This document shows positions 1-32,412 of a DNA stretch of 32,412 nucleotides, piece by piece. A program made the position numbers and the translations under genes. The DNA is taken from positions 1 to 32,412 of the forward strand of contig LBVN01000013.1 in assembly GCA_000993115.1 (NCBI GenBank), read 5' to 3'. Below the pieces are notes generated by a model. It did not search any database and was not told the origin of the DNA. It saw only the letters and a list, made by a program, of their open reading frames with translations. Origin of the DNA: Candidatus Woesebacteria bacterium GW2011_GWB1_38_8b. Lineage in GTDB: Bacteria; Patescibacteriota; Microgenomatia; UBA8517. How positions within the stretch are numbered: position 1 is the first letter of the stretch; every line of letters starts with the position of its first letter.

Positions 1-252
1 CCCCGACCTATAGCCGACTTGGAAAGCATCAGAAGCAAATTCAAGGATACTAAATCCAAAAATTGGCTGGTTATTATACCGCTATTTATTCTGGTATTTT
101 TAGTTATATTGGAAAAAAGATTTGGACTTCATAAAAAGGTGTTAGAAAAATTACGTGCTCTTAAACCTCAGATAAAGCAAATAGATACAAACGATAAGCC
201 GGTTGAAGGTACAAATATTACTAATGATGATAAAGACAAACCGCTTCAGTAA
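1..252 (+). CDS. C-terminal part of a small single-pass membrane protein, 5' end outside window
   Basis: The frame is open from base 1, so the gene begins upstream of the window; a TTG at 19 is only the first possible internal start. The visible part has a short charged stretch, one strongly hydrophobic helix (about residues 16-32 counted from the TTG, NWLVIIPLFILVFLVILE), then a basic region and a polar Asp/Asn/Lys-rich tail. That layout fits a single-pass membrane protein with a soluble tail. Its 3' end overlaps the next gene by about 29 nt, which suggests translational coupling. I do not recognise a family. Confidence 0.5.
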   Translation, partial: PRPIADLESIRSKFKDTKSKNWLVIIPLFILVFLVILEKRFGLHKKVLEKLRALKPQIKQIDTNDKPVEGTNITNDDKDKPLQ

Positions 253-1126
253 ATTCCGGCCTCTTCTTGTTTTCGTACTTTTGACAGTTTTTGTGATTGC
301 TACAATCTTTTTGAAAAACTTGAACTTTATCGCTGTCGAACAACAAAAATCTCGACAATTTCTTAAAACAGATAAACATTATACTGAGAGCATTTTTATA
401 AAAGGGGAGTCAGAAAGAGATAACAGTTGGATGATCAGTGATTCGGTAGCGGGAGCAATTATTCCTCATCATGGTCTGGCCGGAAAGTATTTTTCAAGTT
501 TTTTTAATGCACTTTCTGGGAAAAAAATCAAAACAATTATTCTGATTGGACCTAACCACAAATTAATAGGCGATGATCCCGTATATACATCGGATTTGAC
601 TTGGGACACGCAATTTGGTCAGGTGAACGCTGATGAAGACATAATTCAAAAACTAACAGATTCAGGGATGGTGTCGTTTGATAATAGCATCGTCGAAGAT
701 GAACATTCAGTTGCAACAATTATGCCTTATATTGCCAAATATCTCCCCGGAGTTAAAGTAGCTCCACTGGTTTGTAAGGAAATGAATTTAGCTGATATCA
801 ACGGACTTGCTGAAATAGTGGGTAGAGCATTGGAGCCGGGAGTGATAGTAATTTCTGCAGTTGATTTCTCACACTACTTATTAGCTCAGGAGGCAGTGGA
901 AATGGATAAAGAAACGATATCTGTCATAGAAACCCATAACTACGAGAAATTGTTAAGTTTTGGAAACGAGCATTTGGATTCTCCAACCTCGATTATTCTT
1001 TTGGATAAGATAATGAGAAGTGTTGGTGCTGATAAATTTAATATTTTGATAAATTCAAATTCATTCGAGATTACAGGAAAAAGCAATCAAGCCACCAGTT
1101 ACTTGTTCGCTGTATACGGTAAATAA
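224..1126 (+). CDS. MEMO-like protein (AmmeMemoRadiSam system protein B family), membrane-anchored
   Basis: About 300 aa. An N-terminal hydrophobic helix at residues 14-30 follows a basic start (signal anchor). The soluble domain has MEMO-family landmarks: PHHG (residues 81-84), IGPNH, a DEHSVATIMPYIAKYLP segment, and SAVDFSHYL carrying the Asp and His that line the family's metal site. MEMO proteins resemble class III extradiol dioxygenases; in prokaryotes they often sit beside AMMECR1 and a radical SAM protein. Neither partner is visible here, and the membrane anchor is unusual because family members are normally soluble. I chose ATG 224; a TTG at 203 is in frame but would overlap the upstream gene further. 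The exact reaction is unknown. Confidence 0.8.
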   Translation: MMIKTNRFSKFRPLLVFVLLTVFVIATIFLKNLNFIAVEQQKSRQFLKTDKHYTESIFIKGESERDNSWMISDSVAGAIIPHHGLAGKYFSSFFNALSGKKIKTIILIGPNHKLIGDDPVYTSDLTWDTQFGQVNADEDIIQKLTDSGMVSFDNSIVEDEHSVATIMPYIAKYLPGVKVAPLVCKEMNLADINGLAEIVGRALEPGVIVISAVDFSHYLLAQEAVEMDKETISVIETHNYEKLLSFGNEHLDSPTSIILLDKIMRSVGADKFNILINSNSFEITGKSNQATSYLFAVYGK

Positions 1127-1128
1127 TG

Positions 1129-1152
1129 CTAGTGCCCCCAGAAGGAGTCGAC
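1129..1152 (-). other. Possible tRNA 3'-end remnant
   Basis: On the minus strand this reads like the last third of a tRNA: a T-loop-like GTCGACT, the T-stem strand CCTTC, then an acceptor-like CTGGGGGCAC. The matching 5' T-stem strand and the rest of a cloverleaf are absent. It is followed by the same GCTAGTG (plus strand) that flanks the real tRNA-Arg 98 bp away. It could be the decayed partner of a tandem tRNA pair or an old integration scar, or chance. Confidence 0.22.
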
Positions 1153-1230
1153 AAATTTCTGATAAATATGGGTTTTCTCCCGAATCTCACCCTGGCGCAT
1201 ACTGAGTATGCTTTTATGATTTGACGCTAG

Positions 1231-1304
1231 TGACGCTGGGAGGAGTTGAACCTCCAACCTTTCCCTTAGGACGGGACTGCTCTATCCAGTTGAGCTACAG
1301 CGCC
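1231..1304 (-). tRNA. tRNA-Arg (anticodon CCT)
   Basis: On the minus strand a complete cloverleaf can be drawn. The acceptor stem GGCGCTG pairs with CAGCGTC with one G-T wobble. The D-arm is GCTC/GAGC with GG in the loop. The anticodon stem GTCCC/GGGAA has its terminal pair mismatched. The seven-base loop GTCCTAA places T33 before anticodon CCT, and the T-arm is GGAGG-TTCAACT-CCTCC. The anticodon reads the AGG arginine codon. The discriminator base is A and no CCA is encoded, so CCA must be added after transcription. Confidence 0.95.
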
Positions 1305-1428
1305 AAATCATACAGGACATGTTTACTCTCCATTGATCTATGGAGGCAGTGCTCCATTTTATCAAAATTAAGCGTCTTCTTAAAGAGTGCACAAATTATC
1401 CACAAAATATTCCAAGAAATTAAAATTA

Positions 1429-1458
1429 TTGACTCGTATTATGACACTAATGTACAAT
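1429..1458 (+). promoter_or_regulatory. Promoter of the HTH-M20 gene
   Basis: TTGACT (1429-1434), an 18-nt spacer and TACAAT (1453-1458). The -10 box ends 8 nt before the ATG at 1467, so the predicted transcript starts at or next to the start codon. Confidence 0.55.
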
Positions 1459-1466
1459 AGGCGACA

Positions 1467-2867
1467 ATGGATACAAAATATACAATTGCGGAAGCGGCAA
1501 AAATTACTAAAGTTAGCCAGCGCACACTTCTTCGCGCAATTAAAAACGGTAATTTAAAGACTGAGAAAGCAGGGAGACGACATTTAATAAGCGAAAGAAC
1601 GCTAAATTCATATTTGGGAGGGTCAAATATTAGTCTTAACGACGCTTTATTGACATTTCTGAAGAACAAAAAAAGCGAAATGGTGGCGACTTTGCAAAAA
1701 ATTGTGTCAATGCCTTCGATTTCATCCGAGATCGGCCAGGAGGAAAAATTAGCAAACTATATTAAAAAGCGGTTAGACGAGTGGGGAATAAGATGTGTTG
1801 TTTATAAAGAAGGAACATCAATAGCTGTGCGAGCTACTTATGGATTTGCAAATGAAGGGTTTTTGTTAGATTCACCTCTGGACACTTTGCCAGCCGGCGA
1901 CTCAGTAAAATGGACGCACCCACCGTTTGATGGAGAAGTTGTGAATGGGAAAATGTATGGTAGAGGAACCGCAGACGCAAAAGCCGGAATAGTCACACAG
2001 CTGTACTCACTATTGTTTTTTAAAAGAAACATTGATGAGGATAAAGTGAGGATTGAATTGGTGTTTGATGGTGGGGAACAGGATGGGGAGTTTTTGGGAA
2101 TGAAACAGGTTATCGGACGTGGTTTACACGTTAAGGCAGGATTAATCGGTTATAGCGGCGATCTTGAAGAGTTGATGTACGGAGCCCGTGGTTATCACCG
2201 TTATGAGTTTGAAGTAAACGGAAAAGCTGTACACACAGGTAGTAGGTATAAAAAAGGTGTCAACGCAATTTCGAACATGGTTAAGTTTATTGAAAGTGTG
2301 GAAGCGCAAGAATTACCAAGAAGTAAAAATAAACTGTTTCCATTCGGGGCTAGATTGACGTTTTCTATAATTTCCGGAGGCAGGGCAATTAATATGATAC
2401 CGGATTCCTGCATATCAAAATTAGACGTAAGGACAATTCCTGAAATGAAAAAGAAAGATGTTGACGAAATTATCATAAAACACATAACAAGGTTAAAGAA
2501 AAAAAATCCTGAATTTGATGTAAATTTTCGGTATTTGACTGGACAGGAAGCATATGCAATTTCGGAGAATGACAACTTAATAAAGTCATTGGATTTTGCC
2601 GTAAAGCGAAGCATGGGTAGCACCCTTAAACACACGGCTAGCGGACCTGCACACGTTGGAAATCTGTTATTTGAATGTGGTATTTCCACAGCCGTTTGGG
2701 GACCAAAAGGTGAGAATGCTCATTCGTATGATGAATATATCGAAATTGATTCACTTACAAAAACCGTAGATATATATGTTAGAACTATAGCGAAATATTT
2801 TGATATAGATGATTCGGCTGTAATTACCAACCCATCGGCTAACTATGACGTGAGTGACTGGAGTTAA
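1467..2867 (+). CDS. Excisionase-type HTH domain fused to an M20-family peptidase-like domain with degenerate metal site
   Basis: 466 aa. Residues about 4-50 form an excisionase/MerR-type helix-turn-helix (YTIAEAAKITKVSQRTLLRAI, then a KAGRRHLI wing). Residues about 70-445 match the M20 metallopeptidase fold, with GRGTADAKAG, a dimerisation-domain NGKAVHTG and a C-terminal GENAHSYDEY. Aligned by eye to carboxypeptidase G2-type enzymes, the first zinc-ligand His is Pro137 (DSPLDTLPAG), the Asp-Glu-Glu motif is E204-Q205-D206, which replaces the catalytic Glu with Gln, and the following ligand Asp is Gly225. Asp170 and His419 remain. The natural reading is a catalytically dead ligand-binding domain driving a DNA-binding domain, that is, a one-component regulator; altered chemistry is possible. 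It converges with the next gene with one base between the stops. Confidence 0.85.
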   Translation: MDTKYTIAEAAKITKVSQRTLLRAIKNGNLKTEKAGRRHLISERTLNSYLGGSNISLNDALLTFLKNKKSEMVATLQKIVSMPSISSEIGQEEKLANYIKKRLDEWGIRCVVYKEGTSIAVRATYGFANEGFLLDSPLDTLPAGDSVKWTHPPFDGEVVNGKMYGRGTADAKAGIVTQLYSLLFFKRNIDEDKVRIELVFDGGEQDGEFLGMKQVIGRGLHVKAGLIGYSGDLEELMYGARGYHRYEFEVNGKAVHTGSRYKKGVNAISNMVKFIESVEAQELPRSKNKLFPFGARLTFSIISGGRAINMIPDSCISKLDVRTIPEMKKKDVDEIIIKHITRLKKKNPEFDVNFRYLTGQEAYAISENDNLIKSLDFAVKRSMGSTLKHTASGPAHVGNLLFECGISTAVWGPKGENAHSYDEYIEIDSLTKTVDIYVRTIAKYFDIDDSAVITNPSANYDVSDWS

Positions 2868-2868
2868 G

Positions 2869-4095
2869 TTACTTTATCCCGACAGAATACAAATTAGGAA
2901 GTTTGTCCTCGGCACCAAGGTTGGTCAAAATAATTATCCGGTCAAATGACACAGTTGGAAATGCAAACGGTGCAACATAATTTCCTTCGTATACAACCTG
3001 ACGATTTGTTCCGTCATAGTCCATTATCGTAATTTTATTCGGTTCAGCCAGGAGTAAATTTCGGGACGTTGGGAAGAAAGCCAGACGCCTTTGTGCGCTT
3101 GTTGTAATTCCTCCTTTAGTTATTAAATTCTTACTGTCATTGTCTATCAAAAAATTTCTATCCTCTTTTATATCGTAAATATATGTGTGATATATATTGA
3201 TATCTCTATTCTGCTTTTGAGTCGAGGCTCCCGGGAAATCTTTGATTAAATTATCGGACAGCTTTGCCGAAGCACTGGCAGTATACATAATCATTCGCTC
3301 ATCAGGCGAAAAAACTACTGAGGATGCGTTGTTTAGAAGAATTTCTTTAAGCTCTATTGGGAGTTTATTAACATGACTTTCAAGCCTGGTTTTTTCTGTC
3401 TCTCCCCAGAGCTTAAGAGTAGTTACTTTTCTTTGGGTTATATTTACCCTTTGTGCCTCGTTGGTTGTTTCGGAAATAGGAAGTAAATAACTTAGTTTGG
3501 CAATATCCAAAATTATTTCACGGTCATCGGGGGAAAACTGCCAGGTAGCTGAATTAAGCTTACCGTCCGTAATTCGTCTTGGTTCTCGCGAAAACCCTAA
3601 AGGTAAGTTTGCCATTTCCATAACCCAAAGACCGTACCCGTTTAAATTGGCAGATGCTGTAGCGACTTTAATTGGTACAGGTGCAATGTATGATATTTTG
3701 CTCATATCTTGCGACGGTGTCGGATTTTCGACGCCGGAAAAGGTAATTGCGGTTAGGGATGGTGCCGACTTGAACAAATGGGCTGTTTCCTCGGTAACAA
3801 TTTCAGCTTTAATTTCTAATGTTTTAATCCATGAAATATAGCCTTCTTTTTCAATACGAATGTCATACGTTCCGGGAGGAAGAGACATTGTCGTGTTTGT
3901 TGCTGATTTGAGCTCATTGTCGATAAAGATCTGGGCGCCATCAGGGTCGGATTTCAAAACCAATAAACCGGTCGGGTTGATACTATTCTCGCGCAAATTA
4001 AGGCGGTATCCACGCGCGTACATAAAGGCTGCTGTTCCCAATGTAAAAACAACAATAAATGTCAAAATTGTCAGTAAAATTCGAAGTTTAGTCAT
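2869..4095 (-). CDS. PEGA-domain, membrane-anchored protein with propeller-like C-terminal region
   Basis: 408 aa. An N-terminal signal anchor (residues about 4-27, ILLTILTFIVVFTLGTAAF) is followed by a PEGA domain at about residues 42-95 (GLLVLKSDPDGAQIFIDN, then LPPGTYDIRIEKEGY). The remaining 300 residues contain repeated blocks such as SPDDREIILDIA and SPDERMIMYTASA, which resemble TolB/WD-type beta-propeller repeats. Such proteins usually face the cell exterior and are thought to bind the wall or surface polymers; no enzyme motif is seen. A promoter lies 38 nt upstream. There is no clear Shine-Dalgarno site. Confidence 0.75.
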   Translation of the reverse strand: MTKLRILLTILTFIVVFTLGTAAFMYARGYRLNLRENSINPTGLLVLKSDPDGAQIFIDNELKSATNTTMSLPPGTYDIRIEKEGYISWIKTLEIKAEIVTEETAHLFKSAPSLTAITFSGVENPTPSQDMSKISYIAPVPIKVATASANLNGYGLWVMEMANLPLGFSREPRRITDGKLNSATWQFSPDDREIILDIAKLSYLLPISETTNEAQRVNITQRKVTTLKLWGETEKTRLESHVNKLPIELKEILLNNASSVVFSPDERMIMYTASASAKLSDNLIKDFPGASTQKQNRDINIYHTYIYDIKEDRNFLIDNDSKNLITKGGITTSAQRRLAFFPTSRNLLLAEPNKITIMDYDGTNRQVVYEGNYVAPFAFPTVSFDRIIILTNLGAEDKLPNLYSVGIK

Positions 4096-4133
4096 GTTGG
4101 AAATAAAAAAAAGTATTCAGATTGATAACACCT

Positions 4134-4162
4134 ATTATAGCAAGCTCAAAGGAAAATGTCAG
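4134..4162 (-). promoter_or_regulatory. Promoter of the PEGA-domain gene
   Basis: On the minus strand, CTGACA, a 17-nt spacer and TATAAT (the plus strand shows ATTATA at 4134-4139 and TGTCAG at 4157-4162). It would give a leader of about 30 nt. Confidence 0.5.
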
Positions 4163-4290
4163 TAATTGGTAGCCGATAAGTTTTATGACTGTAAAAATCG
4201 TTCCGCACTTGTTGAAGCCGTTTTTAACCAATATAATGGCAGAGCGTATTTTTTTCTGTTAGATACAGATATTGTAGAAATAATTCATAT

Positions 4291-5202
4291 ATGAGAAAAC
4301 GCATCGCAATTGATCTAGGAACAGCTAACACTCTCGTATGGGTGGCAGGTGAGGGATTGATTGCAAACGAACCGACCGTTGTTGCAATTGCTTCAGACAA
4401 CGGGAAAGTAGTTGCAATCGGTGAGGAGGCAAAAAAAATGCTTGGTCGAACTCCTGAGTCGCTTATTGCGTCCAGGCCAATGCGTGAGGGAGTTATAGCT
4501 GACTATCAAATAACCGAAGCGATGCTGCGATATTTTATCGGTAAAGTTTGTGGAAGATTCCAGCTTTTAAAACCGGACGTAATGATTTGTGTACCGGCGG
4601 GGTGCACACAAGTTGAAAGACGGGCTGCGCTCGATGCAACTCTTTCAGCAGGTGCTGGTGGAGGTGCAGCTGAGGCAGCCGTGATTTCATTGGGGGGCGT
4701 GGTGGTACATAAAAGCGTGCGAGTAGCTGGTAACAAAATTGACGAGGCTATTCAAGAATACTTGAAAAGAAAATTTAATTTAATAATAGGGGACCAAACA
4801 GCCGAGGAGATAAAAATAAAGATCGGTACAGCCATACCAATCAAAAAACCTGAGAATTTAGAGTTATCCGGGCGGGATCAAGTATTTGGCTTACCACGTA
4901 CCGCTACAATCAATTCGAATGAAGTGATGGAGGCAATTCACCCTACACTTATGCAGATTATAGGTGCTGTTAAAGGAGTCTTGGAAGACACTCCTCCGGA
5001 GTTGGCGGCAGACATTATTGATAAAGGAATAGTCATGAGCGGTGGAACAAGTCAGCTATTGAACTTTGACAGACTATTGACGGAAGAAACAGGAGTGCCG
5101 GCACATGTTGCCGAAGATGCAATATTCTGTGTTGTACGAGGAACCGGAGTTGTCATGGAAAACATAGAACTTTGGAAAAGAAGCGTTATCACAAGAAGGT
5201 AA
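4291..5202 (+). CDS. mreB: MreB/Mbl-type actin homologue with an internal deletion
   Basis: 303 aa against about 335-345 in the family. The ends are typical: phosphate-1 motif IDLGTANTLVWV (residues 7-18), VPAGCTQVERRAALDATLSAGA (101-122), AVISLGGVVVHKSVRVAGNKIDEAI, and a C-terminal ETGVPAHVAEDAIFCVVRGTG. Between Ala122 and Gly123 about 35 residues are missing compared with ordinary MreB. That block normally carries IEEP, whose Glu assists ATP hydrolysis, and the Asp of the phosphate-2 motif DIGGGTTE. Only a residual GGGAAE remains. The adenosine-side motif is SGGT instead of TGGG. MreB guides lateral wall synthesis; whether this form binds or hydrolyses ATP is doubtful. There is no mreC or mreD beside it. 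Confidence 0.88.
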   Translation: MRKRIAIDLGTANTLVWVAGEGLIANEPTVVAIASDNGKVVAIGEEAKKMLGRTPESLIASRPMREGVIADYQITEAMLRYFIGKVCGRFQLLKPDVMICVPAGCTQVERRAALDATLSAGAGGGAAEAAVISLGGVVVHKSVRVAGNKIDEAIQEYLKRKFNLIIGDQTAEEIKIKIGTAIPIKKPENLELSGRDQVFGLPRTATINSNEVMEAIHPTLMQIIGAVKGVLEDTPPELAADIIDKGIVMSGGTSQLLNFDRLLTEETGVPAHVAEDAIFCVVRGTGVVMENIELWKRSVITRR

Positions 5203-5272
5203 AGTTAAGTTGTAGGTTGTAAGTAATAAGAAGTTAGAAGTTGGAAAATAGTTATGCTTCAGATAGATATAT

Positions 5273-5307
5273 CATCCTCCTCTGGAGGATGTTATAAGCC
5301 TTTTTTT
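5273..5307 (+). terminator. Rho-independent-like terminator after mreB
   Basis: A perfect 8-bp hairpin CATCCTCC-TCT-GGAGGATG at 5273-5291 is followed after 9 nt by a run of seven T (5301-5307). The gap between stem and T-run is longer than usual. Confidence 0.5.
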
Positions 5308-5328
5308 GCAGTAATTACTGTTATTTTT

Positions 5329-5352
5329 AAAAATATATCGCGATATATTTTT
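5329..5352. repeat. 24-bp perfect palindrome
   Basis: Two uninterrupted 12-nt arms, AAAAATATATCG and its reverse complement, meet at 5340/5341 with no loop. A perfect dyad with a CGCG centre suits a homodimeric DNA-binding protein better than a transcript hairpin, because there is no loop. It lies 22 bp downstream of the T-run of the mreB terminator. Confidence 0.6.
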
Positions 5353-5707
5353 GCACATCTGTAGACTACGATTAAATCAGTTAATAAACCTCTAGTATAT
5401 ATATCTAATTTCTTACTTAAATAATGTTTGTTGAGGATAAAGGAGTTCATCGCGTAGCTAATATTATGTTGTAATTTTGTGTACAGAATGTGGATAATAC
5501 GAAAAGCGATGCATGTGGTAAAAAGTATATAGTATATTGTAAATTAATATCTTTTAAAAAAATATGAGAGTCAGAGTAACGTGGGAATAAATCTTACTAT
5601 AAGTTTATTTGTAGATAAATATTTTCGATAAAATTTGATTTCAGTCCAAATTATTTGTGTTTTGGGCAACATAAGTGTTAAACTTTTACTGTAAAAGGCA
5701 TCAGACA

Positions 5708-6583
5708 ATGGTAAGAAATTCCCTAAAACAGGTCAAAATATTAGATATTAACATTAATAGCACTAGTAACTCTGAAGTGCTAGCTTATATTGAGAAAAAA
5801 ATAGAAGAAAAACAGAAATTTTATATTGTAACTCCAAACCCTGAGCAGGTTTTACTGGCTCAGGATGACGAGTTGTTTAAGAATATCATAAATGCTGCAG
5901 AAGTTTCAGTACCCGATGGAATCGGTTTGATTGCTGGCTTTAAGTTTAGTCAGCTTGCAAGGCCTAAAAAGATAATTAAAAGGTTAATTCTGCTTCTGAA
6001 ACAGGGTTTTCAGGTCGGCTTGGCCGTAGTTTTTGATCAGAAATGGCTTCAGAGTGATTTATCCTTGATTAAGGGCAGAAAACTTTTTGAAGAGCTCTTG
6101 ATTATGGCTGATAAGAAGAAGCTCACCTGCGTGTTTATTGGTGATGATAAACAAAGCGCACAGAAAGCGGCAGCAAGGCTTCGGGAAAAACTTAAAAGTG
6201 TCATTATTCATGCGATGACAGGACCATTACTTGATAAAAACGGAGTTTTGAAAAAAAGGGTAGATGAAACTTTCGAAAAAGAGTTAGTAGAAAGAATAAA
6301 TAATTATACACCGGATTTACTTCTTATAGGCTTTGGTACACCAAAACAGGAAAAGTGGATGTACCGGTTGTACGATAAATTAAATTTTTCCTGTGCAGCA
6401 CATGTCGGGGGAACTTTTGATTATTTTAGCGGTACAAGAAAATCAGTACCTAAGTGGATAGAGGATTATAACTTTGAATGGTTATTCCGTCTTTTTACCG
6501 GTTCTCAAAAACCAGCCAGGGTGTTCGCGGCATTTCCACAGTTTGCATTCCGTGTGTTTTTAAATAAACTGGTAAATAAGTAA
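5708..6583 (+). CDS. WecG/TagA/CpsF-family glycosyltransferase
   Basis: 291 aa from ATG 5708, chosen because AAAAGG lies 10 nt upstream; an in-frame GTG at 5675 would add an untypical 11 residues. Family signatures are in order: VTPNPEQVLLAQ, VPDGIGL, an IGDDKQSAQKAA Rossmann-like stretch, PDLLLIGFGTPKQEKWM, and HVGGTFDYFSGTRKSVPKW near the C-terminus. Members transfer N-acetylmannosamine or ManNAcA-type sugars to lipid-linked acceptors in teichoic acid or surface polysaccharide synthesis. No other polysaccharide gene is adjacent, so the acceptor cannot be named. Confidence 0.92.
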   Translation: MVRNSLKQVKILDININSTSNSEVLAYIEKKIEEKQKFYIVTPNPEQVLLAQDDELFKNIINAAEVSVPDGIGLIAGFKFSQLARPKKIIKRLILLLKQGFQVGLAVVFDQKWLQSDLSLIKGRKLFEELLIMADKKKLTCVFIGDDKQSAQKAAARLREKLKSVIIHAMTGPLLDKNGVLKKRVDETFEKELVERINNYTPDLLLIGFGTPKQEKWMYRLYDKLNFSCAAHVGGTFDYFSGTRKSVPKWIEDYNFEWLFRLFTGSQKPARVFAAFPQFAFRVFLNKLVNK

Positions 6584-6621
6584 CTTCTATAAATTTGTCC
6601 GCTATTTGTAAATAATACCCC

Positions 6622-6651
6622 TTGACAGAAGATGAATGACATTGATACATT
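6622..6651 (+). promoter_or_regulatory. Putative promoter of the small HTH gene
   Basis: A perfect -35 TTGACA (6622-6627) and, 18 nt on, TACATT (6646-6651). The leader would be about 70 nt, longer than for most genes in the window. Confidence 0.4.
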
Positions 6652-6729
6652 GTGATAGATAAAGTTCATCTGTAGGCACGAGAATATATCAAAGTGATTG
6701 AAAATAGCGACAAGTGACAACACCCTAAT

Positions 6730-6942
6730 ATGGCAAACCCAAAAACAAAAGTAAGACTTGAGGATTTACCCGATTTATTAACTGTCCGGGAAGTTTCAGA
6801 TCTTCTTCGTGTCTCACCTCTTACAATTAAACGCTGGGGAAAGCGCGGAAAACTTCCCGCAATCCGAATAAACTCCCGGGGCGATCGTCGCTACAAAAAA
6901 GAAGCTGTATTGTGGCTACTGGGTATTCAAGCAAAAGAATAG
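6730..6942 (+). CDS. Excisionase-family helix-turn-helix protein
   Basis: 70 aa, essentially one DNA-binding domain: LLTVREVSDLLRVSPLTIKRW forms the helix-turn-helix, followed by a GKLPAIRINSRGDRRYKKEAV wing. It matches the HTH_17/excisionase class that occurs in recombination directionality factors and small transcription regulators. No integrase or phage gene is nearby, so a regulatory role is more likely than excision. The same fold is fused to the M20-like domain at 1467-2867. Confidence 0.85.
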   Translation: MANPKTKVRLEDLPDLLTVREVSDLLRVSPLTIKRWGKRGKLPAIRINSRGDRRYKKEAVLWLLGIQAKE

Positions 6943-6990
6943 ACAACCCCATATCTTTGAGTGTAAAGAAGATATTTAAAAGTTAAATTA

Positions 6991-7019
6991 TTGTATTATA
7001 GGTTTATGTGTGTTATAAT
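6991..7019 (+). promoter_or_regulatory. Promoter with dyad over the -10 box, lipoprotein gene
   Basis: TTGTAT (6991-6996), a 17-nt spacer and a perfect TATAAT (7014-7019), 9 nt before ATG 7029. The -10 box sits inside an inverted repeat, GTGTG (7008-7012) and CACAC (7021-7025), which could be an operator. Confidence 0.6.
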
Positions 7020-7028
7020 TCACACGTT

Positions 7029-7643
7029 ATGAGAAAGTCGAGTAAGGAGTTTCAAGCTTCTTTGTGTCTTTTAGCCGCAACTTTGGCTGCATGTACACCG
7101 GGTATCGGTGGTGCTACTCCAACGCGAAGAGTAGATGTGACTCCATCTGGACCAACACCCGTAGATGTGACTACGAATAGACTAACACCCCAGGAAACTA
7201 CTTTACCTCCAGTACCTGAAGACGATTTGACAGGTAAAATTGTAGAAGAAATGCTAAATGAAGGGCTTATCCCCGGGTGGCTACCGGATACAAATAACCC
7301 AAATAAGCCGGGATTTATTGCCGATGGAACATATAAAACTTCAACTGGAAAAGCGGGATGGAGAGGTAACCTATGTATTACTAAACCTGAAGGGGCGAGT
7401 TACTTTGATGTACAAGCCGTAGGTGATCCAACTAACGGGATTGAACGAGTTACCAGCTTTACATGGTTTGACCGAGACGGAAAAGTTGTTAAAGAGGGAA
7501 GGGTCCACGGGCAAGGTGACAAGTTACAGGTAGGTGAATTTATTTCAAAAAACGGACAACCTTTCATAGTTTCAAGCGTGTCAGTATGTGACCAAAACTA
7601 CCTCAACAGGCTTGCAAACGATCTTAGGTCTTGTATAAAATAA
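7029..7643 (+). CDS. Predicted lipoprotein of unknown function
   Basis: 204 aa from ATG 7029. An in-frame GTG at 7008 lies upstream of the -10 box and cannot be the start if that promoter is used. A lipoprotein signal peptide is clear: a basic start, hydrophobic LCLLAATLAAC with the lipobox Cys at about residue 22, then a Thr/Pro-rich linker (about residues 23-60). The rest contains YKTSTGKAGWRGNLCITKPEGA and a Trp/Phe/Asp/Gly-rich part (TSFTWFDRDGKVVKEG). Two further cysteines could pair. The family was not recognised. Confidence 0.75.
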   Translation: MRKSSKEFQASLCLLAATLAACTPGIGGATPTRRVDVTPSGPTPVDVTTNRLTPQETTLPPVPEDDLTGKIVEEMLNEGLIPGWLPDTNNPNKPGFIADGTYKTSTGKAGWRGNLCITKPEGASYFDVQAVGDPTNGIERVTSFTWFDRDGKVVKEGRVHGQGDKLQVGEFISKNGQPFIVSSVSVCDQNYLNRLANDLRSCIK

Positions 7644-7671
7644 TTTAATTCATTCTTCGTAGATTTTAGTG

Positions 7672-7701
7672 TTGTTTTTCGCAATCAATTTGCTCCATAC
7701 T
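7672..7701 (+). promoter_or_regulatory. Weak putative promoter of the spermidine-synthase-like gene
   Basis: TTGTTT (7672-7677), an 18-nt spacer and CATACT (7696-7701), 6 nt before ATG 7708. It is poorer than the other promoters noted but has the same close spacing to the start codon. Confidence 0.3.
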
Positions 7702-7707
7702 TATACC

Positions 7708-9168
7708 ATGATTGAGTTGACACTTTTTGTTTCAGGGGCTGCACTCATGGCACTTGAGCTTACGGCTTCAAGAATATTATCCCCATATATCGGAAGCTCA
7801 ATTTTTGTCTGGACTGCAATAATTGGAGTAATTTTAGCGGCTTTGAGTTTGGGATATTACCAAGGCGGAAAATTGGCTGATAAAAAACTAAATACCGGCC
7901 TTCTTTCGAATTTGGCTTTTGCAACAGGATTATCGATTTTATTGAGTTTCATAATAAAAGAAACTGTTTTAATCCTAATTGTAAGAAATATTTACGAAAC
8001 GCGTTTGTCATCAATACTCGCAACGCTTTTTCTTTTTGCACTACCCAGTTTTTTGTTCGGTACAATTACCCCTTACGCAACCCGATTGAAAATGAAGAGC
8101 CTTGATAAAAGTGGAGAAGTTGTGGGTAAGTTGTATGCGATTTCAACTTTGGGAAGCATTATCGGTACATTTTTGACCGGTTATGTACTTTTGGGCTATC
8201 TTGGATCAAGTAAAATACTTCTTGCGATTGCGACAGCGGTGATAGTTCTCTCTTTTGTTCTGGACAAAAAGAATTTTTTTAAAATAAAGAAACTTATACC
8301 GCTTGTTTTTTTTTGCCTGATAATCGCGGCAAACCCAAATAAGAAAAACCCCAACATTATTTTTGAAGCCGATTCAAATTATCAAAAAATATACGTGACT
8401 GATTCTACCGTGCGAAAAACGGGAAGGCCGGTGAGATTTCTTCGAACCTCAATACTTGCCCAGTCGGGTAAATATTTAGATTCAGACGAGTTGTTATTTG
8501 AATACATTAATCAATTGACTTTAATCGGACATTTTAAACCCAATGCGGAAAAGGTATTGTTTATAGGTGGAGGTGGATATTCACTTCCGTCGTATTTATT
8601 GAATAAAAACCCCAAGTTAGTTGCTGATGTAGTTGAAATTGATCCAATGGTAAGTACCGTTGCTAAGAAATATTTTAATGTACCGCAGACGGATCGTTTA
8701 CATTCATTTAATATTGACGGGAGGAATTTTATTAACCATGCAAGTGAAAAATATGATGTTATTGTTTTGGATGCATACCGTGACGAGCTGATAATGCCAT
8801 TTGAATTAATAACCATAGAAGCGGTTGGGAAGTATTTTGATTTATTGTCTGATGACGGAATCCTGGCAATAAACAATATTTCTTCACTACAAGGTCCAAA
8901 GTCGAAGTTTTTAAGCGCTGAAATAAACACAATAAAAACAAATTTTGCAAAAATATTGATTTTTCAGGCTACTCCCGAGCGTCGGGAAGATTACATACAA
9001 AACGTTCTAGTATTTGCTTTTAAAAAAGATTCTGGAATTTCGCTTACTTCTGATGATTCGTTGTATCAAAAACTATTGGGAAACCTCTGGGAAGGGAATT
9101 TGGCAACCTATCCGGTTTTAACTGATGACTTTGCTCCGATTGAACGCTACATGCTTGCAGGTTTTTAA
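7708..9168 (+). CDS. Membrane protein with spermidine-synthase-like domain
   Basis: 486 aa from ATG 7708 (a GTG at 7669 is in frame but adds an unlikely leader). Residues 1 to about 205 hold six or seven hydrophobic helices, starting IELTLFVSGAALMALELTASRIL, which is characteristic of the multipass spermidine-synthase-like family. Residues about 270-450 are a Rossmann methyltransferase-type domain: VLFIGGGGYSLPSYLL (glycine-rich loop), VVEIDPMV (acidic residue that binds the adenosine), DGRNFI and VIVLDAYRDELIMPFEL. Classical enzymes move aminopropyl groups from decarboxylated SAM to a polyamine; the substrate of membrane-fused relatives is generally unknown. No speD is nearby. Confidence 0.85.
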   Translation: MIELTLFVSGAALMALELTASRILSPYIGSSIFVWTAIIGVILAALSLGYYQGGKLADKKLNTGLLSNLAFATGLSILLSFIIKETVLILIVRNIYETRLSSILATLFLFALPSFLFGTITPYATRLKMKSLDKSGEVVGKLYAISTLGSIIGTFLTGYVLLGYLGSSKILLAIATAVIVLSFVLDKKNFFKIKKLIPLVFFCLIIAANPNKKNPNIIFEADSNYQKIYVTDSTVRKTGRPVRFLRTSILAQSGKYLDSDELLFEYINQLTLIGHFKPNAEKVLFIGGGGYSLPSYLLNKNPKLVADVVEIDPMVSTVAKKYFNVPQTDRLHSFNIDGRNFINHASEKYDVIVLDAYRDELIMPFELITIEAVGKYFDLLSDDGILAINNISSLQGPKSKFLSAEINTIKTNFAKILIFQATPERREDYIQNVLVFAFKKDSGISLTSDDSLYQKLLGNLWEGNLATYPVLTDDFAPIERYMLAGF

Positions 9169-9220
9169 TATTCAAAGATATTTACATCGTCTAACAACCT
9201 AAGGAATTTAAGTTGAAGTG

Positions 9221-9250
9221 TTGCATTTGTGGTGTAATTTGTTGTAGAAT
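9221..9250 (+). promoter_or_regulatory. Promoter of a short terminated transcript
   Basis: TTGCAT (9221-9226), an 18-nt spacer and TAGAAT (9245-9250). Predicted start is about 9257. A terminator lies only about 75 nt downstream. Confidence 0.45.
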
Positions 9251-9256
9251 TTTTAA

Positions 9257-9336
9257 ACATGGAATTATTTAGGTATTGTCTTAGTTTTAAAAGCTCTTAA
9301 GAACATGGATTTTCACCTCCGGAAGGAGGTTTTTTC
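9257..9336 (+). ncRNA. Candidate short RNA or leader-peptide attenuator
   Basis: Bounded by the promoter at 9221-9250 and the terminator at 9315-9335, so an RNA of about 80 nt. It contains a 13-codon frame, MELFRYCLSFKSS, from ATG 9259 (2 nt from the predicted start) to TAA 9298-9300, ending 14 nt before the terminator stem. That is the layout of a leader peptide followed by an attenuator, but no antiterminator was found and the next gene has its own promoter. A small RNA is equally possible. Confidence 0.35.
9315..9335 (+). terminator. Rho-independent terminator
   Basis: Perfect 6-bp stem ACCTCC-GGAA-GGAGGT with a tetraloop, directly followed by further T residues. Confidence 0.75.
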
Positions 9337-9346
9337 CTTTTAGGGG

Positions 9347-9374
9347 TTGAAAAATGAATTAAAAGACCTATAAT
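9347..9374 (+). promoter_or_regulatory. Promoter giving a leaderless start at 9381
   Basis: TTGAAA (9347-9352), a 16-nt spacer and a perfect TATAAT (9369-9374). The ATG at 9381 begins 7 nt after the -10 box, just where transcription should start. Confidence 0.6.
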
Positions 9375-9380
9375 AAAGAT

Positions 9381-9635
9381 ATGGAATGGGAAATTGTTGG
9401 TAAAACCCTTGTCAGGCAAGAAGATAAGCCTTCTGGTGGTAGAATAAATGGCGTTAGAAGATTCTTAAATACACTGCATAATGTTGGCGTGTCGGATGGT
9501 GGTTACTCTAAAACCGTTTACGATACTGAAGGCAACCCTATAAAGGTCTTTATTGATAGTCGCGGTAGAATAATTCCAGAACAAAAAAGTGGCGGAAACG
9601 GACAAAATGGAAACGGACATAACTCTGGACAGTAA
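9381..9635 (+). CDS. Small hypothetical protein with Gly/Asn-rich tail
   Basis: 84 aa, soluble, with no signal peptide or membrane segment. The first 65 residues look like a folded mixed alpha/beta unit (KVFIDSRGRIIPEQ near its end). The last 17 residues are low complexity (SGGNGQNGNGHNSGQ), probably disordered. Support for the gene comes from the well-placed promoter and coherent composition. Function unknown. Confidence 0.55.
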   Translation: MEWEIVGKTLVRQEDKPSGGRINGVRRFLNTLHNVGVSDGGYSKTVYDTEGNPIKVFIDSRGRIIPEQKSGGNGQNGNGHNSGQ

Positions 9636-9788
9636 CTTTATTTAGATACGAAACTTCATAACCCACACCTTTGAACTAGCTGCCAGACTTCCCATATTCC
9701 TCAAGCTATTTTCTCACACTTTCTTCAAATGTTTACTTACCACTTGAAAACCAGTATGGTTTTATTCAGAATGAAATAAGAGTGTTCT

Positions 9789-10511
9789 ATGGATGAACAA
9801 AACAAAAAGTCAGGATCTGGTTTTACGAAAAAGATTGCGATATCACTTATTTTGTTTATTCTATTCGCTTTTATTAGTTTCTTTGTGTATTTATTTATTT
9901 TTTATTCACGAAATCCTGTCGGTTTTTTTAACATGCTTTACGATCTGGGAGTAGTCACAACTGTATCAAGCAAAAGTATAAAATATGATACACCGTTTTT
10001 TTACAACCTTACTTCCGAGAAGCCGAAATTTTATATAAAATATCAAAACTCCGATGAGTCAGGTGTGAATCTTGTGTCAAAACAAGCAGAGATTGTAACC
10101 CCCCCATTTTCTTCAGAAATAAAGCAAATAGATATTGAATCAGAAGCGATTAAAACTTTTAAGCTTAATGTAGAAATTGATGGAATTGCCAACACAGTAT
10201 TGATAGATAAAGATAAAACGCATACCTATTGGAATGAGCAGGTTTTTATAAAAAATCCACAAATGGGCAAATATAATACTTATATGTTAGAAAGTGTAAA
10301 TGTGGATAATGATAGTGATGGTGAGGGTAATTACGATAATCGTGGTAAAAATGGGCTTATGAATGTTGGATATGGTTATACTTACTTGAAGGCTGGTGAT
10401 GTTGTAAATCTTGTATGGGAAGTTCCTGGAGGAGAAAAATTTGGTTTTGGAAAATCTGTCATAAAAATATTATCGAGTACTCCTGTGGGTGAAATTACAG
10501 TATATAGATAG
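9789..10511 (+). CDS. Signal-anchored extracellular protein, unknown function
   Basis: 240 aa. A short polar, lysine-containing start is followed by a long hydrophobic helix (residues about 15-40, ISLILFILFAFISFFVYLF) and an extracytoplasmic domain rich in beta-prone sequence. It contains an acidic stretch NVDNDSDGEGNYDNRGKNG that resembles a calcium-binding loop. It ends 32 nt before the next gene, with AGGAG in that gap. It probably belongs with the two following exported proteins as a surface-protein group. The family was not recognised. Confidence 0.7.
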   Translation: MDEQNKKSGSGFTKKIAISLILFILFAFISFFVYLFIFYSRNPVGFFNMLYDLGVVTTVSSKSIKYDTPFFYNLTSEKPKFYIKYQNSDESGVNLVSKQAEIVTPPFSSEIKQIDIESEAIKTFKLNVEIDGIANTVLIDKDKTHTYWNEQVFIKNPQMGKYNTYMLESVNVDNDSDGEGNYDNRGKNGLMNVGYGYTYLKAGDVVNLVWEVPGGEKFGFGKSVIKILSSTPVGEITVYR

Positions 10512-10543
10512 GAGCAAGAAAAGTTAAAACAAACGAAATTACT

Positions 10544-10885
10544 ATGGACAGAGATGGTCACAATAGATTTATACAAAAAATGCCTATATATTTTGGGTTT
10601 TTATTATGTTTATTATCTATATTATTTCTGGTGACGAGAGTAAAAACTGTTAAGGCATACGGATGCTGGGAGTCAACTTGTTTTCCCCCAATGGAAGACT
10701 GTGTGGGTGGTTGTTATGGAGGTAGCTGTTGCGACGATCTTGATGACCCTTGTGACAATCACCCTTTTTCACCGTCTTGTAATGATTCTGGTGGTGGAGG
10801 CGGGAGGATAGTACTCATGGAAACGAAAATAATGTATATGATGATGATACAACCCCAGTGCCAGATCCAGAAGTACGGGGATTAG
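10544..10885 (+). CDS. N-terminal piece of a secreted Cys-rich protein, probably frameshifted from the next frame
   Basis: 113 aa as read. A signal peptide or anchor (FGFLLCLLSILFLVTRVKTVKA) precedes a Cys-rich segment (CWESTCFPP, CVGGCYGGSCCDDLDDPCD) and a Gly run. After the GGGGG run the frame turns implausible (MYMMMIQPQCQ), while the other frame reads a sensible acidic linker, NENNVYDDDTTPVPDPE, straight into the protein at 10858. One extra base at about 10803-10807 would join them into a single exported protein of about 730 residues. The shift may be a sequencing error in the G-rich run, a real mutation or a recoding event. Confidence 0.6.
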   Translation: MDRDGHNRFIQKMPIYFGFLLCLLSILFLVTRVKTVKAYGCWESTCFPPMEDCVGGCYGGSCCDDLDDPCDNHPFSPSCNDSGGGGGRIVLMETKIMYMMMIQPQCQIQKYGD

Positions 10886-12783
10886 GACGGCCATGCGGAT
10901 CTTTTCCTATTAATCCGATATATATATTCCGAGGCGATGTGATTAATCCTATGCCTGAAAGCAATTTATACCCAAGTGAATGTCTGCGTTTCCGAACACT
11001 TACAGGATCCGAATATTATAATATTGTAGTTCCGATCACAACATTTATTAGAACTTATCGTACAAGGGTCTGGTGGTCTAGTGGATCGGTCCATGATATT
11101 AATAGTCCACACTTTTTAAACTTAACTGGTATTTCTGAAAGTGGCGGAATGCGAACTTATACTTTCAGCATCAATGGAACTTGGGACGCGATTCGTGCAC
11201 AGTATGATGATCCAGCAGGTGGTGAGGATTATAAATTACAGATATTGTTATCTAACTCTCCTGCAACAAATAATGAGCCTATTTGTGCATTTAACAGCGA
11301 GACTTTAACGCCATCTGATGACCCGCTTCAAATCGGTAGTAGTTACCAGTTGTCTACGGTGGTTAATGTAACTCATACATCGACAAATTCTGCCATAGTC
11401 ACATCATTTGCAAAAGTTGGTTCTAATCTAGTGATTCAAGGTGTTAACTTTTCTTCAAATCAGGAGCCTCCAGGCCCGAGAATTTGGGTATATATACGGT
11501 ATAAAACGATTACCGCGGGTCCTTACTATGAGTATCAAGGTTTTCATACAATTGCAGTAGGTTCTCCACAGTCTTTAACGATCCCGGAATCCAGCTTAAT
11601 GGCAGGTTTTGATCCTTATTACGATTTTTATTACATTAGAGTAGGAAGGCCATCCGACTCAATTGTGAGTGTAAATTATTCCGCAAGAAATCCAGATGGT
11701 ACTCCATCGTCTGCAATATCTTTAGCAAGCGCTTCTGTGACGACTGCTTCTTCGGAAGGAATAACAGATGCAACATATCAAAATACTCTTACCCCGGTTT
11801 CATTTTCACCATTGCCGGTTAATATTCATACGGAAGTGGTTATGAGGGGTTCGAGCGGAGACACGATTAGGTGTTCTCGAGTATTACCCGTGGGTATAGA
11901 CAACCTGAGTCCCTGGTATCAAGTAAGTGGAGGGAATATTGTATCTGCACAGGGTAATATTTCATCAGATATTCCAACTGATCCACCTCCAGGCCTTGAA
12001 TTTATATCCAGTGATAATATTGGAATGCCAATATTTAGCGGGGTATTGGCTCCTCCAAGCTCGACTTCTAACATCGGAGATCCAGGTTGGAACGCAGACA
12101 CGCTCTACAATGGACACTTAACAGCAACAGGAACCAGCTATGATTACACTTACTTCACACAAAAGTTCTATCCTTCTATCGATAATTTCCCTCAAACTTC
12201 TCTACCTCCGGTGGGTTATGCTACTGGACGTGATTTTTTTAATGCCGTACCAGGAGAGCTAAATGGTATTTATCATGTTTACAAACAGGAAGGTAGTCCA
12301 TTGACTATTACATCTGGACTCGATCTGAGAGCAAACGGTCGGCAGGATAGAATTATAGTTTTTGTAGGAGGTGACCTTTTCATTGGCGGCAAGATTCAGA
12401 TTGACAACGGTGTCGATTTTATAATGTTTATTGTATCGGGTAACATTTCTGTCAGGCCTTTGGTAGGAGACCCGGCTCCTTATGCTAACTCAGGTACCGT
12501 TGATGCTGAAGATATCGAAGGTATATTTATCACAAACGGTCAGTTTATCACTAATGACGGTCAACTAAATCCACCGGATCAGATCTATCAACTATATGTA
12601 AGAGGCATTGTTGCCAGTTTCTATAATGGCGGTGGAACAAATGGAGTAGAGTTCCAAAGAGATTTAGGAGGAGGGAACGCGCTATATCCTGCTGAAATAT
12701 TTGAATTCGCACCCGATCTTCTTCTTAACTTCCCATCATTTTTCTCAGAAAAAACAATAACCTGGAAAGAAGTGAGTCCTTAG
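10858..12783 (+). CDS. Large exported protein sharing its C-terminal domain with the next gene
   Basis: 641 aa from the GTG at 10858, which is probably not a true start: the signal peptide lies in the preceding fragment, one frame away. The N-terminal two thirds are beta-rich and Ser/Thr/Pro-rich. The C-terminal 290 residues, from PWYQVSGGNIVSAQGNISSD to the end, closely match the next gene. Shared blocks are PGWNADT, IIVFVGGDLFIGGKIQ, EGIFITNGQF, LYVRGIVASF, FQRDLGG and the terminal FEFAPDLLLNFPSFFSEKT with WKEVSP. Regular short beta stretches suggest a parallel beta-helix or adhesin-like surface domain. No enzymatic motif was seen. Confidence 0.7.
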   Translation: MPDPEVRGLGRPCGSFPINPIYIFRGDVINPMPESNLYPSECLRFRTLTGSEYYNIVVPITTFIRTYRTRVWWSSGSVHDINSPHFLNLTGISESGGMRTYTFSINGTWDAIRAQYDDPAGGEDYKLQILLSNSPATNNEPICAFNSETLTPSDDPLQIGSSYQLSTVVNVTHTSTNSAIVTSFAKVGSNLVIQGVNFSSNQEPPGPRIWVYIRYKTITAGPYYEYQGFHTIAVGSPQSLTIPESSLMAGFDPYYDFYYIRVGRPSDSIVSVNYSARNPDGTPSSAISLASASVTTASSEGITDATYQNTLTPVSFSPLPVNIHTEVVMRGSSGDTIRCSRVLPVGIDNLSPWYQVSGGNIVSAQGNISSDIPTDPPPGLEFISSDNIGMPIFSGVLAPPSSTSNIGDPGWNADTLYNGHLTATGTSYDYTYFTQKFYPSIDNFPQTSLPPVGYATGRDFFNAVPGELNGIYHVYKQEGSPLTITSGLDLRANGRQDRIIVFVGGDLFIGGKIQIDNGVDFIMFIVSGNISVRPLVGDPAPYANSGTVDAEDIEGIFITNGQFITNDGQLNPPDQIYQLYVRGIVASFYNGGGTNGVEFQRDLGGGNALYPAEIFEFAPDLLLNFPSFFSEKTITWKEVSP

Positions 12784-12790
12784 AAGCTGT

Positions 12791-12888
12791 TTCAAAACTT
12801 CACGGTTTTGATGCTTTGCAAGCTTATATTGCCCAGTTCAAACCATTGCTCGTATTTTTGGTAAATACTCGCTGGTTTTGAAATGGGC
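12791..12888. repeat. Structured intergenic element with nested inverted repeats
   Basis: It lies between the two paralogues. The first hairpin is TCAAAAC-TTCACG-GTTTTGA (12792-12811). The second, larger one pairs GCCCAGTTCAAACCA (12831-12845) with TGGTTTTGAAATGGGC (12873-12888), with one mismatch and one bulge, and has an inner stem GTATTT-TTGGT-AAATAC (12852-12868). Because TTCAAAAC also matches the outermost arm, alternative pairings exist. It could be a miniature mobile repeat or a regulatory RNA between the genes. Confidence 0.6.
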
Positions 12889-12939
12889 TATAATCAATTC
12901 GCTAGTTGCAACAACCTAAAATATGATAATCTAAAATAT

Positions 12940-14967
12940 ATGAGTGGTTTTAATGAAAAAAATAAATACATTTCCATATCACTTGTTGCAATTTTTATTC
13001 TGTTTTCTCTAACTGCGGCAACTATACATAGGTTGCCAAGAAAAAGTTCTGCACCTTCCGCTCTTCAGGCACAAAGTGAATCTTCCGAAGTTGAACAGTT
13101 TCCGATGCGTCCACCTTCTGAATGCGACGCCGATATTGAGCTGGTTATTGATATATCGGGAAGTATGTCAAAGCGGGAAGTTGATGGAAGGCAAAAGTTA
13201 GCTTGGGTAAAGGATGCAGCACTTGATTTTTTGGCCGAGATGGAATTCGTCGATGACTTGCCTGATAATGATATTCGCGTTGGTTTGTCAACTTTTGGAA
13301 TGACTTATTCCGGAGCTTACAACAGTGGAATTATAAGACAACCAGTAACTTCTACATGGTATTTGCTTCGTAATTCAATTAATTCATTGACAACGCAATC
13401 GTCAAATGGATTTGGAACTTGTGTTGAATGCGGGCTTAGAGCCGGACGCGCCGATTTGTTTTCAAATATCATTGACTCAACTCGGCCAAAATTTGTCATT
13501 ATGATATCGGATGGTTACGGAAACAGAACGCTTACATCGGGAAATACAAATGTCGGTGTAGTAGCCGCACGGTCTGCTGCAATTTCAGAGGCGTTTTTAG
13601 GGAAAAGAAGCGCCGTGATTTATTTTGTAATTGGCTACGGTGAGGGTGCAACCTTTGACTCTCTTACTTTAACAGGAGTAGCGAACGATCCGGACAGCAG
13701 TTATTATGCATACAAACCCAATGTTTCCGATTGGGTGGATCACTTTCGAGACCTTGCAGTTAAAGTTTGCGACAGACCTGTAACGAATTCATGCTCGGTT
13801 GCGAGTACTTTGTATAGCACGCCGGAAAATCCGGTAAGTCTTACAACAGGAGTTTCTATTACTGTGGGTACAAACTTTACAAATTTTACACCTCTGGGAA
13901 AATCTGCAGAAGTGAGGTATGGTTTGACGGATGCAAGTGTCGCCGGTATTACACCAGGGACTACATTTACTGTCCCAAATCCTCCCGGATCAACTGCGTT
14001 TAGCTACTATTTTAGTAGAGTAAATGTCACTTCGTTATCAACTGCAATTCCAGGATCAACAACTGAATTGAAATCTGATGTCTACATTGATGGGGTTTTA
14101 CAGTGTACAACCTCAACGTTTTTTAAAACCGGTTCAGTGGATCCGTGGTGGCAGGTTGGTGGGGGAGATGTTGTTGCGGCAAGAGGAAACGTGACGTCTG
14201 ATGTGCCGACAATTCCCGCTCCGGGGAAGGTATTAATGGCTAAAGACTATTTTGGAATACCGATTTTTGAAGGAAGTATTAGTCCAAATAATCGAAACAA
14301 TTTAGGTGTTCCCGGGTGGAATGTAGATACAAGGTTCGTGTCTTATCTGACCCCTTCCGGCGCAAATTATAATTACGATTTTTTTGCAAGGAAATATATT
14401 TCACCTGCCAATATCAATCAATCACTTATTCCATCAACCTCTTATTTTGACTCTAATCTGGGAACGGGAAAGGAAGGATACCAAGTTTATTTCCGCAATA
14501 CGGACTTGGATTTGGGGACGCTGAATTTTACAGGAGGACAAAATAAAAAAATCATTATTTTTGTAAATGGAAATGTAGATTTAACCGGAAAGATTATTTT
14601 GGATGATGGCCGTGACTTTTTCATGCTGATTGCAAAGGGCAGTATTGTAGTTGATTCGAGCGTGGGTGACACAACTGCTGTAAAACCAGGTACTGCTGGG
14701 TCAGCTGATCTGGAAGGGATCTTTGTAACGGATAATGAGTTTAATACTAGTGGTGGTGCAAGTACAAACAAGCAGTTAGTAGTGCGTGGAACTGTAGTGG
14801 GATGGGGAAATAATGGAGGTATAAACGGAATTAATTTTCAAAGAGATATTGGAACATCCAATATCAATTATGCGGCAGAAATATTTGAATTTGCTCCTGA
14901 TTTAATTCTTAATTTTCCTGGCTTTTTTGGTGAGAAGACTATAATCTGGAAAGAAGTAAGCCCATAG
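12940..14967 (+). CDS. VWA-domain surface protein with shared C-terminal domain
   Basis: 675 aa from ATG 12940; an in-frame ATG at 12883 would add 19 polar residues ahead of the signal anchor. A hydrophobic helix at residues about 11-27 is followed by a linker and a von Willebrand factor A domain from about 64 to 255. The MIDAS motif is DISGSMS (71-77), with GTCVECG and MISDGYG supplying the other metal contacts. The C-terminal 285 residues (PWWQVGGGDVVAARGNVTSD to WKEVSP) are paralogous to the preceding gene. VWA domains bind protein or surface ligands through a divalent metal. The pair looks like a duplicated surface module with different N-terminal parts. Confidence 0.85.
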   Translation: MSGFNEKNKYISISLVAIFILFSLTAATIHRLPRKSSAPSALQAQSESSEVEQFPMRPPSECDADIELVIDISGSMSKREVDGRQKLAWVKDAALDFLAEMEFVDDLPDNDIRVGLSTFGMTYSGAYNSGIIRQPVTSTWYLLRNSINSLTTQSSNGFGTCVECGLRAGRADLFSNIIDSTRPKFVIMISDGYGNRTLTSGNTNVGVVAARSAAISEAFLGKRSAVIYFVIGYGEGATFDSLTLTGVANDPDSSYYAYKPNVSDWVDHFRDLAVKVCDRPVTNSCSVASTLYSTPENPVSLTTGVSITVGTNFTNFTPLGKSAEVRYGLTDASVAGITPGTTFTVPNPPGSTAFSYYFSRVNVTSLSTAIPGSTTELKSDVYIDGVLQCTTSTFFKTGSVDPWWQVGGGDVVAARGNVTSDVPTIPAPGKVLMAKDYFGIPIFEGSISPNNRNNLGVPGWNVDTRFVSYLTPSGANYNYDFFARKYISPANINQSLIPSTSYFDSNLGTGKEGYQVYFRNTDLDLGTLNFTGGQNKKIIIFVNGNVDLTGKIILDDGRDFFMLIAKGSIVVDSSVGDTTAVKPGTAGSADLEGIFVTDNEFNTSGGASTNKQLVVRGTVVGWGNNGGINGINFQRDIGTSNINYAAEIFEFAPDLILNFPGFFGEKTIIWKEVSP

Positions 14968-14995
14968 TATTAATAGCGACTTTTTCGCTTGAGTT

Positions 14996-15004
14996 TGATA
15001 TAAT
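14996..15004 (+). promoter_or_regulatory. Extended -10 promoter of the ATP-grasp cluster
   Basis: TGATATAAT, a TG-n extended -10 with a perfect TATAAT at 14999-15004. No clear -35. It ends 11 nt before ATG 15016, so any leader is only a few bases. Of the promoters noticed between 14,967 and 20,580 it is the best placed to drive the whole cluster. Confidence 0.55.
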
Positions 15005-15015
15005 ACACTCCATCC

Positions 15016-15909
15016 ATGAAACTATTCCGTACATTGTTACTTTTGGGTATTTTGGTGTTTACACTTTACTTTTTTAGTGCAAAAAACGCATTTGCAGCCC
15101 GTATAACGGCTTCACCCACACCAACACCAACTTTTACGATAACTCCGACCCCGACTGAGGTTCCGGGAAATACTATTACGAAAGAAACAGAAGAGGTGGT
15201 TGAGCCACTTAAGCGTGCAATAAATGCTCAAGAATTGGGCAAACTCGGAATTGGTAACTTTTTAAAACATTCGGTAAAACAATCCGTTAATGCGGGAGTG
15301 CCGCCGAATACTATCGTTTTACTGCTGCTACTTCCCGGTATTGCTACACTCATTGCCGCGGCAAGACATTTAATCGGACTTCGGGGATTTGGTATTTTTT
15401 TACCTGCAGCTTTATCGATAGTATTTTTAGCGATCGGACCGGTTTTGGGAATTTCAGTTTTCATTGTAATTACGGCAGTTTCAACATTGGTCAGGTTATT
15501 TTTACGAAAGGTAAATATTAAACTGCAATACCTGCCGCGTATGGCAATGCTCATGTTTTTTATGGCAATCACAGTTTTAGGAATTTTATTTTTAACACCT
15601 TTGATTAAATCAAACATCTTCACAAACATTTCCATTTTTCCTGTTTTGTTTCTTATTCTTTTTGTTGAAGACTTTATCAGGGTTCAGTTGGGGAAGTCAT
15701 TCAAGACGGCAGCAACTTTGACTTTCGAAACAATGGTTTTATCTCTGGCGTCTTATTCGTTTTTAATAATGTGGCCGTTGCAGCGATTTGTACTTCTGAA
15801 TCCTGAAATATGGCTTCTTGGAATACTCGTTATAGACATTTTGGTTGGTAAATATTCCGGTCTTAGGTTCTTGGAGTTATACAGGTTCAGAAAATTATTT
15901 AATAAGTAA
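15016..15909 (+). CDS. 7TM protein related to the 'inactive transglutaminase fused to 7TM' family, lacking the transglutaminase part
   Basis: 297 aa. A signal peptide (residues 1 to about 26, ending NAFAA) precedes a Thr/Pro linker (SPTPTPTFTITPTPTEVPG) and a short amphipathic part, then about seven hydrophobic segments from residue 93 to the C-terminus. GIATLIAAARHLIGLRGFGIFLPA and FVEDFIRVQLGKS match the 7TM portion of proteins usually encoded beside a RimK-like ligase and a RimB-like protease. The extracytoplasmic transglutaminase-like domain normally found in front is reduced to the linker. Position directly ahead of an ATP-grasp/retropepsin gene supports the family assignment. It may anchor or transport the cluster's product. 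Confidence 0.75.
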   Translation: MKLFRTLLLLGILVFTLYFFSAKNAFAARITASPTPTPTFTITPTPTEVPGNTITKETEEVVEPLKRAINAQELGKLGIGNFLKHSVKQSVNAGVPPNTIVLLLLLPGIATLIAAARHLIGLRGFGIFLPAALSIVFLAIGPVLGISVFIVITAVSTLVRLFLRKVNIKLQYLPRMAMLMFFMAITVLGILFLTPLIKSNIFTNISIFPVLFLILFVEDFIRVQLGKSFKTAATLTFETMVLSLASYSFLIMWPLQRFVLLNPEIWLLGILVIDILVGKYSGLRFLELYRFRKLFNK

Positions 15910-15946
15910 ATTAGCGCACCTTAATTATCTAAATATATCTAATAAT

Positions 15947-17296
15947 ATGAAAAAATCGGCAATATTGGGATTAAATAGTAGAACTCAACAGTATGCGTAC
16001 AAATACAATACAAAAAAGGGAAAAAACACTGCTAACAGTAAAGCCTTGTCGTATAAAATATTAACCAGCTCGGGAATTCCGACCCCTTCGCTTTACGCAA
16101 AGTTTCGTAACCAGGAAAAGTTAAATGAATTTAACTGGTCGACACTTCCTTCATCTTTTGCCGTTAAACCCAGCCGCGGACTTGGAGGCGAGGGAATTAT
16201 TGTTGTAAAGCGCCAGGCAAAGAACGAAGAGGCATGGATTACAACCTCAAGAAAAAAAGTTACAGTTCCTGACTTGAAGCTTCATATAAACGATATTCTG
16301 GAAGGCGCCTACTCAATGGGTAACTTTCCGGATGTCGCAATTATTCAAGAGTATATCGGCCGTCATAAAACGTTTAAGCGGTATGCGTATAGGGGTACAC
16401 CCGATATAAGAATTATAGTTTTTAATAAAGTTCCGGTTATGGCAATGCTTCGTCTTCCGACAAAAGAGTCGGGAGGACGGGCAAATTTGCATCAAGGGGC
16501 TATCGCTGTGGGGGTTGACATATCAACAGGAATTACTACTAAGGCCTACTGGCACGGAAATTTTGTTAAATATAAACCGTCCTATTCTGTCGAGCGGTTT
16601 GGGCCTTTTGGGATTTTTAGAAAAGCCAAAAAAGACGTTACAAAAAGAAAACTTAACGGTATAAAAATACCCAATTGGACAACTGTTTTAACAACAGCAG
16701 TTAGAGCACAAGATGCATCGGGATTGGGCTACTGCGGAGTGGACATTGTTCTGCATCCTGAAAAAGGTGCAATGGTCTTGGAATTAAATGCACAGCCGGG
16801 TCTGCAAATTCAAATGGCGAATTTAGCCGGACTTAAAAAAAGATTGGAAAGAGTCGAAGAGCTAGAAGTTCGGGATGCAGATCATGGAGTTAGAATTGCA
16901 AAAGCTTTGTTTGCTGAGCGATTTGCTGATAAAGTTAAAGCGGAAGAAGGAATTAAAATATTATCTCAGATCGAAAAAGTTGCCATATACAGCTTAGACG
17001 GTAAAAAGAAAATTAGTACTGATGCAAGAATTGACACAGGGGCGCAGCGATCATCAATTGACAGAAGTCTTGCAAAAGAACTGGGGCTTTTGGATGAGAA
17101 AAATATTCTTTGGAAGGACAGATATCAATACCGTTCAGCCAGCGGGCTTGAAACACGACCGGTCGTGGGAATTAAGTTTATACTAAAAGGCAAAATTGTA
17201 AAAAGTTCAGTTTCCGTTGCAAACAGAAGTAAAATGTCAAGTAAATTACTGATAGGTAGAAATGATATGAGCGGGTTTTTGGTAAATCCGAGTTAA
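15947..17296 (+). CDS. RimK-like ATP-grasp ligase fused to a RimB-like retropepsin domain
   Basis: 449 aa from ATG 15947; an upstream in-frame start would overlap the 7TM gene. Residues about 25-300 are an ATP-grasp ligase of the alpha-L-glutamate-ligase-like type: FAVKPSRGLGGEGIIVV (nucleotide loop), IQEYI, DIRIIVFNKVPVMAMLRLP, then GYCGVDIVL and MVLELNAQPGLQIQMAN with the metal-binding Glu and Asn. Residues about 345-449 form a RimB-type aspartic-protease fold with DTGA (Asp363) and a C-terminal LLIGRNDM. Elsewhere these two activities are separate neighbouring genes. The fusion suggests that one protein both adds and removes amino-acid residues on the same substrate. The substrate is unknown. 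Confidence 0.87.
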   Translation: MKKSAILGLNSRTQQYAYKYNTKKGKNTANSKALSYKILTSSGIPTPSLYAKFRNQEKLNEFNWSTLPSSFAVKPSRGLGGEGIIVVKRQAKNEEAWITTSRKKVTVPDLKLHINDILEGAYSMGNFPDVAIIQEYIGRHKTFKRYAYRGTPDIRIIVFNKVPVMAMLRLPTKESGGRANLHQGAIAVGVDISTGITTKAYWHGNFVKYKPSYSVERFGPFGIFRKAKKDVTKRKLNGIKIPNWTTVLTTAVRAQDASGLGYCGVDIVLHPEKGAMVLELNAQPGLQIQMANLAGLKKRLERVEELEVRDADHGVRIAKALFAERFADKVKAEEGIKILSQIEKVAIYSLDGKKKISTDARIDTGAQRSSIDRSLAKELGLLDEKNILWKDRYQYRSASGLETRPVVGIKFILKGKIVKSSVSVANRSKMSSKLLIGRNDMSGFLVNPS

Positions 17297-17340
17297 ATCA
17301 TAAGTAGTAGATTTTAGGTAATAAGTTTATAAAAAAGAAT

Positions 17341-18249
17341 ATGGGCAGCAAAATATTAATAATCGTTGGAGGGAATATTTCAAAGTTGGATAAATTCAAA
17401 GACGCAACGTTAAGGCTTGGTTTAGATGTTACTTTGGCATCGCTTAATGATATTAATTATGAATACAAAAATACATCTGAATTCTCTTTGAAGATAGAAA
17501 ATAAGGATATATCTGACTTTAAATTAATTTATATCAGAATGATTGGGAAAAGAATTGAGGACGCATCACTTTTAGTTGATTACGCTCATAAAAACAGGAT
17601 AAAGGTAGTAGATCATTTGTACGAATCGGAACTTCTGCTTCCTTCAAGTATTTCAAAAGCAGTTGAGACAAGAAAACTCATTGAAGGAGGAGTTGTCATT
17701 CCTAAATCGTTTTACAGCAACTTAACTCGAGTAATTAAATATGGAGAAAGAAATTTAGATTATCCTTTTATTATTAAAAGTACATCAGGCAGGAAAGCGC
17801 GTGAAGTATGGCTAATCGAAAATGAAGCTGATTTAAAAGAAAAAAAAGTTATTTTAGAAGAGTTGGAAAAAAACGGAATGCGCTTTTTTGCGCAAGCCTA
17901 CATAAAAGCAAGCCAGCGGGTAAGAGTATTAACCCTTGGAGGGGTTGCAATTGCTGCAATAACAAGGCCGACTAAATGGAGAAAAAAAATAGAAAGCAAA
18001 CTCACTAAAGATAATCCCGAAGGTATAAGAGGTAAGTTAGATCCGATTCCATATGTATACAAAGATATTTCGGAAAAGGCATCTAAAGCCGTATCTTTGG
18101 ATATTTGCGGTGTTGATATCTTGCATGAAGACGATACCGATAATGTTTATGTTATCGAAGCAAATGCAGCCCCGGCATGGAAACTTATAGAAAAAGACTG
18201 GAAATTTAGTGTAGAGGAAAAAATATTGGAGTGGCTAAATAAGTTATAG
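17341..18249 (+). CDS. RimK-family ATP-grasp ligase
   Basis: 302 aa. The N-terminal pre-ATP-grasp Rossmann-like domain (ILIIVGGNISKLDKF) ends near residue 110. The ATP-grasp core follows: PFIIKSTSGRKAREVWLI, FFAQAYIKASQRVRVLTLGG, AITRPTKWRKK, LDICGVDIL and YVIEANAAPAWKLIE, with the Glu and Asn expected to hold magnesium. Such enzymes join a carboxylate to an amine through an acyl phosphate. It lies 44 nt after the fusion gene on the same strand, separated by a TAGGTAATAAG-type AT-rich spacer. The acceptor cannot be told from the sequence. Confidence 0.85.
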   Translation: MGSKILIIVGGNISKLDKFKDATLRLGLDVTLASLNDINYEYKNTSEFSLKIENKDISDFKLIYIRMIGKRIEDASLLVDYAHKNRIKVVDHLYESELLLPSSISKAVETRKLIEGGVVIPKSFYSNLTRVIKYGERNLDYPFIIKSTSGRKAREVWLIENEADLKEKKVILEELEKNGMRFFAQAYIKASQRVRVLTLGGVAIAAITRPTKWRKKIESKLTKDNPEGIRGKLDPIPYVYKDISEKASKAVSLDICGVDILHEDDTDNVYVIEANAAPAWKLIEKDWKFSVEEKILEWLNKL

Positions 18250-18289
18250 GTAATAAGTATTAGGTAGTAAGTTAAGAGTCAGAAAAAAA

Positions 18290-19036
18290 ATGAAAAGCAC
18301 TAATGACATTAAAAAGTTTTATCCCCCTAAGCGAAACACGGGGAGCGTAAGCTCGCGTGTGGAAGCGAAGATTGTTCCGCTTCGGAGGGATTTTGCTCCC
18401 GACGAAGCGCGGGGAAAAGATACCACGACCGTAAGGTTGCGGGAGCTTTATCAGGATAAGTTCAAAAAATACGGTGACGATCCGAAATCGCTTCTTTGGA
18501 AACGAAAAGGTGCGGCACACCAGCGTTTCCGTCAATTTTGGGCTGAGATTGATTTTAACAATAAAAAAGTCTTGGATATCGGTTGCGGATTCGGGGAGTT
18601 TGGAATTTTTTTGGTAAAGCGATATAAAAATGTTAACTATACGGGAATTGATATTGTTCCGGAGTTTATTAATGTCGGAAAAAAGAAATATCCAAATTTG
18701 AATCTTGCGGTTGCAGATTACCTGACCGATAAAATTAAAGCTAAGTTTGATGTAGTAATTGCTTCCGGTGTTTTGAATTCAAATGTTTCAAATAATATGA
18801 AGTTTCGTGAGAAAGCCATTGCCAAAATGTTTTCGTTAACTTCTGATGTTTTAGCATTTAATATGCTTGGCGGCCATCCTCAACCGAAATTTACAAATGA
18901 TTCAAATGTTTGGTATGCCGACTCTTTAGAAATTCTGAATTACTGTTTATCTCTGACACGCCGTGTTATACTTCGCGCGAACTATAACCCGCACGATTTT
19001 ACAATTTTTATGTATAAGGTTAAAAAAAGTGTATAA
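18290..19036 (+). CDS. SAM-dependent class I methyltransferase
   Basis: 248 aa. The Rossmann methyltransferase core starts near residue 92: motif I VLDIGCGFGEFG (94-105), the acidic adenosine-binding residue in YTGIDIVPEF, AVADYLTD, and motif IV-like FDVVIASGVLN. The C-terminal part (NDSNVWYADSLEILNYCLSL) follows the usual small-molecule methyltransferase plan. Residues about 16-40 are encoded by an unusual GC-richer palindromic element (18336-18409) and look inserted. Its place between ATP-grasp genes suggests that it methylates an intermediate or product of the cluster. Confidence 0.85.
   Translation: MKSTNDIKKFYPPKRNTGSVSSRVEAKIVPLRRDFAPDEARGKDTTTVRLRELYQDKFKKYGDDPKSLLWKRKGAAHQRFRQFWAEIDFNNKKVLDIGCGFGEFGIFLVKRYKNVNYTGIDIVPEFINVGKKKYPNLNLAVADYLTDKIKAKFDVVIASGVLNSNVSNNMKFREKAIAKMFSLTSDVLAFNMLGGHPQPKFTNDSNVWYADSLEILNYCLSLTRRVILRANYNPHDFTIFMYKVKKSV
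18336..18409 (+). repeat. Palindromic element inside the methyltransferase coding region
   Basis: Three hairpin-forming blocks. ACACG/CGTGT (18336-18340, 18356-18360) encloses GAGC-GTAA-GCTC, a GNRA-type loop. GAAGCG (18362-18367) can pair with CGCTTC (18378-18383). CGCTTCG (18378-18384) can instead pair with CGAAGCG (18403-18409), enclosing GGAG/CTCC. The second and third are mutually exclusive. The element is GC-richer than its surroundings, keeps the reading frame and codes for a low-information peptide. Confidence 0.6.
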
Positions 19037-19059
19037 TCCGCGTAGTAATATAAAAATAT

Positions 19060-19698
19060 ATGTCGGAAAGAGATAAAGATAATAGAGATGTTCCGCAAGA
19101 AGCTCAGGACTTTAATGAGTGGTTTTTGGGCTTAAGCGGCGAAAAAGTTCTTGGAAGGGAAATCAAAATGACTCCAGAACTTGCGAGAACTGCATTAGAA
19201 TTTTACGGTGCAGAATTTAATCCAGAGATTGAGGGGTATCCGGCACTTAGTGAATATTCCAATCTTGAACGAAGACCGGGAATGGATGCTGTATGGGGAA
19301 GAAACAGGGTATCAGCATTTAATACATGGACTAATTGGTGGGCAGAACATTATGAGGCAGCTGGAGGAACACTACCCAAACTTGATAAAAGTGGAAAGAA
19401 TACTTCAGGTATGAGACAAATATTTGGCGAGACAACTTCCTTTGCGGCAGGTTTAGTAACAGAGGATGAATTTGTCGAAAGAACAAGAATAAGAATTAAT
19501 AACGGTATTGCATATGCTGAAGGTAGACTGGGCGATAGAGAAGAAATAGAGACTTCTCAATCTAAAAAAGCTAGACTCGAAGCTGCGGCGGCTAGGGGAG
19601 AAAAAACAGAACCACGGATGTTCAGACCTTCGTCTGTGCCACCAGGGTTTATCAAAGAATGGCTTAACTGGTTGCCAACTTCAGCTGAGGAGGAATAA
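19060..19698 (+). CDS. Soluble protein of unknown family in the ATP-grasp cluster
   Basis: 212 aa, no signal peptide or membrane helix, acidic overall, predicted mostly helical. Trp/Phe-rich patches (DFNEWFLGLSGEKVLG, NTWTNWWAEHYEAAGG) resemble a ligand- or partner-binding surface; the C-terminus has an Ala/Glu/Arg-rich helix and ends EWLNWLPTSAEEE. It ends immediately before the ATG of the third ATP-grasp gene and carries that gene's Shine-Dalgarno site (AGGAGG) in its last codons, so the two should be translationally coupled. It could be an accessory subunit or the modified substrate. No family recognised. Confidence 0.7.
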   Translation: MSERDKDNRDVPQEAQDFNEWFLGLSGEKVLGREIKMTPELARTALEFYGAEFNPEIEGYPALSEYSNLERRPGMDAVWGRNRVSAFNTWTNWWAEHYEAAGGTLPKLDKSGKNTSGMRQIFGETTSFAAGLVTEDEFVERTRIRINNGIAYAEGRLGDREEIETSQSKKARLEAAAARGEKTEPRMFRPSSVPPGFIKEWLNWLPTSAEEE

Positions 19699-20580
19699 AT
19701 GGTGGCTTTAGATTTAATTGTTTTTACCGAAAATCCGGCGGCTTATGCACCGAAAAGGATTTTGGAGGAGTGCAAAAAGCACAGAATTTCCGCACTGGCG
19801 ATTTCTTATAAATCAATTGATTTTTCGGTTGATGTTTCGGACATTGATGTTAAGGTAGATGGCGTAAATCTTCCGATGTCAAAAGTTATTCTATTTCGTG
19901 AACTTGCTCCGAAAGCATTTGCTTATTATCATCGTAATTTTTTGATAGAATTATATGAAGCTGCTGGTGCAAAAGTTATAAATGCCGATTCATATTTGAT
20001 GTGGCCGTATTTGGATAAACTTACCCAGCACTTTGAAATGCAAAAAGCAGGTATCCCATTTGTAAAGACTTTAAACTTTGGTCACAGGAGCCGGTTACTT
20101 ACTGAAATGTCTGGTAAATATCCTTTTATCGAAAAATATCATATAAGCAGTCGCGGACGCGAAGTCTTCAAGGCCGAAAACTCCGATGATGTTGAAAAAA
20201 TAAATAAAGCCGGGTATAAAACCAGAACGCTGCTTGTGCAGGAATTACAAACTGCAGGAGAGGATTTAAGAATAATTGTAATCGGTGGAAAAATAATCGG
20301 TGCGATGAAGCGAATTGCAAGCAGTGGATCTCATTTAACAAATTTTTCCCAGGGAGGCAAAGTTGAAAAGTATGATATTGAAAATGATAAGAAAGCCTGC
20401 GAAATTGCATTGAAATGTGCAAAACATTTTAAACTGGATTATGTCGGAGTGGATTTGATTCGGGGGAATGATGGAAACTGGAAAGTGCTGGAAGTAAATC
20501 GTGGAGCGCAATTTAAAGGTTTTGAACTATCAACTAAATTCAATGTTCCTGCTGAAATTATTAAGGTATTTTTAGGGTAG
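19699..20580 (+). CDS. RimK-family ATP-grasp ligase
   Basis: 293 aa. An N-terminal domain of about 95 residues (LDLIVFTENPAAYAPKRIL) precedes the ATP-grasp core: YPFIEKYHISSRGREVFKA, LLVQELQTAGEDLRIIVIGG, KIIGAMKRIASSGSHLTNFS, YVGVDLIRG and WKVLEVNRGAQFKGFE, with metal-binding Glu and Asn. GEDLRIIVIGGKIIGAMKR closely follows RimK/LysX-type ligases. The gene starts at the base after the preceding stop codon, with AGGAGG just upstream. It is the third ATP-grasp in the cluster and quite different in sequence from the other two, so it probably uses a different substrate. Confidence 0.87.
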   Translation: MVALDLIVFTENPAAYAPKRILEECKKHRISALAISYKSIDFSVDVSDIDVKVDGVNLPMSKVILFRELAPKAFAYYHRNFLIELYEAAGAKVINADSYLMWPYLDKLTQHFEMQKAGIPFVKTLNFGHRSRLLTEMSGKYPFIEKYHISSRGREVFKAENSDDVEKINKAGYKTRTLLVQELQTAGEDLRIIVIGGKIIGAMKRIASSGSHLTNFSQGGKVEKYDIENDKKACEIALKCAKHFKLDYVGVDLIRGNDGNWKVLEVNRGAQFKGFELSTKFNVPAEIIKVFLG

Positions 20581-20603
20581 GTTTTATACTAAATGTTTAC
20601 AGA

Positions 20604-20612
20604 TGATATACT
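20604..20612 (+). promoter_or_regulatory. Extended -10 promoter element
   Basis: TGATATACT, a TG-n extended -10, lies 19 nt ahead of ATG 20632. No convincing -35. Confidence 0.35.
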
Positions 20613-20631
20613 GTAATGGTAGTTTGTACTT

Positions 20632-20907
20632 ATGGAGCCAAATTTACCAAATCCCAATTCGGACTCATTTGAGAATCACCCTCAAAATATTAACTACGTT
20701 TATAACCAAATCGAGCATGGATTAGAGACAAAACTTCCTCCCCAAAAAATAAAAACCGAAAAGTATTTATTGGTTGCGGTTTTCTTCTTTTTTGCAGTAG
20801 GTTTGATTGTATCTTTGATACTGTTGGTCAGCGGAATTAATCGGGAACAAAAAGCAAATTCGGTTTCAGCAGTTGAGCTTACCATAACTCCTTCGATCGG
20901 ATACTAA
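20632..20907 (+). CDS. Small single-pass membrane protein
   Basis: 91 aa: a polar, Pro/Asn-rich N-terminal half of about 40 residues, one transmembrane helix (residues about 46-68, YLLVAVFFFFAVGLIVSLILLV) and a short tail of about 20 residues. No motif known to me. It has its own possible promoter and ends at the bidirectional terminator it shares with rplL, so it is probably a separate unit from the ATP-grasp cluster. Confidence 0.6.
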   Translation: MEPNLPNPNSDSFENHPQNINYVYNQIEHGLETKLPPQKIKTEKYLLVAVFFFFAVGLIVSLILLVSGINREQKANSVSAVELTITPSIGY

Positions 20908-20933
20908 AAAACCCGCCGGAAAAGCGGGTTTTT
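20907..20933. terminator. Bidirectional terminator between the small membrane gene and rplL
   Basis: AAAAACCCGC and GCGGGTTTTT form a perfect 10-bp stem with a 7-nt loop. The A-run and T-run make it functional in both directions for the convergent genes. Confidence 0.9.
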
Positions 20934-20956
20934 CTTGGAAAAGTTACAAGTTGAAA

Positions 20957-21424
20957 TTACTTCATCTCTACTTGTGCGCCTGCGGCTTTTAATTTATCTG
21001 CCGCTGCTTTAACTTCTTCCGGTTTCGCGCCTTTTAAGATTTCAGCAGGAGTAGCTTCAGTCATATCTTTGGCTTCCTTAAGACCCCAATTTTGGTTGAT
21101 CTCACGAAGTGCTTTTATGACCGCGATTTTATTGTCTCCGGCACTAGTCATGTTCAGGTTTTGTGCTCCGCCTCCATCTTCTGCTGCGGCACCTGCCACG
21201 ACTGGACCTGCTACCGGAGCTGCTGCAGCGGCCATAGGGACGGCTGCTGTGACTCCAAGCTTATCCTGAAGGGCGGTAACTAGTTCAGAAAGCTCCAAAA
21301 CAGTAAGTTTTGCAATTTCGTCAACTAATTTTTCTACACCCTTTGAAAGGTTTTTTCCCTTGTCCTCCATAGCTTTAGCGTCGGAGGATTCTTTTTTATC
21401 TTCTTTCTTTACATCATCTGTCAT
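20957..21424 (-). CDS. rplL: Ribosomal protein L7/L12
   Basis: 155 aa against about 120-130 usually. The C-terminal factor-binding domain is typical: KIAVIKALREINQNWGLKEAKDM, then TPAEILKGAKPEEVKAAADKLK and AAGAQVEMK. The dimerisation domain (VEKLVDEIAKLTVLELSELV) and the Ala/Pro/Gly hinge precede it. An extra N-terminal stretch of about 29 residues, rich in Lys, Asp and Glu, is unusual. L7/L12 forms the ribosomal stalk with L10 and recruits translation GTPases. It is co-directional with rplJ, with an 82-nt structured gap that overlaps its ribosome-binding site. rpoB does not follow. Confidence 0.97.
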   Translation of the reverse strand: MTDDVKKEDKKESSDAKAMEDKGKNLSKGVEKLVDEIAKLTVLELSELVTALQDKLGVTAAVPMAAAAAPVAGPVVAGAAAEDGGGAQNLNMTSAGDNKIAVIKALREINQNWGLKEAKDMTEATPAEILKGAKPEEVKAAADKLKAAGAQVEMK

Positions 21425-21433
21425 AATTATTCA

Positions 21434-21497
21434 CCACCCTTCGCCCTCCGTAGCTTTATGCGAAGGAGGGTTTAAATCCCTTCAGGCTACGGGGTGG
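21434..21497 (-). repeat. Palindromic element over the rplL ribosome-binding site
   Basis: Outer arms are CCACC (21434-21438) with GGTGG (21493-21497) and CCGTAGC (21448-21454) with GCTACGG (21486-21492). Inside, GAAGG-A-GGG (21462-21470) pairs with CCCTTC (21478-21483). CCCTCC/GGAGGG and CCTTCGC/GCGAAGG are alternative pairings. On the minus strand the outer arm includes the purine-rich AGGGTGGTGA that should serve as the rplL ribosome-binding site. Confidence 0.65.
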
Positions 21498-21506
21498 CAA
21501 GCCTCC

Positions 21507-22025
21507 TTACTTCTCGCTTGCTTCTTTTAATATATAAACCAACTTAGCCATATTTGCATTTAAAACTCCAACAATACCGTAAAGCGGGGAACTGACTGAC
21601 CCGACAACTTGTGCATACAAAACTTCTTTGCTTGGGAGTTTAGCAAGTTTTTCAAGATCGTTTTTGCCTCGGAATGTTCCTTCAACGATTCCGACTTTTA
21701 GATTTGGTATTTCAAATTCTGTTGCGAATTTACTAATTACTTGAAGGGGGGCAATCGGATCTTCTTTTGTGATAACCAAAGCAACCGGTCCTGAAAGCAC
21801 TTCGTCGGTAAGTGCACTTTCATCAACTTTTGCATTGGTTCCTGCGATTTTGAAAAGTGTATTTTTGACTACTTCCATTCCCGCACCTACAACTTTCAGG
21901 CGTTTTTTCAGATCCTGCTGCTTTTTAACCGATAGTCCTGTGTAATCGATTAAGACCACAGAAGTTGCCCCTTTAAGATTTTCGGTTAAATCACTTACAA
22001 TTTTTGTTTTTTCGACTTTTTTCAT
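21507..22025 (-). CDS. rplJ: Ribosomal protein L10
   Basis: 172 aa, normal family length. The N-terminal rRNA-binding domain shows VSDLTENLKGATSVVLIDYTGLSVKKQ and VVKNTLFKIAG. The C-terminal part (LYGIVGVLNANMAKLVYILKEA) is the helical extension that binds L7/L12 dimers. The start is the ATG at 22025, preceded by AGGAAAATTAGATT; the AGG lies in one arm of an 18-bp palindrome. An L10-leader-type attenuator precedes the gene, which fits autogenous control by L10 or L10-L12. Confidence 0.97.
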   Translation of the reverse strand: MKKVEKTKIVSDLTENLKGATSVVLIDYTGLSVKKQQDLKKRLKVVGAGMEVVKNTLFKIAGTNAKVDESALTDEVLSGPVALVITKEDPIAPLQVISKFATEFEIPNLKVGIVEGTFRGKNDLEKLAKLPSKEVLYAQVVGSVSSPLYGIVGVLNANMAKLVYILKEASEK

Positions 22026-22036
22026 AATCTAATTTT

Positions 22037-22054
22037 CCTGCCTGCGCAGGCAGG
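22037..22054. repeat. 18-bp perfect palindrome upstream of rplJ
   Basis: CCTGCCTGC followed directly by its reverse complement GCAGGCAGG. It is much GC-richer than its surroundings. Its edge includes the AGG of the rplJ Shine-Dalgarno site, so a folded RNA would mask the ribosome-binding site. Confidence 0.75.
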
Positions 22055-22068
22055 TCTGGTTTTTTCAT

Positions 22069-22093
22069 AAAAAAACTTCCCGAAAGAAGTTTT
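22069..22093 (-). terminator. Attenuator in the rplJ leader
   Basis: On the minus strand AAAACTTC-TTTCGG-GAAGTTTT is a perfect 8-bp stem, extended by a T-run (A-run at 22069-22075 on the plus strand). It lies between promoter and rplJ, as expected for a leader terminator. Confidence 0.75.
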
Positions 22094-22187
22094 ACAAAGT
22101 AACCAAGTAACTAACAACTAATTAACAAGGTTTCCTCGGTGTGGCTTGTGTTCAAAAAGAACTGCACACTTTCTTCGGACAAACTGC

Positions 22188-22216
22188 ATTTTATAAGAAT
22201 TTCGGATGGAAGTCAA
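22188..22216 (-). promoter_or_regulatory. Promoter of rplJ-rplL
   Basis: On the minus strand TTGACT, a 17-nt spacer and TAAAAT (plus strand: ATTTTA 22188-22193, AGTCAA 22211-22216). Confidence 0.65.
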
Positions 22217-22240
22217 ACACAATCTAAAAAATATGAATTG

Positions 22241-22654
22241 TTATTTTTTGCGCCTACCAAACAGTCTTCCCCAAAAGCTTTGCCTTTCTGCTACGGAGGT
22301 TTGCGTGGTTGGTAATGAAGTTGAGGCTGGCTCCGTCGGCGCAATAGTGACTGCGGCGGATGGGGTTTCAGTGGCGGGAGCAGTTACCGATATTGGTTCA
22401 AGTTGGGGAGTTTCTGTGGGGAGAGTTGTTTCTAGTGACTCGGGTACACCAAAAGCTGTAGCTTTAATTCCACTTTGTTCATCTGCTAAAGCTTGCGCGT
22501 TGGTTTCAGCCATCCTTGCTCCGGGTTGTGGAGATATTCCGGTTTCACCACCATTTGTTGAAGCTAAGCCAGTTGTTGGTGTTGAACCTTGCGATCTTGC
22601 TTGATCAAGAGCAAATGTAACTTGTCTTTGTTCGAGTCCTTCGTCTACAGGCAT
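22241..22654 (-). CDS. Probable disordered Thr/Pro/Ala-rich protein with basic tail
   Basis: 137 aa from the ATG at 22654, chosen over the ATG at 22672 because the promoter's -10 box lies between them. Almost the whole protein is low complexity (Thr, Pro, Ala, Ser, Glu, Gln), so probably disordered, ending in a basic amphipathic patch FWGRLFGRRKK that could touch membrane or nucleic acid. A competing plus-strand frame at 22206-22604 is the antisense shadow of this composition. No family recognised. It precedes the rplJ promoter on the same strand. Confidence 0.55.
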   Translation of the reverse strand: MPVDEGLEQRQVTFALDQARSQGSTPTTGLASTNGGETGISPQPGARMAETNAQALADEQSGIKATAFGVPESLETTLPTETPQLEPISVTAPATETPSAAVTIAPTEPASTSLPTTQTSVAERQSFWGRLFGRRKK

Positions 22655-22660
22655 AAAGTA

Positions 22661-22690
22661 AGTATATAACATTAATTATTGCCAAAACAA
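22661..22690 (-). promoter_or_regulatory. Promoter giving a leaderless start at 22654
   Basis: On the minus strand TTGTTT, an 18-nt spacer and TATACT (plus strand AGTATA 22661-22666, AAACAA 22685-22690). The ATG at 22654 begins 7 nt after the -10 box. Confidence 0.5.
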
Positions 22691-22769
22691 GACTTTATTT
22701 TATAGAATTAGGCTTATTGGTTGCATCTGAATTTTTAATCAATTATATTAAATATGGGGGTGATTATTG

Positions 22770-23078
22770 ATGTATAAAGTTTTACTTAAAAAAAGCAAAA
22801 ACGAGCTTGCAAGATTAATTGTGTTATTGGTGGCACTAGTTGTTGTATTGGGACTTCTGACTGCAACAAAAGTATTTAAGATTGAAAAGGAAGTAACTGA
22901 CGTTTCCGGATTCACAATCCGGCCGGGAACGGATCCGTACGAAGTTGTTGAGCCAACTACAACTGTGGTGAATCCAGGTGATGCGGTAAGTCCTGTAGAC
23001 GAATTTCCGGCTCAATATTCCCATAGCCCGAAATGTTTTAAAATCAGAACATTTAAAATCTGCGGACCTTACTTTTGA
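22770..23078 (+). CDS. Small membrane-anchored protein
   Basis: 102 aa from ATG 22770, with a strong Shine-Dalgarno GGGGGTGAT just upstream. A basic start precedes one hydrophobic helix (residues about 16-34, LIVLLVALVVVLGLLTATK), then a polar Pro/Thr/Val-rich extracytoplasmic part. Two cysteines near the end (PKCFKIRTFKICGPYF) could form a disulphide loop. Family not recognised. Confidence 0.65.
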   Translation: MYKVLLKKSKNELARLIVLLVALVVVLGLLTATKVFKIEKEVTDVSGFTIRPGTDPYEVVEPTTTVVNPGDAVSPVDEFPAQYSHSPKCFKIRTFKICGPYF

Positions 23079-23114
23079 AGGACCGGTTTTTGTCTCTGAC
23101 TAGGTATTTCAGAC

Positions 23115-23143
23115 TTGACTTATATCTTATAGTATAATATAAT
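23115..23143 (+). promoter_or_regulatory. Strong promoter ahead of a terminator and the ATPase gene
   Basis: TTGACT (23115-23120), a 17-nt spacer and a perfect TATAAT (23138-23143); a second overlapping TATAAT is at 23133-23138. Predicted start is near 23150, only about 18 nt before the terminator stem. Confidence 0.65.
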
Positions 23144-23167
23144 TTCCCCTAAGATTAAACGTTTTTT

Positions 23168-23200
23168 AAAAACCTCCATGAATGTATTCGGGAGGTTTTT
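23168..23200 (+). terminator. Rho-independent terminator or attenuator before the ATPase gene
   Basis: AAAAACCTCC and GGAGGTTTTT form a perfect 10-bp stem with a 13-nt loop and T-run. It sits downstream of the promoter at 23115-23143 and 12 nt before ATG 23213, so it either defines a RNA of about 50 nt or attenuates the ATPase gene. It may also end the upstream gene. Confidence 0.8.
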
Positions 23201-23212
23201 TAATATTTTAAA

Positions 23213-23995
23213 ATGAGTATTGATAATCTCAGAATTACCAAACATGGAATGCCTGACAGATTTGAACAAATGGGTTATCCTTCAGTGTTTCTGGACAGAC
23301 CGGTAGAGTGGAATGTGGTCGACCAAGCAGTTAAAGACAGAATGGATGATCCCGAATTTAATGGTGGCGTAATCAATTTCTATGGTGATCCGGAAGTTGG
23401 TAAATCAGCTTTAGTAAAAGGGGTTATTATCCCTAATCTCACAAAACGTTATCCTAATATACCCATAGTACATGTTGACTTTGGTGATAGCTGGGAAAAA
23501 TATGGTGCGCTTGATGGGAAGACCCAATTTATAATTGATATTGCCGAAAAATTGGCTCAGGTAACAGGTGAACCGGTTGTAGATTTACTTGCAGAAAAAG
23601 GTAAAAGAATGGAAGCACTTACGGATTGGATGAGGGCAACTTTGACACTGCAAAGTTTTGATTGGAATAGTGGTGTCGATGACGTATATATATTAGCAAC
23701 CCTAGGTAGTCGTGAAGCAGAATTAGTTTCTGGGTTTAAAGAATACACTCGTAGATTAGCCGAAAAAAGAAGAAAAACTGTGGTTTTTGTTTTAGATTCT
23801 ACTGACCAGATATTAAATACACGTGGGGTAGCTGATAGAGATTTTTTAAGACTATTACAAGAAGAATTGATAGTGCACACAACTGATACAGGTTTATATG
23901 TTTGGGTAGTTTCAGGAAGAAAACCGTTTGAGCCATCTGACAGGAGAATGGAAAGAAGATTCCAGTCGTGCGAGTTGGAGATGCCAGCACTTTAA
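23213..23995 (+). CDS. STAND/AAA-type P-loop ATPase, core domain only
   Basis: 260 aa. Walker A is GDPEVGKS (residues 58-65), Walker B is VVFVLDSTDQ (190-199) and VVSGRKPF (232-239) matches the sensor-1 Ser-Arg motif of NACHT/STAND NTPases. The protein ends 20 residues later at RRFQSCELEMPAL, about where STAND proteins usually continue into winged-helix and repeat sensor domains. It is thus either a truncated member or a minimal ATPase that works with partners. No effector or sensor gene is adjacent; a structured RNA region with a small Cys-rich ORF follows. A defence or signalling role would be a guess. Confidence 0.75.
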   Translation: MSIDNLRITKHGMPDRFEQMGYPSVFLDRPVEWNVVDQAVKDRMDDPEFNGGVINFYGDPEVGKSALVKGVIIPNLTKRYPNIPIVHVDFGDSWEKYGALDGKTQFIIDIAEKLAQVTGEPVVDLLAEKGKRMEALTDWMRATLTLQSFDWNSGVDDVYILATLGSREAELVSGFKEYTRRLAEKRRKTVVFVLDSTDQILNTRGVADRDFLRLLQEELIVHTTDTGLYVWVVSGRKPFEPSDRRMERRFQSCELEMPAL

Positions 23996-24015
23996 CATTT
24001 ATTACGAAAAAAATC

Positions 24016-24263
24016 ACTCGGTCCCAACGAGATGACAAATTTTATTTGTCGATTCATTAGGCCCGAGTCGAGGAAACCTAAAAATCCTTACTTTTCAGGA
24101 AAGGAGGAAAACCATGAATAAAAGGCGCATTACCGTCCGTTGCCGAGTACGAAGTCGGAAAGTGTGTAAATGCAGTTGCAGATATTGTGTTGAATTAAGA
24201 ACACACTGTGGCGGCCGACTTTGCAGCGAAGAAGGTTAGTCCGATAAATTTCCTCGACTTGGG
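24016..24263 (+). other. Highly structured RNA region enclosing a small ORF
   Basis: A 15-nt helix, CCCGAGTCGAGGAAA (24062-24076) with TTTCCTCGACTTGGG (24249-24263, one G-U pair), encloses the 41-codon ORF. A competing stem ACTCGG (24016-24021) with CCGAGT (24063-24068) encloses a hairpin GACAAAT-TTT-ATTTGTC (24034-24050). The Shine-Dalgarno AAGGAGG (24101-24107) can pair with TCCTT (24085-24089). Inside the ORF, TGTGTT/AACACA also pairs. Two exclusive folds plus a maskable ribosome-binding site resemble a regulatory leader. No known RNA family was recognised. Confidence 0.55.
24114..24239 (+). CDS. 41-residue Cys-rich basic microprotein with strong Shine-Dalgarno
   Basis: ATG 24114 to TAG 24237-24239, with AAGGAGG ending 6 nt before the start, one of the best ribosome-binding sites in the window. 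The peptide has seven Cys (10, 18, 20, 22, 25, 32, 37) and a strongly basic first half (NKRRITVRCRVRSRKVCKC), ending GGRLCSEEG. The CKCSCRYC cluster could bind zinc or form disulphides. It is too short for codon statistics; support comes from the ribosome-binding site and its position inside a closed RNA helix. It does not match ribosomal proteins L33, L34 or L36. Confidence 0.45.
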   Translation: MNKRRITVRCRVRSRKVCKCSCRYCVELRTHCGGRLCSEEG

Positions 24264-24288
24264 TAGGGTCAGTTATCTGCTTAAGTTT

Positions 24289-24434
24289 AATGCAGACCAA
24301 TAGCGGAAGCTGACAAAAAAACGAGCAAAGAGTCCCTTAAAAGGGAGATCCGGATACCTATCCGAATCGGAAAAAAATACTCTCTCTTTGCTCGTTCATT
24401 AATTTTTCAAAATAAATAAATGCAGACCAGATAG
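24289..24434. repeat. Direct repeats flanking the rplA terminator
   Basis: AATGCAGACCA occurs at 24289-24299 and 24419-24429, followed by ATAG and GATAG respectively. The copies bracket the branched terminator, as a target-site duplication would bracket an inserted element. Confidence 0.5.
24320..24396 (-). terminator. Branched terminator of rplK-rplA
   Basis: AACGAGCAAAGAG (24320-24332) and CTCTTTGCTCGTT (24384-24396) form a perfect 13-bp stem. Read on the minus strand it continues into a T-run (A-run 24314-24321 on the plus strand). The 51-nt loop itself holds two hairpins, TCCCTT/AAGGGA and CGGATA-CC-TATCCG extended by GAT/ATC. Terminator loops are normally 3-10 nt. Confidence 0.7.
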
Positions 24435-24462
24435 TATGACCCCGACACTTCTTATGAAGAAT

Positions 24463-25290
24463 TTACAGGGAGAGTTTTACTGACGGGCTCATAGTGGATT
24501 TGAGAAATGCTTTTTCGATTAACTTAGACCCGCCAATTGCCAAAACTATTACTTCCAAGTTTTTTATAATCTCTTCATCTTTTTGACTTAACTTTCCGGC
24601 AACAGTATGGACAACAGGTTTATCTTTTTCGGTCTTTATTGTCATTGAACTGGCTGAGAATTTTTCTGCATCTTTAGCGGACTTAATTAACGTTCCGTTT
24701 TTTGGGTTTGGCATAAGACCGCGGGGTCCGAGTAATTTTGCAAACATAACAAGCTTTGGCATCATATCGGCAGTTGCCAAAAGTACATCAAACTCAACTT
24801 TCCCTGCTTTTAATTTTTCCAATGTGGCATCCGTTGCAACCTCAATTTTTTTGGCTTTTCCGAAAGAATGGGGAAGTGTGACATTTACGTTTAATTTCTC
24901 TTTTTTAATTACCATATGGAGCTCAACTGTCGCATCAAATTTTGTTAAATTAGTTTCGCGAATAAGTTTTATTGCCTCAGATACAGAATATTTTTTATCT
25001 CTATCGATTTTACTTTTTACTTCTTTGTATCTTTTGCTGTGGGTCTTTATTTTCTTTTTTGCCTTTGCAGTTTCCTCCGGAGTCGCCTCGACAACAGGAA
25101 TTTCAGCTTCAACAACTTTAACCCTTTGGCCGCCTTTTAAGCCTGCAATATGAACTTTCTCAGGTTCTTTCTCGGCTTGGGTCTTAGCCTGAGCTTCCGC
25201 TCTCTTTTTTTGTTTTTCAGCATATTTATCAGCACCGGAAACAACTTCGGTTTGTGTGTCGCTTACAAATGCTGTTTTTGTTTTTCCCAT
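24463..25290 (-). CDS. rplA: Ribosomal protein L1 with long N-terminal extension and shortened domain II
   Basis: 275 aa. The L1 core begins near residue 83 (HSKRYKEVKSKIDRDKKYS) and shows FDATVELHM, VNVTLPHSFGKAKKIEV, DVLLATADMMPKL, LLGPRGLMPNPKNGTL and the C-terminal STMSPSVKLSL. The first 82 residues are a Lys/Glu/Ala-rich extension including HIAGLKGGQRVKVVEAE. Domain II is about 20 residues shorter than usual: the segment between the GKAKKIEV strand and KVEFDVLLAT is cut down. L1 forms the mobile L1 stalk and often represses its own operon. It lies 1 nt after rplK. Confidence 0.96.
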   Translation of the reverse strand: MGKTKTAFVSDTQTEVVSGADKYAEKQKKRAEAQAKTQAEKEPEKVHIAGLKGGQRVKVVEAEIPVVEATPEETAKAKKKIKTHSKRYKEVKSKIDRDKKYSVSEAIKLIRETNLTKFDATVELHMVIKKEKLNVNVTLPHSFGKAKKIEVATDATLEKLKAGKVEFDVLLATADMMPKLVMFAKLLGPRGLMPNPKNGTLIKSAKDAEKFSASSMTIKTEKDKPVVHTVAGKLSQKDEEIIKNLEVIVLAIGGSKLIEKAFLKSTMSPSVKLSL

Positions 25291-25291
25291 A

Positions 25292-25717
25292 TTAACTTTC
25301 TACTTTGACACCCATTGAACGTGCTGTTCCCGCAACAATTTTTTCTGCGGCTTCAATTGTATCGCAATTTAAATCATCCATCTTATCCTTTGCAATTTCG
25401 GTGACTTGCGTCTTTGTTAGCGTTCCGACTATTTCGCGAGGAGTAGTACCCGAACCTTTTTCAAGACCAAGTGTTTTTTTAATCATATCGGCAACGGGAG
25501 CTTTCTTAAGTTCAAATACGATACTTCGGTCTTCAAAGATTGTAATAACAGCCGGAACAACTTGCCCGCGCATGTCTTTTGTGCGATCATTGTAATCTTT
25601 GACAAAATCCATGATTGCAACACCATGGGATCCCAATGCAGTTCCGACAGGAGGAGCGGGAGTTGCTTCCCCGGCTTTTAAATTTATTTTAACAATTGTT
25701 TTGATTTTTTTTGCCAT
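25292..25717 (-). CDS. rplK: Ribosomal protein L11
   Basis: 141 aa, standard length. TIVKINLKAGEATPAPPVGTAL and LGSHGVAIMDFVKDYNDRTKD match the N-terminal domain; KKTLGLEKGSG and the C-terminal GTARSMGVKVES match the rRNA-binding domain. L11 binds the GTPase-associated centre of 23S rRNA. It is first in a two-gene unit with rplA, behind a leader of about 130 nt. Confidence 0.97.
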   Translation of the reverse strand: MAKKIKTIVKINLKAGEATPAPPVGTALGSHGVAIMDFVKDYNDRTKDMRGQVVPAVITIFEDRSIVFELKKAPVADMIKKTLGLEKGSGTTPREIVGTLTKTQVTEIAKDKMDDLNCDTIEAAEKIVAGTARSMGVKVES

Positions 25718-25861
25718 GGTTCGGTTCTTTTCACTCTCTCACCACAAGTTTTGATTTGCAGTAAAATGTTTCTAATTCAAGACGCGGAAAGGAATCGAAG
25801 AAATTTCGACAGACCCTTCCGACCGTCTCCCTCAAGTTGATGAGGTAGAGGTATTATAACA
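25718..25861 (-). promoter_or_regulatory. rplK promoter and structured leader
   Basis: An extended -10, TGTTATAAT, lies on the minus strand (plus ATTATAACA at 25853-25861), giving a start near 25846 and a leader of about 130 nt. The RNA begins with hairpin CCTCA-TCAACT-TGAGG, then AGAC/GTCT and TCGAA-ATTTC-TTCGA hairpins. Such a leader could carry an L1- or L11-binding site, but I could not identify one with certainty. Confidence 0.5.
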
Positions 25862-25917
25862 AAAATAATCACAGAATGAACAACTAATTTTATATTTTGT
25901 TCTTTTGATATTCATCA

Positions 25918-25947
25918 TTGATAAACAAGGCTAGTTTAGTGTAAAAT
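25918..25947 (+). promoter_or_regulatory. Promoter of the small zinc-type gene pair
   Basis: TTGATA (25918-25923), an 18-nt spacer and TAAAAT (25942-25947). Predicted start is about 25954, 9 nt before ATG 25963. Confidence 0.5.
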
Positions 25948-25962
25948 CCTCGTGTTTTATAT

Positions 25963-26316
25963 ATGTTATTTATGGAAATCGATAGAGCAGTTATACCATA
26001 TAAGGTGCATCAGATAGTGAGTAGTTTTGGGGTGGGACAAAAATTTGTTCCAAGAGACATTGCGCGCAGTATGATATTACCAGGCCAGGAGCCATCTGAT
26101 CATGAATTTGAATTGATTGTTCATCAGGTCAAAGATTGTTGTACAGCAATGGGGTGTGTAGAGGGAAGACGAGGGGTCGGAATGAGGAAAATTTCAGGAC
26201 CGGGAGAATGCTGTAGAAATTGCCGATTTACAGAAACAATAAGAAGAGATTCGAGCGCGACCAGAGTACCAATATGTATGGTGGGGTGTGATCATTTGGA
26301 TTCTCATAATCACTAA
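25963..26316 (+). CDS. Small protein: winged-helix-like N-terminus plus Cys/His cluster
   Basis: 117 aa (an ATG at 25972 is an alternative start). Residues about 10-75 (VHQIVSSFGVGQKFVPRDIARSM onward) look like a helical, winged-helix-type domain. Residues about 84-117 hold a probable zinc site: GECCRNCRF, then CMVGCDHLDSHNH. It lies on the opposite strand to the flanking ribosomal genes and 2 nt before another small Cys-containing gene. No family recognised; a DNA- or RNA-binding role is a reasonable guess only. Confidence 0.65.
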   Translation: MLFMEIDRAVIPYKVHQIVSSFGVGQKFVPRDIARSMILPGQEPSDHEFELIVHQVKDCCTAMGCVEGRRGVGMRKISGPGECCRNCRFTETIRRDSSATRVPICMVGCDHLDSHNH

Positions 26317-26318
26317 AT

Positions 26319-26540
26319 ATGGAAATAAAAAATAAAGAGTGTCCTTTTTGTTCTAGTGTTGCTTTTTGTATGAAAAACGATATTGAAGGACAGGCAACAA
26401 GAGGAGGACTGAATGAAGGGTCATGGGCTAGGTATATCACTAGACTTAGAACCGATGTGCTTCCAAAGTGCCTTGACCCCGAAGGATTACAGGCAGCAAT
26501 TGCTCGTGGCGAGGAATTGTGGAAACAACAAGGACATTGA
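26319..26540 (+). CDS. Small protein with Cys-x2-Cys motif
   Basis: 73 aa. ECPFCSSVAFC near the N-terminus is a probable half zinc ribbon; the rest (WARYITRLRTDVLPKCLDPEGL, then AAIARGEELWKQQGH) is helical. It starts 2 nt after the preceding stop, so the two are probably cotranscribed. It converges with nusG with 2 nt between the stops. Function unknown. Confidence 0.55.
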   Translation: MEIKNKECPFCSSVAFCMKNDIEGQATRGGLNEGSWARYITRLRTDVLPKCLDPEGLQAAIARGEELWKQQGH

Positions 26541-26542
26541 GT

Positions 26543-27157
26543 TTAAACTTTTGCTATCTGCAAAAGGTCTAACTCAACAGGAGTTTCGCGACCGAAAATT
26601 GAAACTAAAACTTTGACTTTTCCTTTTTCCTCATCAATTTCATGAATAGTTCCGAGAAAATCGTTGAAAGGTCCGTCTGTAATTTTGACGGCTTCACCTG
26701 TGGTGAAGCGGGTTTTAAACCTTTTTGCAGGAGCGGCAACGAACCTTTGAATATTTCCGACTTCGGTTTCGGAAAGTGGTGTCGGGGTTTTTCCAGATCC
26801 GACAAACCCTGTAATTCCGGGAGTTGTACGGACAGCGAGCCATGTTTCGTCATCCATTATCATTTTGACTAACATATAGCCGGGGAAAATCTTTTCTTTT
26901 ATTGTTGATTTTCTCCCGCCCCGGATGATGACTCTATCCTGAGTAGGAACGAGAAGCTCAAAAACATTTCCGGTTAATCCCATTGTTTCAATTCTTTGAC
27001 GAAGAGTTTCGGCAACACGGACTTCGTGGCCGGAAGTGGTGTGCACAACAAACCAATTTGCCCGCTCGTCGGGATTGCTATTTATAATAATATGTCCCGG
27101 AATTTTTTTCTTCCCGGTTCCACGTTCATCTACTGAAATATTTGTAGGCTCGTCCAT
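26543..27157 (-). CDS. nusG: Transcription antitermination factor NusG
   Basis: 204 aa. The NGN domain starts near residue 35 (NWFVVHTTSGHEVRVAETL) and contains EKIFPGYMLVKMIMDDETW and RTTPGITGFVGSGKTPTPL. The KOW domain follows: TTGEAVKITDGPFNDFLGTI then IFGRETPVELDLLQI. A polar N-terminal extension of about 34 residues precedes the NGN domain. NusG binds RNA polymerase and couples transcription to Rho or ribosomes. It follows secE by 5 nt. Confidence 0.97.
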   Translation of the reverse strand: MDEPTNISVDERGTGKKKIPGHIIINSNPDERANWFVVHTTSGHEVRVAETLRQRIETMGLTGNVFELLVPTQDRVIIRGGRKSTIKEKIFPGYMLVKMIMDDETWLAVRTTPGITGFVGSGKTPTPLSETEVGNIQRFVAAPAKRFKTRFTTGEAVKITDGPFNDFLGTIHEIDEEKGKVKVLVSIFGRETPVELDLLQIAKV

Positions 27158-27162
27158 AATAA

Positions 27163-27351
27163 TTATCTTTTGGAAATTACGAACTCTAAAAGTTTAGTGA
27201 AGGCGTAATCAAGTGCGCCAGTATAAGCCGCTATTATAGCTGAAATTATAAAAACAATCAAAGTCAGCTTTATAACTTCTTCGCGTTTTGGCCAAACAAC
27301 TTTTGTAAGCTCCTCACGAACTCCTTTAAAAAAAACAATTACGTTTAACAT
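27163..27351 (-). CDS. secE: Preprotein translocase subunit SecE
   Basis: 62 aa from the ATG at 27351. A TTG further upstream is part of the -35 box and an unlikely start. FFKGVREELTKVVWPKREEV is the conserved amphipathic helix, followed by a single transmembrane helix (LTLIVFIISAIIAAYTGALDY). SecE clamps SecY in the Sec translocon. It has the normal secE-nusG order. Confidence 0.93.
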   Translation of the reverse strand: MLNVIVFFKGVREELTKVVWPKREEVIKLTLIVFIISAIIAAYTGALDYAFTKLLEFVISKR

Positions 27352-27361
27352 TACAGATGGA

Positions 27362-27390
27362 ATTTTAGCAGTAAACAAGCCCAATAACAA
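27362..27390 (-). promoter_or_regulatory. Promoter of secE-nusG
   Basis: On the minus strand TTGTTA, a 17-nt spacer ending in TGC, and TAAAAT (plus strand ATTTTA 27362-27367, TAACAA 27385-27390). It has both a -35 and an extended -10. Confidence 0.6.
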
Positions 27391-27411
27391 GAAAGAAGAG
27401 TTGTAGTGGGT

Positions 27412-27420
27412 TGGTATAAT
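27412..27420 (+). promoter_or_regulatory. Extended -10 promoter giving a leaderless start at 27426
   Basis: TGGTATAAT with a perfect TATAAT at 27415-27420. ATG 27426 starts 6 nt later. It is divergent from the secE promoter. Confidence 0.6.
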
Positions 27421-27425
27421 GGGAT

Positions 27426-27959
27426 ATGCGTAAGGAGTTCACTCATGTATCATTACAAACACCCCAAGGAATTATTGTCGAGCTGATTGGACCTAAAGAG
27501 ATACAGTTAACATATCCTTCGGGAAAAAAAGAGACACTTACGGTTCCGAAAAAAGCACCTGAAGGCATTTCAGCTCTGGAATTAATGGCATTAACCACAA
27601 GTAGGCTTGTAATTCCGTTGGCTTCTGATGAGATGCAAGGAGTAGATCAGGCAGGTTATCAAACAAGAAGAGAAGATGGGGTACATGATTTGCCAGGCAG
27701 GAGAGAAGGTTTTTATGAAGATGCCCTGATCTGGGCTGGTTCGGTATTACAGGGCAAGCGATGGCGGGTTGAAAAAGTTACAGGAATTTTGATGGGGGAA
27801 CTGGGAGAACAAGTTGAAGCGGGAAAGCAACTAAGTGTTGAGGGACAACAGAGATACCAAGTGGCTCAGGCGAGGTTAAATCTAGCCTTGACAGAATATT
27901 TTCCTGGGGCTCGTGCAGCGATAGAAAGACGAAGAAAAAAGCCTGCTCCAAGATGGTAA
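27426..27959 (+). CDS. Hypothetical soluble protein upstream of rnhB
   Basis: 177 aa, no signal or membrane segment. The first 50 residues are beta-rich (VSLQTPQGIIVELIGPKEIQ), the rest helical and charged, with EGFYEDALIWAGSVLQGKRW and a basic C-terminus (AIERRRKKPAPRW). The stop overlaps the rnhB start by 7 nt, so the two are translationally coupled. No family recognised. Confidence 0.65.
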   Translation: MRKEFTHVSLQTPQGIIVELIGPKEIQLTYPSGKKETLTVPKKAPEGISALELMALTTSRLVIPLASDEMQGVDQAGYQTRREDGVHDLPGRREGFYEDALIWAGSVLQGKRWRVEKVTGILMGELGEQVEAGKQLSVEGQQRYQVAQARLNLALTEYFPGARAAIERRRKKPAPRW

Positions 27960-28684
27960 CGACTTACAAAAGAAAAAATTTTCCAAATTTTTCATATGAA
28001 AAAAAGGTTTGGAAAAAGGGATTCAGGATTGTCGCCGGATGCGACGAAGTCGGGCGAGGATGCTTGGCAGGACCTGTGGTTTGCGGTTGTGTTGCCTTTG
28101 ATAAAAGAACTTTAAAAAAAGTATTTCATAACTATATACCAAAGATTGACGACTCCAAAAAGCTTTCACCGAAACAAAGAGACGTTGCTAACAAATGGAT
28201 TAGAAAAAATTGCTTGACGTGGGGAGTCGGAATCGGAACTGTTGCGGAAATTAATAAGGGGGGAATTGTGTCGGCAACTTCTTCGGGTTTTCGACGGGCG
28301 GTTGCAAATGCCTCCTTACGACTCAAGGCTAGAGTTAATTTTATACTCGTAGATGCGTTTTATATACCATATGTAAGGGGTTTGAATAGACCCCTGTTTA
28401 ATGCTAAAAAAGCAAATGCTAAAAAGGGCAAAGCAAAAATTTCAGGAAAACAGTTGGCAATCATTAACGGCGATGAAAAATCGTTTTCAATAGCAGCAGC
28501 ATCAATTATTGCAAAAGTTTACCGTGACAAAATGATGATACTATTAGCTGCGGAGAAAAAATATAAAAGTTATGGTTGGGATAAAAATAAAGGTTATGGG
28601 ACAAAGATTCACATTGATGCACTAAAAAAACTTGGACCAACAAAACTTCACAGGAAAAAGTTCATTACTAAATATTTGTCTTGA
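27953..28684 (+). CDS. rnhB: Ribonuclease HII
   Basis: 243 aa. The active-site block GCDEVGRGCLAGPVV supplies Asp31 and Glu32; ILVDAF supplies Asp134; SIAAASIIAKVYRD supplies Asp192. DDSKKLSPKQR is also typical. Between Asp134 and the INGDEKSFSIAAAS block lies a Lys-rich insertion (about residues 140-170, NAKKANAKKGKAKISGKQ) not usual in the family. RNase HII nicks at ribonucleotides in DNA and helps remove RNA primers. It ends in a TTGA overlap with the following frame. Confidence 0.95.
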   Translation: MVTTYKRKNFPNFSYEKKVWKKGFRIVAGCDEVGRGCLAGPVVCGCVAFDKRTLKKVFHNYIPKIDDSKKLSPKQRDVANKWIRKNCLTWGVGIGTVAEINKGGIVSATSSGFRRAVANASLRLKARVNFILVDAFYIPYVRGLNRPLFNAKKANAKKGKAKISGKQLAIINGDEKSFSIAAASIIAKVYRDKMMILLAAEKKYKSYGWDKNKGYGTKIHIDALKKLGPTKLHRKKFITKYLS

Positions 28685-28690
28685 CGCCTC

Positions 28691-28718
28691 TTGACACGAA
28701 ATTACTACGGCCTACTAT
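28691..28718 (+). promoter_or_regulatory. Promoter of the CxxCH-containing exported protein
   Basis: A perfect TTGACA (28691-28696), a 16-nt spacer and TACTAT (28713-28718), 7 nt before the GTG at 28726. It argues for that GTG as a leaderless start rather than the TTG at 28681. Confidence 0.5.
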
Positions 28719-28725
28719 TAGTATA

Positions 28726-30615
28726 GTGAGAGAACTTGTAAAAGATAAAAAGACTGTATTAAAAATTGCAACAAGCCTTTTTCTTTTTGTGGGGCTTTTA
28801 ACCTCAGTGGTTTTGGTTCAGCAAAACCAGGATATTAGGGAACATGCACAAACAGGTTCAGTAGTGACGGTAGGATGTCAAGATAATGGTATAACTATTA
28901 CTAGCGGTGAAAAAAAGTTTTATTCACCCGGGGAGCGGATTAATTTAACTATTCGAGGCAAGGAGTTTAACTCAAGTGCTCCAAAGTTAACAAACATTGT
29001 TCTATGGTATGCCCCGGCAAACGGGAATTTACGAACAACTGCAACAAGCGCTGAGAACTGGAAGAATACTAATATCACCGGCAGTTATAACGCTTCGACC
29101 AAGTCATGGACGGGAACATGGGTTCTTCCTACTGAGGATGGCGAGTATATTTTAGCACCTAATTTTATACAGAGCGATAACTACGCCTGCTCCTCAAACC
29201 CGGGATATTTGTGTCCTGATTGTCACACAGGTTATCAATTCGATCGTTCAAGTGCACAAAGGATTCCAAGAGAAACATATTCTTGTAAGGGTTGCCATAA
29301 AACATTTGTAGTAAGTAGGACCGCATCTAATCCAGGCGGGTATGATATGAAGTCATATTATAATTTCTCACCAGGATACAATTGGGTTTATAAAGGATAC
29401 AATTTTACCGAGAGTACCCCTCAAGAATTCTATTCATACTTCTCAATTGAGGAGAAATCGTCAATATGTGGACATACTGTCTTGCCACTTAGATTTACAA
29501 AAAGCAATCTTTACGGTCACTGGGGACCTAAAGGTCATAATAGGTTGGCTGGGGTTTATAACCAAAGGCATCTTCTTACATATTTTCAGTCGGGCGAAAG
29601 ATGGTCAGACAGAACTTTGGGATTATTATTTCATAAGTCGTACAATTTTCCGTCTACATCAACAAATCCAATCTCTGAGCTAGGTGTTTATAACCCTATT
29701 GACGGTTTAAGCTTGAGACATTTTAGCGAAGACACAAATCGTAATTTCCAAAATAATTATTTTTCACCATACTTATGGGGAGAAAACGGGGCAACAGAAG
29801 GTTATGAATATTCGCAAACAAATATTGCCTATGTCAACAGTCTGACAAAACTAGCAACACTACGTGAAAAATATCCTAAACTTACCGACCAACAGCTTTT
29901 TTGTAAGCTTGATTATGAGATGTCGGGTAATGGAGCCTGGAGGATGGCTTATTTGTCAGACAACCTTTCAAATACGGATAACTATGGTGGAAAGGTATTT
30001 AATTATGGTTTGTATACTGGATCGTTAATGAGATTGCGTGTTTATGAATCTTGGGGTGGAGGATCTACAAGAGAAGATTTATTTATGGTGCCTAACCTTG
30101 GAATTGTTAGGATGGATAAAAAGGGTGGAGCAAGTCAAGATACGGGAAGAATTACAAATCCGGATTACATAATGAGTCTTGTCAGTTACTATATTGGCGG
30201 AGACTTGAAAATTAATTTTACTGACCTGAATAGCAATCCTTTACCTTCCAATCGTGTTGCAAGGGGGGGAAGTTATAAAATTAAGGTAAAAAGTAAAGAT
30301 AGGCAGGGAAATTTTACCGTTCCGTATTCGGGATGGTTGGAAGTCAGAAGATGTATAACTTCGAGTCCGAGTATTGAGTGTGCGCCGTATGATCCGGCAA
30401 ACCCGACAGCCAACGGATGGGCGGCATTTAAATGGGGGAGGTGGGTGTGGTTAGGGGAGGCAACTGAGACATTAAGTTCGTCTATTGCTGTTGGAACAAG
30501 ACATGCTTATTACAGACCGTTTATTAATACTGCACCGGGTGATTATACTGGCGAAGTTTCTATTTCAAAAACGGAACTCCCATGGGGTAATGAAACCCAT
30601 CTAACAATATATTAA
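28726..30615 (+). CDS. Large exported protein with paired CxxCH motifs, unknown function
   Basis: 629 aa from GTG 28726 (the frame is open from TTG 28681). An N-terminal helix (LKIATSLFLFVGLLTSVVLVQ) is followed by QQNQDIREHA, a membrane-exit pattern common in exported proteins of this lineage. A beta-sandwich-like stretch (about residues 35-140) precedes CPDCH (starting near 163) and CKGCH (near 187), 24 residues apart. The rest is aromatic- and Asn-rich with GVYNQRHLLTYFQSGERW and a C-terminal beta domain. The paired motifs could be a zinc ribbon; as CxxCH they also meet the haem c consensus. Confidence 0.7.
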   Translation: MRELVKDKKTVLKIATSLFLFVGLLTSVVLVQQNQDIREHAQTGSVVTVGCQDNGITITSGEKKFYSPGERINLTIRGKEFNSSAPKLTNIVLWYAPANGNLRTTATSAENWKNTNITGSYNASTKSWTGTWVLPTEDGEYILAPNFIQSDNYACSSNPGYLCPDCHTGYQFDRSSAQRIPRETYSCKGCHKTFVVSRTASNPGGYDMKSYYNFSPGYNWVYKGYNFTESTPQEFYSYFSIEEKSSICGHTVLPLRFTKSNLYGHWGPKGHNRLAGVYNQRHLLTYFQSGERWSDRTLGLLFHKSYNFPSTSTNPISELGVYNPIDGLSLRHFSEDTNRNFQNNYFSPYLWGENGATEGYEYSQTNIAYVNSLTKLATLREKYPKLTDQQLFCKLDYEMSGNGAWRMAYLSDNLSNTDNYGGKVFNYGLYTGSLMRLRVYESWGGGSTREDLFMVPNLGIVRMDKKGGASQDTGRITNPDYIMSLVSYYIGGDLKINFTDLNSNPLPSNRVARGGSYKIKVKSKDRQGNFTVPYSGWLEVRRCITSSPSIECAPYDPANPTANGWAAFKWGRWVWLGEATETLSSSIAVGTRHAYYRPFINTAPGDYTGEVSISKTELPWGNETHLTIY

Positions 30616-30647
30616 AAGTGCCTTAATTGATATATATTTTGTTCTTT

Positions 30648-30667
30648 CCAAAGTCCTTAAACTTTGG
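30648..30667. other. Hairpin in the gap between the exported protein and rpsU
   Basis: CCAAAGT-CCTTAA-ACTTTGG is a perfect 7-bp stem. A second inverted repeat, GGTCTG and CAGACC, follows at about 30666-30701. Neither has a T-run, so these are weak terminator candidates for two convergent genes. Confidence 0.35.
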
Positions 30668-30741
30668 TCTGATATGCTTAAACGTCAAACCTACCAGACC
30701 TTATCAAAATGAAAATTAAAAATCGAAAATAAAGTGAGCAC

Positions 30742-30936
30742 TTATCTATTTCTTTTCTTCTCGAGTTTAATTGATGCGGCGCGGACTTTTTTTTGATCTT
30801 TCCTTTTTTCGGCGTCAGTTTTATGTCTTTGGCGGTCTCGGGCTTCCTGAAGGATTCCCGAATCCATTACCATTTTTTTAAACCTCGCAATAAGTTTGTC
30901 TTCTGATTCTCCTTTTTGTTTGGTAACAACTACCAT
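30742..30936 (-). CDS. rpsU: Ribosomal protein S21
   Basis: 64 aa. KGESEDKLIARFKKMVMDSGIL and the basic tail (RKDQKKVRAASIKLEKKRNR) are typical of S21, which sits near the mRNA exit of the 30S subunit. AGAGGAGG lies 10 nt before the start and is part of a hairpin (TCTCGAAAGCC and GGCTCGGAGA on the minus strand). A small overlapping ORF starts upstream. Confidence 0.94.
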   Translation of the reverse strand: MVVVTKQKGESEDKLIARFKKMVMDSGILQEARDRQRHKTDAEKRKDQKKVRAASIKLEKKRNR

Positions 30937-31015
30937 ATAAAATCGCCTCCTCTCCGAGCCTGCGGCTTTCGAGACCGGTGGCCTTCCATAATTTGATTTT
31001 GTAAGTTTGTGTCAT
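30878..31015 (-). CDS. Possible 45-codon ORF overlapping the start of rpsU
   Basis: ATG at 31015 with AAAGGAAG about 8 nt upstream; stop TAA at 30878-30880, 59 nt inside rpsU in another frame. It begins MTQTYKIKLWKATGLES and continues RRLGEEAILYG before reading the rpsU-overlapping part. Translating it would open the hairpin that masks the rpsU ribosome-binding site, so it may act as a translational coupler whatever the peptide does. Confidence 0.35.
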   Translation of the reverse strand: MTQTYKIKLWKATGLESRRLGEEAILYGSCYQTKRRIRRQTYCEV

Positions 31016-31076
31016 ACGAAACACTTCCTTTAACTAGTATTCTAACAGATAATGCAACAACTTCCAAAGACTGGTG

Positions 31077-31892
31077 TTAGTAAAATTTTACCAAGAGCTG
31101 GGGAATATTGGTGGTTCCTTCGGAATTATCAGCTGACTCAAAATATACGTAATCACCAGAATCTGTCGTTCCTTTTTCCTCTTTTTCAAAATGGATCCTA
31201 AATTGTGCAGTTTTATGACCGCTACCCAAATCTTCAACCAATTGATTTAAAACCTCAACCTCTTTCCAGCCGGTAATTCTGTTTTTTGAAAGGTCGGTAA
31301 AGCCGGATGAAAGTGCGTTTGCATTGTAATCCGTCTCATCAAGAGTTTCGCCGTAAATTAAATGATCAATTTTTAAGTTTCCAGTTTCTACGGAATAAGG
31401 ATTCCCGATAGCTTTTACCTGATAAACACGCAGTGTTGCGGAAACTATTTTTGTGTATTTTGGAAGCTTACTCAGGTCAAAGCTTAAAAATCCACGACTT
31501 AACAAAAATTTATTTCTTCCAGAGCGGATTTCCGATTGGTTGTTTACATAATTGTTTGACGAAACAAAACCGTCCAAATTTTTATCGGAAGTAATTATTG
31601 CCGTTTTTGGAATTGGGGAGGGTGTTGGTGAAGTTTTGTTTTTGGTTCCCGATGGTGTTATGGTTTGGGGAGGTATTTGGGTAGGTGTAGGCGAGGAAGA
31701 CGATGGATTATTTTGAAAACTAATTAGTGGTGTCTTTTGTAATTTTCCCTGTTCGACCCCGAAGAAATAGCTGATTAAAGCAATTACGGCGATTCCGGAA
31801 AGTGTCAGAACAATCATAGTAACGGGAATCATCGCGTCTCCAACCTTTGATTTTTTTGATTTAACTTCTTCCACTTTGTAATTGACCTGCAT
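31077..31892 (-). CDS. Membrane-anchored protein with DNRLRE-like C-terminal domain
   Basis: 271 aa from the ATG at 31892, which lies 9 nt after a TATAAT. One transmembrane helix (residues about 22-45, AMIPVTMIVLTLSGIAVIAL) is followed by a Ser/Thr/Pro linker (SSSSPTPTQIPPQTITPS) and a domain of about 170 residues. LLSRGFLSFDLSKLPKYTKIVSATLRVYQ and WKEVEVLNQLVEDL resemble DNRLRE/disaggregatase-related domains, carbohydrate-binding-like beta sandwiches of surface proteins. Likely exposed outside the cell. Confidence 0.75.
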   Translation of the reverse strand: MQVNYKVEEVKSKKSKVGDAMIPVTMIVLTLSGIAVIALISYFFGVEQGKLQKTPLISFQNNPSSSSPTPTQIPPQTITPSGTKNKTSPTPSPIPKTAIITSDKNLDGFVSSNNYVNNQSEIRSGRNKFLLSRGFLSFDLSKLPKYTKIVSATLRVYQVKAIGNPYSVETGNLKIDHLIYGETLDETDYNANALSSGFTDLSKNRITGWKEVEVLNQLVEDLGSGHKTAQFRIHFEKEEKGTTDSGDYVYFESADNSEGTTNIPQLLVKFY

Positions 31893-31901
31893 GCTAGAAA
31901 T

Positions 31902-31907
31902 ATTATA
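31902..31907 (-). promoter_or_regulatory. -10 box of the DNRLRE-like gene
   Basis: TATAAT on the minus strand, preceded by TTG; 9 nt before the ATG at 31892. No clear -35. Confidence 0.4.
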
Positions 31908-31928
31908 CAAGAATGTAATTGTTGATTT

Positions 31929-32412
31929 TTATGGAAAAATTACGTGGTAGTTGTATGAGGGATCGGGACATGTGGAAACGGTTTGGGGCGGAGTATCAAG
32001 CTTTGCACAAATATCATAGCCATCGCGTGCGACATTGGGTTTGTAATAATAGTCGGTTCCTGTTGGGTCAACCGGTTTTGACGTAACATAATTTTTGGCT
32101 GTAGGGCATGAAGCCGGAGGGGTAACTAAATCACTTAATGTATCCGGATATTTTGTACAGTCTGCTTTATAAAGCTCCAATATTATTTTAAGCTTAGCGA
32201 TATCAGAGCGTCTAGTATCATCATTTGCAACGGCGAGTGACGGACTCATAACTTGGGAATAAATATTTCTCATTATACCCGAGAAATGTTCGGTAAATTC
32301 TTCAAAAGTCATTGCGTCTTTTGGAACGTCGACTACAACAGGCTCTCCGAATTTATCGAATTTAAGTACCATTGCAAATTTTACTTTTGAATTTTGGGTT
32401 AATGAATCGGAG
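31929..32412 (-). CDS. C-terminal part of an LppX-like/pseudopilin-like protein, 5' end outside window
   Basis: The frame is open to the right edge, so the ATG at 32372 is probably internal. The upstream part (SDSLTQNSKVKFAMVLKFDKFGEPVVVDVP) resembles the C-terminal strand region of LppX/LprAFG-like or outer-surface lipoproteins. The second half, RRSDIAKLKIILELYKADCTK with YPDTLSDLV, then DYYYKPNVARDGYDICAKLD, is the soluble domain seen in type II secretion pseudopilins and related Microgenomates proteins. The pilin N-terminal helix is not in this frame, so it looks like a fusion in which the pseudopilin domain serves as a C-terminal module. Confidence 0.65.
   Translation of the reverse strand, partial: SDSLTQNSKVKFAMVLKFDKFGEPVVVDVPKDAMTFEEFTEHFSGIMRNIYSQVMSPSLAVANDDTRRSDIAKLKIILELYKADCTKYPDTLSDLVTPPASCPTAKNYVTSKPVDPTGTDYYYKPNVARDGYDICAKLDTPPQTVSTCPDPSYNYHVIFP

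Follow-up and report, generated by a model that had tools for sequence, protein, structure and literature searches.

A divergent Rlo-like operon with variable ligase cassettes in Candidatus Woesebacteria

The rloABC genes of Pseudomonas aeruginosa, which help to determine antibiotic and osmotic tolerance and have osmotic, envelope and biofilm phenotypes, encode a retropepsin (RloA, a separate and secreted protein), a 7TM protein with an inactive transglutaminase (RloB) and an ATP-grasp protein (RloC), and deletion of rloB or rloC suppresses loss of the protease (PMC12239564, mBio 2025). RloA and RimB both cleave polyglutamate, and in the RimK-RimB/RimBK hybrid an N-terminal protease of this type is physically joined to RimK (PMC11957791). 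On tubulin, ATP-grasp-like TTLL ligases add acidic chains that CCP and TMCP-MATCAP carboxypeptidases shorten, polyglutamate being the chain shortened by MATCAP/TMCP (PMC10499314). As far as the accessible part of the source goes, candidate-phyla graspetide loci combine ATP-grasp genes, sometimes with methyltransferases, with short precursor peptides and other partners, and none is described with a 7TM protein, ATPgrasp_ST or retropepsin (PMC8939145).

We analysed a window of 32,412 nt (the whole stretch of DNA presented) from Candidatus Woesebacteria, for which a preliminary description had proposed a neighbourhood known from other bacteria, extended by further genes into a combination it considered undescribed. 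The known neighbourhood is rloABC; because that trio has been named, with genetics, in P. aeruginosa (PMC12239564), novelty cannot be claimed for the core. The function of the system in Patescibacteria, which rank among the largest uncultured groups of bacteria, is undescribed as far as the searched literature shows. Judged by sequence, the core is related to rloABC but divergent. As in Pseudomonas, all three domain families occur in one operon, an RloB-type 7TM protein lies beside the ligase, the ATP-grasp is cytoplasmic, and both the catalytic DTG and the polyglutamate-binding positions are preserved in the retropepsin. Unlike in Pseudomonas, the RloB of the window lacks the transglutaminase-like domain, its RloA forms the C-terminal part of a fusion with RloC, further genes follow the core (for one to three additional RimK-like ligases, a methyltransferase and, optionally, an unknown protein), and other patescibacterial lineages swap the protease for MATCAP.

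The operon and its junctions

Six collinear ORFs occupy 15016-20580, all on the + strand and at the coordinates first reported; Pfam and NCBIfam identify an RloB-like 7TM protein, an RloC-retropepsin fusion, two RimK-like ligases and a SAM methyltransferase among their products, and give no match for the remaining one, an orphan all-alpha protein. Boundaries below are those annotated, except at the methyltransferase (annotated as 18290-19036).

14996..15004, + strand: TGA-TATAAT extended -10 motif, read in the sequence ahead of the operon
15016..15909, + strand: RloB-like 7TM protein, 297 aa (PF14402, 7TM_transglut)
15947..17296, + strand: RloC-RloA fusion, 449 aa (ATPgrasp_ST at residues ~1-320, retropepsin at ~335-449)
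17341..18249, + strand: LigB, RimK-like ATP-grasp ligase, 302 aa, ligase class 3 (PF08443, TIGR00768)
18317..18437, + strand: dispersed repeat element with strong secondary structure (fold z -2.5), between LigB and the methyltransferase
18438..19036, + strand: class I SAM-dependent methyltransferase, ~198 aa from its probable start (Methyltransf_31/25/12)
19060..19698, + strand: U212, optional acidic all-alpha protein of 212 aa, without known family or fold match
19699..20580, + strand: LigC, RimK-like ATP-grasp ligase, 293 aa, ligase class 5 (PF08443, TIGR00768)

The six-gene cluster is real: chance is excluded by the phylum-wide conservation of the 7TM-ligase pair and by the RimK-like ligases, which co-localise with the core and are found almost only at this locus. 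Gaps of 0 to 44 nt had been reported, and this holds for the annotated intervals (37, 44, 40, 23 and 0 nt, in order) but not for the LigB-methyltransferase junction. Residues ~8-57 of the annotated methyltransferase match a dispersed repeat that recurs at unrelated places in related genomes, where in-frame stops often interrupt it; the orthologues (199-239 aa) align only from residue ~40-53. The annotated start at 18290 is probably wrong and the true one near 18438, likely a TTG, which would leave a gap of about 190 nt with the repeat inside it; the repeat supplies a spurious N-terminal extension, the first ~45 codons of the annotated ORF. A role of the methyltransferase in defence was considered and rejected: its PADLOC mad2 match (4.8e-13) was taken as generic methyltransferase similarity, since none of the other five genes matched a defence model.

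The extended -10 motif lies ~12 nt upstream of the first ATG, and transcription would be expected to start ~4 nt before that codon, making the transcript nearly leaderless. The motif had been taken as the operon promoter; it is present, but a sigma-70 scan listed no promoter at 14996-15004 and gave no excess over shuffles, so that this reading lacks statistical support in the scan. A tRNA was the only match in an Rfam search.

The conserved core and its two proteases

By hydropathy the 7TM protein comprises a signal peptide-like start, a short Pro/Thr-rich linker and the 7TM_transglut domain, which exceeds the PF14402 cut-off (68.6 bits, E 8e-19, residues 101-294), while the RloB model NF052267 matches over the C-terminal half only. 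The earlier designation 'transglutaminase-7TM' does not apply, in that Pfam and NCBIfam match only the 7TM part of the 297-aa protein and find no transglutaminase-like domain; longer forms of ~520 aa occur in other families.

Ligase and retropepsin, previously listed as separate genes, are encoded as a single fused protein. Its ligase part matches PF14397 (ATPgrasp_ST; 212.8 bits against a cut-off of 31.4, E 7.5e-63) and scores 254.5 bits to TIGR02291, below the 314.2 cut-off; its retropepsin part matches Zn_protease PF05618 (E 2.7e-7) and RloA3 NF052264 (E 5.8e-8). The AF2 model of the fusion has a pLDDT of 87, and structure comparison matched the RloC model to RimK, ArgX (bound to LysW) and cyanophycin synthetase. 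A phmmer search of the PDB with the single fusion sequence found no match, but a 37-sequence RloC-RloA profile aligned to the RloA structures 9G59/9G58. The retropepsin domain contains D363-T-G-A (the catalytic DTG), R361, R404 and R427, and the polyglutamate-binding positions K46, R114 and R137 of RloA are R, R and R in the window protein. Among relatives these positions hold K/R (37/37), R (36/37) and R (37/37), respectively, and the DTG is retained in all 39 full-length family fusions.

The preliminary description had proposed a pathway in which amide-forming ligases work together with a retropepsin that trims and with a membrane protein, to be checked by neighbourhood comparison, with rare co-occurrence in related genomes counting against it. 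The genes do co-occur in relatives, so that objection falls away; the gene system is genuine and conserved, and the extra ATP-grasps and methyltransferase that were said to extend the trio are present both in the window and at relatives' loci. The 7TM protein was found in 46 of 50 family genomes, and together with the fusion it is near-universal in this Ca. Woesebacteria family; 7TM and RloC are directly adjacent or fused in 39 of 40 sampled family loci, and across Patescibacteria a ligase gene follows the 7TM gene in 39 of 39 sampled 7TM loci. At the sequence level, the RloB-like 7TM protein emerges as the constant partner of an RloC-type putative writer fused to a putative retropepsin eraser. 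The near-universal presence of a membrane-linked enzyme system in genomes of very small size implies that its function is important; no cultured relative was found.

At the loci of at least three lineages lacking the retropepsin DTG there is a MATCAP metallocarboxypeptidase, often fused; it is carried by 17 of 17 DTG-less loci vs. 5 of 23 loci with DTG. The exchange rests on at least three independent losses, a number too small for a tree-corrected test. The window, which has the retropepsin, has no MATCAP. Exchange of retropepsin for MATCAP in the same protein is an independent pointer to a glutamate-chain substrate, and bears on the substrate question of Pseudomonas rlo.

Like RimBK, the window protein joins protease to ligase, and no signal peptide was found on the 449-aa fusion, which begins MKKSAILGLNSR; a cytosolic RimK/RimBK-like polyglutamylation of S6 or another ribosomal protein is the alternative that this suggests. 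The S6 of the window ends in ...KGE, and rplL-rplJ, convergent with the 3' end of the operon, adjoins the locus in most family loci. Against this, the domain order is reversed relative to RimBK, with ATPgrasp_ST first, and RloC belongs to ATPgrasp_ST/TIGR02291 rather than RimK and is constantly paired with a 7TM protein. S6 C termini are moreover unconserved, with E at the end in 3 of 17 readable relatives keeping the system and mostly K, S or others in the rest, which disfavours S6 as the target. We therefore regard S6 as unlikely, as we do this alternative as a whole. What the missing signal peptide does indicate is that trimming would occur in a different compartment from that in Pseudomonas.

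Ligase cassettes and U212

Downstream of the core, the RimK-like ligase cassettes change between lineages, and the nearest core relative of the window has a different cassette; this variation could reflect differential loss rather than exchange. LigB orthologues were found in 13 loci, 12 of which also have the methyltransferase. RimK-like ATP-grasps have diverse substrates. LigB matches PF08443 (E 9.9e-16) and TIGR00768 (E 2.6e-22), and LigC matches PF08443 (E 2.2e-29), TIGR00768 (E 1.9e-38) and MptN NF040720 (E 1.4e-33), the nearest solved RimK to LigC being 5ZCT; both fall below every curated cut-off.

Such scores, which extend to MptN, CofF and GshB, would fit ligases that build a free small molecule, whether by cofactor glutamylation or as a peptide (glutathione-like or other), which the 7TM protein would export or sense. 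We consider this quite improbable: it makes a protease with conserved polyglutamate-binding positions incidental and leaves the retropepsin/MATCAP exchange unexplained, and cofactor genes were not noticed beside the locus. We give equally little credence to a graspetide-type cluster, in which the ATP-grasps would cross-link a precursor, the protease mature it and the 7TM protein export it, U212 being the precursor or a leader-binding protein. Ligase sets do vary here as in biosynthetic clusters, and graspetide loci with ATP-grasp and methyltransferase genes are known in candidate-phyla bacteria (PMC8939145). Ligase profile scores disfavour this reading, LigB and LigC being best to RimK/MptN/LysX (1e-22 to 1e-38) and poor to MvdC/MvdD, far below cut-offs (TIGR04184 E 4.8e-5, TIGR04185 E 0.03-0.09); no short precursor recurs among ORFs of ≥50 aa between the ligases and rplL, U212 is predicted to be a folded protein, and the core is near-universal and syntenic, not sporadic.

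U212 has no Pfam/NCBIfam family, PDB sequence, PHROGs or PADLOC match, and a fold search of its AF2 model (pLDDT 78.8, pTM 0.79) against the PDB found nothing (best E 1.3). It had been suggested as a partner of the ligase at 19699. Across the loci of 40 relatives there are 4 close orthologues of U212, and remote ones are encoded outside the locus; the protein is thus optional and not a core partner of LigC. It ends in EEE, the LigC ATG follows its stop directly (0 nt), and the modelled RloC resembles ArgX bound to LysW; U212 might by these signs be a LysW-like carrier, on whose C-terminal glutamates LigC and LigB would build a metabolite, followed by methylation and release by the protease. 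This is very improbable in our estimation: its C termini are unconserved among orthologues, which also disfavours U212 as a C-terminal-Glu substrate in general, it is missing from most loci having the ligases and methyltransferase, and Pfam and NCBIfam searches found no LysW similarity.

A putative tagging system at the membrane

We lean modestly towards a patescibacterial Rlo-like system for reversible (poly)glutamyl-type tagging at the membrane, with the cassette ligases and methyltransferase varying the tag. In each step RloC, LigB or LigC would form one amide bond and so attach glutamate or another amino acid to an acceptor, which the 7TM protein would hold at the membrane or move through it. 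Once the chain is long and acidic, a retropepsin dimer would cut it, in the way that RimB cuts the products of RimK. A LigB-made tag may be modified or capped by the methyltransferase, and U212 may be an optional adaptor or acceptor. Lineages that share the stable core differ in their ligase cassettes, which suggests that tag chemistry varies. A membrane-linked product is something we only infer, and by analogy with Pseudomonas rlo the system would likely act in the envelope, in osmotic or cell-wall stress or in host contact.

More speculatively, and to our minds doubtful, the system might be a widespread patescibacterial counterpart of the tubulin code. A membrane-linked 7TM/RloC core would write acidic amino-acid tags, exchangeable ligase cassettes, with or without a methyltransferase, would set their chemistry, and the tags would decorate an envelope molecule involved in host attachment; retropepsin and MATCAP would be two unrelated erasers, interchangeable within the same polypeptide. 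The likeness to tubulin polyglutamylation is one of outline: many patescibacterial loci have MATCAP in common with it, there is no tubulin or known acceptor, and the putative eraser in the window is a retropepsin.

Content and layout of the operon

Six collinear genes occupy 15016-20580 on the + strand, exactly where the preliminary description had placed them. In profile searches the first gene encodes an RloB-like 7TM protein (PF14402, 68.6 bits; the match covers only the membrane part of RloB), and a single gene encodes both an RloC-like ligase (ATPgrasp_ST/TIGR02291) and a RimB/RloA-type retropepsin. Two RimK-like ligases, LigB (17341-18249) and LigC (19699-20580), and a class I methyltransferase were also identified, and the 212-aa protein U212 (19060-19698) matched no family. 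The three ligases, retropepsin and other products listed previously are therefore all present, but not with separate genes for the first ligase and the retropepsin; it is their fusion that lets the inventory fit into six genes. Of the extended -10 promoter proposed earlier, a TGA-TATAAT motif is indeed present 12 nt upstream of the first ATG, but the promoter scan gave it no statistical support. Between the operon and rplL lies a gene for a 91-aa single-TM protein (20632-20907), with a counterpart (95 aa) in the same place in the related locus L055.

The annotated methyltransferase ORF starts at 18290. Its residues ~8-57 match stretches scattered over related genomes, frequently interrupted by in-frame stops; alignments to true methyltransferase orthologues begin at residue ~40-53. 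This ORF contains the following feature:

18317-18437: repeat element that folds strongly (z -2.5); it lies within the ORF as annotated and is an insertion separating LigB from the methyltransferase

Translated copies of the repeat occur in many related genomes, in some of them several times. Reading the sequence, we consider the TTG at 18438 the likely methyltransferase start, which would widen the gap after LigB to about 190 nt, versus 40 from the annotation, so that the short spacing (0 to 44 nt) claimed for the whole operon would not hold here. The LigB and methyltransferase ORFs often overlap in relatives (e.g. L051, L063).

Core linkage and ligase cassettes

Within the same family, 46 of 50 genomes have PF14402 and 43 of 47 have the RloC-RloA fusion. 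The named relatives in which the fusion protein was found are Ca. Woesebacteria and Ca. Levybacteria. Subject to the simple ORF caller on which locus counts at both family and phylum level depend, the 7TM and fusion genes stand together in 40 family neighbourhoods (as a single fused 706-aa ORF in L045, with a small ORF between them in L054), the operon 3' end usually being convergent with rplL-rplJ; at phylum level RloC is the next gene in 39/39 sampled loci with a detected 7TM protein, and its C-terminal extension is retropepsin-like or a MATCAP metallocarboxypeptidase in nearly all sampled loci. The 7TM protein itself occurs in 87 of 287 genomes across Patescibacteria, in length classes of about 520, about 300 (that of the window) and about 220 aa. 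This distribution appears unreported, since 96% of RloB hits had been assigned to Proteobacteria in 2025 (PMC12239564). The classic survey of ATP-grasp gene neighbourhoods (Iyer 2009) may already record some of the core's gene associations in other bacteria. One RloB relative (L086:7882-9459) has a PKD domain in its extracytoplasmic part, with no transglutaminase match reported.

In family genomes, matches to LigB and LigC are confined almost entirely to the Rlo-like locus, where ligase classes recur in fixed order: 2-1; 0-6(-5); or 3 plus methyltransferase, optionally joined by 5 or 0. Class 3 (LigB) is found in 13 loci, 12 of which have the methyltransferase; LigC is of class 5. When cassette type was placed on the RloC tree (37 family members), 13 changes were needed versus a minimum possible of 4, and L055, the sister of the window's core (support 99/95), carries cassette 2-1 versus the window's 3-methyltransferase-U-5. 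The core is thus stable and the ligase set often changed, through exchange or differential loss. In three loci (L043:7794-10127, L044, L047) a ~780-aa protein takes the place of the ligases; its N-terminal half has an ATP-grasp match, its unassigned C-terminal half is acetyltransferase-like by eye, and a GNAT-like ORF comes next in L043 and L044.

U212, which had been listed as part of the combination, proved to be accessory and outside the core, with close orthologues at only four loci (L051, L064, L066, L075) and relatives also elsewhere. Its AF2 model, of fairly good confidence (pLDDT 79, pTM 0.79), is all-alpha and had no PDB match in a fold search; the acidic C terminus of U212 shows no conservation among orthologues. 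The proteins in the same slot at L039, L046, L070 and L071 form a second group, which hhalign links to U212 as remote relatives (probability 90, E 1.6e-6). Searching with all nine sequences recovered members in 11 of 47 genomes; eight members lie at the locus (they had seeded the profile) and others elsewhere. Because two U212-related proteins (L158, L161) flank rplJ-rplL on G012:C4, with the Rlo-like locus of that genome on another contig, the association of the U family with the neighbourhood of ribosomal-protein genes may be as close as that with the ligases.

Peptidase domains and the ligase product

The AF2 model of the fusion (pLDDT 87) has an ATP-grasp region nearest ArgX, cyanophycin synthetase and RimK, then a beta-rich domain. 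When 37 fusion proteins were combined into a profile, it aligned to RloA crystal structures 9G59 (E 1.4e-7) and 9G58 (E 8.7e-7), and the catalytic D363 is invariant. K46, R114 and R137 of RloA bind polyglutamate, both arginines also being required for function in vivo (PMC12239564); by profile alignment rather than a superposed dimer, their equivalents are K/R361 (37/37), R404 (36/37) and R427 (37/37), and the 23-residue spacing of the arginines is the same in RloA and the fusions.

In other families of the phylum MATCAP (PF08014) either follows RloC in one fused protein or is encoded within the locus. In the window's genome the retropepsin is intact and a search for MATCAP gave no match. RloB and MATCAP, counted singly in 87 and 63 of 287 genomes, occur together in 51 (p 1e-21), and MATCAP is present at 17/17 loci whose retropepsin has no DTG catalytic motif versus 5/23 that keep it (p 3e-7). 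The association is strong but not proven, because the independent DTG losses, at least three, are too few for significance in a tree-corrected test. MATCAP/TMCP enzymes shorten tubulin polyglutamate (PMC10499314), and RloA (PMC12239564) and RimB (PMC11957791) cut polyglutamate; since both interchanging peptidases are known for glutamate chains, their swap, as unrelated enzymes within one protein, is the best evidence here on the ligase product and points to such chains. RloC-MATCAP fusions through a DTG-less retropepsin-like region (L085:8311-10695, L087, L091, L093, L096, L097, L099, L101, L108, L112) merit separate study as ligase-peptidase fusions. In the family of the window itself, genes close to the operon (L056:7354-9405, L060:7289-9112, L061) encode large proteins with a HEVEGHVLR-type motif, which profile comparison relates to MATCAP (hhalign probability 97, E 5e-11).

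Proposed mechanism and upstream genes

We propose that the 7TM protein presents a membrane-associated acceptor on which RloC begins or lengthens an acidic amino-acid chain, that LigB and LigC would append further residues, that the methyltransferase may modify the tag, and that the retropepsin domain would trim acidic chains that are long. Pseudomonas cells are harmed when the rlo proteases are lost, and deletion of rloB or rloC rescues them (PMC12239564), which fits a balance of writer and eraser. The system probably works similarly to rloABC and is plainly related to it; however, the window's RloB has no transglutaminase domain, and the retropepsin is fused to a ligase in place of the separate secreted protease of rloABC. 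We therefore class it, on sequence features, as an Rlo-like variant outside strict rloABC.

The products of two large genes just upstream (10858-12783 and 12883-14967) have a conserved C-terminal stretch in common (direct repeat D1), and that of 12883-14967 carries a VWA domain. In L055, L061, L073 and L075, homologues (cluster c19) are encoded immediately or almost immediately upstream of the 7TM gene and are possible surface proteins linked to the Rlo-like system.
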